Assembly: GCA_023475265.1 (NCBI GenBank)
Contig: JAMCWE010000185.1
Span: 1-37,489, forward strand
Direction: 5' to 3'
DNA length: 37,489 nt
Origin: Bacteroidota bacterium
Lineage (GTDB): Bacteria; Bacteroidota; Ignavibacteria; Ignavibacteriales; Ignavibacteriaceae
Below, in pieces: positions 1-37,489 of this stretch (positions are counted from its first letter, which is position 1; each line of letters begins with the position of its first letter). The notes under the pieces are model-generated. The model was not told the origin of the DNA, ran no database searches, and saw nothing but the letters and a program-made list of their open reading frames with translations. The position numbers and the translations under genes are program-made.

Positions 1-39
1 TAGGTGCATATCTTATTTATTTATTCGTCCCCCCTCACA

Positions 40-72
40 GAACCGTGCTTGCGGATTTCCCGCACACGGCTC
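40..72 (-). ncRNA. Group II intron domain V
   Basis: Read on the minus strand, the 33 bases begin GAGCCGTGTGCGG and end GCACGGTTC. They form the conserved hairpin with the AGC catalytic triad near its base, a GAAA-like tip and a two-base bulge. This is the catalytic core of a group II intron and directly follows the maturase stop codon. The G-rich segment after it (about 1-35) should be the start of domain VI. Confidence 0.93.
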
Positions 73-84
73 TTCAGTTCATAC

Positions 85-1647
85 TCACTTATGCGCTGCA
101 AGCGTGTACAGATTTACGTATATCTTCGGACTTGGCAACGGATACTTTCCCAGATACTTCCTAAAAGATTCCCAGTTGATATTCCTTCTTTGACTCCTTC
201 GGTTTAGCCAATAGAACAGTTTTCTTATTGCGTTGTAATTATATTTGGCTATCATTCGATAGTTGCCGCTTACTCCGTAATAGCGGTAATGTCCTATTAG
301 CTTTGCCTTCATCACTTTCCAGATTTCTTCCGGGCTTAGCCTGCATCTGACTTGCTTTAACCATTCACTCATTGCTTGCATCTTCATCCTAAATTTCTTC
401 TTCGATGTCTTTCGTCCTACCTTATAGCTGCCTTGCCTTGTCTTATCGTTAAAATGGGTCATTCCCAAATAATCAAATGTGTTTGGCTTTTCTTCTTTTC
501 CCGTTGTTCTACCGAACTTTACTATTCGTGTCTTTTCTTCCGATATTGTCAACCCAAATTTATTCAGTCTTTCTCCTAAAGCTTTCATTATCTCAATTGC
601 TTCTTCCTTATTTTCTACACAGATTATAAAGTCGTCAGCATATCTCGTTAGCTCTACATATCCTCTACATTCCTTCTTTACTTTCTTTTCTATCCATAAA
701 TCCAAAACATAATGAAGATATATATTGCTCAGTATTGGACTGATTATTCCGCCTTGTGGCGTTCCTTTTTCTGTTTCCCAATACTTGCCTTCCTCCATTA
801 TTCCGCTCTTTAAGAATCTTACTATCAACCTTATCAGATTCTTATCACTTATCCGGTGCTCTAAGAATTTTACTATCCATTTATGGTCTACATTATCAAA
901 GAACCCTTTTATATCTGCATCTATCACATAGTTTATTGGCTTACTTGTTACAACTTTGTCGATTCTACTCAACGCATCGTGTTGTGACTTGCCTTTCCTA
1001 AATCCATATGATGATGCGAGAAATCCCGGTTCAAATATAGCTTCCAATATTTTGGCTATTGCCTTCTGCACAATCTTGTCCTCTACCGCTGGTATGCCTA
1101 AGGGTCTTTTTCCTCCATTCTCCTTTGGGATATATGACCTCCTTACTGCTTGCGGGCGGTAGGACATTCTCTTCATTCGGCTTATCAGTCCTTCAATATT
1201 TTCATTTAGATTCTTACCGTATTCCTCTACGCTTACTCCGTCTGCTCCAGAGGCTCTGTCTTTGTTCAGTTCTCTGTAGCAGTTCGTTAGATATTCCTTG
1301 TTTAGCAGGCTTGCCAATGCTGTGAACCTGTAATCAGGCTTTTCTTTCGATACTTTCGTTATGTGCAATATTTTTGTTTCCGTCTTTTCTCCATCTCTAA
1401 GGATCGTTGACGTTTCTTTATTACACTCCGTATGACTGTCAGTCCCTTTGAGCGGATTGCTTTTCTGCTTTCTCTCACTCTGGTTTCCCACAGTGTTGAC
1501 TCTAATATGAACTGATCCGACTCCCGCCTTACCGTCTGTTCTCCCTCTACCGTTTTCGGGATTGTTTGAACTCATTCCTTCTTTGACTTCCAAAGTCGGT
1601 TCGGTAAGTGGGTCTCCCAAGTTCCTGTTGTTTCCTTGTGTTAACAT
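85..1647 (-). CDS. ltrA: Group II intron reverse transcriptase/maturase
   Basis: This 520-residue protein copies intron RNA into DNA and helps the intron fold. Reverse-transcriptase blocks are clear: DADIKGFFDNVDH at 243-255 (first catalytic Asp), GTPQGG at 295-300 and the active site RYADDF with YADD at 336-339. The region after about 430 (basic, with GHYRYYGVSGN near 465) matches the maturase X domain. The protein stops shortly after it, so there is no HNH endonuclease domain; families without it usually rely on nicked or replicating DNA for priming. The stop lies 12 bases before domain V, the expected place for an ORF looped out of domain IV. The first roughly 100 residues are polar and poorly conserved in appearance, so the true start could be downstream. 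No frameshift is seen, so it may be active. Confidence 0.95.
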   Translation of the reverse strand: MLTQGNNRNLGDPLTEPTLEVKEGMSSNNPENGRGRTDGKAGVGSVHIRVNTVGNQSERKQKSNPLKGTDSHTECNKETSTILRDGEKTETKILHITKVSKEKPDYRFTALASLLNKEYLTNCYRELNKDRASGADGVSVEEYGKNLNENIEGLISRMKRMSYRPQAVRRSYIPKENGGKRPLGIPAVEDKIVQKAIAKILEAIFEPGFLASSYGFRKGKSQHDALSRIDKVVTSKPINYVIDADIKGFFDNVDHKWIVKFLEHRISDKNLIRLIVRFLKSGIMEEGKYWETEKGTPQGGIISPILSNIYLHYVLDLWIEKKVKKECRGYVELTRYADDFIICVENKEEAIEIMKALGERLNKFGLTISEEKTRIVKFGRTTGKEEKPNTFDYLGMTHFNDKTRQGSYKVGRKTSKKKFRMKMQAMSEWLKQVRCRLSPEEIWKVMKAKLIGHYRYYGVSGNYRMIAKYNYNAIRKLFYWLNRRSQRRNINWESFRKYLGKYPLPSPKIYVNLYTLAAHK

Positions 1648-1722
1648 ACCGTGGACTCAGACCCCGTTAAAGCTATCATCACCTTGCCTTCTTTTACGGT
1701 TACGATAGTTCCGACTTCCCTC

Positions 1723-1728
1723 TTACGC
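1723..1728 (-). other. Candidate EBS1 of the group II intron
   Basis: Minus-strand GCGTAA, about 215 bases into the intron, is an exact 6/6 complement of the last six exon bases TTACGC (1944-1949). EBS1 in domain I pairs with IBS1 in the 5' exon to select the splice and insertion site, and this is about the expected distance from the 5' end. The pairing was found by eye; no full fold was computed. Confidence 0.6.
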
Positions 1729-1943
1729 ATAAGGTCGTCCTTTAAATTATTCTCATTTTCGGGGCTCAACACCTTCATTTGCATTACGGTCTGTTAATTC
1801 CTTTCTTTTAGCTTCATAATATTTGTTACCTCTTATTATGTAAAAGTTAGTGACGGGCTGGCGGCTTACCTTTGCCCGTATCGGACTTGTCTACCTTTGG
1901 CAGACTTTCACCGATAAGATACAACAAGCTTTCCTTGGCGCAC

Positions 1944-1959
1944 GCGTAACTTCAGTTAC
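1944..1959 (-). other. Group II intron target: hairpin plus IBS1
   Basis: On the minus strand, GTAAC-TGAA-GTTAC (1946-1959) forms a five-pair hairpin and is followed by GC and the intron. The last six bases, TTACGC, are the candidate IBS1. It lies just downstream of the rseP stop and might have been part of the rseP transcription terminator, a frequent landing place for some group II introns. Confidence 0.5.
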
Positions 1960-1972
1960 TGATATAAAAATT

Positions 1973-3328
1973 TTACAGGTTAATTATATCGTTATAAATT
2001 ATAAACGCCATAAGCAAAAGAAGAATTACAAAACCTGCATTCTGAATTGCAATCTTTACTTTGATTGGAATTTCTTTTTTAGTTATTCCTTCAATAATTA
2101 TCATCAGTAAATGCCCGCCGTCTAAAACTGGAAACGGCAAAATATTTATTATTGCCAAGCTCAGACTAAGCATCGCAAGGAAATAAAGAAAGCTTACAAT
2201 TCCGTTATCTGCAAACTTCACTGCATATTGTGCAATCTTTACTGGTCCGCCAAAAGCTTTTCCAAAAGCAATTTTCCCTTTGATGACGTTGCCTGCCATC
2301 TGGTAAGTCATTTCGGTAATCTTAACAATGTCTTTAACACCATAATAAAATGATTCGAAGAAACCGTAAGTTTCATAGACAACTGGACCTGTAAATGCAT
2401 CATTGAGTCCAACGCCAATAATTCCGTTTGAGCCAGGAGTAACTGCGATATTTACTGTATCCTTGTCTCTTAAAACAACGAGGGACACGGTTTTGTTTTT
2501 ATGACTCGAAATTATTTGAATAACCTGTTCCCTGCTGTACAGCGGGGTATTGTCGATCTTAAGTAATATATCGCCGGATTTTATTCCAGCAATCTTAGCC
2601 GGAGATTTGGCCAAGACATCGCTAATTATTGGTTGGATTCCTTCTGGAATTAAAAATAATTCTTTGCTTTCATCTGCCGGAATTTTCTTTCGAGGAATAA
2701 CAGTTTCTTCAACTTTATCTTTGCGAAGATATTTTATGTCAACATCGTGTCCCATCGAAGAAACAAAAATATCGGTTCTAACATCTTCCCAATTATTTAC
2801 TTGCTTTCCATTGATTGAAATAATTTTATCTCCGGCTGCGAAACCAAGTGAATCCGCGATGCTGTGTGGTTCAACGTAACCGATAGTTGTGGTCTTCGTA
2901 AATTCTTTTCCGTGGAAAAAGTTAAATCCCCAAAAAACTACCAATGCAAGAAGGAGATTCATTATTACGCCTGCAGAAATTACTATAATCTTTTGCCATG
3001 TTGGTCTTGCACGAAATTCATAAGGCTGCGGTTCTTTATCTGCAAAATCGGTATCAAAGCTTTCATCAACCATTCCGGCTATTTTTACATAACCGCCGAG
3101 AGGAAGAAGACTGAGTCTGTAATCAGTATTTCCTTGTCCGTCAAAATCTTCAGGCAAGTCGCCAAAGGTAAATCCGGTAATTTTATTCCATCCGAATAAT
3201 CTTTTACCAAAACCAATTGCAAAAACATCGGCGCGCATTCCGCAAAGTTTTGCGGCTGCAAAATGCCCAAACTCATGAATAAAAACTAAAACGCCGATTG
3301 TGATAATAAAATAAATTACATAATCCAT
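1973..3328 (-). CDS. rseP: RIP zinc metalloprotease RseP (site-2 protease)
   Basis: Intramembrane zinc protease that cleaves anti-sigma factors and leftover signal peptides within the inner membrane. The protein has 451 residues. The zinc motif HEFGH is at 18-22 in the first membrane helix, and the second metal-ligand motif VLDGGH (Asp about 403) sits in a C-terminal helix. Two PDZ-like domains lie between (roughly 130-215 and 215-300), and the C-terminus is a further membrane helix. It follows dxr on the same strand with an 88-base gap, the usual dxr-rseP pairing in bacteria. The start ATG gives MDYVIYF with the zinc helix right at the N-terminus, as in the family. The zinc-finger anti-sigma factor at 7997 is a conceivable substrate, but that is only inference. 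Confidence 0.97.
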   Translation of the reverse strand: MDYVIYFIITIGVLVFIHEFGHFAAAKLCGMRADVFAIGFGKRLFGWNKITGFTFGDLPEDFDGQGNTDYRLSLLPLGGYVKIAGMVDESFDTDFADKEPQPYEFRARPTWQKIIVISAGVIMNLLLALVVFWGFNFFHGKEFTKTTTIGYVEPHSIADSLGFAAGDKIISINGKQVNNWEDVRTDIFVSSMGHDVDIKYLRKDKVEETVIPRKKIPADESKELFLIPEGIQPIISDVLAKSPAKIAGIKSGDILLKIDNTPLYSREQVIQIISSHKNKTVSLVVLRDKDTVNIAVTPGSNGIIGVGLNDAFTGPVVYETYGFFESFYYGVKDIVKITEMTYQMAGNVIKGKIAFGKAFGGPVKIAQYAVKFADNGIVSFLYFLAMLSLSLAIINILPFPVLDGGHLLMIIIEGITKKEIPIKVKIAIQNAGFVILLLLMAFIIYNDIINL

Positions 3329-3416
3329 TAAAAAAGATACTCCTTCTATGTTTCCTATAAGACTAAACTTGGGTTAAAAAGATTCAAACAAAAATACAGC
3401 GGGTCAAATAAATAAC

Positions 3417-4559
3417 CTAACCTAAAGCTAATACATATTCTCTTGTTTCTTTATCACACTCAAAAATTGTTTTTACATCCGGTGACTTATGATTTTCTAT
3501 TTTTTCCAAAGCATTTGTTATTAGATGTGGGATTTGAGAGAACTTTATTTTACCTTTCAAAAATTTATCAACAGCAACTTCATTTGCGGCATTTAAAATA
3601 CACGGCGCAGTTCCGCCGGCTTCTAAAGCTCCGTATGCAAGCTTTAAACATTCAAATTTTTCTGTGTCGGGTGAAAAGAAATTTAATGTCCCAATCTGTG
3701 CAAGGTCAATTCTTGAAAAATCATTCGGCAGCCTTTCCGGATATGTTAAAGCATATTGAATAGGGAGTTTCATATCCGGCAGCCCCATTTGTGCTTTAAT
3801 CGATCCGTCAATAAATTGAACCATCGAATGTATTATGGACTGCGGATGAATTACAACATCAATTTTCTTTTTTTCAATTCCAAACAACCAGTATGCTTCA
3901 ATAATTTCCAATCCTTTATTCATCATCGAAGCGGAATCAATCGTAATTTTGTTTCCCATTTTCCAGTTGGGATGATTCAAAGCTTCCTTCACCGATACAT
4001 TATCAAAATATGATTTTGATTTGTTTAGGAAGGGTCCGCCGGAAGCAGTTAGAATAATTTTTTCAACTTGATTTCTTTTTTCTCCTTCCATGCACTGGAA
4101 AATTGCGCTGTGTTCGGAATCTATCGGAATAAGCTTAGCATTATTTTCTTTACATAATCTTGTTACTAATTCGCCGGCTACCACTAATGTTTCTTTGTTT
4201 GCAAGCGTAATTATTTTTCCGCGTTTAATTGCTTCTAGTGTTGGCGCCAATCCGCTGAATCCAACCATGGCTCCGACAAAAATATCATAATCTAGTTTTG
4301 AAGCCGCTTCAATCAAGCCTTCATGACCGACAAGCACTTCGCATTTGCCGGAAATTCTTCTTTTTAGTTCTTGTCCAAGTTTTTCATCCTTAACAACAAC
4401 TGCTTTTGGATTGAATTCATAAATTTGCGGTTCAAGTAAATCGATTCTTGTATTTACCGTGAGTGCGGTAATTTCAAACTCGCCGGGAAAATTTCTGATA
4501 ACGTTGAGTGTGTTTATCCCTATTGATCCAGTGGAACCTAATATTAAAACTTTTTTCAT
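3417..4559 (-). CDS. dxr: 1-deoxy-D-xylulose 5-phosphate reductoisomerase
   Basis: Converts 1-deoxy-D-xylulose 5-phosphate to 2-C-methyl-D-erythritol 4-phosphate with NADPH, the committed step of the MEP isoprenoid pathway. The N-terminal nucleotide-binding motif GSTGSIG is at residues 8-14. The metal and substrate motifs IDSEHSAIFQC, LTASGGPF and TIDSASMMNKGLE are all intact. I chose the ATG at 4559 (MKKVLILG), because the reading frame upstream (TTG at 4583) only adds eight unconserved residues. The resulting 380 residues are normal for the family. It lies upstream of rseP on the same strand and is probably cotranscribed. ispG, another enzyme of the same pathway, is also in this window (24550). 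Confidence 0.97.
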   Translation of the reverse strand: MKKVLILGSTGSIGINTLNVIRNFPGEFEITALTVNTRIDLLEPQIYEFNPKAVVVKDEKLGQELKRRISGKCEVLVGHEGLIEAASKLDYDIFVGAMVGFSGLAPTLEAIKRGKIITLANKETLVVAGELVTRLCKENNAKLIPIDSEHSAIFQCMEGEKRNQVEKIILTASGGPFLNKSKSYFDNVSVKEALNHPNWKMGNKITIDSASMMNKGLEIIEAYWLFGIEKKKIDVVIHPQSIIHSMVQFIDGSIKAQMGLPDMKLPIQYALTYPERLPNDFSRIDLAQIGTLNFFSPDTEKFECLKLAYGALEAGGTAPCILNAANEVAVDKFLKGKIKFSQIPHLITNALEKIENHKSPDVKTIFECDKETREYVLALG

Positions 4560-4855
4560 ATTCTTACATAAATCTGGATTCAAAAGTAATTAAGAAACCG
4601 CTTTTAATCAATGTAAAATTAGTTATGATCTGAAGATGAATTATAAAACTGTTCCGTCTTGAACCATCTTAAAAGAATTATTGAATAATGCATTAAAAAT
4701 ATTTACACTTTTCTATGTTATCTATTACTAATTATTAGTGCAAATTGTTTTACAACACAGCCGGAAAAGAATTTAGAATTTTATTCATTTAATTTAAACT
4801 AGGCTTTATTAATATTAGTCATAACTGCATATTTAAATTTATCTTAGGGAGGTTC

Positions 4856-6001
4856 ATGAGAAGTATAAAATTATTTCTGATAATTATAGTTTTAGTTTTT
4901 TCTTCCGGGCAGATATTTTCTCTTCCTCGTTTCGCTTTAAGAATGGGAGCTCAATGCATCGACTGCCACATAAATCCAACCGGCGGCGCAATGAGAAATA
5001 GAGGAGGTTGGCATTACGGCTTAAGGGTACTTCCATTAGTTTCTCCTTATCAAAGAGATCAAGATCTTACGATGGATAATAGAATCGGAAAAAATATTGA
5101 ATTTGGATTTGATTACCGTACTCAATATTTGTATTCGCAAGCATTAAGCAAAACTGCATTCCAAAAAATGCAGGGCTCAATTTATTTGAATGCTAGAATA
5201 ATGGACAGCATTGATATTTACGCTGATTATGATATGGTGAATGCTTACTGGGAAGGCTTTGCAGTGGCACATATTCTTCCTAACAGCAGCTACATTAAAG
5301 CCGGTACATTTGTTCCGGACTACGGAGTTTTAATTGATGACCACACGGCTTATACACGCGGCGGTGATATGGGTTATTTGTTCGCGACTAATACGAGGCA
5401 AGGATTAATTTTTGACCCTCGCTATAATATTACCGGAGTTGAAGTAGGCGCAAACATTTCTGATTTTGGTTTATTTACGGTTAGTGTCGGCAGCCCCGTT
5501 TCCCTTAATTTTAATTCTGATCCGACTTACACTGCAAGCATTCATTTTAATCCGGTAGTTGCGAATAAAGTAGCTTTAATGTTTGGCGGTTCATATTCAA
5601 ACTTTCAAGGGCCATTGATTTATACTCAAGTTCCATCCGAACACAAAGTTAATATGTTCGGAGGATTTCTCGGCTTTGGCGTAGGAAGCTTTACTTTGAT
5701 AGGAGAATATGATGTTGCCAAGGACTATATTTTAACGGGCACAAATTCAACTGCACAAATGGTTGAAGGGTCATACGTAATAACAAAGGGACTAGAAGCA
5801 GTTGCTCGCTATGATAGATTTGATCCTAACACTTCAGCAAGTTACGATGAAGTTTCAAGATTAAATGTAGGATTCAGTTTTTATCCTTACAGCTTTGTTG
5901 AAATTATTCCGGAATACAGATTCCAATTCCAAGCGGTTCCGCCGGGACAATCAGCACCCAAAAACGATTCGGCGCTTTTGCAATTTCATTTCTATTATTG
6001 A
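4856..6001 (+). CDS. Monohaem cytochrome c fused to outer-membrane barrel (Cyc2-like architecture)
   Basis: The 381-residue protein has a signal peptide (about 1-22), then a single haem-c site CIDCH at 34-38 within LPRFALRMGAQCIDCH. After about residue 70 it becomes a run of alternating, aromatic and glycine-rich strands ending in LLQFHFYY, as expected for an outer-membrane beta barrel with a terminal aromatic residue. One haem at the mouth of a porin is the layout of Cyc2, the outer-membrane iron oxidase, and the FA-R..G..C..CH context resembles it. The overall sequence is not obviously Cyc2, so extracellular electron transfer is inference and a plain haem-bearing porin is equally possible. 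A strong Shine-Dalgarno sequence (GGGAGG) precedes the ATG. The gene stands alone, divergent from dxr, and is followed by a long hairpin repeat. Confidence 0.72.
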   Translation: MRSIKLFLIIIVLVFSSGQIFSLPRFALRMGAQCIDCHINPTGGAMRNRGGWHYGLRVLPLVSPYQRDQDLTMDNRIGKNIEFGFDYRTQYLYSQALSKTAFQKMQGSIYLNARIMDSIDIYADYDMVNAYWEGFAVAHILPNSSYIKAGTFVPDYGVLIDDHTAYTRGGDMGYLFATNTRQGLIFDPRYNITGVEVGANISDFGLFTVSVGSPVSLNFNSDPTYTASIHFNPVVANKVALMFGGSYSNFQGPLIYTQVPSEHKVNMFGGFLGFGVGSFTLIGEYDVAKDYILTGTNSTAQMVEGSYVITKGLEAVARYDRFDPNTSASYDEVSRLNVGFSFYPYSFVEIIPEYRFQFQAVPPGQSAPKNDSALLQFHFYY

Positions 6002-6009
6002 AATTTAAT

Positions 6010-6070
6010 CTTAGTGTCTTGGTGCCTTTGTGGCAAAAAAAATGAGCCACAAAGACACCAAGGCACGAAG
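6010..6070. repeat. 25-bp imperfect inverted repeat
   Basis: The arms 6010-6034 and 6046-6070 match as inverted repeats at 22 of 25 positions, around an 11-base A-rich spacer. The core reads CTTGGTG.CTTTGTGGC. It can form a long hairpin 9 bases after the stop of the haem-barrel gene and could act as a terminator or RNA stabiliser. The wording of the repeat (CTTTGTGGC type) looks like a dispersed intergenic palindrome family, but only one copy occurs in this window. Confidence 0.8.
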
Positions 6071-6160
6071 ATATTTTTTAATATTTCCAACAAACTTTTT
6101 CTTCTCTCAAGCATCTTTATTTTAAGAAGCTAAAATTTTTTTATAGCTGAAGGTATAAAG

Positions 6161-7459
6161 ATGTCTAAATCCTCTTTTAAAATTCGATTAAGTTTCGTTT
6201 CAATAATCATTTTAATAATTTTTATATCATCAGAAGATTTCTGTCAACAAAATTCCAAAGCAAATTTGAACAACATCAAACTCTTAATGATCGATGGCAA
6301 ATATCGGGAAGCAATAAAGGATTTAGATTCATTGATTACTATTGATTCAGCAAATGTTCAAGCATTGTATTTTTTAGGATTAAATTATGAATCAATATCA
6401 AACTATAACAAAGCGGCTTCGGTGCTTAAATCAGCGGTTAAATATAAACCGGATGATGCAAAATTATTACTTTCAGTCGGAAGCAATTGCTTTTCTGCCG
6501 GGCTAATTACTGATGCAGAGACTGTACTCTCAAAAGCTTTTTCATTAGATTCTACCAGCAGTCAAATTCAACTTATTCTTGGTAAAGTTTATATGAATGA
6601 GAAAAAATGGGACGATGCAGCTTCGATTTATCCAAGACTGATAAAAAGCGATTCAACTAACAGTTATTTCTATGAACAATTAGCGCAATGCAGATCAAAC
6701 CAGGGGAATGCAAAAGAAGCTATTAGAAGCTATCAAATTGCAAATAAGCTTAATCCTAAAAATCAAAATACAATACTTAATCTTTCATACCTTCTTTTTT
6801 TAAACGAGCAATTAGATTCTGCTATAGCAGTTGTTAATGCTGGTCTTGTATTTTATCCTCGCTCCACTGTCTTATTAAACAATCTTGGTGATTTTTATTT
6901 AAATCTAAAAAAGCCTGATTATGATAGAGCAATTATGAGTTATCTTAGTGCTTTTCATTACGGTGATTCTTCCTCCACAGTGCTAAAGGATATAGGTATC
7001 TGTCTATATTGGAAAAAGGATTATTCATCATCAATTAATTTTTTGGAACATTCTGAGGAATTAGATCCTAAAGTTGCAAATACTTTCTTTTATTTAGGAG
7101 CTTCTTATAAAGGCATCGGTAAATATAAGAATGCATTGGAGAATTATAATAAAGCGGCAAGTCTTTTAAGAGATAATTTCCTGGCGAATACTCTAGTTCA
7201 AATCGGTGCTATCCACCAGATAGAGGGAAAATATCATAAAGCATTGGAATTTTATAAAGATGCTTTTAAAGAAAGCCAATTTGATAAATCGCCACTTTTT
7301 TATATTGCTGCCATTTATGATAAACTAAAGGATGAAAAACTTGCTGTTAATTATTATGAACAATATTTGTTCGTCTCTAAAAACCAAGATAAAAAATTAA
7401 TTGACTATGCACAAAAAAGAGTTAGTGAATTGAAAAATAATAAATCATTAAAACGATGA
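6161..7459 (+). CDS. Exported tetratricopeptide-repeat protein
   Basis: The 432 residues start with a signal-peptide-like hydrophobic segment (about 10-25), followed by roughly eleven TPR units. Examples are ALYFLGLNYESISNYNKAA and AIRSYQIANKLNPKNQNT, with the usual G/Y/A/P spacing of about 34 residues. TPR stacks bind proteins and scaffold complexes; the partner is unknown. The protein is likely periplasmic. It is the first gene of an apparent operon: only 21 bases separate it from the sigma factor at 7481, so it may be part of, or report on, the same envelope process. A GAAGG sequence lies upstream of the ATG. Confidence 0.85.
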   Translation: MSKSSFKIRLSFVSIIILIIFISSEDFCQQNSKANLNNIKLLMIDGKYREAIKDLDSLITIDSANVQALYFLGLNYESISNYNKAASVLKSAVKYKPDDAKLLLSVGSNCFSAGLITDAETVLSKAFSLDSTSSQIQLILGKVYMNEKKWDDAASIYPRLIKSDSTNSYFYEQLAQCRSNQGNAKEAIRSYQIANKLNPKNQNTILNLSYLLFLNEQLDSAIAVVNAGLVFYPRSTVLLNNLGDFYLNLKKPDYDRAIMSYLSAFHYGDSSSTVLKDIGICLYWKKDYSSSINFLEHSEELDPKVANTFFYLGASYKGIGKYKNALENYNKAASLLRDNFLANTLVQIGAIHQIEGKYHKALEFYKDAFKESQFDKSPLFYIAAIYDKLKDEKLAVNYYEQYLFVSKNQDKKLIDYAQKRVSELKNNKSLKR

Positions 7460-7480
7460 AAAAATTGCAGCGGGATTTTA

Positions 7481-7993
7481 GTGAATAAAATTAATTCGGT
7501 AATTGATTTTACTTTAATCTATAATCTTTACAAAAGGCCGCTGTACAATTATGTCTGGAAAATGCTGAGTGACAAATCGGTTACCGAAGATATAATTCAA
7601 AATGTATTTCTAAAGTTTTATGAAAATCTTCCAGTGATAAAGGAAATAAATAAGCCGGGAACATGGCTTTTTACAACGGCAAGGAACGAGGTTTACTCTT
7701 ATCTGCGGAAGAAAAAAATCAGAAGCGAAAATTATATTGAAGAAGATTTTGAATATGATTCCGGCGATAGCATAGAAAGCGATATAGAAGAAACAGAAAT
7801 TAAAAACATAATCGAGAAGGAAATTGTAAGCATGGAGGAAGAAACAAAAGAAATATTTGTACTTCGGCAGTATTCAGAATTAAGCTACTGTGAGATTGCA
7901 AATGTTCTTGGCCTTGATGAAGGAATTGTTAAAGGAAGATTATTCAGAGCAAGACAAAAGTTAATTGAAAAGATTTCAAAACTTGTGAGGTGA
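7481..7993 (+). CDS. ECF-type RNA polymerase sigma factor
   Basis: An extracytoplasmic-function sigma factor of 170 residues, which directs RNA polymerase to a small regulon. Region 2 covers about 10-80 (LYNYVWKMLSDKSVTEDIIQ, then TWLFTTARNEVYSYLR). Region 4 covers about 110-165, with the helix-turn-helix LSYCEIANVLGLDEGIVKGR followed by LFRARQKL. No region 1 or 3 is present, as expected for this group. The start is GTG at 7481; no better ATG lies in frame before region 2. It is followed after three bases by its likely anti-sigma factor, so the two are almost certainly translationally linked. The sigma factor may control its own operon. Confidence 0.93.
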   Translation: MNKINSVIDFTLIYNLYKRPLYNYVWKMLSDKSVTEDIIQNVFLKFYENLPVIKEINKPGTWLFTTARNEVYSYLRKKKIRSENYIEEDFEYDSGDSIESDIEETEIKNIIEKEIVSMEEETKEIFVLRQYSELSYCEIANVLGLDEGIVKGRLFRARQKLIEKISKLVR

Positions 7994-7996
7994 AAA

Positions 7997-8458
7997 ATGA
8001 ACTGTGATAAAAATAAAGAGATGATTCAATTATACGTCGACGGCGAATTGGAAAAAGAAAAGGAAGCTTATGTATTCACTCATCTTTCCGGCTGCGACGA
8101 ATGCCGTTTGTTTTTCAGAACGCTAAATACAATTTCAGCTAATATTCATAAAGAAGAATTTCCGAACGAATTGGAAAATAGAATCTTTAATTCAATCAGT
8201 GCGAAGGAAACGAAAAGAGAAAATAGATTCTTTAGAAAAATATTTGTCCGCGCTGTTTCATATGCCGTCGTTTTGTTCCTGATTGCTGCAAGTATTTTTC
8301 TTTATCAGCAGACAAATAATTACAAAAGCATTGTAGAAGATATGAGTGAACAAATTCACTCGCAGGCACAGACGATTGATCTATTGTACAACACGCTGCC
8401 GCCAACCGTTGTGCATGCAAAGTTCGATCATGAAATTATTATAAAAGCTAAGATGTGA
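7997..8458 (+). CDS. Anti-sigma factor with zinc-finger (ZAS-like) domain
   Basis: The 153-residue membrane protein is expected to hold the neighbouring sigma factor inactive. The cytoplasmic N-terminus carries the HxxxCxxC signature (His29, Cys33, Cys36) of the anti-sigma zinc-finger family. One membrane helix follows at about 87-104 (SYAVVLFLIAASIFLYQQ), and then a periplasmic tail of about 45 residues that could be the sensor. Such proteins are classically released by regulated proteolysis, the last cut being made by a site-2 protease such as RseP (gene at 1973). Whether that happens here is inference. The TGA stop overlaps an unused GTG frame of the next gene. Confidence 0.9.
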   Translation: MNCDKNKEMIQLYVDGELEKEKEAYVFTHLSGCDECRLFFRTLNTISANIHKEEFPNELENRIFNSISAKETKRENRFFRKIFVRAVSYAVVLFLIAASIFLYQQTNNYKSIVEDMSEQIHSQAQTIDLLYNTLPPTVVHAKFDHEIIIKAKM

Positions 8459-8466
8459 GGTTTAAA

Positions 8467-9336
8467 ATGAAAACGTTAAAAACATTCGTAATAATTCTTC
8501 TCACCGGAATAATTCTTTCCGGCTGCAAAGAGAAAAATGCAGGTGTTGAAGTTGTTCCTAATTTGGAATTAATATATTTATCCGCTGGGCAAGTTGATGT
8601 CCCACTTAAATGGGAAGTAAAAAATGATCATCAGATGAAAAAAGATGTAATGGAAGCAATTAATTCCATAAAATTTCATAATCTTAAATCGCCTATAGTA
8701 TATAGATTAGCATTAAGATTATTTGTAAATGAAAATGGCACCATAGACAAAGTCAAAGACATTGGAAGCGACTTCGTTGATAATGATTCTTCTAAAAATT
8801 ATGATAAACTAACCGAGATTAGCAAATTGGATAAATCAGTTGCTGAAAAAATGACTGAATGGAAATTTACTCCTGCAATAAAAAATGGAAAATCTGTAAA
8901 AAGTTATTTGGATCTAAAAGTTAGTTTTACCGATAATCCAGATGGCAGCTACGATATCAATTATGGAGATTTCATGACTGTCTATCCAAGCATGAATGAT
9001 TTTGTCCCCGTTGATAAAATGCCGCAGGTAATTACTTCTATTGCACCTCATTATCCAGAATTAGCTAAGCGTGCTGGTATTGAAGGCACAGCTTATGTTA
9101 AAGTTCTATTAAGTACTGAAGGAAGTCCAGTTAAAGCAGTAGTAATAAAAACCGATAATGAAATATTTAATCAGCCTTCAATTGATGCAGCAATGCAGTT
9201 CAAATTTACATCTGCTGAAAGAGATAACAAGCCGGTTGCTGTCTGGGTTGTAATTCCTTTTAGGTATAGACTCGATGGACCTAAGGGAGAGCTGATGCAT
9301 TACAAAGATTTGAAAGATATGCCGAGGAAAAAGTAA
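8467..9336 (+). CDS. Lipoprotein with TonB C-terminal domain
   Basis: The 289-residue protein has a lipobox IILSGC with the lipidated Cys at 20 and a TonB-like C-terminal domain in roughly the last 95 residues (SIAPHYPELAKRAGIEGTAY through WVVIPFRYRL). A middle domain (about 25-180) contains a similar repeated motif around LFVNENGTIDKVKDIG, which may be a second, diverged TonB-like unit. I chose the ATG at 8467 because GAGG lies six bases upstream; the in-frame GTG at 8455 overlaps the preceding stop. TonB normally spans the inner membrane to couple proton motive force to outer-membrane receptors. A lipid anchor instead suggests a structural or signalling use. It is the last gene of the sigma operon and precedes the barrel receptor at 9573. 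Confidence 0.88.
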   Translation: MKTLKTFVIILLTGIILSGCKEKNAGVEVVPNLELIYLSAGQVDVPLKWEVKNDHQMKKDVMEAINSIKFHNLKSPIVYRLALRLFVNENGTIDKVKDIGSDFVDNDSSKNYDKLTEISKLDKSVAEKMTEWKFTPAIKNGKSVKSYLDLKVSFTDNPDGSYDINYGDFMTVYPSMNDFVPVDKMPQVITSIAPHYPELAKRAGIEGTAYVKVLLSTEGSPVKAVVIKTDNEIFNQPSIDAAMQFKFTSAERDNKPVAVWVVIPFRYRLDGPKGELMHYKDLKDMPRKK

Positions 9337-9375
9337 AAAAAGATATAAGCAGTAGAACATCCAAGAGTACTTCAT

Positions 9376-9446
9376 CATTCATTATTCCTTGTTCGATGTT
9401 CAATATTCAAAATTATTTCTGAATAACGAATACTGAATAACGAATG
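9376..9446. repeat. Imperfect inverted repeat with internal direct repeats
   Basis: The right part contains GAATAACGAA twice in tandem with a short spacer (9421-9444). The left part (9376-9405) is close to its reverse complement, beginning CATTCATTATTC. Together they make an imperfect hairpin of about 30-base arms between the TonB lipoprotein and the barrel gene. It looks like a dispersed AT-rich intergenic repeat and could separate the two transcription units. The arms were matched by eye. Confidence 0.6.
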
Positions 9447-9572
9447 TTGAAGATAGAAGTTCTTTCTAGGCATTCAAAATTACATTTAGAAATTTCTAAA
9501 ATTTATTGGCTTTACCTGAAATGTTGATTTATATTTAAACGCTATTTTTACCCAAATTTAAAAGGGAACCCT

Positions 9573-11984
9573 ATGAAACTAATATCAGCCCTCATCATCA
9601 GCGCTTTAATATTTTCCAATCTAATTTTTGCACAGGAAAAAGAGAATTACAAATTAATCGGCGCTGTTGCTGATTCAGCTTTAGGAACTTCGTTGGTCGG
9701 CGCTAATGTTACAATAATTTCCAGAAAAGACGGAAGAACAATTACCGGAACTACAACAGATGCAAAAGGATTTTTTACTGTAGATAAAATTACGGAAGGT
9801 AACATCCGTGCAAAATTTTCTATGGTCGGGTATCAAACAAAAATTATTGATTCTGTTTCGGTAGAAAAAACTTCGCGTCTTGGATTAATCAAATTACGAT
9901 CAACAACTATTTTAATGCCCGAAGTTGTTGTTAAATCAATTAAGCCGATGATTGAATTTCAAATTGACAAGCAGGTAATCAACATAGATCAAGTTCCCGG
10001 CAGTTCCGGCTCTTTAACGGATGCATTAAAAAATTCCGGTGTTGTTGATGTTGATCCGCAATCAAATGTGGTTACTGTAAGAGGCCAAGCTGTAAAATTG
10101 GAAATGGACGGACATCCTTTCGACATGCCTCAAAATATGCTCGCTCAACTTCCGGCATCAATGGTAGATCAAGTTGAAGTAATTTTATCTCCGGGCGCAA
10201 AGGAAAGCGCCGAAGGCGGTGCGTACATTTTAAATATCATCACCAAGAAAAACACGCTGAATAATTTTAACGGCTCAATCAGTTTGAATACATCATCAAA
10301 CAATAGAAATTACGGCGGAATAAACTTAAACTACAAAGTGAACAAGATAAATGTTTTTGCTTCCAGCTTTGGTTATTTCGGCGATTTTAACAGCAATTCA
10401 AGTTCGGAAAAATTAAATTATAACAGCGCCAATTTATACAGCTTAAGTTCTAATTATAATAACAATGGCAATGGCTTCTTCGGCAACTTAAAATTAGGCT
10501 TTGATTATGATTTAGATGAAAGTAATTCTTTTACATTTTACGGATCTTATAATAAAAGTAAATATGATTTTAACAGCGATAGTTATAGCTTGGTAGAAAA
10601 CGCTCTTTTTACTCCCCAGTATAGTTATGATAATAACAGCAATGCAGACTACACATGGAATAATTTTACTTTATATGGTTTTTATAAAAAGAAATTCGAT
10701 AAGAAGGGAAAAGAATTAACCTTCGATGCGTATTATGCAAATATATATAGTCCAAACTCAAACAATTTGAATACGATGTACAGCTATCAGTCGAGCACTC
10801 CGCAATTGCATAACAGCGGATCGGTTGAAAATGCAAATACATTTATTTTTAAAACTGATTATGTTATTCCTTCGGATATAGGAAAATTTGAAACCGGTTA
10901 TAATTTTACATACCGCCACAGGGGAAATGGAAACAACGCACTTGATTATTCTTATTTAACAAACAGCTGGCAGGACAGCTTGAACTTAAGCAACTTATTC
11001 AGATACAAAGAAAATATTCATGCTCTTTATTTAACTTACTCAAACAATTTTGGTAAATGGGGAGTTAAAGCCGGAATAAGAACGGAAAACCTTAATACCA
11101 ACGGCGAGCAGATAACAACCAACGAAAACTTTACGCAGAACTTTCTAAATTTTTTCCCGAACTTTAATCTATCATATAAGCTGAGCGATTTGTTTCAGCT
11201 TACGTTTAACGCTTTCCGAAGAGTAAGATATCCTGAATTATATTATGTGAATCCTTATAAACAATATAATGGCCCGAACAGCTACACGGCGGGAAATCCC
11301 GGCATCAAACCATATTTCTTAAATTCTTATGCAGTTAGTTTATCTCAATACATAAATGTTTATTATGTTCTTTCTAACGGCTTATATCAGTACGTTACTG
11401 CAAATTACCAGGATAGCATTTCGTACAGTAGTCCGGTAAATTTAACATCAAATAAAGTTTACGGAGTTGATTTAACTTTGCCGTATTACAATAGTCCCAT
11501 GGCGCCGTTTCATCTTCCGGATTTTATTTCGATGCTATATCTTCAATTCACATATAAATACACAAAGAGTGAGGGCTCATATCTCAATGAAGATTTATCG
11601 GATTGGGGATACTCAAAAATGCTTAGTGCCAGAATGAGCTTAAAGCTTTGGTTCGGCATTGATGCTAGCATGTACTTAAGCTACTCTCCTGAAACAGCAA
11701 GCAAAAAATATATAAGCAATCAAAGATCATATTTCTCAATTTATTTAAGCAAAGCTTTCATGGATCAAAAGCTGAAGGTAAATGTTTCCGTCTCGGATGT
11801 TTTGAACAGCAGTGTATATGATAGGCAAACATTCGGCACTGATTTTTATATGCACAACAGCTATACAATGCTCAAAAGCCGCAGCATTTCAATCGGCTTT
11901 ACATATATGATCAACAACTACAAAGAAAGACAAGACAGAAATATAGACGACGGCAGAGACGCAAGCGGGCAATCGATGAAATGA
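9573..11984 (+). CDS. TonB-dependent-receptor-like outer-membrane barrel protein
   Basis: The 803-residue protein starts with a signal peptide (about 1-20). A carboxypeptidase-regulatory-like domain follows at about 25-110 (LVGANVTIISRKDGRTITGT), then a plug domain at about 130-225 (LTDALKNSGVVDVDP through GAYILNIITKK). The rest is a long barrel rich in Asn, Ser and Tyr. This layout fits the outer-membrane beta-barrel family of Bacteroidota and relatives. The substrate is not evident. It follows the TonB lipoprotein by about 240 bases and is closed by a strong terminator, so it belongs to the same functional cluster and may be a target of the ECF sigma factor. An AAGGG sequence lies upstream of the ATG. 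The C-terminus is polar and does not end in the usual aromatic residue. Confidence 0.9.
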   Translation: MKLISALIISALIFSNLIFAQEKENYKLIGAVADSALGTSLVGANVTIISRKDGRTITGTTTDAKGFFTVDKITEGNIRAKFSMVGYQTKIIDSVSVEKTSRLGLIKLRSTTILMPEVVVKSIKPMIEFQIDKQVINIDQVPGSSGSLTDALKNSGVVDVDPQSNVVTVRGQAVKLEMDGHPFDMPQNMLAQLPASMVDQVEVILSPGAKESAEGGAYILNIITKKNTLNNFNGSISLNTSSNNRNYGGINLNYKVNKINVFASSFGYFGDFNSNSSSEKLNYNSANLYSLSSNYNNNGNGFFGNLKLGFDYDLDESNSFTFYGSYNKSKYDFNSDSYSLVENALFTPQYSYDNNSNADYTWNNFTLYGFYKKKFDKKGKELTFDAYYANIYSPNSNNLNTMYSYQSSTPQLHNSGSVENANTFIFKTDYVIPSDIGKFETGYNFTYRHRGNGNNALDYSYLTNSWQDSLNLSNLFRYKENIHALYLTYSNNFGKWGVKAGIRTENLNTNGEQITTNENFTQNFLNFFPNFNLSYKLSDLFQLTFNAFRRVRYPELYYVNPYKQYNGPNSYTAGNPGIKPYFLNSYAVSLSQYINVYYVLSNGLYQYVTANYQDSISYSSPVNLTSNKVYGVDLTLPYYNSPMAPFHLPDFISMLYLQFTYKYTKSEGSYLNEDLSDWGYSKMLSARMSLKLWFGIDASMYLSYSPETASKKYISNQRSYFSIYLSKAFMDQKLKVNVSVSDVLNSSVYDRQTFGTDFYMHNSYTMLKSRSISIGFTYMINNYKERQDRNIDDGRDASGQSMK

Positions 11985-11995
11985 AAATTTATTGT

Positions 11996-12036
11996 ATTAG
12001 CCCATAAATTAATTTATGGGCTAATTTTGCGTTTTT
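11996..12036 (+). terminator. Rho-independent terminator after the barrel gene
   Basis: A perfect 30-base palindrome (11996-12025, arms TTAGCCCATAAATT and its complement) is followed by TTTTGCGTTTTTT. It begins 12 bases after the barrel gene stop. This is a clear intrinsic terminator on the plus strand. Confidence 0.9.
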
Positions 12037-12074
12037 TATGATGCCCCGGCAAAATCATTCCTCCATTTCTTCCC

Positions 12075-12104
12075 TTGAAGCAACATTAGAATTTACTATC
12101 TTTG
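12075..12104 (+). promoter_or_regulatory. Candidate Bacteroidota-type promoter
   Basis: TTG at 12075-12077 and TATCTTTG at 12097-12104, spaced by 19 bases, match the TTG / TAnnTTTG pattern of the main sigma factor in Bacteroidota. The ATG of the next gene is only five bases after the -7 element, so the transcript would have almost no leader. This rests on pattern matching only. Confidence 0.5.
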
Positions 12105-12108
12105 AAAT

Positions 12109-13959
12109 ATGATGAAGAAAATTTTTATAATCATATTATTTACTGCGAGTTTAAGTTTTGCACAAATCGATGCGAGCAACCAATACATGCTTGCTCAAAG
12201 TTATGTGCAGGCGGCTATGTATGAAAAAGCAAAACCAATATTGGAAGAGCTTTACCACAACCAGCCGGAGAATTATGAATATTTCCGATCTCTTAATGAT
12301 GTTTATACACAGCTTAAAGATTACGATGCTTCAATTGCTTTGATTGAAGATAAATTGAAGTCCTCTTCGCAGGATATAAATCTTTACGGTATGCTTGGCT
12401 CAACTTACTACCTTAAAGGTAATGATAAAAAAGCGTTTGAAGTTTGGGACGACGCACTGAAAACTTTGCCTCAGAGTGAAGTTAACTATAGAGTGATTGC
12501 CAACTTCGCAATTGAAAGGCGTACTTTTGATAAAGCAATCCAATATCTGAAAAAAGGACAGGATATTTCCAGCAACCCGATTTATTTTGCTTACGATCTT
12601 GCAAATCTTTATTCGCTTACAATGCAGTTCAAAGATGCAACCGAAGAATATTGCATGATCATTTCACAAAATCCGAATCAATTAAACATAGTTGAAAGTA
12701 AGATATTAGGTTATTTATCCAAACCGGGTGCTCTTCAGGTTTCACTGCCGATAGTTGAAAAATATTCAAACAGCGACAACATAAACTTTAAATTCCTGCT
12801 TGCAAGATTTTATATTGAAGAAAAATCATACGACAAAGCTTACGATATTTATGAAAAGATCGACGCTTTACAGAATAGCCAGGGTGCGCAGCTTCTTGGA
12901 TTTGCACAATTTTTACTTGGCGACAAAGTTTACAAAACAGCTTCCGATGTTTACAGCGAAATAATAAATAAATATCCAAATTCTCCTTATGTTTCAGCGG
13001 CAAAGCTTGGATATGCTAAAACTCTTGAAGCTCTTTTTGAAGAGGACAATTCTGCAAAAATTCCTTCATGGAAACCATTTTATGAACTTCCAAAACTTAA
13101 CACCGGACAAATTGATAAAGTGATTTCGGCTTATCTGGAGATTACAAAGATTTACCCGCATTCGGAAGCTGCTAATGAAGCATTCCTTAGAATTGGCGAA
13201 CTAAAACTATTCAAATTGGGAGAAATATCTGATGCCGAAGTATATTTTAATGATATTATCAAAGACTCGCCGCTTTCACAATATGCTGCGGATGCTTATC
13301 TCGATCTGGCAAAAGCATCAATACTTAACAACGAATTGGATCAAGCTGCATCTTATTATTTGAAAATTACTACAACCGGAAGATACCCGGATGATAAAAA
13401 GAACATTGCAACTTACAGGCTTGCTAGAATTTATTTCTACAAAGGTGACTTTGAAAAAACCAAAGAATATTTGAAAAGTATGCTTGATAATCTTGGCAAT
13501 AACTCGGCAAATGATGCGTTAGAGCTCTCACTTTTGTTGAACACTTCGGCAAATGATTCGTCTAACCTTTCAACTTTTGCATCAGCAGAATTACTTGCCG
13601 AGCAAAACAGATTTAAGGAAGCTTTTGATAAGTATAAAATTGTTTCTAACGATCCGAATAAATTGATGCTGCAAAATTTGGCAAGCTTAAGAGAAGCTGA
13701 AATGGAACTAGCTTCGAATAATATCGATAGTTCTATCGTTCATTTCCAAAAAATTGTGAATGATACAGACAAAAACATTTATTCCGATAAAGCATTATAT
13801 TTATTGGGTGAAATTTATCAATACAACCAAAACGATAAGACAAAAGCAATTGAGAGTTATGAAAATTTGCTTGCAAAATTCCCAAACTCATTATATCTTG
13901 ATCAGGTAAGGGCTGAAATAATTAAGTTAAAAGGTCAAACGATAGAAAGGCCGATGTAA
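12109..13959 (+). CDS. Exported tetratricopeptide-repeat protein
   Basis: The 616-residue protein has a signal peptide (about 1-18, FIIILFTASLSFA) and TPR-like helices along almost its whole length. Clear units include YVQAAMYEKAKPILEELYH and PYVSAAKLGYAKTLEALFEE, and the C-terminal part contains KALYLLGEIYQYNQNDKTKA. The repeat style resembles periplasmic or outer-membrane assembly TPR proteins, but I cannot assign a partner. Two ATGs occur in a row (12109 and 12112), and either could be used. It is preceded by a terminator and a likely promoter, so it is probably a separate unit. Its GC-poor codon use is like that of its neighbours. Confidence 0.85.
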   Translation: MMKKIFIIILFTASLSFAQIDASNQYMLAQSYVQAAMYEKAKPILEELYHNQPENYEYFRSLNDVYTQLKDYDASIALIEDKLKSSSQDINLYGMLGSTYYLKGNDKKAFEVWDDALKTLPQSEVNYRVIANFAIERRTFDKAIQYLKKGQDISSNPIYFAYDLANLYSLTMQFKDATEEYCMIISQNPNQLNIVESKILGYLSKPGALQVSLPIVEKYSNSDNINFKFLLARFYIEEKSYDKAYDIYEKIDALQNSQGAQLLGFAQFLLGDKVYKTASDVYSEIINKYPNSPYVSAAKLGYAKTLEALFEEDNSAKIPSWKPFYELPKLNTGQIDKVISAYLEITKIYPHSEAANEAFLRIGELKLFKLGEISDAEVYFNDIIKDSPLSQYAADAYLDLAKASILNNELDQAASYYLKITTTGRYPDDKKNIATYRLARIYFYKGDFEKTKEYLKSMLDNLGNNSANDALELSLLLNTSANDSSNLSTFASAELLAEQNRFKEAFDKYKIVSNDPNKLMLQNLASLREAEMELASNNIDSSIVHFQKIVNDTDKNIYSDKALYLLGEIYQYNQNDKTKAIESYENLLAKFPNSLYLDQVRAEIIKLKGQTIERPM

Positions 13960-14018
13960 ATCTCTTTCTAAAACTTTAGAGATAAATTAAATAATGAATT
14001 CTAACTTATCATTTGATA

Positions 14019-14324
14019 ATGCCAAAAATATTTGAGTATTTAGGAATTTTGGTATTTTTTTATTCAAACGAACATGAGCCCATACATGTTCATGGAAAAT
14101 ATGAGAAGTTAGAAAATAAAGCTGAATTTTATATAGTTGATGGTAAGATAGTTGAAATAAGAATTAAATCTGTTAAAGGTAGAAAACCATTAACAAAAAA
14201 TAAACTTAAAGATTTTGAAGATTTTCTGGAAATATATTCAGAGAAAATAGCACAAAAATTGATTGACTATTTTGTGTTACACAAAGAAGTTGAATTCGAA
14301 AAAATTACAACTAAAGTAAAATGA
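14019..14324 (+). CDS. DUF4160 protein, putative toxin-antitoxin partner
   Basis: The 101-residue protein reads MPKIFEYLGILVFFYSNEHEP and then HVHGKYE, the conserved HxH-type motif (EPIHVHG) of the DUF4160 family. The ATG at 14019 is preferred over the in-frame TTG at 14013. It overlaps the next gene by four bases (ATGA), so the two are translationally coupled. DUF4160 and DUF2442 genes are repeatedly found side by side and have been proposed as toxin-antitoxin modules; which one is toxic is not established to my knowledge. The pair sits between a terminated TPR gene and clpX and is very AT-rich, which fits horizontal arrival. Confidence 0.8.
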   Translation: MPKIFEYLGILVFFYSNEHEPIHVHGKYEKLENKAEFYIVDGKIVEIRIKSVKGRKPLTKNKLKDFEDFLEIYSEKIAQKLIDYFVLHKEVEFEKITTKVK

Positions 14325-14599
14325 AAATTATAGAAGAAAATATTGTTACCGATGAAAAACAATTAGAAATTATATCTTCTCAATATATTGGAGATTACGC
14401 AATTAGAATATTTTTTAATGATGGAGTTAAAAGATTAGTAGATTTTAAACCATTCTTGGAAAATTCAGTTCACTCTTCAACTCGAAAATATTTGGACGAA
14501 AATAAATTTAAGAACTACCAGATAGTTGACGGTAACCTAAACTGGAATGATTATGAATTGATTTTTCCATTAGAAGATCTCTACGAAGGCAAACTATGA
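14321..14599 (+). CDS. DUF2442 protein, putative toxin-antitoxin partner
   Basis: The 92-residue protein carries the DUF2442 pattern: a strand-rich core YAIRIFFNDGVKRLVDFKPF, followed by a short NLNWNDYELIFPLEDLYE segment near the end. In the family, GxxxxVDFxP and WxxxxDLxPExLY are typical. The start codon overlaps the stop of the DUF4160 gene. It ends 25 bases before clpX. Its small size, coupling and variable neighbourhood suggest a mobile two-gene module; a function in DNA or partner binding is inference. Confidence 0.78.
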   Translation: MKIIEENIVTDEKQLEIISSQYIGDYAIRIFFNDGVKRLVDFKPFLENSVHSSTRKYLDENKFKNYQIVDGNLNWNDYELIFPLEDLYEGKL

Positions 14600-14624
14600 A
14601 AGAAATGATTAAAGGATATAGTTA

Positions 14625-15875
14625 ATGGCAAAAAAGCAAAATCAAAAATTAGTTAAATGTTCATTCTGTGGACGCGACGGCAGCGAAGTTGGAAGTATGA
14701 TTGCTGGTCCTGACGTTTATATTTGCGATATTTGTATCAGCAGCAGCGTCGATATATTGAAAAATAATTTAGCTGCATACAATTACAAATCAAAAAACTC
14801 ATTGCTGCAAGCGCCTTCTGCAATAAAAAAGACTTTGGATGAATATGTTATTGGTCAAGACAAGGCTAAGAAAATACTTTCTGTAGCAGTTTATAATCAT
14901 TATAAAAGAATTAATTCCAAAACTTCATTCTTTGAACTTGATGATGTAGAAATTGAAAAGAGCAATATTTTATTAATCGGCCCCACAGGAGTTGGAAAAA
15001 CATTACTTGCACAAACTCTAGCAAAAATATTAGATGTTCCTTTTGCAATTGCTGATGCAACAACGCTAACAGAAGCCGGATATGTTGGTGATGATGTTGA
15101 AACAGTACTGGTTCATCTTTTACAAGCTGCTGATTACAATCTTGAAAGAGCACAAAAAGGAATTGTTTACATTGATGAAATAGACAAGATTGCTCGAAAG
15201 AGTGAAAGCACTTCAATTACAAGAGATGTTTCTGGCGAAGGAGTTCAGCAGGCGCTGTTAAAAATATTAGAGGGGACGGTTGCCGGTGTTCCTCCCAAAG
15301 GCGGAAGGAAACATCCTGAACAAAGTTTAATTAACGTCAATACGAAAAATATTTTGTTTATTGTCGGCGGAGCTTTTGAAGGAATTGATAAAATAATTGC
15401 GGCAAGAATAAATAAAAATAAAATGGGATTTACTTCCGATGGAATAAAAGCAAAGGCTGAAGGCGAAGATCTGTTAAAATTTATTTTACCTGAAGATCTT
15501 CTTCGATTCGGTTTAATTCCGGAACTAATCGGAAGAATTCCGGTAATCGCACCACTTCAACCTCTTTCTGAGGTAGCTTTAAAAAGCATTTTAGTTGAAC
15601 CGCGGAATGCAATCCTTAAGCAATATAAAAAGTTGTTTTTACTTGAAGGAATAGAATTGGAGTTTGATCCTCTAGCAATTGACGCAATTGTGAATAAAGC
15701 CATCGCACGTAAAACCGGCGCAAGGGCTTTAAGATCAATTGTTGAAGATTTTATGCTCGAAGTAATGTACGATTTACCAAACAGAGAAAATATTGAAAAG
15801 TGTATTATTACTAGAGACGTTGTTGAAAAAGGCGCAGAGCCAATTTATCTTGAGGCAGATAGAAAATCAGCCTAA
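14625..15875 (+). CDS. clpX: ATP-dependent Clp protease ATP-binding subunit ClpX
   Basis: A hexameric AAA+ unfoldase that feeds substrates to ClpP. In this 416-residue protein the zinc-binding domain has Cys12, Cys15, Cys34 and Cys37. Walker A is GPTGVGKT at 119-126, and Walker B with VYIDEIDK has DEID at 184-187. The [13 protein letters not shown] segment near 365-377 carries the sensor-2 arginine. The length is typical. clpP, which often precedes clpX, is not next to it here; instead the DUF4160/DUF2442 pair lies just upstream, possibly inserted between the gene and its former promoter. The ATG is preceded by AAAGGA at a good distance. It is closed by a terminator. Confidence 0.97.
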
Positions 15876-15905
15876 GTAATTAAGAATTATTTAGAGAAGT
15901 TTTGT

Positions 15906-15934
15906 AAGGCGATCTTCCAGGTCGCCTTTAATTT
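15906..15934 (+). terminator. Rho-independent terminator after clpX
   Basis: The arms AAGGCGA (15906-15912) and TCGCCTT (15922-15928) form a seven-pair stem, followed by TAATTTT. It lies 31 bases after the clpX stop. Confidence 0.75.
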
Positions 15935-15953
15935 TAAAGCGTAGTGGTGTTAT

Positions 15954-17210
15954 ATGTTGAAGAAAATATTGTTTGTATTTTTTCTCATTCCTTTTTATGC
16001 TTACTCACAATCCAAAATTTTAATATATATGGATCTCAAACAAACCGACCATTTAAGAGCATATGGAATAACTTTTCACGCATTGGAACGTGGTGAAAAA
16101 GCTGATTGGCTTTTGAATTACCGCGGCGGTTCTTTTATGCTTGATTACACAAACCAGTCAGCAAATGAATGCCGTATTGAAGGCGTTGCGTTTGATGAGC
16201 TTTCAACTTCACAAGCTGCTGAAATTTATTCCACTGTTCAAAGTAATGATAATAATATGTCGGTTGTTCGTTTGGAAAAAGCGCCCAAGATTGCTGTGTA
16301 TGTTCCGCCAAGCTTTCATCCGTGGGATGATGCAGTAACAATGGTGCTTGATTACGCAAAAATTCCTTATACAAAAATTTGGAATGATGAAATTCTCCGT
16401 GGTGATCTTTCAAAATATGATTGGCTTCATCTTCATCATGAAGATTTTACAGGCCAATATGGAAAATTTTATGCGAGCTTTAGTAATGCTCAATGGTACA
16501 TTGATAACCAGCTTCAATATGAAGCGGATGCAAAGAAAAATGGATTTAAGAAAGTATCTGATATGATGAAAACAGTTGCGCAAGATATTAAAAATTATGT
16601 CGGGCAAGGTGGTTTTCTTTTTGCGATGTGTTCCGCAACTGATACTTTTGATATTGCACTTGCAGCAGAGCATACAGACATATGCGCTTCAATGTTCGAC
16701 GGAGACCCAGCCGATCCTGATGCACAGAAAAAATTAGATTTTTCCAACACGCTTGCTTTTACAAACTTTAAGCTAGAAATGAATCCTTATGTTTATTCGT
16801 TCAGCAACATTAACATTCAGCCGAACGAAATTGGAAGTCCGGATAATGATTATTTTACATTATTCGATTTTTCGGCCAAGTATGATCCGGTCCCTTGTAT
16901 GCTGACTCAAGATCATGTAAATGTTATTCATGGATTTATGGGACAGACCACCGGATTCCACAAAGAAGTTATTAAAAAATCTATAATCATTTTGGCTGAA
17001 CGTCAGGGAACAGATCAAGTAAAATATATTCATGGAAATTATGGAAGAGGGACGTTTACATTTTACGGCGGCCACGATCCTGAAGCTTACCAGCATCTTG
17101 TCGGCGATCCGCCAACAGATTTATCACTTCATAAAAATTCTCCTGGCTACAGGCTAATACTCAATAATGTCCTTTTCCCGGCAGCAAAAAAGAAAGAACA
17201 AAAAACTTAA
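15954..17210 (+). CDS. Secreted protein of uncertain function (database family often labelled 'asparagine synthetase B')
   Basis: The 418-residue protein has a signal peptide (about 1-18, LFVFFLIPFYAYS). An N-terminal domain (about 20-100) is followed by a region that resembles class I glutamine-amidotransferase-like folds: KIAVYVPPSFHPWDDAVTMV near 107, YDWLHLHHEDFTGQ near 155, GGFLFAMCSATD near 218 and GTFTFYGGHDPEAYQH near 365. The FAMCSAT segment could be a nucleophile elbow with Cys, and GGHDPE a matching His loop. I know such proteins have been named asparagine synthetase B, but I see neither the N-terminal catalytic Cys2 nor the ATP-binding synthetase domain, so I do not support that name. 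It may be an exported hydrolase. It stands alone between two hairpin or repeat segments. Confidence 0.65.
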   Translation: MLKKILFVFFLIPFYAYSQSKILIYMDLKQTDHLRAYGITFHALERGEKADWLLNYRGGSFMLDYTNQSANECRIEGVAFDELSTSQAAEIYSTVQSNDNNMSVVRLEKAPKIAVYVPPSFHPWDDAVTMVLDYAKIPYTKIWNDEILRGDLSKYDWLHLHHEDFTGQYGKFYASFSNAQWYIDNQLQYEADAKKNGFKKVSDMMKTVAQDIKNYVGQGGFLFAMCSATDTFDIALAAEHTDICASMFDGDPADPDAQKKLDFSNTLAFTNFKLEMNPYVYSFSNINIQPNEIGSPDNDYFTLFDFSAKYDPVPCMLTQDHVNVIHGFMGQTTGFHKEVIKKSIIILAERQGTDQVKYIHGNYGRGTFTFYGGHDPEAYQHLVGDPPTDLSLHKNSPGYRLILNNVLFPAAKKKEQKT

Positions 17211-17220
17211 ATCGTGGTTC

Positions 17221-17302
17221 GTTTGTAGTTAATAGTTTGTTGATATTATTTCGATTAGTTAAATTTTCAGCGTAGATTTACAACGAACAATTTTCTACAA
17301 AC
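17221..17302. repeat. 22-bp imperfect inverted repeat
   Basis: The arms GTTTGTAGTTAATAGTTTG (17221 on) and the complement at 17281-17302 agree at 18 of 22 positions, with 38 bases between. They fill most of the gap before the fumarylacetoacetate hydrolase-family gene. It resembles a dispersed intergenic repeat, but no second copy is in the window. Confidence 0.6.
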
Positions 17303-17320
17303 ATCATCCAAATAAATTTT

Positions 17321-17977
17321 ATGAAATCTATTAGAATAAAAAATTCATCAAAAGAAATACCTATCGGCAAGATTGTTTGCGTAGGAAGAAATTATGCAGA
17401 GCACGCAAAAGAATTGGGAAATGAAATTCCTGAAAAACCAGTAATCTTTTTGAAACCATCATCTTCAGTGATTTATTCTGGAGACAAAATTATTTATCCT
17501 TCTTTTTCAAACGAGATGCATCATGAAACAGAATTAGTTCTTCTCATCGGAAGAAAAATAAAAAATGCAGATGAAAAAGAATCGGAAGAAGCTATAATTG
17601 GTTACGGATTAGGTTTGGACATGACTTTAAGAGATGTTCAAAACGAATTGAAGAAAAAAGGTCATCCGTGGACAATTGCAAAATGTTTTGATACATCCGC
17701 TGTACTTTCTGATTTTGTGCTGAAAGAAAAATATCAACTAACATTGAATGAAGAAATTTCTTTAACTATTAATGGAGAAATTAGACAAAAAGAAAAATTG
17801 AATATGATGCTCTTCCCGCCGGTTAAAGTAGTTCAGTACATTTCTTCATTAATGACTCTTGAAGAAGGCGATTTGGTTTTTACAGGCACACCAAAAGGAG
17901 TAAGCAAAGTTGAACGGGGAGATAAACTGCATGCAGAAATTTCCGGGATGAATTATCTGGATTGCAGTGTTGAATAA
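17321..17977 (+). CDS. Fumarylacetoacetate hydrolase-family protein (FAHD1/acylpyruvase type)
   Basis: The 218-residue metal-dependent enzyme belongs to the family that cleaves or decarboxylates acylpyruvates and oxaloacetate. The core motif VGRNYAEHAKELGNE is at 21-35. The likely metal ligands are Glu69 and Glu71 (HHETELVLLIG) and Asp100 (GLGLDMTLRD), with the conserved Lys121 in WTIAKCFD. The C-terminal FTGTPKGV loop closes the active site. The short length, without a long N-terminal domain, fits the FAHD1/YcgM type. The exact substrate cannot be told from sequence. The gene converges with ruvA, and the two stops are only 12 bases apart. Confidence 0.9.
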   Translation: MKSIRIKNSSKEIPIGKIVCVGRNYAEHAKELGNEIPEKPVIFLKPSSSVIYSGDKIIYPSFSNEMHHETELVLLIGRKIKNADEKESEEAIIGYGLGLDMTLRDVQNELKKKGHPWTIAKCFDTSAVLSDFVLKEKYQLTLNEEISLTINGEIRQKEKLNMMLFPPVKVVQYISSLMTLEEGDLVFTGTPKGVSKVERGDKLHAEISGMNYLDCSVE

Positions 17978-17978
17978 A

Positions 17979-18005
17979 TACTTTTAATCTTATCGATTTA
18001 AAGTA
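17979..18005. terminator. Possible bidirectional terminator between the FAH-family gene and ruvA
   Basis: TACTTTTAATC (17979-17989) and GATTTAAAGTA (17995-18005) form an 11-base stem with one mismatch and a five-base loop. It overlaps the end of ruvA. An AT-rich stem between convergent genes fits a shared terminator; a T run follows only on the plus strand (from 18012). Confidence 0.45.
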
Positions 18006-18571
18006 CTCAAAGATTTTTTTATCAAATCTTCTAAAGCCATGTTTGGATTTTCAACTAAAACATCTCTTACGACTTTTTCAGCCAATTTAAAATTGTAGCC
18101 AAGAGTAGTCAGTGCAGCAACTGCTTCATTCTTAATATCGAATGGAATTTCCATCCCGCCTTCTTCCGCAATAGAATCCACTTTGGATCGTAATTCAAGA
18201 ACTAATCGCTCTGCAGTTTTTCTTCCGATTCCAGGAACCGCAATAATTCTTGAATAATCTGCTGACTGAATAGCTCTTTTTAAATCGTCTGTTTTTATTC
18301 CGGCTAGAATGCTCAACGCTATTTTGGGGCCAATGCCATTTACAGAAATAAGAAGTTCAAACATTTCTTTTTCAGATTCATCGAAGAATCCGAAGAGTGT
18401 AATTGAATCTTCTTTTACATTCATATGGATAAATAATGATGCAGAATCTTTCCCGGTAATCTTTTCAAAGGTATTTATTGAAATATTTACGGAGTAACCA
18501 ACACCACTAACATCTAGTAATATTTTTGTTGGTTTAGCAGATATTATTTTGCCGCTTAAATATCCGATCAT
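17990..18571 (-). CDS. ruvA: Holliday junction branch-migration protein RuvA
   Basis: RuvA tetramers bind four-way DNA junctions and load the RuvB motor. The 193 residues include an N-terminal OB fold (about 1-62, MIGYLSGKI start). Two helix-hairpin-helix motifs follow, VNGIGPKIALSILAGI near 78-93 and VPGIGRKTAERLVLEL near 112-127. The C-terminal three-helix domain (LTTLGYNFKLAEKVVRD) is the part that contacts RuvB. Length is normal. It lies downstream of ruvC on the same strand with 53 AT-rich bases between; ruvB is not in the window. Confidence 0.97.
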   Translation of the reverse strand: MIGYLSGKIISAKPTKILLDVSGVGYSVNISINTFEKITGKDSASLFIHMNVKEDSITLFGFFDESEKEMFELLISVNGIGPKIALSILAGIKTDDLKRAIQSADYSRIIAVPGIGRKTAERLVLELRSKVDSIAEEGGMEIPFDIKNEAVAALTTLGYNFKLAEKVVRDVLVENPNMALEDLIKKSLSTLNR

Positions 18572-18624
18572 ATCAAGTTTTATTTTTAATTGAAAATTTA
18601 TAATTCAAAATTAATAAAATGAAT

Positions 18625-19164
18625 CTAATTCTTAATTACTCTTTCAGGAAAAGCTTCAACAAATGCTTTCCAGTCTTTACTTTTTTTTACTGGCGACTTC
18701 ATTCTGAATGCATGACAAAGCGCTACAGCCAATGCATCACTTTCATCAAATCGCATTTTATCATTTTTAATTTCTAAAATTGCTCTGATCATATAATTCA
18801 CTTGTTCTTTAGATGCAGCGCCGGTACCCACAACAGATTTTTTTATTTCTCTTGGCGAGTATTCACTTGTAGGAATATTGTTATGTACAGCTGCCAAAAT
18901 GGAGACGCCTCGAGCATAACCAATTTTCATAGCGGACTGAACATTCTTTCCATAGAAGGCTGTTTCAATTGCAAACTCATCAGGTTTATATGTTTTAATT
19001 ATTTTTTCTAACTCATCATAAATAATTTCAAGTTTCTGATAAAGAAGTTTTTTGGAAGGAAGTTTGATAAGTCCGTTAGTTACGCGTTTAAAAGTATTTT
19101 TACTATGATTGATTATTCCAAAACCTGTAAAATTAGTTCCGGGATCAACACCAAGAATAATCAT
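18625..19164 (-). CDS. ruvC: Crossover junction endodeoxyribonuclease RuvC
   Basis: Resolves Holliday junctions by paired nicks. In this 179-residue protein the four acidic catalytic residues are visible: Asp7 in GVDPGTNFTGFG, Glu67 in FAIETAF, and Asp140 and Asp143 in FDESDALAVALCHA. The length is typical, with a few extra residues at the C-terminus. It is separated from yebC upstream by a strong terminator (19183-19212) and followed by ruvA, so ruvC-ruvA may have their own promoter within the short gap, or depend on read-through. Confidence 0.97.
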   Translation of the reverse strand: MIILGVDPGTNFTGFGIINHSKNTFKRVTNGLIKLPSKKLLYQKLEIIYDELEKIIKTYKPDEFAIETAFYGKNVQSAMKIGYARGVSILAAVHNNIPTSEYSPREIKKSVVGTGAASKEQVNYMIRAILEIKNDKMRFDESDALAVALCHAFRMKSPVKKSKDWKAFVEAFPERVIKN

Positions 19165-19182
19165 TTAACCTTTCTAGTTAAT

Positions 19183-19212
19183 AAAAAAACATGGGCTTTG
19201 AATCAAAGCCCA
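19183..19212 (-). terminator. Rho-independent terminator after yebC
   Basis: The arms TGGGCTTTG (19192-19200) and CAAAGCCCA (19204-19212) form a nine-pair stem with a three-base loop. On the minus strand it is followed by TGTTTTTTTATT. It lies 14 bases beyond the yebC stop. Confidence 0.9.
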
Positions 19213-19225
19213 CACAATCATCAAA

Positions 19226-19966
19226 TTAATTGCTTAAAGAAGATTCGTCAATGTCAGCATTAGTATAAACATTTTGTACATCTTCGCAGTCTTCAAGAGA
19301 TTCAATTAACTTAGCAACTTTTTCTGCGTCTTCACCTGTTACGCGAATAAAGTTTTTAGCAATCCATTGAAGAGATGCATTTTCAATTGTCAATCCTTTG
19401 TCAAGCAAAGCTCTGCGAACCGTTTCGAAAGTATCAATTGTAGATTGGACAACAAAATATTCATCTTCGGTTTGTAAATCTTCTGCGCCGGCTTCAAGAA
19501 TAATTTCCATAATATCATCTTCGGATTTGTTTTGCTTAGGCAGCGTAACGACACCTTTTTTATCGAACATCCAGGCAACAGATCCATTTTCTCCCATGCT
19601 TCCGCCGCCCTTGCTGAAAAGATGTCTAACTTCGGCAACAGTTCTGTTTTTGTTATCAGTCGCAACTTCAACTACAACTGCAACGCCTGCTGGTCCGTAA
19701 CCTTCATAAGTTAATTCATGATATGTTACGCCTTCAAGTTCCCCTGTAGCTTTTTTAATTGCGCGTTCGATGTTGTCTGCCGGCATATTAACTGATTTTG
19801 CATTATCGACTGCCAGTCTTAGGCGAGGATTGCCTGATGGATCACCGCCGCCTTCTCTGGCAGCAATTGTTATTTCTTTAATTATTTTTGTGAAAGCTTT
19901 ACCTCTCTTTGCGTCGATTGCAGCTTTCTTTCTTTTTGTGGTTGCCCATTTGGAATGACCTGACAT
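19226..19966 (-). CDS. yebC: YebC/PmpR-family translation or transcription factor
   Basis: The 246-residue protein has the family's N-terminal signature MSGHSKWATTKRKKAAIDAK and the block FTKIIKEITIAAREGGGDP. The central part, with YEGYGPAGVAVVVE and KGGGSMGENGSVAW, is also conserved. Members were described as transcriptional regulators; newer work connects the family with relieving ribosome stalling at proline runs. Its position 11 bases after recJ and just before ruvC and ruvA is common, as yebC is often found with ruvC. It ends at a terminator. Confidence 0.97.
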   Translation of the reverse strand: MSGHSKWATTKRKKAAIDAKRGKAFTKIIKEITIAAREGGGDPSGNPRLRLAVDNAKSVNMPADNIERAIKKATGELEGVTYHELTYEGYGPAGVAVVVEVATDNKNRTVAEVRHLFSKGGGSMGENGSVAWMFDKKGVVTLPKQNKSEDDIMEIILEAGAEDLQTEDEYFVVQSTIDTFETVRRALLDKGLTIENASLQWIAKNFIRVTGEDAEKVAKLIESLEDCEDVQNVYTNADIDESSLSN

Positions 19967-19977
19967 TTATCTGACTC

Positions 19978-21693
19978 CTAATTATTTTCTTTTACTTTTA
20001 AATCTTTAATTTTGAATTGAGGGAATGTTTTTCCGTCTCTAGTAATTTTATCGATCGAATAAACAATGTCTAAATTTGAATTAATTTTAATTGAATCAAT
20101 AAATTCACTCATGTTAAATCCAATGCTATCAAAAACTCTATCGCATCCGGCTTGCTTTACATTTAGAATCAAATGATTAGCTCCAACTATTCTTGGCGTA
20201 TTAACTACGGTAACATTTTCTGAGATAAAAACCGGACGCATATTACCTGGACCGAAAGGTGAAAACTGATCAATAATTTTCAAAAACTTTGATGTTATTT
20301 CCGAAAATTTTAGCTTAGAGTCAATATGCAATTCCGGCATTAAATCTTCTTCGCTCATAGACTCTTTTACTATTTGATTGAATTTAGATTTGAATTCATC
20401 AATCTTCTCAACTTCAACAGCCAAACCGGCAGCAGCTTGATGTCCGCCAAAATGAATTAATAAATCCTCACATTTTTTTAACGCTTCATAAATATTGAAG
20501 TTAGAAATACTTCTCGCAGAACCTTTTGCTACTCCATCGACTGTGGTAAGCATAATTGTTGGGCGGTAATATTTTTCAACAAGCCGTGAAGCAACAATTC
20601 CAATAACTCCAGGATGCCATTTTTCCTGATGAAGTATAATCGCAATATCTTCACTTAAATCTAAAGAGTTCTCAACAATGTTTAAGGCATTGTCAAAAGT
20701 ATCTTCATCAATTTTTCTTCGGTGATAGTTTTCGGTTTCTAAAACTTGTGCTAATTCTAATGCTTGTTCTTTATCGTTGGTAATCAAAAGTTCAACAGCG
20801 CGTTGAGCGTCGCCTAATCTGCCAACAGCATTTATTCTAGGTGCAATTGTAAATACGATTTGCCCCGAAGTTAAATTCCCGGTAGAAATGTTACTGCTTT
20901 CAATTAAAGCAGCGATTCCAGGCCTTGGATTTAAATTTATCATATCGAGTCCTTCTTTTACCAGCACTCGATTTTCTTCAATAAGCGGAACGATATCGGC
21001 AGCTCCGGCAAGGGCAACTAAATCTAAATACTTGAGAGGAAGAATTCTTTTTCCGATTCTTTCTGCAACGCCTTGAGCTAATTTAAAAGCTACTCCGGCG
21101 CCAGATAAATATTTGAAAGGATAATTGCAGTTTGGTTTTAAAGGATCTAAAACTGCATAAGCATTAGGAATTTCTTCTTTAGGCTGGTGATGATCGCAGA
21201 TTATTAAATCAATTCCAAGTTCATTAATGTATTTTGTTTCTTCAATTGCCGTTATTCCGCAATCAACAGAAATAAGCAGAGAAGTACCTCTGCATTTAAT
21301 ATTATCAATTCCGCTTTTAGAAATTCCGTAGCCTTCAGTCAAACGTTGTGGTATATAGAATTCAACATCAGCGCCAAGCTCTTTAAGAAACATATACAGC
21401 AATGCTGTAGAACAAGTTCCATCTACATCATAATCACCATAAATGCAGATAAGTTGATTTTCAGTTAAGGCTTTAATTACTCGATATGTTGCGGCTTCCA
21501 TACCATCCATTTGAAACGGATCGTTCATGGAATCTAAGGAAGGTCGGAAAAAATGTTTTGCTTGGTGAAAGTTTTTAATATTTCGAAGAACTAGGAGTTT
21601 GGATAGAACTTCAGAAATATTAATAGAATCTGATAATGATTTTATTGCGTAGTCATCATCAGCTTCTTTTATTTTCCAACGTTTTTTCAGCAT
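19978..21693 (-). CDS. recJ: Single-stranded-DNA-specific exonuclease RecJ
   Basis: A 5'-3' exonuclease of recombination and mismatch repair. The DHH-family motifs are present: YGDYDVDGTCSTAL near 75-88, ISVDCGI near 138, the signature ICDHHQP near 161 and the HFGGHQAAAGLAVE block of the DHHA1 domain in the second half. The C-terminus holds the OB-fold-like region. I chose the ATG at 21693 (MLKKRWKIKEADDD), giving 571 residues. The frame extends 12 hydrophobic residues further, but these begin within three bases of rnpB and look unlikely. It follows the RNase P RNA gene by about 38 bases and precedes yebC. Confidence 0.95.
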   Translation of the reverse strand: MLKKRWKIKEADDDYAIKSLSDSINISEVLSKLLVLRNIKNFHQAKHFFRPSLDSMNDPFQMDGMEAATYRVIKALTENQLICIYGDYDVDGTCSTALLYMFLKELGADVEFYIPQRLTEGYGISKSGIDNIKCRGTSLLISVDCGITAIEETKYINELGIDLIICDHHQPKEEIPNAYAVLDPLKPNCNYPFKYLSGAGVAFKLAQGVAERIGKRILPLKYLDLVALAGAADIVPLIEENRVLVKEGLDMINLNPRPGIAALIESSNISTGNLTSGQIVFTIAPRINAVGRLGDAQRAVELLITNDKEQALELAQVLETENYHRRKIDEDTFDNALNIVENSLDLSEDIAIILHQEKWHPGVIGIVASRLVEKYYRPTIMLTTVDGVAKGSARSISNFNIYEALKKCEDLLIHFGGHQAAAGLAVEVEKIDEFKSKFNQIVKESMSEEDLMPELHIDSKLKFSEITSKFLKIIDQFSPFGPGNMRPVFISENVTVVNTPRIVGANHLILNVKQAGCDRVFDSIGFNMSEFIDSIKINSNLDIVYSIDKITRDGKTFPQFKIKDLKVKENN

Positions 21694-21731
21694 ATAAATT
21701 ATCCAGAAGATAATCGAAAGAACAAACAATA

Positions 21732-22135
21732 GTTCAGGCTTATAAGCCGAATTCTGTTCCCCGATTTAATCGGGGCGGCAATTATTTATCTTGATCACGA
21801 ATTACTTCGTGATTTATGCAGTCTACCCGGAAGCCCTGTCCCGATAATCGGAACATTCAAAGCGAACAACCTCGATCCCAATTAAGGGAAAGGCTTCTTT
21901 ATTTGACCTTGCTTCAGGTGGGGTTTGCCCTGCCGGAAATGTTACCATTTCCGCGGTAGGCTCTTACCCTGCCATTTCACCCTTATCCCGATAAAACCGG
22001 GACGGTATATTTTCTGTGGCACTTTCCGTATCCCGATAAAATCGGGACCCCGGACGTTATCCGGCACCTTGTTCTATGAAGTTCGGACTTTCCTCTCTCC
22101 CAATCTTCTTGGGTGAGCAATTGCCCAGCCTGAAC
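21732..22135 (-). ncRNA. rnpB: RNase P RNA (type A)
   Basis: The catalytic RNA that trims tRNA 5' leaders. On the minus strand it starts GTTCAGGCTGGGC and ends GCCTGAAC, closing helix P1. The universal GAGGAAAGTCCG is at 22084-22095, and GGGTGAAATGGCAGGGTAAG and AGCCTACCGC lie at about 21953-21982. The other half of P4, ACAGAATTCGGCTTATA, is at 21741-21757. About 404 bases is normal for type A. Unusually, four peripheral hairpins (21759-21775, about 21840-21852, 21986-22002 and 22031-22047) carry the same CCCGAT...ATCGGG core. Ends were taken from the P1 pairing; mature ends may differ by a few bases. Confidence 0.97.
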
Positions 22136-22468
22136 TATTTTTTATTCAAAAAAAATGTTTGTATTTAACTACAACTATTACAATTACTTCTTTAACTTTA
22201 TTAAATATAAGTGGATTAAACAAGTTAAATTATTTTATTGTAACTAATATAATAAATTACATTTCGTAAATCAGTAGGAAATAAGTTCCAAATTATTTTA
22301 AATTAAAAGGTAAGTAAACTTTGGAATTTAGAGGCTGGAATGTCCTGAACTTTCTGTCTTTCTTCTTCATCTCGTACCGGCTTAAGCCCTGCTTTATGGC
22401 AAGGTATGCCAGTACAAGAATCCAAAATCTATTCTAAAATATTGAGCTATGAGCTTTACAGTTAAATT
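22136..22468. other. Intergenic region before rnpB, with one GC-richer structured patch
   Basis: The 333 bases between the zinc-ribbon gene and rnpB should contain the rnpB promoter on the minus strand, close to 22140-22175, but I cannot fix it. Most of the stretch is very AT-rich. A patch at about 22320-22425 is clearly GC-richer and contains a stable two-part hairpin, listed separately. The patch also has short open frames in both directions without a convincing start. Confidence 0.5.
22374..22415. other. Two-part hairpin, candidate structured RNA element
   Basis: The outer arms GTACCGGC (22374-22381) and GCCAGTAC (22408-22415) pair over eight positions in the minus-strand RNA, with one G-U. 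The inner arms CCCTGC (22387-22392) and GCAAGG (22399-22404) pair over six more around a CATAAA loop. The stem has an asymmetric internal loop and is not followed by a T run, so it is not a plain terminator. I do not recognise a known riboswitch or RNA class. It lies 54 bases after the zinc-ribbon gene stop. Confidence 0.4.
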
Positions 22469-23194
22469 TTACTCATCTATAGTTTCTGCAACTTCAGTAG
22501 AAACTAAAATTCTTCCGCAATATTCACAAAAGAAAAGCTTATTATTCCGTCTGATTTCCAATTGTCTTTGCGGTGGTACAATATTATGGCAGCCAGAGCA
22601 AGCAGAACGACGAATAGTTGCAACCGCTTTACCTTTTTTAGCTTTTCTAATCCGCATGTAAGCAGAATAATCAGCTTTTTTTGTTAAAGCTTCAATTTCT
22701 TTTCTCTTTGCTCTTAGCTTAACTTCTTCTTTTTCATTTGCCTTAATGATTTCTTTTAGATCAGCTTCTTTTACTTTTAACTCTTCTTTTAACTCATCCA
22801 TCTGAGGCGTGATCTCTTCAATTTCATCGGATAATTTTTTGCTAAGATCGGCAAGAGAATCATTTTCGGATTCTAATTTAGTAAATTGCTCTTCAGTATG
22901 ATCAATTTCTTTAGTTAGTGCATCATACTCTTTGTTGTTTCTAACTTGATAAAGCTGTGCTTTAAATTTTTTCTGATTTTCTTTAAGCTTGTCAATCTCT
23001 TCTTCGTTATCCTTTCTTTTTTCAAGAGATTCCTTCTTTTCTTTTTCTTTATTGGCGATGTCAGTTTTTATAGCTGTTATTTTTTCCTTAAGATCTCCAA
23101 CAGCATTGGGAAGATCGCCGCGCAACTCTTCAAGTACATCAAGTTGATCATCCAAATTTTGCAATTCGTACAATATTTTTAGTCGGTCAAACAA
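22469..23194 (-). CDS. Coiled-coil protein with C4-type zinc ribbon (CT398-like)
   Basis: The 241 residues comprise a long antiparallel coiled coil (about 5-180, very rich in Lys and Glu) and a C-terminal zinc ribbon. The ribbon ligands are Cys199, Cys202, Cys223 and Cys226 (CSGCH and CEYCG). The family is widespread and is built like a nucleic-acid or chaperone adaptor; in Chlamydia, CT398 was linked to sigma-54 and secretion proteins, but no general role is settled. It follows the Nif3-like gene by 14 bases and precedes rnpB, a neighbourhood seen in several phyla. No signal peptide is present. Confidence 0.92.
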   Translation of the reverse strand: MFDRLKILYELQNLDDQLDVLEELRGDLPNAVGDLKEKITAIKTDIANKEKEKKESLEKRKDNEEEIDKLKENQKKFKAQLYQVRNNKEYDALTKEIDHTEEQFTKLESENDSLADLSKKLSDEIEEITPQMDELKEELKVKEADLKEIIKANEKEEVKLRAKRKEIEALTKKADYSAYMRIRKAKKGKAVATIRRSACSGCHNIVPPQRQLEIRRNNKLFFCEYCGRILVSTEVAETIDE

Positions 23195-23208
23195 TTTATT
23201 TTCGCTCC

Positions 23209-24321
23209 TTATTTATTATAAAAAAAAATTGGATTTGTTGATCCATCATATTTAAAAATCTTTGTGTCAAAATTTTTCTCGGTGATAAAATGATTTAATT
23301 TTCTTTTAACTTCATCAAGAGAATGAATTTCAGTTTCATAATGGCCTGCGTCGATGAGAAGAATTTCCCCGTCTGCATCATGGAAAGTGTGATATTTTAA
23401 ATCGGCAGTAATAAATGCATCAACACCGTAATAGATAGCATCTTTTAACATTTCTCCCCCGGCTCCTCCGCAAAGTGCAACTTTTTTAATTTTATTTTTC
23501 CCCTTCGAATATCGAAAATTTTTTATTTTCAGATGATCTGAAACGTATTCCAAAAATTGTGTTTGAGAAATCGACTGATCTAATTCTCCAATGGCTCCGG
23601 CGCCAAAATTAGTATTCGGATTTTCAAGCGGATAGATATCATACGCTACTTCTTCATATGGATGAACCTCAATGATGGCAGAAAGAATTTTTTTCAATTT
23701 CCAGGCATCCACCAAAACCTCTAGTTTTATTTCATCAGTTTTTTCTACATTACCTTTGGTTCCTAAAAATGGATTCGTTTTTCTTGATCCTTTAAAAGTT
23801 CCTTCGCCTTTAGTTCTAAAACTGCAGTTACTGTATTCACCAATTTGACCGCCGCCATTTTTAAATATTGCGTCAGCAACTTTGTCGACATAATTCATCG
23901 GAACAAATACAGCTAATTTAAATTGATTTGAATTTTGGTGAACCAGGAAATCAATTTTACGCAGTTTTAATTTTTTAGCCAGTTCAAAGCTTACGCCGTC
24001 CTTAGTAAAATCTAAATTTGTATGCGCGGAATAAAGTGTAATATCATTTTTAATTAGTTTTTCTATAAGTTTTGAATTTTTGTCTTTCTGGAGGTCAATT
24101 TTTTTGAGGGGATGAAAAAGTAAAGGGTGATGAGAAATTATTAAATTACAATTCTTTTTGATTGCATCATCAATAACCCGGTTTGTTAATTCTAAACAAA
24201 GTAGAATATTTTTTAACTTCTGATTTATTGAACCAACTTGTAAACCAACGTTATCTTTTTGCCAGGCAATTTCTTTGGGTGCCCATTCCTCAAAGTATTT
24301 TATTATATCGTTACACGTCAT
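23209..24321 (-). CDS. Nif3-like dinuclear metal centre protein
   Basis: The 370-residue hexameric, two-metal protein has been linked to GTP cyclohydrolase I type 2 activity (FolE2 is a separate family); the physiological role is debated. Metal-site motifs are ISHHPLLF near 65-72, AHTNLDF near 103 and the C-terminal block VALCGGAGGEML with DAGHYETE. The middle of the protein carries the extra PII-like domain (FKLAVFVPMNYVDKVADAIF), which marks the longer form. I chose ATG 24321 (MTCNDIIKYFEEW); the upstream frame runs through a terminator hairpin and is not credible. No Shine-Dalgarno sequence is seen. It is probably cotranscribed with the zinc-ribbon gene. Confidence 0.92.
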   Translation of the reverse strand: MTCNDIIKYFEEWAPKEIAWQKDNVGLQVGSINQKLKNILLCLELTNRVIDDAIKKNCNLIISHHPLLFHPLKKIDLQKDKNSKLIEKLIKNDITLYSAHTNLDFTKDGVSFELAKKLKLRKIDFLVHQNSNQFKLAVFVPMNYVDKVADAIFKNGGGQIGEYSNCSFRTKGEGTFKGSRKTNPFLGTKGNVEKTDEIKLEVLVDAWKLKKILSAIIEVHPYEEVAYDIYPLENPNTNFGAGAIGELDQSISQTQFLEYVSDHLKIKNFRYSKGKNKIKKVALCGGAGGEMLKDAIYYGVDAFITADLKYHTFHDADGEILLIDAGHYETEIHSLDEVKRKLNHFITEKNFDTKIFKYDGSTNPIFFYNK

Positions 24322-24324
24322 ATT

Positions 24325-24357
24325 AAAAAAAAATGCACTTCTGTGTTTGAAGTGCAT
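24325..24357 (-). terminator. Intrinsic terminator just upstream of the Nif3-like start
   Basis: The arms ATGCACTTC (24333-24341) and GAAGTGCAT (24349-24357) form a nine-pair stem with a seven-base loop. On the minus strand the stem is followed by a run of nine or more T. It lies about 190 bases beyond the ispG stop, so it could end the ispG transcript. But its T run stops only a few bases before the Nif3-like ATG (24321), leaving little room for a separate promoter. A terminator-controlled (attenuated) leader is an alternative. Confidence 0.8.
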
Positions 24358-24549
24358 CTTTCTAATTTTATAATTCTTGCTGCACGGCAGCGGATTTATA
24401 TACAATATTAAAAAAAATAAATTTTTCTATTTTCATTTCCATATTTAAGCTATCAAATATACGCCATCGGATAATAACTTCCAATATTTCAAACGTATAT
24501 TATATAAAGTAATTAGTCATTACTGTGATATAAAATACCATAAACTAAT

Positions 24550-26568
24550 CTATTTTAATTCAACCCAATTGTTATCTTCTTTTATTAATTCAATTAATGA
24601 ATCGACAGCTTCATCAGAAGAAATATTTCTGCGAACTATTTCTTTTCCGCGGTAAAGAGTTATCTTCCCAATTCCCGATCCAACATAACCATAGTCAGCA
24701 TCAGCCATTTCGCCGGGGCCATTAACAATACATCCCATGATAGCTATTTTTACTCCTTTTAAGTGCTCTGTTCTTTTTCTAATTTTTTCTGTAGTGGATT
24801 GTAAATCAAATAATGTTCTTCCACATGAGGGGCATGCAATATATTCTGTTTTTGAAATTCTTACTCGCGCAGCTTGTAAAATTCCGAATAATATTCTGTT
24901 AACAATTTTTTCTTTTGTTTCTGTATCCTTAACAAAATTATGTATTAAATTATTTTCATTAAGCGCAGTAGTTTCACCGTCTTCATTTTTTATTTCATCT
25001 ACATTTATCCAAACGCCATCACCAAAACCTTCGATTAATAAAGCACCTAAGTCTGTTGAAGAATATAATCTCAGATTTTCTAAATCAATATTCTTATAAT
25101 TTCGTTTTATGATAACCGGATTATAAATATCTTTTTCAAGCAGATCGATAAAAAATCTTCTCTGTTCTGCCATACCATGTAAATTATCTGTGGTCAAAAC
25201 AATTACAACTGTTTTATCATTCCTTATTTCATTTAATAAATCACTTGTAAAAGAATTAATATTTCCTTCAATAAGGTTTAATGATTCTGATTTTTTAATA
25301 GATTTAAAAAACTCATTTGTAGAAAACAAAGGATGACTTTGAAATTGGTTATCTAACCTAAGCCAAGACTCATAATCATAAATTGCTTTTAATGATATTG
25401 GAAGAACGATAGAAGATTTATTTTTCCCGAGATAAATAAAATCCGGCGATCCATCGCTAACATTCCATTTGTCGGAAGATGAATTGTATGAGTAACCAAT
25501 TGAAAGCAAATCATCGTAACTACTAATACCAATTGAATTAAAATCTGCAACAACTCTTGGAACGTTATACCCGCCAATATTATAAACTTCAAAAGAATTT
25601 CTTCTTGTGTAATTAAAAGGATCGTAAGGAATTTTTTCAATTGATTTAATTTGCTGATGTTCTGATCTATTTTTATATCTATTTACTAAACGAATGGCAA
25701 CCGGTGCTTCGAATTCAGGATCTTCCGTAAGTGAAACTCGAACGGTATCTCCAATACCATCTTCAAGTAAAGCGCCTATTCCTAGCGCAGATTTAATCCT
25801 GCCATCTTCGCCGCCTCCAGCTTCCGTCACTCCAAGATGAAGGGGATAGCTCATTCCTTCTTCTGCCATTTTATTTATAAGCAATCTGTAAGCTTGAACC
25901 ATGACTTGCGGATTACTTGCCTTCATCGAAAGCACTATGCTATAATAATCTAGCTCCTCGCATATTCGAACAAACTCCAAAGCAGATTCTACCATACCAA
26001 GCGGAGTATCTCCGTACCGGCTCATAATTCTATCTGATAAAGAACCATGATTTGTTCCAATCCGCATTGCTGTTCCGTACTCCTTACAAATTTTTACCAG
26101 CGGAGAAAATCTTTCTTTTATTCTATCAAGCTCAGCGTTATATTCGTTATCCGTGTATTCAATCGTTAGAAATTTTTTCCTATCGATATAATTTCCGGGA
26201 TTCACTCTAACTTTCTCTACAATTCTAGCAGCAAGCTCAGCGGCGTTTGGAGTGAAATGAATATCGGCAATTAAAGGAACATCAAATCCACGGTTTCTTA
26301 ATTCTTTTTTTATAGCTTCAAGATTTTGTGCTTCAAGTTTACTAGGAGCTGTTATTCTTACATAGTCACAACCGGATTCAACCATTCTAATAGTTTGTTC
26401 AACTGTGGCTTTTGTATCCATCGTGTCTGTTGTCGTCATTGATTGAATTCTGATTGGATTATCAGCTCCCAATGGAATATTACCAATATTTACTTCCCTA
26501 GTTTTTAAGCGTGAATATTCTGTTAAACTATTACAGTATTTTTTAATTTTTTGGATTGAGTCAATCAT
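24550..26568 (-). CDS. ispG: 4-hydroxy-3-methylbut-2-enyl diphosphate synthase, long form
   Basis: This iron-sulphur enzyme forms HMBPP from the cyclic diphosphate MEcPP, the penultimate MEP-pathway step. The 672-residue form has an extra domain (about 290-530) between the TIM barrel and the cluster-binding domain, as in Bacteroidota, Chlorobi and plants. The barrel shows VNIGNIPLGADNPIRIQSMT near the N-terminus, VRVNPGNY and LHLGVTEAGGGEDG. Cluster ligands are Cys579 and Cys582 (CPSCGRTL) and Cys613 (GCIVNGPGEM) with Glu620. dxr in the same window serves the same pathway. It is a single gene, upstream of the Nif3-like gene and separated from it by a terminator. Confidence 0.97.
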   Translation of the reverse strand: MIDSIQKIKKYCNSLTEYSRLKTREVNIGNIPLGADNPIRIQSMTTTDTMDTKATVEQTIRMVESGCDYVRITAPSKLEAQNLEAIKKELRNRGFDVPLIADIHFTPNAAELAARIVEKVRVNPGNYIDRKKFLTIEYTDNEYNAELDRIKERFSPLVKICKEYGTAMRIGTNHGSLSDRIMSRYGDTPLGMVESALEFVRICEELDYYSIVLSMKASNPQVMVQAYRLLINKMAEEGMSYPLHLGVTEAGGGEDGRIKSALGIGALLEDGIGDTVRVSLTEDPEFEAPVAIRLVNRYKNRSEHQQIKSIEKIPYDPFNYTRRNSFEVYNIGGYNVPRVVADFNSIGISSYDDLLSIGYSYNSSSDKWNVSDGSPDFIYLGKNKSSIVLPISLKAIYDYESWLRLDNQFQSHPLFSTNEFFKSIKKSESLNLIEGNINSFTSDLLNEIRNDKTVVIVLTTDNLHGMAEQRRFFIDLLEKDIYNPVIIKRNYKNIDLENLRLYSSTDLGALLIEGFGDGVWINVDEIKNEDGETTALNENNLIHNFVKDTETKEKIVNRILFGILQAARVRISKTEYIACPSCGRTLFDLQSTTEKIRKRTEHLKGVKIAIMGCIVNGPGEMADADYGYVGSGIGKITLYRGKEIVRRNISSDEAVDSLIELIKEDNNWVELK

Positions 26569-26863
26569 TTTTCTTTTTATTTAATTATCAACGTTTTAGA
26601 TATTGTGTATTCTTTATTAATAAACTTTTAAACATTCATAGAAATCATTGATGTCTGGTATTCATATTAAGAATATAATTTGTGAGTATTGAAAGTATAT
26701 ATCCGCATTAAATAATCGAATTGAATCAGTTCTAGTAAAATTTTGATTTCTATATTGCAAAGAAAAATAGAATATTAAAATGCTATTTATTATCACTCCA
26801 AATTAATTGTTCAAAAATTATTATTTGAAATATAATCATTGTTTAAAACGAAAGAAAACCTAA

Positions 26864-27421
26864 TCAGTTTGACAATTGATTTATAAAGCCCGGGCGCATT
26901 TTGAACAATGAATCCTGAATCGATGATGGTTTCAATTGTTGTTTCTGAAATTCATATAGGAAATCTCCTAATGATGAATTTAACCAGCTTAAAATTGGTT
27001 TTTCTTTTAGAAATTCTACATGTTTTATTCTATAAAGTTCGATTGCGCCTTTACACATTGGGCAAGGTTCAAGAGTTGAAATAAGTAAAAGTGAATCGCG
27101 GTTGAGATTCATAAAGTTTGTAAATCCCTCGTTTTTGATCGCATCCGAAATTGCATTTATTTCTGCATGTCCGCCAGCATCATAATTTCTAAACACAGTG
27201 TTATAACCTCTACCAATTATTTGTTCTTTATAAACGACTATTGCGGAAATAGGAACATCATTAGTTCTGAGCGCTTCCTTAGCTAATTCTATCAACTCAT
27301 TTTTATATTCGCTTTTAATTTTATTTTTATCAAACAGGTTATAAAATTGTGTTTTAAAAATAGAGGCCACAAAAAAAATAAATAGAAAAAACCAGATGGC
27401 TATCCGTAAGAATTTTCTCAT
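26864..27421 (-). CDS. Membrane-anchored nucleoside/deoxycytidylate-deaminase-family protein
   Basis: The 185-residue zinc deaminase has the complete catalytic set: His85 and Glu87 (GGHAEINA) and Cys120 and Cys123 (EPCPMC). The PCxxC and HAE spacing fits the guanine or tRNA-adenosine deaminase branch. It begins with a hydrophobic segment (about 6-22, LRIAIWFFLFIFFVASIF) behind a basic start, which is unusual for a family of soluble enzymes. The deaminase core would then be outside the cytoplasm, or the protein could be an inner-membrane anchored form. The substrate is unknown. It stands alone, divergent from dnaG. Confidence 0.85.
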   Translation of the reverse strand: MRKFLRIAIWFFLFIFFVASIFKTQFYNLFDKNKIKSEYKNELIELAKEALRTNDVPISAIVVYKEQIIGRGYNTVFRNYDAGGHAEINAISDAIKNEGFTNFMNLNRDSLLLISTLEPCPMCKGAIELYRIKHVEFLKEKPILSWLNSSLGDFLYEFQKQQLKPSSIQDSLFKMRPGFINQLSN

Positions 27422-27749
27422 ATCATACTCGCTTCGAAATGTTAATAAAAATTTCTAATTTAATTCTAACCGGTCAAATATTACGCCTGGAACAATTCGT
27501 ATTGCTAATTCTTATTCATAGTAATTTACGGAATTTTAAAGGACGAAGTCTAATAAAAAGATTGAGCTATGATTTTCTTTCTATAATCAATCTAAAATTC
27601 GAATAATCAATTGATAAAATTTTTTTAAAAGAATTGTCTATTAATTTTAGTAAGAATCTTATTGCCGAATTTTATTAAATTAGAATTGTGAAATATTATA
27701 CCTCGAAATTTCTACGAGTCATCTTTTAAAATGGAATATCTGAGTCCGC
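27422..27749. other. Divergent intergenic region, no gene seen
   Basis: The 328 bases separate the deaminase (minus) from dnaG (plus) and must carry at least one promoter for each. They are very AT-rich. A TTG (27661-27663), then TAGAATTG about 17 bases later (27681-27688), is one base away from the TAnnTTTG promoter pattern and could serve dnaG. A short direct repeat of ATAATCAAT occurs near 27581-27612. No RNA gene or longer open frame is convincing. Confidence 0.5.
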
Positions 27750-29627
27750 ATGAGAATATCTGAAAACAAGATTGAAGAAATCCGCATTACCGCAAATATT
27801 GTTGACGTAATTTCCGAATATGTACAATTAAGGAAAAGGGGGAAAAATTATATAGGTCTTTGTCCGTTTCATTCTGAAAAAACTCCTTCGTTTACTGTGA
27901 GTGAAGAAAAGCAAATGTTCAATTGCTTTGGTTGTCATAAGGGAGGCAACGTTTACAAATTCTTAATGGAATATGAAAAAATTTCTTTTATTGAATCAGT
28001 ACAAGAACTCGCTCAAAAGTATGGAATAAATATTGAACTTGATGAGGAATCTTCTGGCAGGCAAAGTGAACAAGAAATTCTTTATGATATCAATACCGAA
28101 GCGGCTCGATATTTTTCAAACAATCTTTTAAATCACCCTGAAACAGAAATTGCCAGAGAATATTTTCAAAAAAGAAAGATTAAACCTCAAACATTACGTT
28201 CATTTGGATTAGGTTACGCATTTCCCGGCTGGGATCATTTTGTAAATTACGCGCAAGAAAGAAAAATTGATCTGGAACGCGCGATTGCATTAGGATTAAT
28301 TGGGCAAAGTACTGATGGGAGACTTTACGATAAATTTCCAGGTAGAATTATATTCCCAATTTTTTCTCCAAACGGAAGAGTTGTTGCTTTTGCCGGAAGA
28401 ATAATTGAGAACAAGGAAAACGCAGCAAAATATCTCAACTCCCCAGAATCATTGATATATATAAAAGGAAGAATTCTTTATGGACTTTCGCATGCAAAAG
28501 ATGAAATAAGAAAATTAGATAAAGCTATTCTCGTCGAAGGATATATGGATTTAATATCGCTCCACCAAAGCGGAATTAAAAATGTTGTTGCTGTTTCCGG
28601 CACGGCACTAACGGAAGAACAAGTGCAGCTTCTTTCCCGTTACACAAAAAATGTGGTGCTTCTATTTGACGCCGATACAGCGGGCATCAAAGCTTCGATG
28701 AGAAGCATTGAACTTCTTCTGAAAAAAGATATGGAAATAAAAATTGCTTCTTTGCCTGCAGGCGAAGATCCGGATTCATTTGTGAATAATTACGGGCGTG
28801 AAAAATTTGAAGAGGTAATTAAAAAGGCTCAGAATTTTTTGGAATACCAATCAGCATATTTTGAATCTAAGGGAATGTTTGACGATCCGTCGAAAACAGC
28901 CGAAGCGATTAGAGAGCTTGTAAAACCGGTTTCAATAATTAATGACGAATTAAAAAGAAGCTTGCTGATAAAAACTATTGCAAAGAAATTTAACCTTAGG
29001 GAAAAGCTTTTAGAAAATGAACTTGATAAAGCCATCCAATCTGCCGGAAAACAAATTACTAATGAAGAAAGAATTAAAAACAAAGAATTAATTAAGAAGA
29101 ATGTTGAGACTAAATTACAAAATGATAAAAAAATTTCTCCACGAATATTAAGACTAGAAAAAGAAATCATTAAGCTTCTTTTCGAAGGCAATAAAGAAGT
29201 TGTTGAATATATATCTTCCCGCATACCGATTGAAGATTTTTCAGCGGAAGCTCATACGAAAATAGCAGAGCTTGTTTATAACGCCTGCAACAACAACGAA
29301 GAAATAATTGCCGGCTCATTGATTGAAAAAATTAATAATGAAGAACTTCAATTATTTATTCGCGATTTAATTTTCGATAAATATTCTATTAGCAGGAACT
29401 GGGAAGATATTTATCCCGGATTGCCTCATGAGAAAATTTTACAGAAGATTTCAGTTGATACCGTTAAAAGATATCTCGTCGAAAAAATCAATTATATTAT
29501 AAAAATTAATTTAAAATTAATTGAATCGACTGAAGATGAAAATGAGAGGTTTGAATTAATGAAGCTTATCTCAAATCTTGAAAAAGAAAAAATGAAAGTT
29601 AAACAAGAAACAAACTTAGAGAGCTAA
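27750..29627 (+). CDS. dnaG: DNA primase DnaG
   Basis: Synthesises RNA primers for DNA replication. In this 625-residue protein, the zinc-binding domain has Cys38, His41, Cys59 and Cys62 (CPFHSEKTPSF and CFGCHKGG). The catalytic TOPRIM domain carries ILVEGYMDLISL with the acidic Glu and VLLFDADTAG with the paired Asp residues. The C-terminal helicase-interacting part (about 450-625) is Lys- and Glu-rich and less conserved. The ATG is preceded by a weak ribosome site. It is a single gene here, with no rpoD or rpsU next to it. Confidence 0.97.
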   Translation: MRISENKIEEIRITANIVDVISEYVQLRKRGKNYIGLCPFHSEKTPSFTVSEEKQMFNCFGCHKGGNVYKFLMEYEKISFIESVQELAQKYGINIELDEESSGRQSEQEILYDINTEAARYFSNNLLNHPETEIAREYFQKRKIKPQTLRSFGLGYAFPGWDHFVNYAQERKIDLERAIALGLIGQSTDGRLYDKFPGRIIFPIFSPNGRVVAFAGRIIENKENAAKYLNSPESLIYIKGRILYGLSHAKDEIRKLDKAILVEGYMDLISLHQSGIKNVVAVSGTALTEEQVQLLSRYTKNVVLLFDADTAGIKASMRSIELLLKKDMEIKIASLPAGEDPDSFVNNYGREKFEEVIKKAQNFLEYQSAYFESKGMFDDPSKTAEAIRELVKPVSIINDELKRSLLIKTIAKKFNLREKLLENELDKAIQSAGKQITNEERIKNKELIKKNVETKLQNDKKISPRILRLEKEIIKLLFEGNKEVVEYISSRIPIEDFSAEAHTKIAELVYNACNNNEEIIAGSLIEKINNEELQLFIRDLIFDKYSISRNWEDIYPGLPHEKILQKISVDTVKRYLVEKINYIIKINLKLIESTEDENERFELMKLISNLEKEKMKVKQETNLES

Positions 29628-29943
29628 TTCTATCTTATAATATAATTTTTTCTCCGCAGATCTTATTCCACCAAATGTTTTTCCATTTCAACCCAAAATT
29701 TTAATTTGATAAAATTTTTTATCCTTCAAAATTTAAGAAGTTGATTTATTTGCAATTTTGAAAGAATTCAATAAAAAAAATTTTCTTCCACTACGTACTT
29801 ATACTGATTCGCTGTATTACTTTCTTTTCTATATTACTTCATTTTAAATCTTTACAAAATGTTAGAGTGACAAACTTTGAAGAAGATTTTAAAAGGATCA
29901 TCAAAAAAATAATTATAATTAATCGATTTAATCTTGAGGGAAC
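29628..29943. other. Intergenic region, no gene seen
   Basis: The 316 bases between dnaG and the hypothetical gene are AT-rich with several A and T runs. AACTTTG near 29873 partly resembles a promoter -7 element, but the first base is not T. GAGGGAA immediately before 29944 is a good Shine-Dalgarno for the next gene. Nothing else stands out. Confidence 0.5.
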
Positions 29944-30918
29944 ATGAATAATCGTTTATATAAATTGTCTAAGGTGAAAGTTCAAAATGTTCAAGCAGCG
30001 GATGTTAAATATGTTGTTGAAAGCGCATATAAGATTGCTTTGAATTATTTGAAACAAGCCTATATACGTTATCAGAAATTAATTTTGCACAACGATCTTC
30101 AATTAGAAGATATCGCGATCGATTCTATTGCGCCTCTATTTATAAAAAATGATTCGGATCAATTTTATGTGCTTATAAATGCATACAACAATTGGAGCCC
30201 GCCGATTCAAACCGAAGAAGAAGCATTCTTTTTTCTAAATAAGATTGTTGCATCACGAATTGAACAGCATGTAACTGTTTTGTTAAGAGAATCTGATCCG
30301 GTATTTGGTAAAATATTGGATTCGGTAAATTACATTATTAAAAAAGAAGGGTGTAAGAAAATAAATTATTTGGGAATTATTTATGCCGTAAGAAATAATT
30401 GTAAAAAAATTTACGGAAGAGTAATCGATCAGGAGGAATTCGAAAATTTGCCTTCTCATTTATTTATGAATAAGAAAAATGTTTTTAATAATCTTTCTAA
30501 TCATATCGAAAATGAATTGGGATATTTTCCTGCAATACCAATCTTTTCATTTATGAAACAATTAAAGCATATTACATTATCCGAATATCAAAAAATGTAT
30601 CATGAAGAATTTTTTTATGATCAAATTGAAATAGAAGAATTTGTAAATATCGGGCTAAACAAAGCACAAGAAAAATTAGAAAATTTTTATTTAAAGAATA
30701 AGAAGCTGTCGGTTGTAGAGTTTAAATATTTTTCTAAAGCATTATCTGATATGGCAGCAGATTTAAAAAACGGCGGAATAAAACATGGGCTATTCGATTA
30801 TCTAAATATTTATTTTCCTACGCTTTCAAGAAAAAAATATAATTTAAAGTATCGCGATATTTTGGAATATGAATTGAAGATAATGAAGAAATCTATTATT
30901 GCTTCTCTTAACGCATAA
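29944..30918 (+). CDS. Hypothetical protein, all-helical
   Basis: I do not recognise this 324-residue protein. It is predicted from composition to be mostly helical, cytoplasmic and basic, with no signal peptide or membrane segment. The N-terminal half has a layout faintly like sigma-factor region 2: a helix ending LHNDLQLEDIAIDSIAPLF, then EEEAFFFLNKIVASRIEQHV. The C-terminal half contains LNKAQEKLENFYLKNKKLS, which could hold a further helical domain. A good Shine-Dalgarno (GAGGG) supports the start. It stands alone between dnaG and the ferredoxin gene. A regulatory or nucleic-acid role is only a guess. Confidence 0.8.
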   Translation: MNNRLYKLSKVKVQNVQAADVKYVVESAYKIALNYLKQAYIRYQKLILHNDLQLEDIAIDSIAPLFIKNDSDQFYVLINAYNNWSPPIQTEEEAFFFLNKIVASRIEQHVTVLLRESDPVFGKILDSVNYIIKKEGCKKINYLGIIYAVRNNCKKIYGRVIDQEEFENLPSHLFMNKKNVFNNLSNHIENELGYFPAIPIFSFMKQLKHITLSEYQKMYHEEFFYDQIEIEEFVNIGLNKAQEKLENFYLKNKKLSVVEFKYFSKALSDMAADLKNGGIKHGLFDYLNIYFPTLSRKKYNLKYRDILEYELKIMKKSIIASLNA

Positions 30919-31035
30919 ATATTTGGAATGTAAAAGCTTGTTGGCTGTCTTTTTATTAAGCTCTTCATTAATTATCTTTATGCTAAAATTAAAAGAAAAG
31001 TTTAAATGTTTCGCCAGGCAAAAAACGGTAAATTA

Positions 31036-31224
31036 ATGATCGAAATTCTTCCGGATAAATGTGACTTCTGCGGATGCTGCGTTGGAGTGTGTCCTGAAGA
31101 TGCAATTGAATTAAAGGAAGCGGAAATTTTTATAATTGATAAACGATGCACTAATTGCGCAAAGTGTGTTTGGAGCTGTCCGATAGAAGTAATTCGATTT
31201 AATAAAGAAGGCGTTTCACTTTAA
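31036..31224 (+). CDS. 2[4Fe-4S] ferredoxin
   Basis: The 62-residue electron carrier has two classical clusters: Cys9, 12, 15 and 19 (CDFCGCCVGVCP) and Cys38, 41, 44 and 48 (CTNCAKCVWSCP). The ATG at 31036 is chosen because the sequence MIEILPDKC is typical of a short ferredoxin; the frame opens earlier at 31006 with ten unconserved residues. It is followed by a four-helix-bundle gene and then a geranylgeranyl reductase-family flavoprotein. Since archaeal relatives of that reductase take electrons from an adjacent ferredoxin, this protein is a plausible donor. Confidence 0.93.
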   Translation: MIEILPDKCDFCGCCVGVCPEDAIELKEAEIFIIDKRCTNCAKCVWSCPIEVIRFNKEGVSL

Positions 31225-31338
31225 GTTCTTTCTCCTAAGGTCAAGCTTCAAATTGTAAAAGTATGCAATTATCAATAGGCAATGAACAAACTGAACAGAT
31301 GGTAATAATAAACCAAATCTTAGAAGGGAATTAAAATC

Positions 31339-31722
31339 ATGAATTCAGATTTTAAAGAATTAACGGTTTATAAAAAAGCATTTACATTAGCTATGCAAGC
31401 ATTTAACATAACAAAGAACTTTCCCAAGGAAGAAAAATATTCTTTGACCGGACAAATTCGGAGATCATCCCGATCGGTTTGTAGCAACGTTGCCGAAGGT
31501 TATAGGAAAAGACTTTATGAAGCTCACTTTATTTCTAAGATTTCCGATGCTGATATGGAAAACAGTGAAACGCAAGTATGGTTGGATTTTTCATTGGCTT
31601 GTGATTATATAACTCATGATATTTATTCTCAAATGTGCAATCAATCTCAAGAGATTGGTAAATTATTAAATCACATGATAGAATTTCCTGAGAAGTATTT
31701 GAGAAAATCAGATAAAAATTGA
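31339..31722 (+). CDS. Four-helix-bundle protein (S23 / rRNA-intervening-sequence family)
   Basis: The 127-residue protein has the family pattern: FKELTVYKKAFTLAMQAF at the start, GQIRRSSRSVCSNVAEGY in the middle and a SDADMENSETQVWLDFSLAC segment. The family is named after ORFs in intervening sequences of 23S rRNA genes, but most copies are scattered in genomes and have no known function; a homopentameric bundle has been described. It has a good ribosome site (GAAGGGA) before the ATG. It sits between the ferredoxin and reductase genes, and imperfect inverted repeats flank it (31274-31286 and 31719-31731, 11 of 13), suggesting that it arrived as a unit. Confidence 0.92.
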   Translation: MNSDFKELTVYKKAFTLAMQAFNITKNFPKEEKYSLTGQIRRSSRSVCSNVAEGYRKRLYEAHFISKISDADMENSETQVWLDFSLACDYITHDIYSQMCNQSQEIGKLLNHMIEFPEKYLRKSDKN

Positions 31723-31787
31723 TTACCTATTGCGTACTAACTTCTTGTGCTTGATTGTAGAATTTAAAAGATTAAAATTACTAGCAA

Positions 31788-32954
31788 ATGAAAATTGAAT
31801 ACGATATAATTGTTGTTGGCGCCGGACCTGCAGGTTCGATGGCAGCGCGCTTTGCCGCTGAAAAAGGTGTCTCAGTTCTAATGCTTGAAAAAGACAGAGA
31901 TGTTGGATATCCCGTTCGTTGCGGTGAAGCGATAAGTAAAGCAGGCGTTGAAGAATTTATTTCTTCAGATGAAAAATGGATCACTGCACACATAAACAAA
32001 TTTTCTTTAAACTCTCCTGATGGTTCCGAAGCAGTTGTTGAATTTAACGATGCCGGCTATGTTCTTGAAAGAAGAATATTTGATTATGAGCTTGCAAAAA
32101 CTGCTGCTAATGCAGGTGCTGAAATTTTAACTCGAGCTTATGTTAATGGTTTGTTAATTGAAAACGATAAAGTATGCGGTGTAAAATATGAGTATCGTGG
32201 TGAGCAAAAAGAACTAAAGGCAAAAATTGTAATTGGAGCCGATGGAGTTGAATCCAGAATTGGAAGATGGGCAGGATTAAAAACTCATATTCATTTTAAA
32301 GACATGGAATGCTGCGCTCAGGTAACAGCCTCAAACATTAAAATTGATTCCGATACATTGTATTTTTATTTTGGTCAGCAATATGCACCTGGAGGTTATT
32401 TTTGGGTTTTTCCAAAAGGAAAAAATATTGCCAACATTGGATTAGGCGTGAGCGGAATGGTTGGGAAAAAGAGATCCGCGCTATCTTACCTTAATAACTT
32501 CATGGACAATAATTATCCAGCCGCACCTGTGCTCACTTCAATTGCAGGCGGTGTTCCAAGTACAGTTACATTGAAAAAAATTTCGTCGCCGGGTATAATG
32601 CTTGTCGGCGATGCAGCACGACAAGTTAATCCTCTCAGTGGCGGCGGAATTGCTTCCGGTATGATTGGCGGAAGCATTGCAGGAAGAATAGCTGGTGAAG
32701 CTGTTAAGATGAATAAGCTTGATCATATTTTAACTTATGATAAAGCGTGGCACGAAAGACTTGGAAAGCGTCATGAAACTTTCGAGAGAATAAAAAACGG
32801 AATCTATAATTTTAGTGATGAAAAGTTTAACAAGATTTCACATTCATTCAACAAGATTCCGAAAGATAAAAGAACTCTCGGCAGACTTTTTACAACGGCT
32901 TTAATTAATCAGCCTTCACTGCTTGTCGATATTGCAAAAGTTTTTGTCATTTAA
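31788..32954 (+). CDS. Geranylgeranyl reductase-family FAD-dependent oxidoreductase
   Basis: The 388-residue flavoprotein hydrogenates double bonds of isoprenoid chains in known relatives. The FAD-binding Rossmann motif GAGPAGSMAARFAAEKG is near 11-27. The second FAD motif IMLVGDAARQVNPLSGGG (about 267-284) includes the conserved GD. The substrate-site signature YFWVFPKGKNIANIGLG matches the YxWxFPKG hallmark of the family. Acceptors could be menaquinone side chains, polyprenyl lipids or carotenoid/chlorophyll precursors; the sequence does not decide. The 14-base gap to hemH suggests cotranscription with ferrochelatase, and the ferredoxin upstream is a plausible electron source. Confidence 0.9.
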   Translation: MKIEYDIIVVGAGPAGSMAARFAAEKGVSVLMLEKDRDVGYPVRCGEAISKAGVEEFISSDEKWITAHINKFSLNSPDGSEAVVEFNDAGYVLERRIFDYELAKTAANAGAEILTRAYVNGLLIENDKVCGVKYEYRGEQKELKAKIVIGADGVESRIGRWAGLKTHIHFKDMECCAQVTASNIKIDSDTLYFYFGQQYAPGGYFWVFPKGKNIANIGLGVSGMVGKKRSALSYLNNFMDNNYPAAPVLTSIAGGVPSTVTLKKISSPGIMLVGDAARQVNPLSGGGIASGMIGGSIAGRIAGEAVKMNKLDHILTYDKAWHERLGKRHETFERIKNGIYNFSDEKFNKISHSFNKIPKDKRTLGRLFTTALINQPSLLVDIAKVFVI

Positions 32955-32968
32955 TTATCTGAAAATTT

Positions 32969-33985
32969 ATGAATTCAAAAACCGGCGTATTGCTTGTTAA
33001 TTTAGGAACCCCTGACAGCCCATCCGTTTCCAATGTTAGAAAATATTTATTTGAATTTCTTAACGATCCGCGAGTGATAGACTTGCCATGGCTGCTTAGA
33101 AAATTTTTAGTGAATATAATTATAGTCCCGTTCCGTGCGACAAAGTCTTCGAAAATTTATCAGCAGCTTTGGACAGATAAAGGTTCTCCGCTTTTAATTT
33201 ATGGTGAAAGCGTAAAAGAAAAATTGCAAACAGCGCTTGGAAATAATTTTGAGGTTGAACTTGCAATGAGATATCAAAATCCAAGCATGGATGATGTTCT
33301 TGAAAAAATGAGAATGAAGCAGCATCAAAAATTAATTGTCGTTCCGATGTTTCCGCAGTATGCCTCAGCAACAACCGGTTCAGTATTTGGAAAAGCAATG
33401 AAGATAATTAATAAGTGGTGGGTGATTCCGGAGATTAAATTTGTCGGACAATTTTATGAAGACGAAAATTTTATAAATTCATTTGCCGAAAGAGCGAAGA
33501 GATATAATTTAAAGGATTATGATCATGTTTTGTTCAGCTACCACGGTTTGCCGGTTAGGCAGGTTGATAAAGTTTATGTTGACGGTAAAAAGTGTTCCGA
33601 TCATAACTGTGAAAGCGAAATTAATGAAAATAACAAGTTTTGTTATAAAGCAGCCTGCTATGCAACCACAAGGCTTCTTGCTGCAAAGTTAAATCTTTCA
33701 AAAGAAAATTATACCGTGTGTTTTCAATCGCGGTTAAATAAAGACTGGCTTGAACCATTTACCGATAAAATAATAATTCAAAAGGCTAAAGAAGGCGCAA
33801 AGAAGCTGCTGGTATTTAGTCCGGCATTTGTCGCAGATTGTTTGGAAACAAATGTTGAAATTGGAATTGATTATCAAAAATTATTTAAAGAACACGGCGG
33901 AGATAAAATTCAATTGGTTGAAAGTTTGAATGATCATCCGATGTGGATTGAAGCATTGAAAAATATAATATTAAAAAATGCTTGA
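32969..33985 (+). CDS. hemH: Ferrochelatase
   Basis: Inserts iron into porphyrin in haem synthesis. The 338-residue protein shows LLVNLGTPDSP at 8-18, VVPMFPQYASATTGS at 124-138, the metal-binding His192 in SYHGLPVRQ, and the acidic partner Glu293 in ADCLETNVEIG. An internal insert carries four cysteines, Cys209, 214, 225 and 230, just after the His192 loop. Several bacterial ferrochelatases bind a [2Fe-2S] cluster through an internal cysteine set, so this one may too. It follows the reductase gene with a 14-base gap. The haem made here would serve the haem-barrel protein at 4856 and respiration. No coproporphyrinogen-specific pattern was looked for. Confidence 0.97.
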   Translation: MNSKTGVLLVNLGTPDSPSVSNVRKYLFEFLNDPRVIDLPWLLRKFLVNIIIVPFRATKSSKIYQQLWTDKGSPLLIYGESVKEKLQTALGNNFEVELAMRYQNPSMDDVLEKMRMKQHQKLIVVPMFPQYASATTGSVFGKAMKIINKWWVIPEIKFVGQFYEDENFINSFAERAKRYNLKDYDHVLFSYHGLPVRQVDKVYVDGKKCSDHNCESEINENNKFCYKAACYATTRLLAAKLNLSKENYTVCFQSRLNKDWLEPFTDKIIIQKAKEGAKKLLVFSPAFVADCLETNVEIGIDYQKLFKEHGGDKIQLVESLNDHPMWIEALKNIILKNA

Positions 33986-34041
33986 GATAAAATATTCATA
34001 AATGTTTTCATTAACTTTAGATTAAAAATTATTATTGATAA

Positions 34042-35355
34042 ATGTCTCTATCAGAAAAAATATTTGAAGCGGGAGTAGTCGGCGCAGGCGGAGCGGGTTT
34101 TCCAACACATGTTAAAGCCTCATCAAAAACGGAAATTGTTTTGGCAAACGGCGCTGAGTGCGAGCCGCTCATTCATAAAGATTACGAATTGATGATAAAC
34201 TCTCCGGAAAAAGTTGTAAGAGGAATGGAACTAGTGATTGAATCTACTTCAGCACGAAAAGGTTACTTCGGAATCAAATCAAAAAATGCAAAAGCAATTG
34301 AAGAAATAAAAAAACATTTTTCAAACGGGAAAATTGAAATTACTGAACTTGGCGATTTTTATCCTTCCGGAGATGAATATGAGCTTGTTTATTCGGCAAC
34401 GAAAAGATTAATTCCTCCTGCCGGAATTCCTCTTGATGTTGGCTGTGTCGTAAACAATGTTGAAACTTTTTTTAACGTTGCAAATTCCGAAGAGGGAATT
34501 CCAGTAACAGAAAAATTTGTTTGTATTACAGGTGCAGTAAAAAAACCATCATCTTTTTTTGCACCAATTGGAATTTCGTTCCGCGAACTAATTGCTCATG
34601 CCGGAGGAACGAATGTGAAAGACTTCGGAATTTTTGTCGGCGGTGTAATGATGGGCAATTTAACTTTTGATCTTGATGAAGTTGTTACTAAAACAACAAC
34701 CGGATTGATTATTCTTCCTAAAGAACATTACTTGATCAAAAGAAAAAACCAACCCGAACAAAATTGGCATCGCATCGGGAAATCAGCTTGCGATCAATGC
34801 AGCTATTGCACTGAATTTTGTCCGCGTTATTTGCTTGGTTACGAAGTTCAACCGCACAAAGTAATGAGGTCGTTGGGCTTTACCAAAACCGGCGCCAACG
34901 TTTGGAATCAAATGGCGGAGCTTTGCTGCAGCTGCGGTTTGTGTACACTTTATGCATGTCCCGAAGATCTCTATCCGAAAGAAGCCTGCGATAAAGCAAA
35001 AAAAGAAATGAAGGCAGAAGGAGTTAAATTCGTTCAAACAAAGCCGGTGAAAGTTCACACGATAAAGGAGGGAAGAAGAGTTCCGCTGAAACAATTAATC
35101 AACAGATTAAGGCTTCAAGATTATGATGTTCACACACCGTTCAATAAAAATATACCGGAAACATCGAGCGTAAAAATTTTATTGAAGCAGCACATTGGCG
35201 AACCGGCAATTCCATTGGTAAAAATCGGAGAAAAGGTAAAGAAGAATGATTTGATCGGAGAAGTTCCAACAGGGAAACTTGGTGCAAATGTTCATTCTTC
35301 AATCAGCGGGATGGTTTCACAAGTTACAAAAGATTATATAAGAATTAATAAATAG
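34042..35355 (+). CDS. PduS/RnfC-like flavo-iron-sulphur protein (SLBB domain)
   Basis: The 437-residue protein has an RnfC-type core. The NADH/FMN-site block GVVGAGGAGFPTHVK is at 11-25 and GAECEPLI at 37-44. An SLBB-type segment (ITGAVKKPSSFFAPIG) lies near 162. Two [4Fe-4S] motifs follow, Cys250/253/256/260 and Cys295/298/301/306. The C-terminal HIGEPAIPLVKIGEKVKKND block is a biotinyl/lipoyl-like hammerhead fold. Length and order match PduS, the cobalamin reductase of propanediol microcompartments (about 450 residues). RnfC is less likely because no other rnf genes adjoin it. A BMC-domain gene follows after nine bases, giving the PduS-PduT order. Confidence 0.88.
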   Translation: MSLSEKIFEAGVVGAGGAGFPTHVKASSKTEIVLANGAECEPLIHKDYELMINSPEKVVRGMELVIESTSARKGYFGIKSKNAKAIEEIKKHFSNGKIEITELGDFYPSGDEYELVYSATKRLIPPAGIPLDVGCVVNNVETFFNVANSEEGIPVTEKFVCITGAVKKPSSFFAPIGISFRELIAHAGGTNVKDFGIFVGGVMMGNLTFDLDEVVTKTTTGLIILPKEHYLIKRKNQPEQNWHRIGKSACDQCSYCTEFCPRYLLGYEVQPHKVMRSLGFTKTGANVWNQMAELCCSCGLCTLYACPEDLYPKEACDKAKKEMKAEGVKFVQTKPVKVHTIKEGRRVPLKQLINRLRLQDYDVHTPFNKNIPETSSVKILLKQHIGEPAIPLVKIGEKVKKNDLIGEVPTGKLGANVHSSISGMVSQVTKDYIRINK

Positions 35356-35364
35356 GAATTTAAA

Positions 35365-35919
35365 ATGATCGAAATGAATTCAATCGGTTTAATTGAAATG
35401 GGAAGCATCGCTTCCGGGATGCAAGCCGCCGACATTATGCTCAAAACTTCTGAGGTAGAATTAATTTTATCGCGTACAATTTGTTCGGGTAAATATATGA
35501 CACTAATTGGCGGTGAAGTTGCCGCTGTAAATTCGGCTGTCAACAACGCAGTTGATACAATCGGATTTGGAGTGATCGATTATTTTGTAATTCCTAATGT
35601 GCACAAATCTATTTTCCCGGCAATTTCCGGGCACAACAATGTTGAAATGCTTGAAGCTCTCGGAATAGTTGAATCTTATTCTGTCGCATCTTTGATTGAA
35701 GGAGCCGATGCTGCAGTTAAATCAGCAAATGTAAAATTAATTGAAGTACGTTTGGCGATGGCTCTCGGAGGAAAAGCTTTCTTTACAGTAACCGGAGAGG
35801 TTGCAGCCGTTTCAAGCGCTGTAGATGCCGGTGCAAAGGTTGTCGGTGATAAAGGTTTGTTAGTTAATAAAGTTGTAATTGCAAATCCGCGGCGGGAACT
35901 TTTATCTGAGATGATCTAA
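35365..35919 (+). CDS. Tandem BMC-domain shell protein, PduT-like
   Basis: The 184-residue protein contains two BMC (bacterial microcompartment) domains, about 6-92 (SIGLIEMGSIASGMQAADIM) and 95-183 (ALGIVESYSVASLIEGADA). These tandem proteins form pseudohexameric trimers. The first domain carries Cys40 in SRTICSGKY, at the place where PduT has the pore cysteine that binds a [4Fe-4S] cluster across the trimer. A cluster could therefore pass electrons through the shell to or from the PduS-like partner. No other shell or enzyme gene of a compartment is in the window. The stop overlaps that of the convergent DUF2156 gene. Confidence 0.93.
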   Translation: MIEMNSIGLIEMGSIASGMQAADIMLKTSEVELILSRTICSGKYMTLIGGEVAAVNSAVNNAVDTIGFGVIDYFVIPNVHKSIFPAISGHNNVEMLEALGIVESYSVASLIEGADAAVKSANVKLIEVRLAMALGGKAFFTVTGEVAAVSSAVDAGAKVVGDKGLLVNKVVIANPRRELLSEMI

Positions 35920-36890
35920 AATAATTTTGGTAGTGATTTCTTAAAGATCAATTTTATCCAATTGCTTCTCCATGAAATTTTCAAGATAGTTTGGAAGCTT
36001 AATCCTGGTTTGCAGCATAGATAAATATTCTCCCATTCAGGTGAAAATTTATTTTTGAAATTATACAAGCCGATATAGTTGTATGCAAATCTAAATTTTC
36101 TCCCAATAAAATTTATTAAAAATTCCTTTGAAAATAATTTACTGCCGTAAACAACATAAGGAACTTCGCCTAGGCTCCATGATTTATAACCTTCCATTTG
36201 AAGCTTAATGAATATAAAATGAATCAGAGCTTCCATTGTTCCGCGGGGAGAATTTTCTTTCCTGAGTATTAAATCTGTAAAAATTTTTTCATTATCTTTA
36301 ATTGAAATTAGAATTCCGCCTTCCCAATTATTTTTATTGTCCTTAAAGATGAACAATCTCGATGAAGGCAGAAATTTATCGTTAAAAAAATATTTTAATT
36401 GCGGCTCATGCCCGTGAACGCATTCCGATTTAAACTTTTCAAGCCGTAAACTGTTCTCAAGTGAATATGGAATTTCTTCAATACTTCCTTTTTTACTGCC
36501 GGCTTTTATTAATTCTTTTAAAGAGCTTTTTTTAAAAGGATTTTCTTTCAGATTTAGAATAGCTTCTTTGCCGACTTTAATAGATTCAAATTTATTTTTG
36601 GTGAAAAACGGAACAAGCTTTTCACTGCAGCTGCTTATTAGTATTGGAATGTTTTCCAGGAATAATTTATTGTAAGCTTCAATAGGTACAAGATCAAATC
36701 TGTACTGGGGGTTATTGATCCAAATAAATGTTTTCGTTTTCTTGTTGTGAAAGATGGGAAGGTTGTATAGCCAAAATCTCTTCGAAGCTGATTTATTTTT
36801 TAATATAAATGCCGAAAGCTTTTCGTCAATTTCAATATCATAAGAAATAAACTTATCCAGTCCGGGGCTGGTAACATTATCCGCAGACAA
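35916..36890 (-). CDS. DUF2156 / MprF C-terminal-like protein
   Basis: The 324-residue protein looks like the C-terminal GNAT-fold domain of phosphatidylglycerol lysyltransferases. Family hallmarks are the LRKENSPRGTMEALIHFIF block near 217-235, the LGEVPY segment and the GLYNFKNKFSPEWENIYL stretch near 278-295. There is no N-terminal flippase membrane region, so it is the soluble form. Members use aminoacyl-tRNA-like donors in MprF; the function of stand-alone copies is not settled. It lies 21 bases after the DinB gene on the same strand and converges with the BMC gene, sharing stop-codon bases. Confidence 0.85.
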   Translation of the reverse strand: MSADNVTSPGLDKFISYDIEIDEKLSAFILKNKSASKRFWLYNLPIFHNKKTKTFIWINNPQYRFDLVPIEAYNKLFLENIPILISSCSEKLVPFFTKNKFESIKVGKEAILNLKENPFKKSSLKELIKAGSKKGSIEEIPYSLENSLRLEKFKSECVHGHEPQLKYFFNDKFLPSSRLFIFKDNKNNWEGGILISIKDNEKIFTDLILRKENSPRGTMEALIHFIFIKLQMEGYKSWSLGEVPYVVYGSKLFSKEFLINFIGRKFRFAYNYIGLYNFKNKFSPEWENIYLCCKPGLSFQTILKISWRSNWIKLIFKKSLPKLF

Positions 36891-36911
36891 TTCTCTTTCC
36901 AGGTATAAACA

Positions 36912-37379
36912 TTATTTCTGAAACGTAGTTCTTATAAACTCGATGTAATCGGTGTATGCCGGTTCCTTGTCGAGTTTCCGCACTTCTTTTGCAATCTGGC
37001 CGCGATGGTATCCTGAATGGCCATAGATATGAGTTAAAATATCTTCGATAGAATTTGAGTATTCAATCCCTTTGCTGTTTTTGTAAGTAATAAGCCGCTC
37101 CAGATCGTTATCCGATTTCTCTTTTAAATAATCGGAATACTTCTTGGAATTCTCCTGCGACAACCTGTTGCATTCGGTTATGCTTAATACCTTCCAGAAA
37201 TTTTTGTTTGAATAATCTTCACCTTTAAGGCGCATCATCCAAATACTTTCCGAAAGTACAATATGCGATAAGAACTTCAGCACCGATTCATCGGTAATTT
37301 CCTGACTACGGAGATTATGTATCAAAAGATCGTTTGCCCAGGTATTATATTTATTAATTTTTATTAAATATGCTAACAT
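36912..37379 (-). CDS. DinB-family protein
   Basis: The 155-residue four-helix protein of the DinB/YfiT superfamily, a metal-binding fold often associated with thiol transfer or stress. The likely ligands are His44 in SHIVLSESIW and the histidines of HIYGHSGYHRGQI near 116-128. The family's N-terminal NTWANDLLIHNL segment (about 12-23) is present. Function cannot be assigned. It is the first gene of a minus-strand pair with the DUF2156 protein. The last 110 bases of the window hold only AT-rich sequence, presumably its promoter. Confidence 0.9.
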   Translation of the reverse strand: MLAYLIKINKYNTWANDLLIHNLRSQEITDESVLKFLSHIVLSESIWMMRLKGEDYSNKNFWKVLSITECNRLSQENSKKYSDYLKEKSDNDLERLITYKNSKGIEYSNSIEDILTHIYGHSGYHRGQIAKEVRKLDKEPAYTDYIEFIRTTFQK

Positions 37380-37489
37380 AGCTTTATGATTATTTTTTCT
37401 TTAATCTCTTTGTAATATAATTACTGAAAATATAAATTGCAGTGACAAAAGATTATTAACACATTTAATGCAAAATAAAAACGGCGCCC

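Follow-up and report, generated by a model that had tools for sequence, protein, structure and literature searches.

The window that we analyzed covers bases 1-37,489 of a contig (C113) from an assembly of 4.77 Mb in 270 contigs, which is estimated to be 96.8% complete. It includes a pair of adjacent genes that resemble pduS and pduT, along with two upstream neighbors on the same strand:

31788..32954, + strand: flavoprotein of the geranylgeranyl reductase family (above the cut-off of TIGR02032), upstream neighbor
32969..33985, + strand: ferrochelatase, hemH (above the cut-offs of PF00762 and TIGR00109), upstream neighbor
34042..35355, + strand: S, a PduS-like flavo-iron-sulfur protein of 437 amino acids, putatively NADH-oxidizing (identified by Pfam domains and cysteine motifs)
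35365..35919, + strand: T, a PduT-like tandem BMC shell protein (BMC-T) of 184 amino acids, with Cys40 at the pore (PF00936 matches twice)

The original prediction was that a PduS-like gene and a PduT-like gene with a pore cysteine (Cys40) lie nine bases apart, and this is borne out by the coordinates (common strand, 9 bp gap), by the domains, and by the alignment of T to a protein of known structure. According to Pfam, S has the domains PF01512 (Complex1_51K), PF10531 (SLBB), PF13534 (Fer4_17), and PF13375 (RnfC_N), in that order, and PduS has been described with the identical set of four domains (PMC6325248). S is 38% identical to the annotated PduS of Salmonella, with 96% of the query covered. 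Residues 14-19 of S form a GxGxxG motif, and its cysteine motifs are C250xxC253xxC256xxxC260 and C295xxC298xxC301xxxxC306. The PduS of Citrobacter has a GxGxxG motif as well as CxxCxxCxxxC and CxxCxxCxxxxC motifs (Parsons et al. 2010, PMC2982820), and the spacing is identical in S. S is below the cut-off of every equivalog model in NCBIfam; the nearest model is a subfamily model, rnfC (242.1 versus a cut-off of 245.95). T has two BMC domains in tandem (E = 1e-43) and is about 43% identical to enteric PduT. Its nearest chains in the PDB are 3nwg, 3pac, and 3n79, and in the alignment with chain 3pac_A, Cys40 is opposite the cysteine in SKTICPGK. T matches TIGR02526 (eut_PduT) with 109.9 bits, which is under the curated cut-off of 250.3 bits, so we call it PduT-like and do not file it as an equivalog.

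To place the pair, we used two sets of loci. The first is a survey of 58 relatives plus this genome (59 genomes in all), of which 38 encode a PduS that is at least 60% identical to S. We read 31 loci with S and T from these 38 genomes. The two genes share a strand in all 31 loci, and both cysteine motifs of PduS are kept in all 31. The pore-cysteine motif is present in all 29 of the full-length T proteins (the other two are cut by contig ends). The conservation of gene order and motifs across these loci rules out chance. The second set comes from a scan of named genomes with a PduS alignment, from which we considered the best 80 of at least 576 loci. These include Ignavibacteria (among them Melioribacter and Stygiobacter electus, whose locus is L234), Acidobacteria (for example, Bryobacterales), Armatimonadetes, and others. 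In 72 of these best 80 loci, T is no more than 4 kb away from S. Of the eight loci that lack T, six are at contig ends, and the other two (L259 and L283) have room for T yet lack it.

Neither set gives the upstream neighbors much of a role. hemH immediately precedes S in 5 of the 31 loci from relatives and is near S in 2 of the best 80 of at least 576 named loci. Because hemH is next to S in so few loci, we dropped the idea that the pair is linked to heme synthesis, and we judge the ferrochelatase and reductase context of the pair to be incidental.

The original prediction also described the pair as an orphan and called for a search of the full genome for other shell genes. We ran this search and found three BMC-P genes (PF03319) on two other contigs. 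Two of them are on C261, directly after deoB (which is above its cut-offs), and the third is on C61, where a dprA-like gene follows it. The pair is thus isolated within its own locus but not in the genome, which has shell genes at three separate sites (C113, C261, and C61). This rules out a true orphan pair.

The only matches to PF00936 in the whole assembly are the two domains of T, so we found no BMC-H gene. In seven of the eight BMC-H loci that we read in relatives, the same genes (der, a FAD reductase, an upp-like gene, rsh, and usually yqgF) are followed by the BMC pair. (The gene names at these loci were assigned by eye, except for the BMC genes.) The yqgF of G004, which was also named by eye, has no match in this genome, which alone shows little. 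More broadly, the 11.5-kb block around the BMC-H of G004 has only four short matches in this genome (28-538 bp, with 40 of 306 candidates scored), and the best of these is within der (538 bp, 69%), even though S and the aldehyde dehydrogenase described below are 91% identical between the two genomes. Since the absent block includes several presumed-essential housekeeping genes, a gap in the assembly is likelier than the loss of BMC-H, which we disfavor. The BMC-H pair is probably absent from the assembly along with this housekeeping block.

A similar scattered set of genes recurs in most of the 58 relatives: S with T, a pair of hexamer genes, two vertex genes beside deoB, and a single vertex gene by itself. 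PF00936 matched in 54 of the 59 genomes, and 31 of the 59 have exactly four such domains, by hand count (those of G012 are in a compact locus). In most of the genomes that we read, a BMC-H of about 95 amino acids is encoded beside a longer single-domain BMC gene, and the tandem gene T is elsewhere. BMC-P (PF03319) is found in 48 of the 59 genomes. We examined 23 loci that were selected from the BMC-P genes, and in all 23 of them, deoB precedes two BMC-P genes on a common strand, at distances of 60-742 bp.

Seven of the 59 genomes (G001, G003, G007, G011, G012, G046, and G056) have compact loci with a PVM-type aldehyde dehydrogenase, besides or instead of the scattered genes. The compact loci whose contents we read are L075 and L076. 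A further, paralogous PduS, only 41-43% identical to S, is encoded in five of these seven genomes, and where we read it (L076), this PduS lies inside the compact locus; G001 has both kinds of PduS side by side. Once the PVM-type copies of BMC-P had been subtracted by hand, 37 of the 38 genomes whose PduS is at least 60% identical to S still carry BMC-P outside of compact PVM-type loci. The original prediction had offered two options for the pair, and one of these, a compartment encoded elsewhere, is supported by the BMC-P genes in the same assembly and by their presence in 37 of the 38 genomes. It is well supported that the pair is a satellite of a compartment whose genes are scattered in the same genome. 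Five shell-bearing relatives (G005, G024, G025, G027, and G031) lack the pair, which implies that it is not obligatory.

What might this compartment contain? The DeoC of this genome (on C38) matches TIGR00126 only from residue 67 onward, and it begins with a conserved extension of about 66 residues. The extension includes a segment that looks helical (VSQVFLEKxLxDFY) and the stretch CxGWExNV, and none of 39 DERA sequences from the PDB aligns before residue 56. Of the 55 genomes whose DeoC we read, 41 have the extension. It is absent or unrecognizable in the other 14, which include two genomes with a divergent DeoC only (G002 and G033), one with fragments only (G021), and one whose gene is cut at a contig end (G011). 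The remaining four of the 59 genomes had no match for DeoC. All 41 genomes with the extension have BMC-P outside of PVM-type loci, versus just 1 of the 14 without it (G023). In a tree of the DeoC core, from which 5 of 56 rows were dropped as divergent or truncated, the extension requires three changes and gives one supported independent pair, so p-values from contingency tables overstate the independence of the genomes and the tests on pairs are underpowered. In other words, independent replication of the association between the extension and the shell is weak.

When we searched with the AlphaFold model of DeoC, DERA-kind aldolases were among the 50 Foldseek matches listed. The model has a mean pLDDT of 73, with low confidence (under 50) for residues 1-30. 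The N-terminus does not exceed shuffled sequences in hydrophobic moment (for three DeoC proteins with the extension, 145, 362, and 295 of 1,000 shuffles reach it), and the result was more striking for two DeoC proteins that lack the extension (24 and 54 of 1,000). The gene is also linked to the shell in some relatives. Within the order, two other families have deoC at 8-18 kb from the BMC-H pair in 14 of 19 genomes, and in the rest they are on different contigs. This linkage is loosened in this bacterium's own family: in each of the three genomes that we compared (G020, G018, and G013), a single long contig carries both genes, and the distances are 109, 416, and 655 kb.

The original prediction had also suggested searching the genome for aldehyde dehydrogenases, and this search identified a candidate for an acetylating acetaldehyde dehydrogenase (AldDH) on C94. 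Judging from its sequence, AldDH belongs to this family: residues 4-447 match TIGR02518 with a score of 618.4, versus a cut-off of 620.1. The tail of about 88 residues is not matched by the model. In all 30 of the orthologues that we read, the tail ends in a helix that resembles an encapsulation peptide, of the GISEEEIQKIIKEF (GISEEEIxKIIxEF) type or a close variant. For six of these proteins, the hydrophobic moment of the tail is reached by 0 to 108 of 1,000 shuffles. The structural model of AldDH is poor (mean pLDDT of 64, with residues 388-516 under 50), and its last helix (residues 522-533) falls in blocks of 74 and 60. C250 of AldDH, in GTLCSSEQ, is kept in all 20 rows of its alignment, and KTSTGF of DeoC is kept in all 27 rows; we take these to be catalytic motifs.

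AldDH is present in 39 of the 59 genomes, including 38 of the 41 genomes with the extension of DeoC versus none of the 14 without it. Similarly, when we scanned 10 genomes with PF00171, the group of weakly matching proteins that includes AldDH was present in 7 of 7 genomes with the dispersed shell and in 0 of 3 genomes without it. Four genomes have BMC-P outside of PVM-type loci and lack AldDH (G008, G014, G023, and G034). In 14 of 17 genomes from the two other families of the order, AldDH is encoded 14-30 kb from the third BMC-P gene, and in the rest they are on different contigs.

The extension of DeoC, the adjacency of deoB to BMC-P, and the linkage of deoC to BMC-H point to deoxyribose, and a deoxyribose phosphate is the probable substrate, as suggested by the candidate cargo enzymes. 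From these genes, motifs, extensions, co-occurrences, and linkages, which are seen in the sequences, we infer a dispersed metabolosome for deoxyribose (that is, for DNA catabolism), in which PduS oxidizes NADH in the lumen and PduT passes the electrons out. We consider this explanation to be likely. DeoB would isomerize deoxyribose-1-phosphate from DNA or nucleosides. An encapsulated DeoC would then cleave deoxyribose-5-phosphate to glyceraldehyde-3-phosphate and acetaldehyde, and an encapsulated AldDH would convert acetaldehyde and CoA to acetyl-CoA, with NADH formed at the dehydrogenase site. PduS would sit on the inner side of the shell and oxidize this NADH via FMN and two [4Fe-4S] clusters. 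PduT would carry the electrons out via a [4Fe-4S] cluster at its three-fold pore, so that NAD+ is restored inside. The direction of electron flow (from PduS to PduT to the outside, and on to a putative cytosolic acceptor) is by analogy to Citrobacter, whose PduS is an FMN enzyme that depends on NADH, contains a coupled pair of [4Fe-4S] centers, and co-purifies with PduT, and for which the passage of electrons out of the compartment via PduS and PduT was proposed (PMC2982820). A search for the phosphotransacylase PduL found none in 11 of 12 genomes, which leaves the recycling of CoA unexplained in the proposed pathway.

A dispersed compartment might instead act on another source of acetaldehyde, such as ethanolamine or ethanol. 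The family model for AldDH is specific for acetaldehyde and not for where the acetaldehyde comes from. Also, among the best 80 of at least 576 named loci, the only two full BMC operons (L289 from Desulfuromusa and L298 from a deltaproteobacterium) appear by eye to be ethanolamine operons. Their proteins are similar to those of this genome, with 56-57% identity for S, 66-67% for T, and 45-46% for AldDH; the similarity of AldDH fits with acetaldehyde as the common intermediate. Nevertheless, the extended DeoC, the position of deoB, and the linkage of deoC to BMC-H favor deoxyribose, so we view another substrate as unlikely.

The other option in the original prediction was a redox role without a compartment: PduS would oxidize NADH and PduT would be a trimeric iron-sulfur carrier. 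The lack of BMC-H in this assembly would fit. So would G009, which is 99% complete and has the pair with no BMC-H, BMC-P, AldDH, or extended DeoC. And in 77 of the best 80 named loci, there is no BMC-H or BMC-P near the pair, within flanks of up to 10 kb (33 of the 80 loci have roughly the full 10 kb). However, BMC-P outside of PVM-type loci is found in 37 of the 38 genomes with a similar PduS, and the absence of BMC-H from this assembly coincides with the absence of a housekeeping block. G009 might have a relic of the system, or its pair might be contamination (which is estimated at 4%). The three named loci that do have BMC-H or BMC-P near S are L285, L289, and L298. In L285, which is from a metagenome-assembled genome of the Ignavibacteriae, a BMC-H pair is about 3.4 kb from S and T, and this is a direct link between the pair and the dispersed shell. 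Overall, we find a redox unit without a compartment to be quite improbable. The original prediction had named the presence of a complete BMC operon next to these two genes in relatives as evidence against itself, and among the best 80 of at least 576 loci, within flanks of up to 10 kb, we saw no such operon for the clade of S in the Ignavibacteria.

It is highly improbable that PduS here reduces cobalamin on behalf of a B12-dependent enzyme, like the PduS of Pdu compartments. The PduS of Citrobacter does reduce cob(III)alamin and cob(II)alamin (PMC2982820), but we did not recognize by eye any B12-dependent signature enzyme at the sites that we read in this genome, and the proposed cargo does not need B12. 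Finally, compact compartments of the fucose/rhamnose type (PVM-like) have been reported for Melioribacter roseus (PMC4207490) and PVM-type loci do occur in the seven relatives, but we reject the idea that the pair serves such a compartment as scarcely credible, given that this genome has no match to the PVM-type aldehyde dehydrogenase at E ≤ 1e-50 and that five of the seven relatives have a further PduS that is only 41-43% identical to S.

How does the proposed metabolosome compare to known systems? The PduS and PduT of Pdu compartments (Parsons et al. 2010, PMC2982820) share the set of domains, the spacing of the motifs, the tandem BMC domains, the pore cysteine, and the adjacency of the genes, but we recognized no Pdu operon or B12 enzyme at the sites that we read. 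The EUT-like operons L289 and L298 are the closest full operons with both the pair and a homologous AldDH, among the best 80 loci; they differ in being compact, with eutA, eutB, eutC, and eutL (identified by eye) and a match for PduL. In some genomes with HO compartments (Sutter et al. 2021, PMC8217296), a distant aldolase of pfam01791 has an N-terminal extension that resembles an encapsulation peptide, which is reminiscent of the extended DeoC. The HO shell has double-stacked BMC-T (BMC-Tdp), however, and the parts of that paper that cover HO describe neither a PduS-PduT satellite nor a linkage to deoB.

SPU compartments (Axen et al. 2014, PMC4207490; Sutter et al. 2021) are similar in function to what we propose: they have a DeoC-type aldolase and an aldehyde dehydrogenase that processes acetaldehyde, and a role in DNA catabolism was proposed for them. 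SPU loci from Atribacteria include a PduS (Axen et al. 2014). Here, by contrast, the genes are scattered and PduL is missing from 11 of 12 genomes. None of the sites that we read has the combination that defines an SPU locus (shell genes with pfam01791 and with RpiB, pfam02502). We therefore do not file the dispersed compartment as SPU, but it may work like SPU.

The scattered set of genes matches FRAG (Sutter et al. 2021), which was described in Ignavibacteriae with shell genes at multiple sites, three BMC-P genes, and mostly no known enzymes nearby. This genome has separate shell sites and a triplet of BMC-P genes, and most of its relatives have BMC-H as well. In the account of FRAG in Sutter et al. 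(2021), there is no signature enzyme, the function is left open, and an environmental correlate is expected to reveal it; the main text does not contain "PduS" or "PduT". Several elements have already been published: FRAG in Ignavibacteriae, SPU for DNA sugars, PduS and PduT as a possible electron outlet, and a remote aldolase with a putative encapsulation peptide (in HO). Supplementary files and subscription papers aside, we found no open-access paper that ties FRAG or Ignavibacteria to DeoC or to PduS and PduT. Tentatively, and with slightly less than even confidence, we propose that the FRAG compartments of Ignavibacteria are respiring metabolosomes for the sugars of nucleic acids. These would have targeted DeoC and AldDH, shell genes at no fewer than four sites, no PduL, and perhaps no internal alcohol dehydrogenase; NAD+ would be regenerated by exporting electrons via PduS and PduT to the cytosol and then to the respiratory chain. 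The cargo candidates make the function of FRAG directly testable in cultured Ignavibacteria, and PduS and PduT gain a proposed role that is independent of B12, as an electron outlet. Lone shell genes deserve to be read in the context of the whole genome. Compared to FRAG as published, PduS and PduT here are a satellite of the shell, and DeoC, AldDH, and deoB are tied to it.

Upstream of the adjacent PduS-like and PduT-like genes, the window also holds the following open reading frames; the 324-aa one matched no model in Pfam or NCBIfam at E ≤ 0.001:

29944-30918, 324-aa ORF
31339-31722, protein of the 23S rRNA-intervening-sequence type (bAvd-like)

Among the relatives, the pair has several exceptions. 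In genome G056, an in-frame stop splits the PduS gene into two pieces (contig C1, 2894346-2895649); in contrast, both domains of its PduT-like protein are readable without a stop. Genome G009 has the pair but no other gene of the dispersed shell and no acetylating acetaldehyde dehydrogenase (AldDH), and its DeoC lacks the N-terminal extension. This pair could be a relic, contamination or an independent use. In two loci from records titled Acidobacteria (L259 and L283), PduS is present and no PduT-like gene was found, although 10 kb of downstream sequence was available.

L080:9098-10974, PduS-PduT pair of G009

In the H pair, the second BMC-H-like gene encodes 198-301 amino acids and has a long C-terminal extension (8 loci read). 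For the copy in genome G004, EutM was the top NCBIfam model and EutK was also listed, both under the cut-off. Besides their dispersed BMC-P (vertex protein) genes, G052 and G055 each carry an additional run of three.

L071:10320-11084, L069:9241-9903 and L070:10237-11142, examples of the second gene
G052:C97:4044-4865 and G055:C42:9538-10358, extra three-gene BMC-P runs

The deoC gene lies in a conserved housekeeping string, in which a folD-like gene is followed by deoC and then by methyltransferase-like and aroA-like genes (5 loci read; names by eye). L148 has one additional ORF compared to the other four.

L144:6937-10935, deoC string; likewise in relatives L145-L148

In G001 and G056, a compact PVM-like locus coexists with the dispersed shell. 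By eye, these loci encode a class II aldolase, an aldehyde dehydrogenase, and PduL-like, AckA-like, sugar-kinase-like and regulator-like proteins.

L076:5693-19765 and L075:173-12554, compact PVM-like loci of G001 and G056

Close relatives of the window's pair also sit inside ethanolamine-like operons, in Desulfuromusa and a deltaproteobacterium.

L289:1149-12510 and L298:296-11263, ethanolamine-like operons
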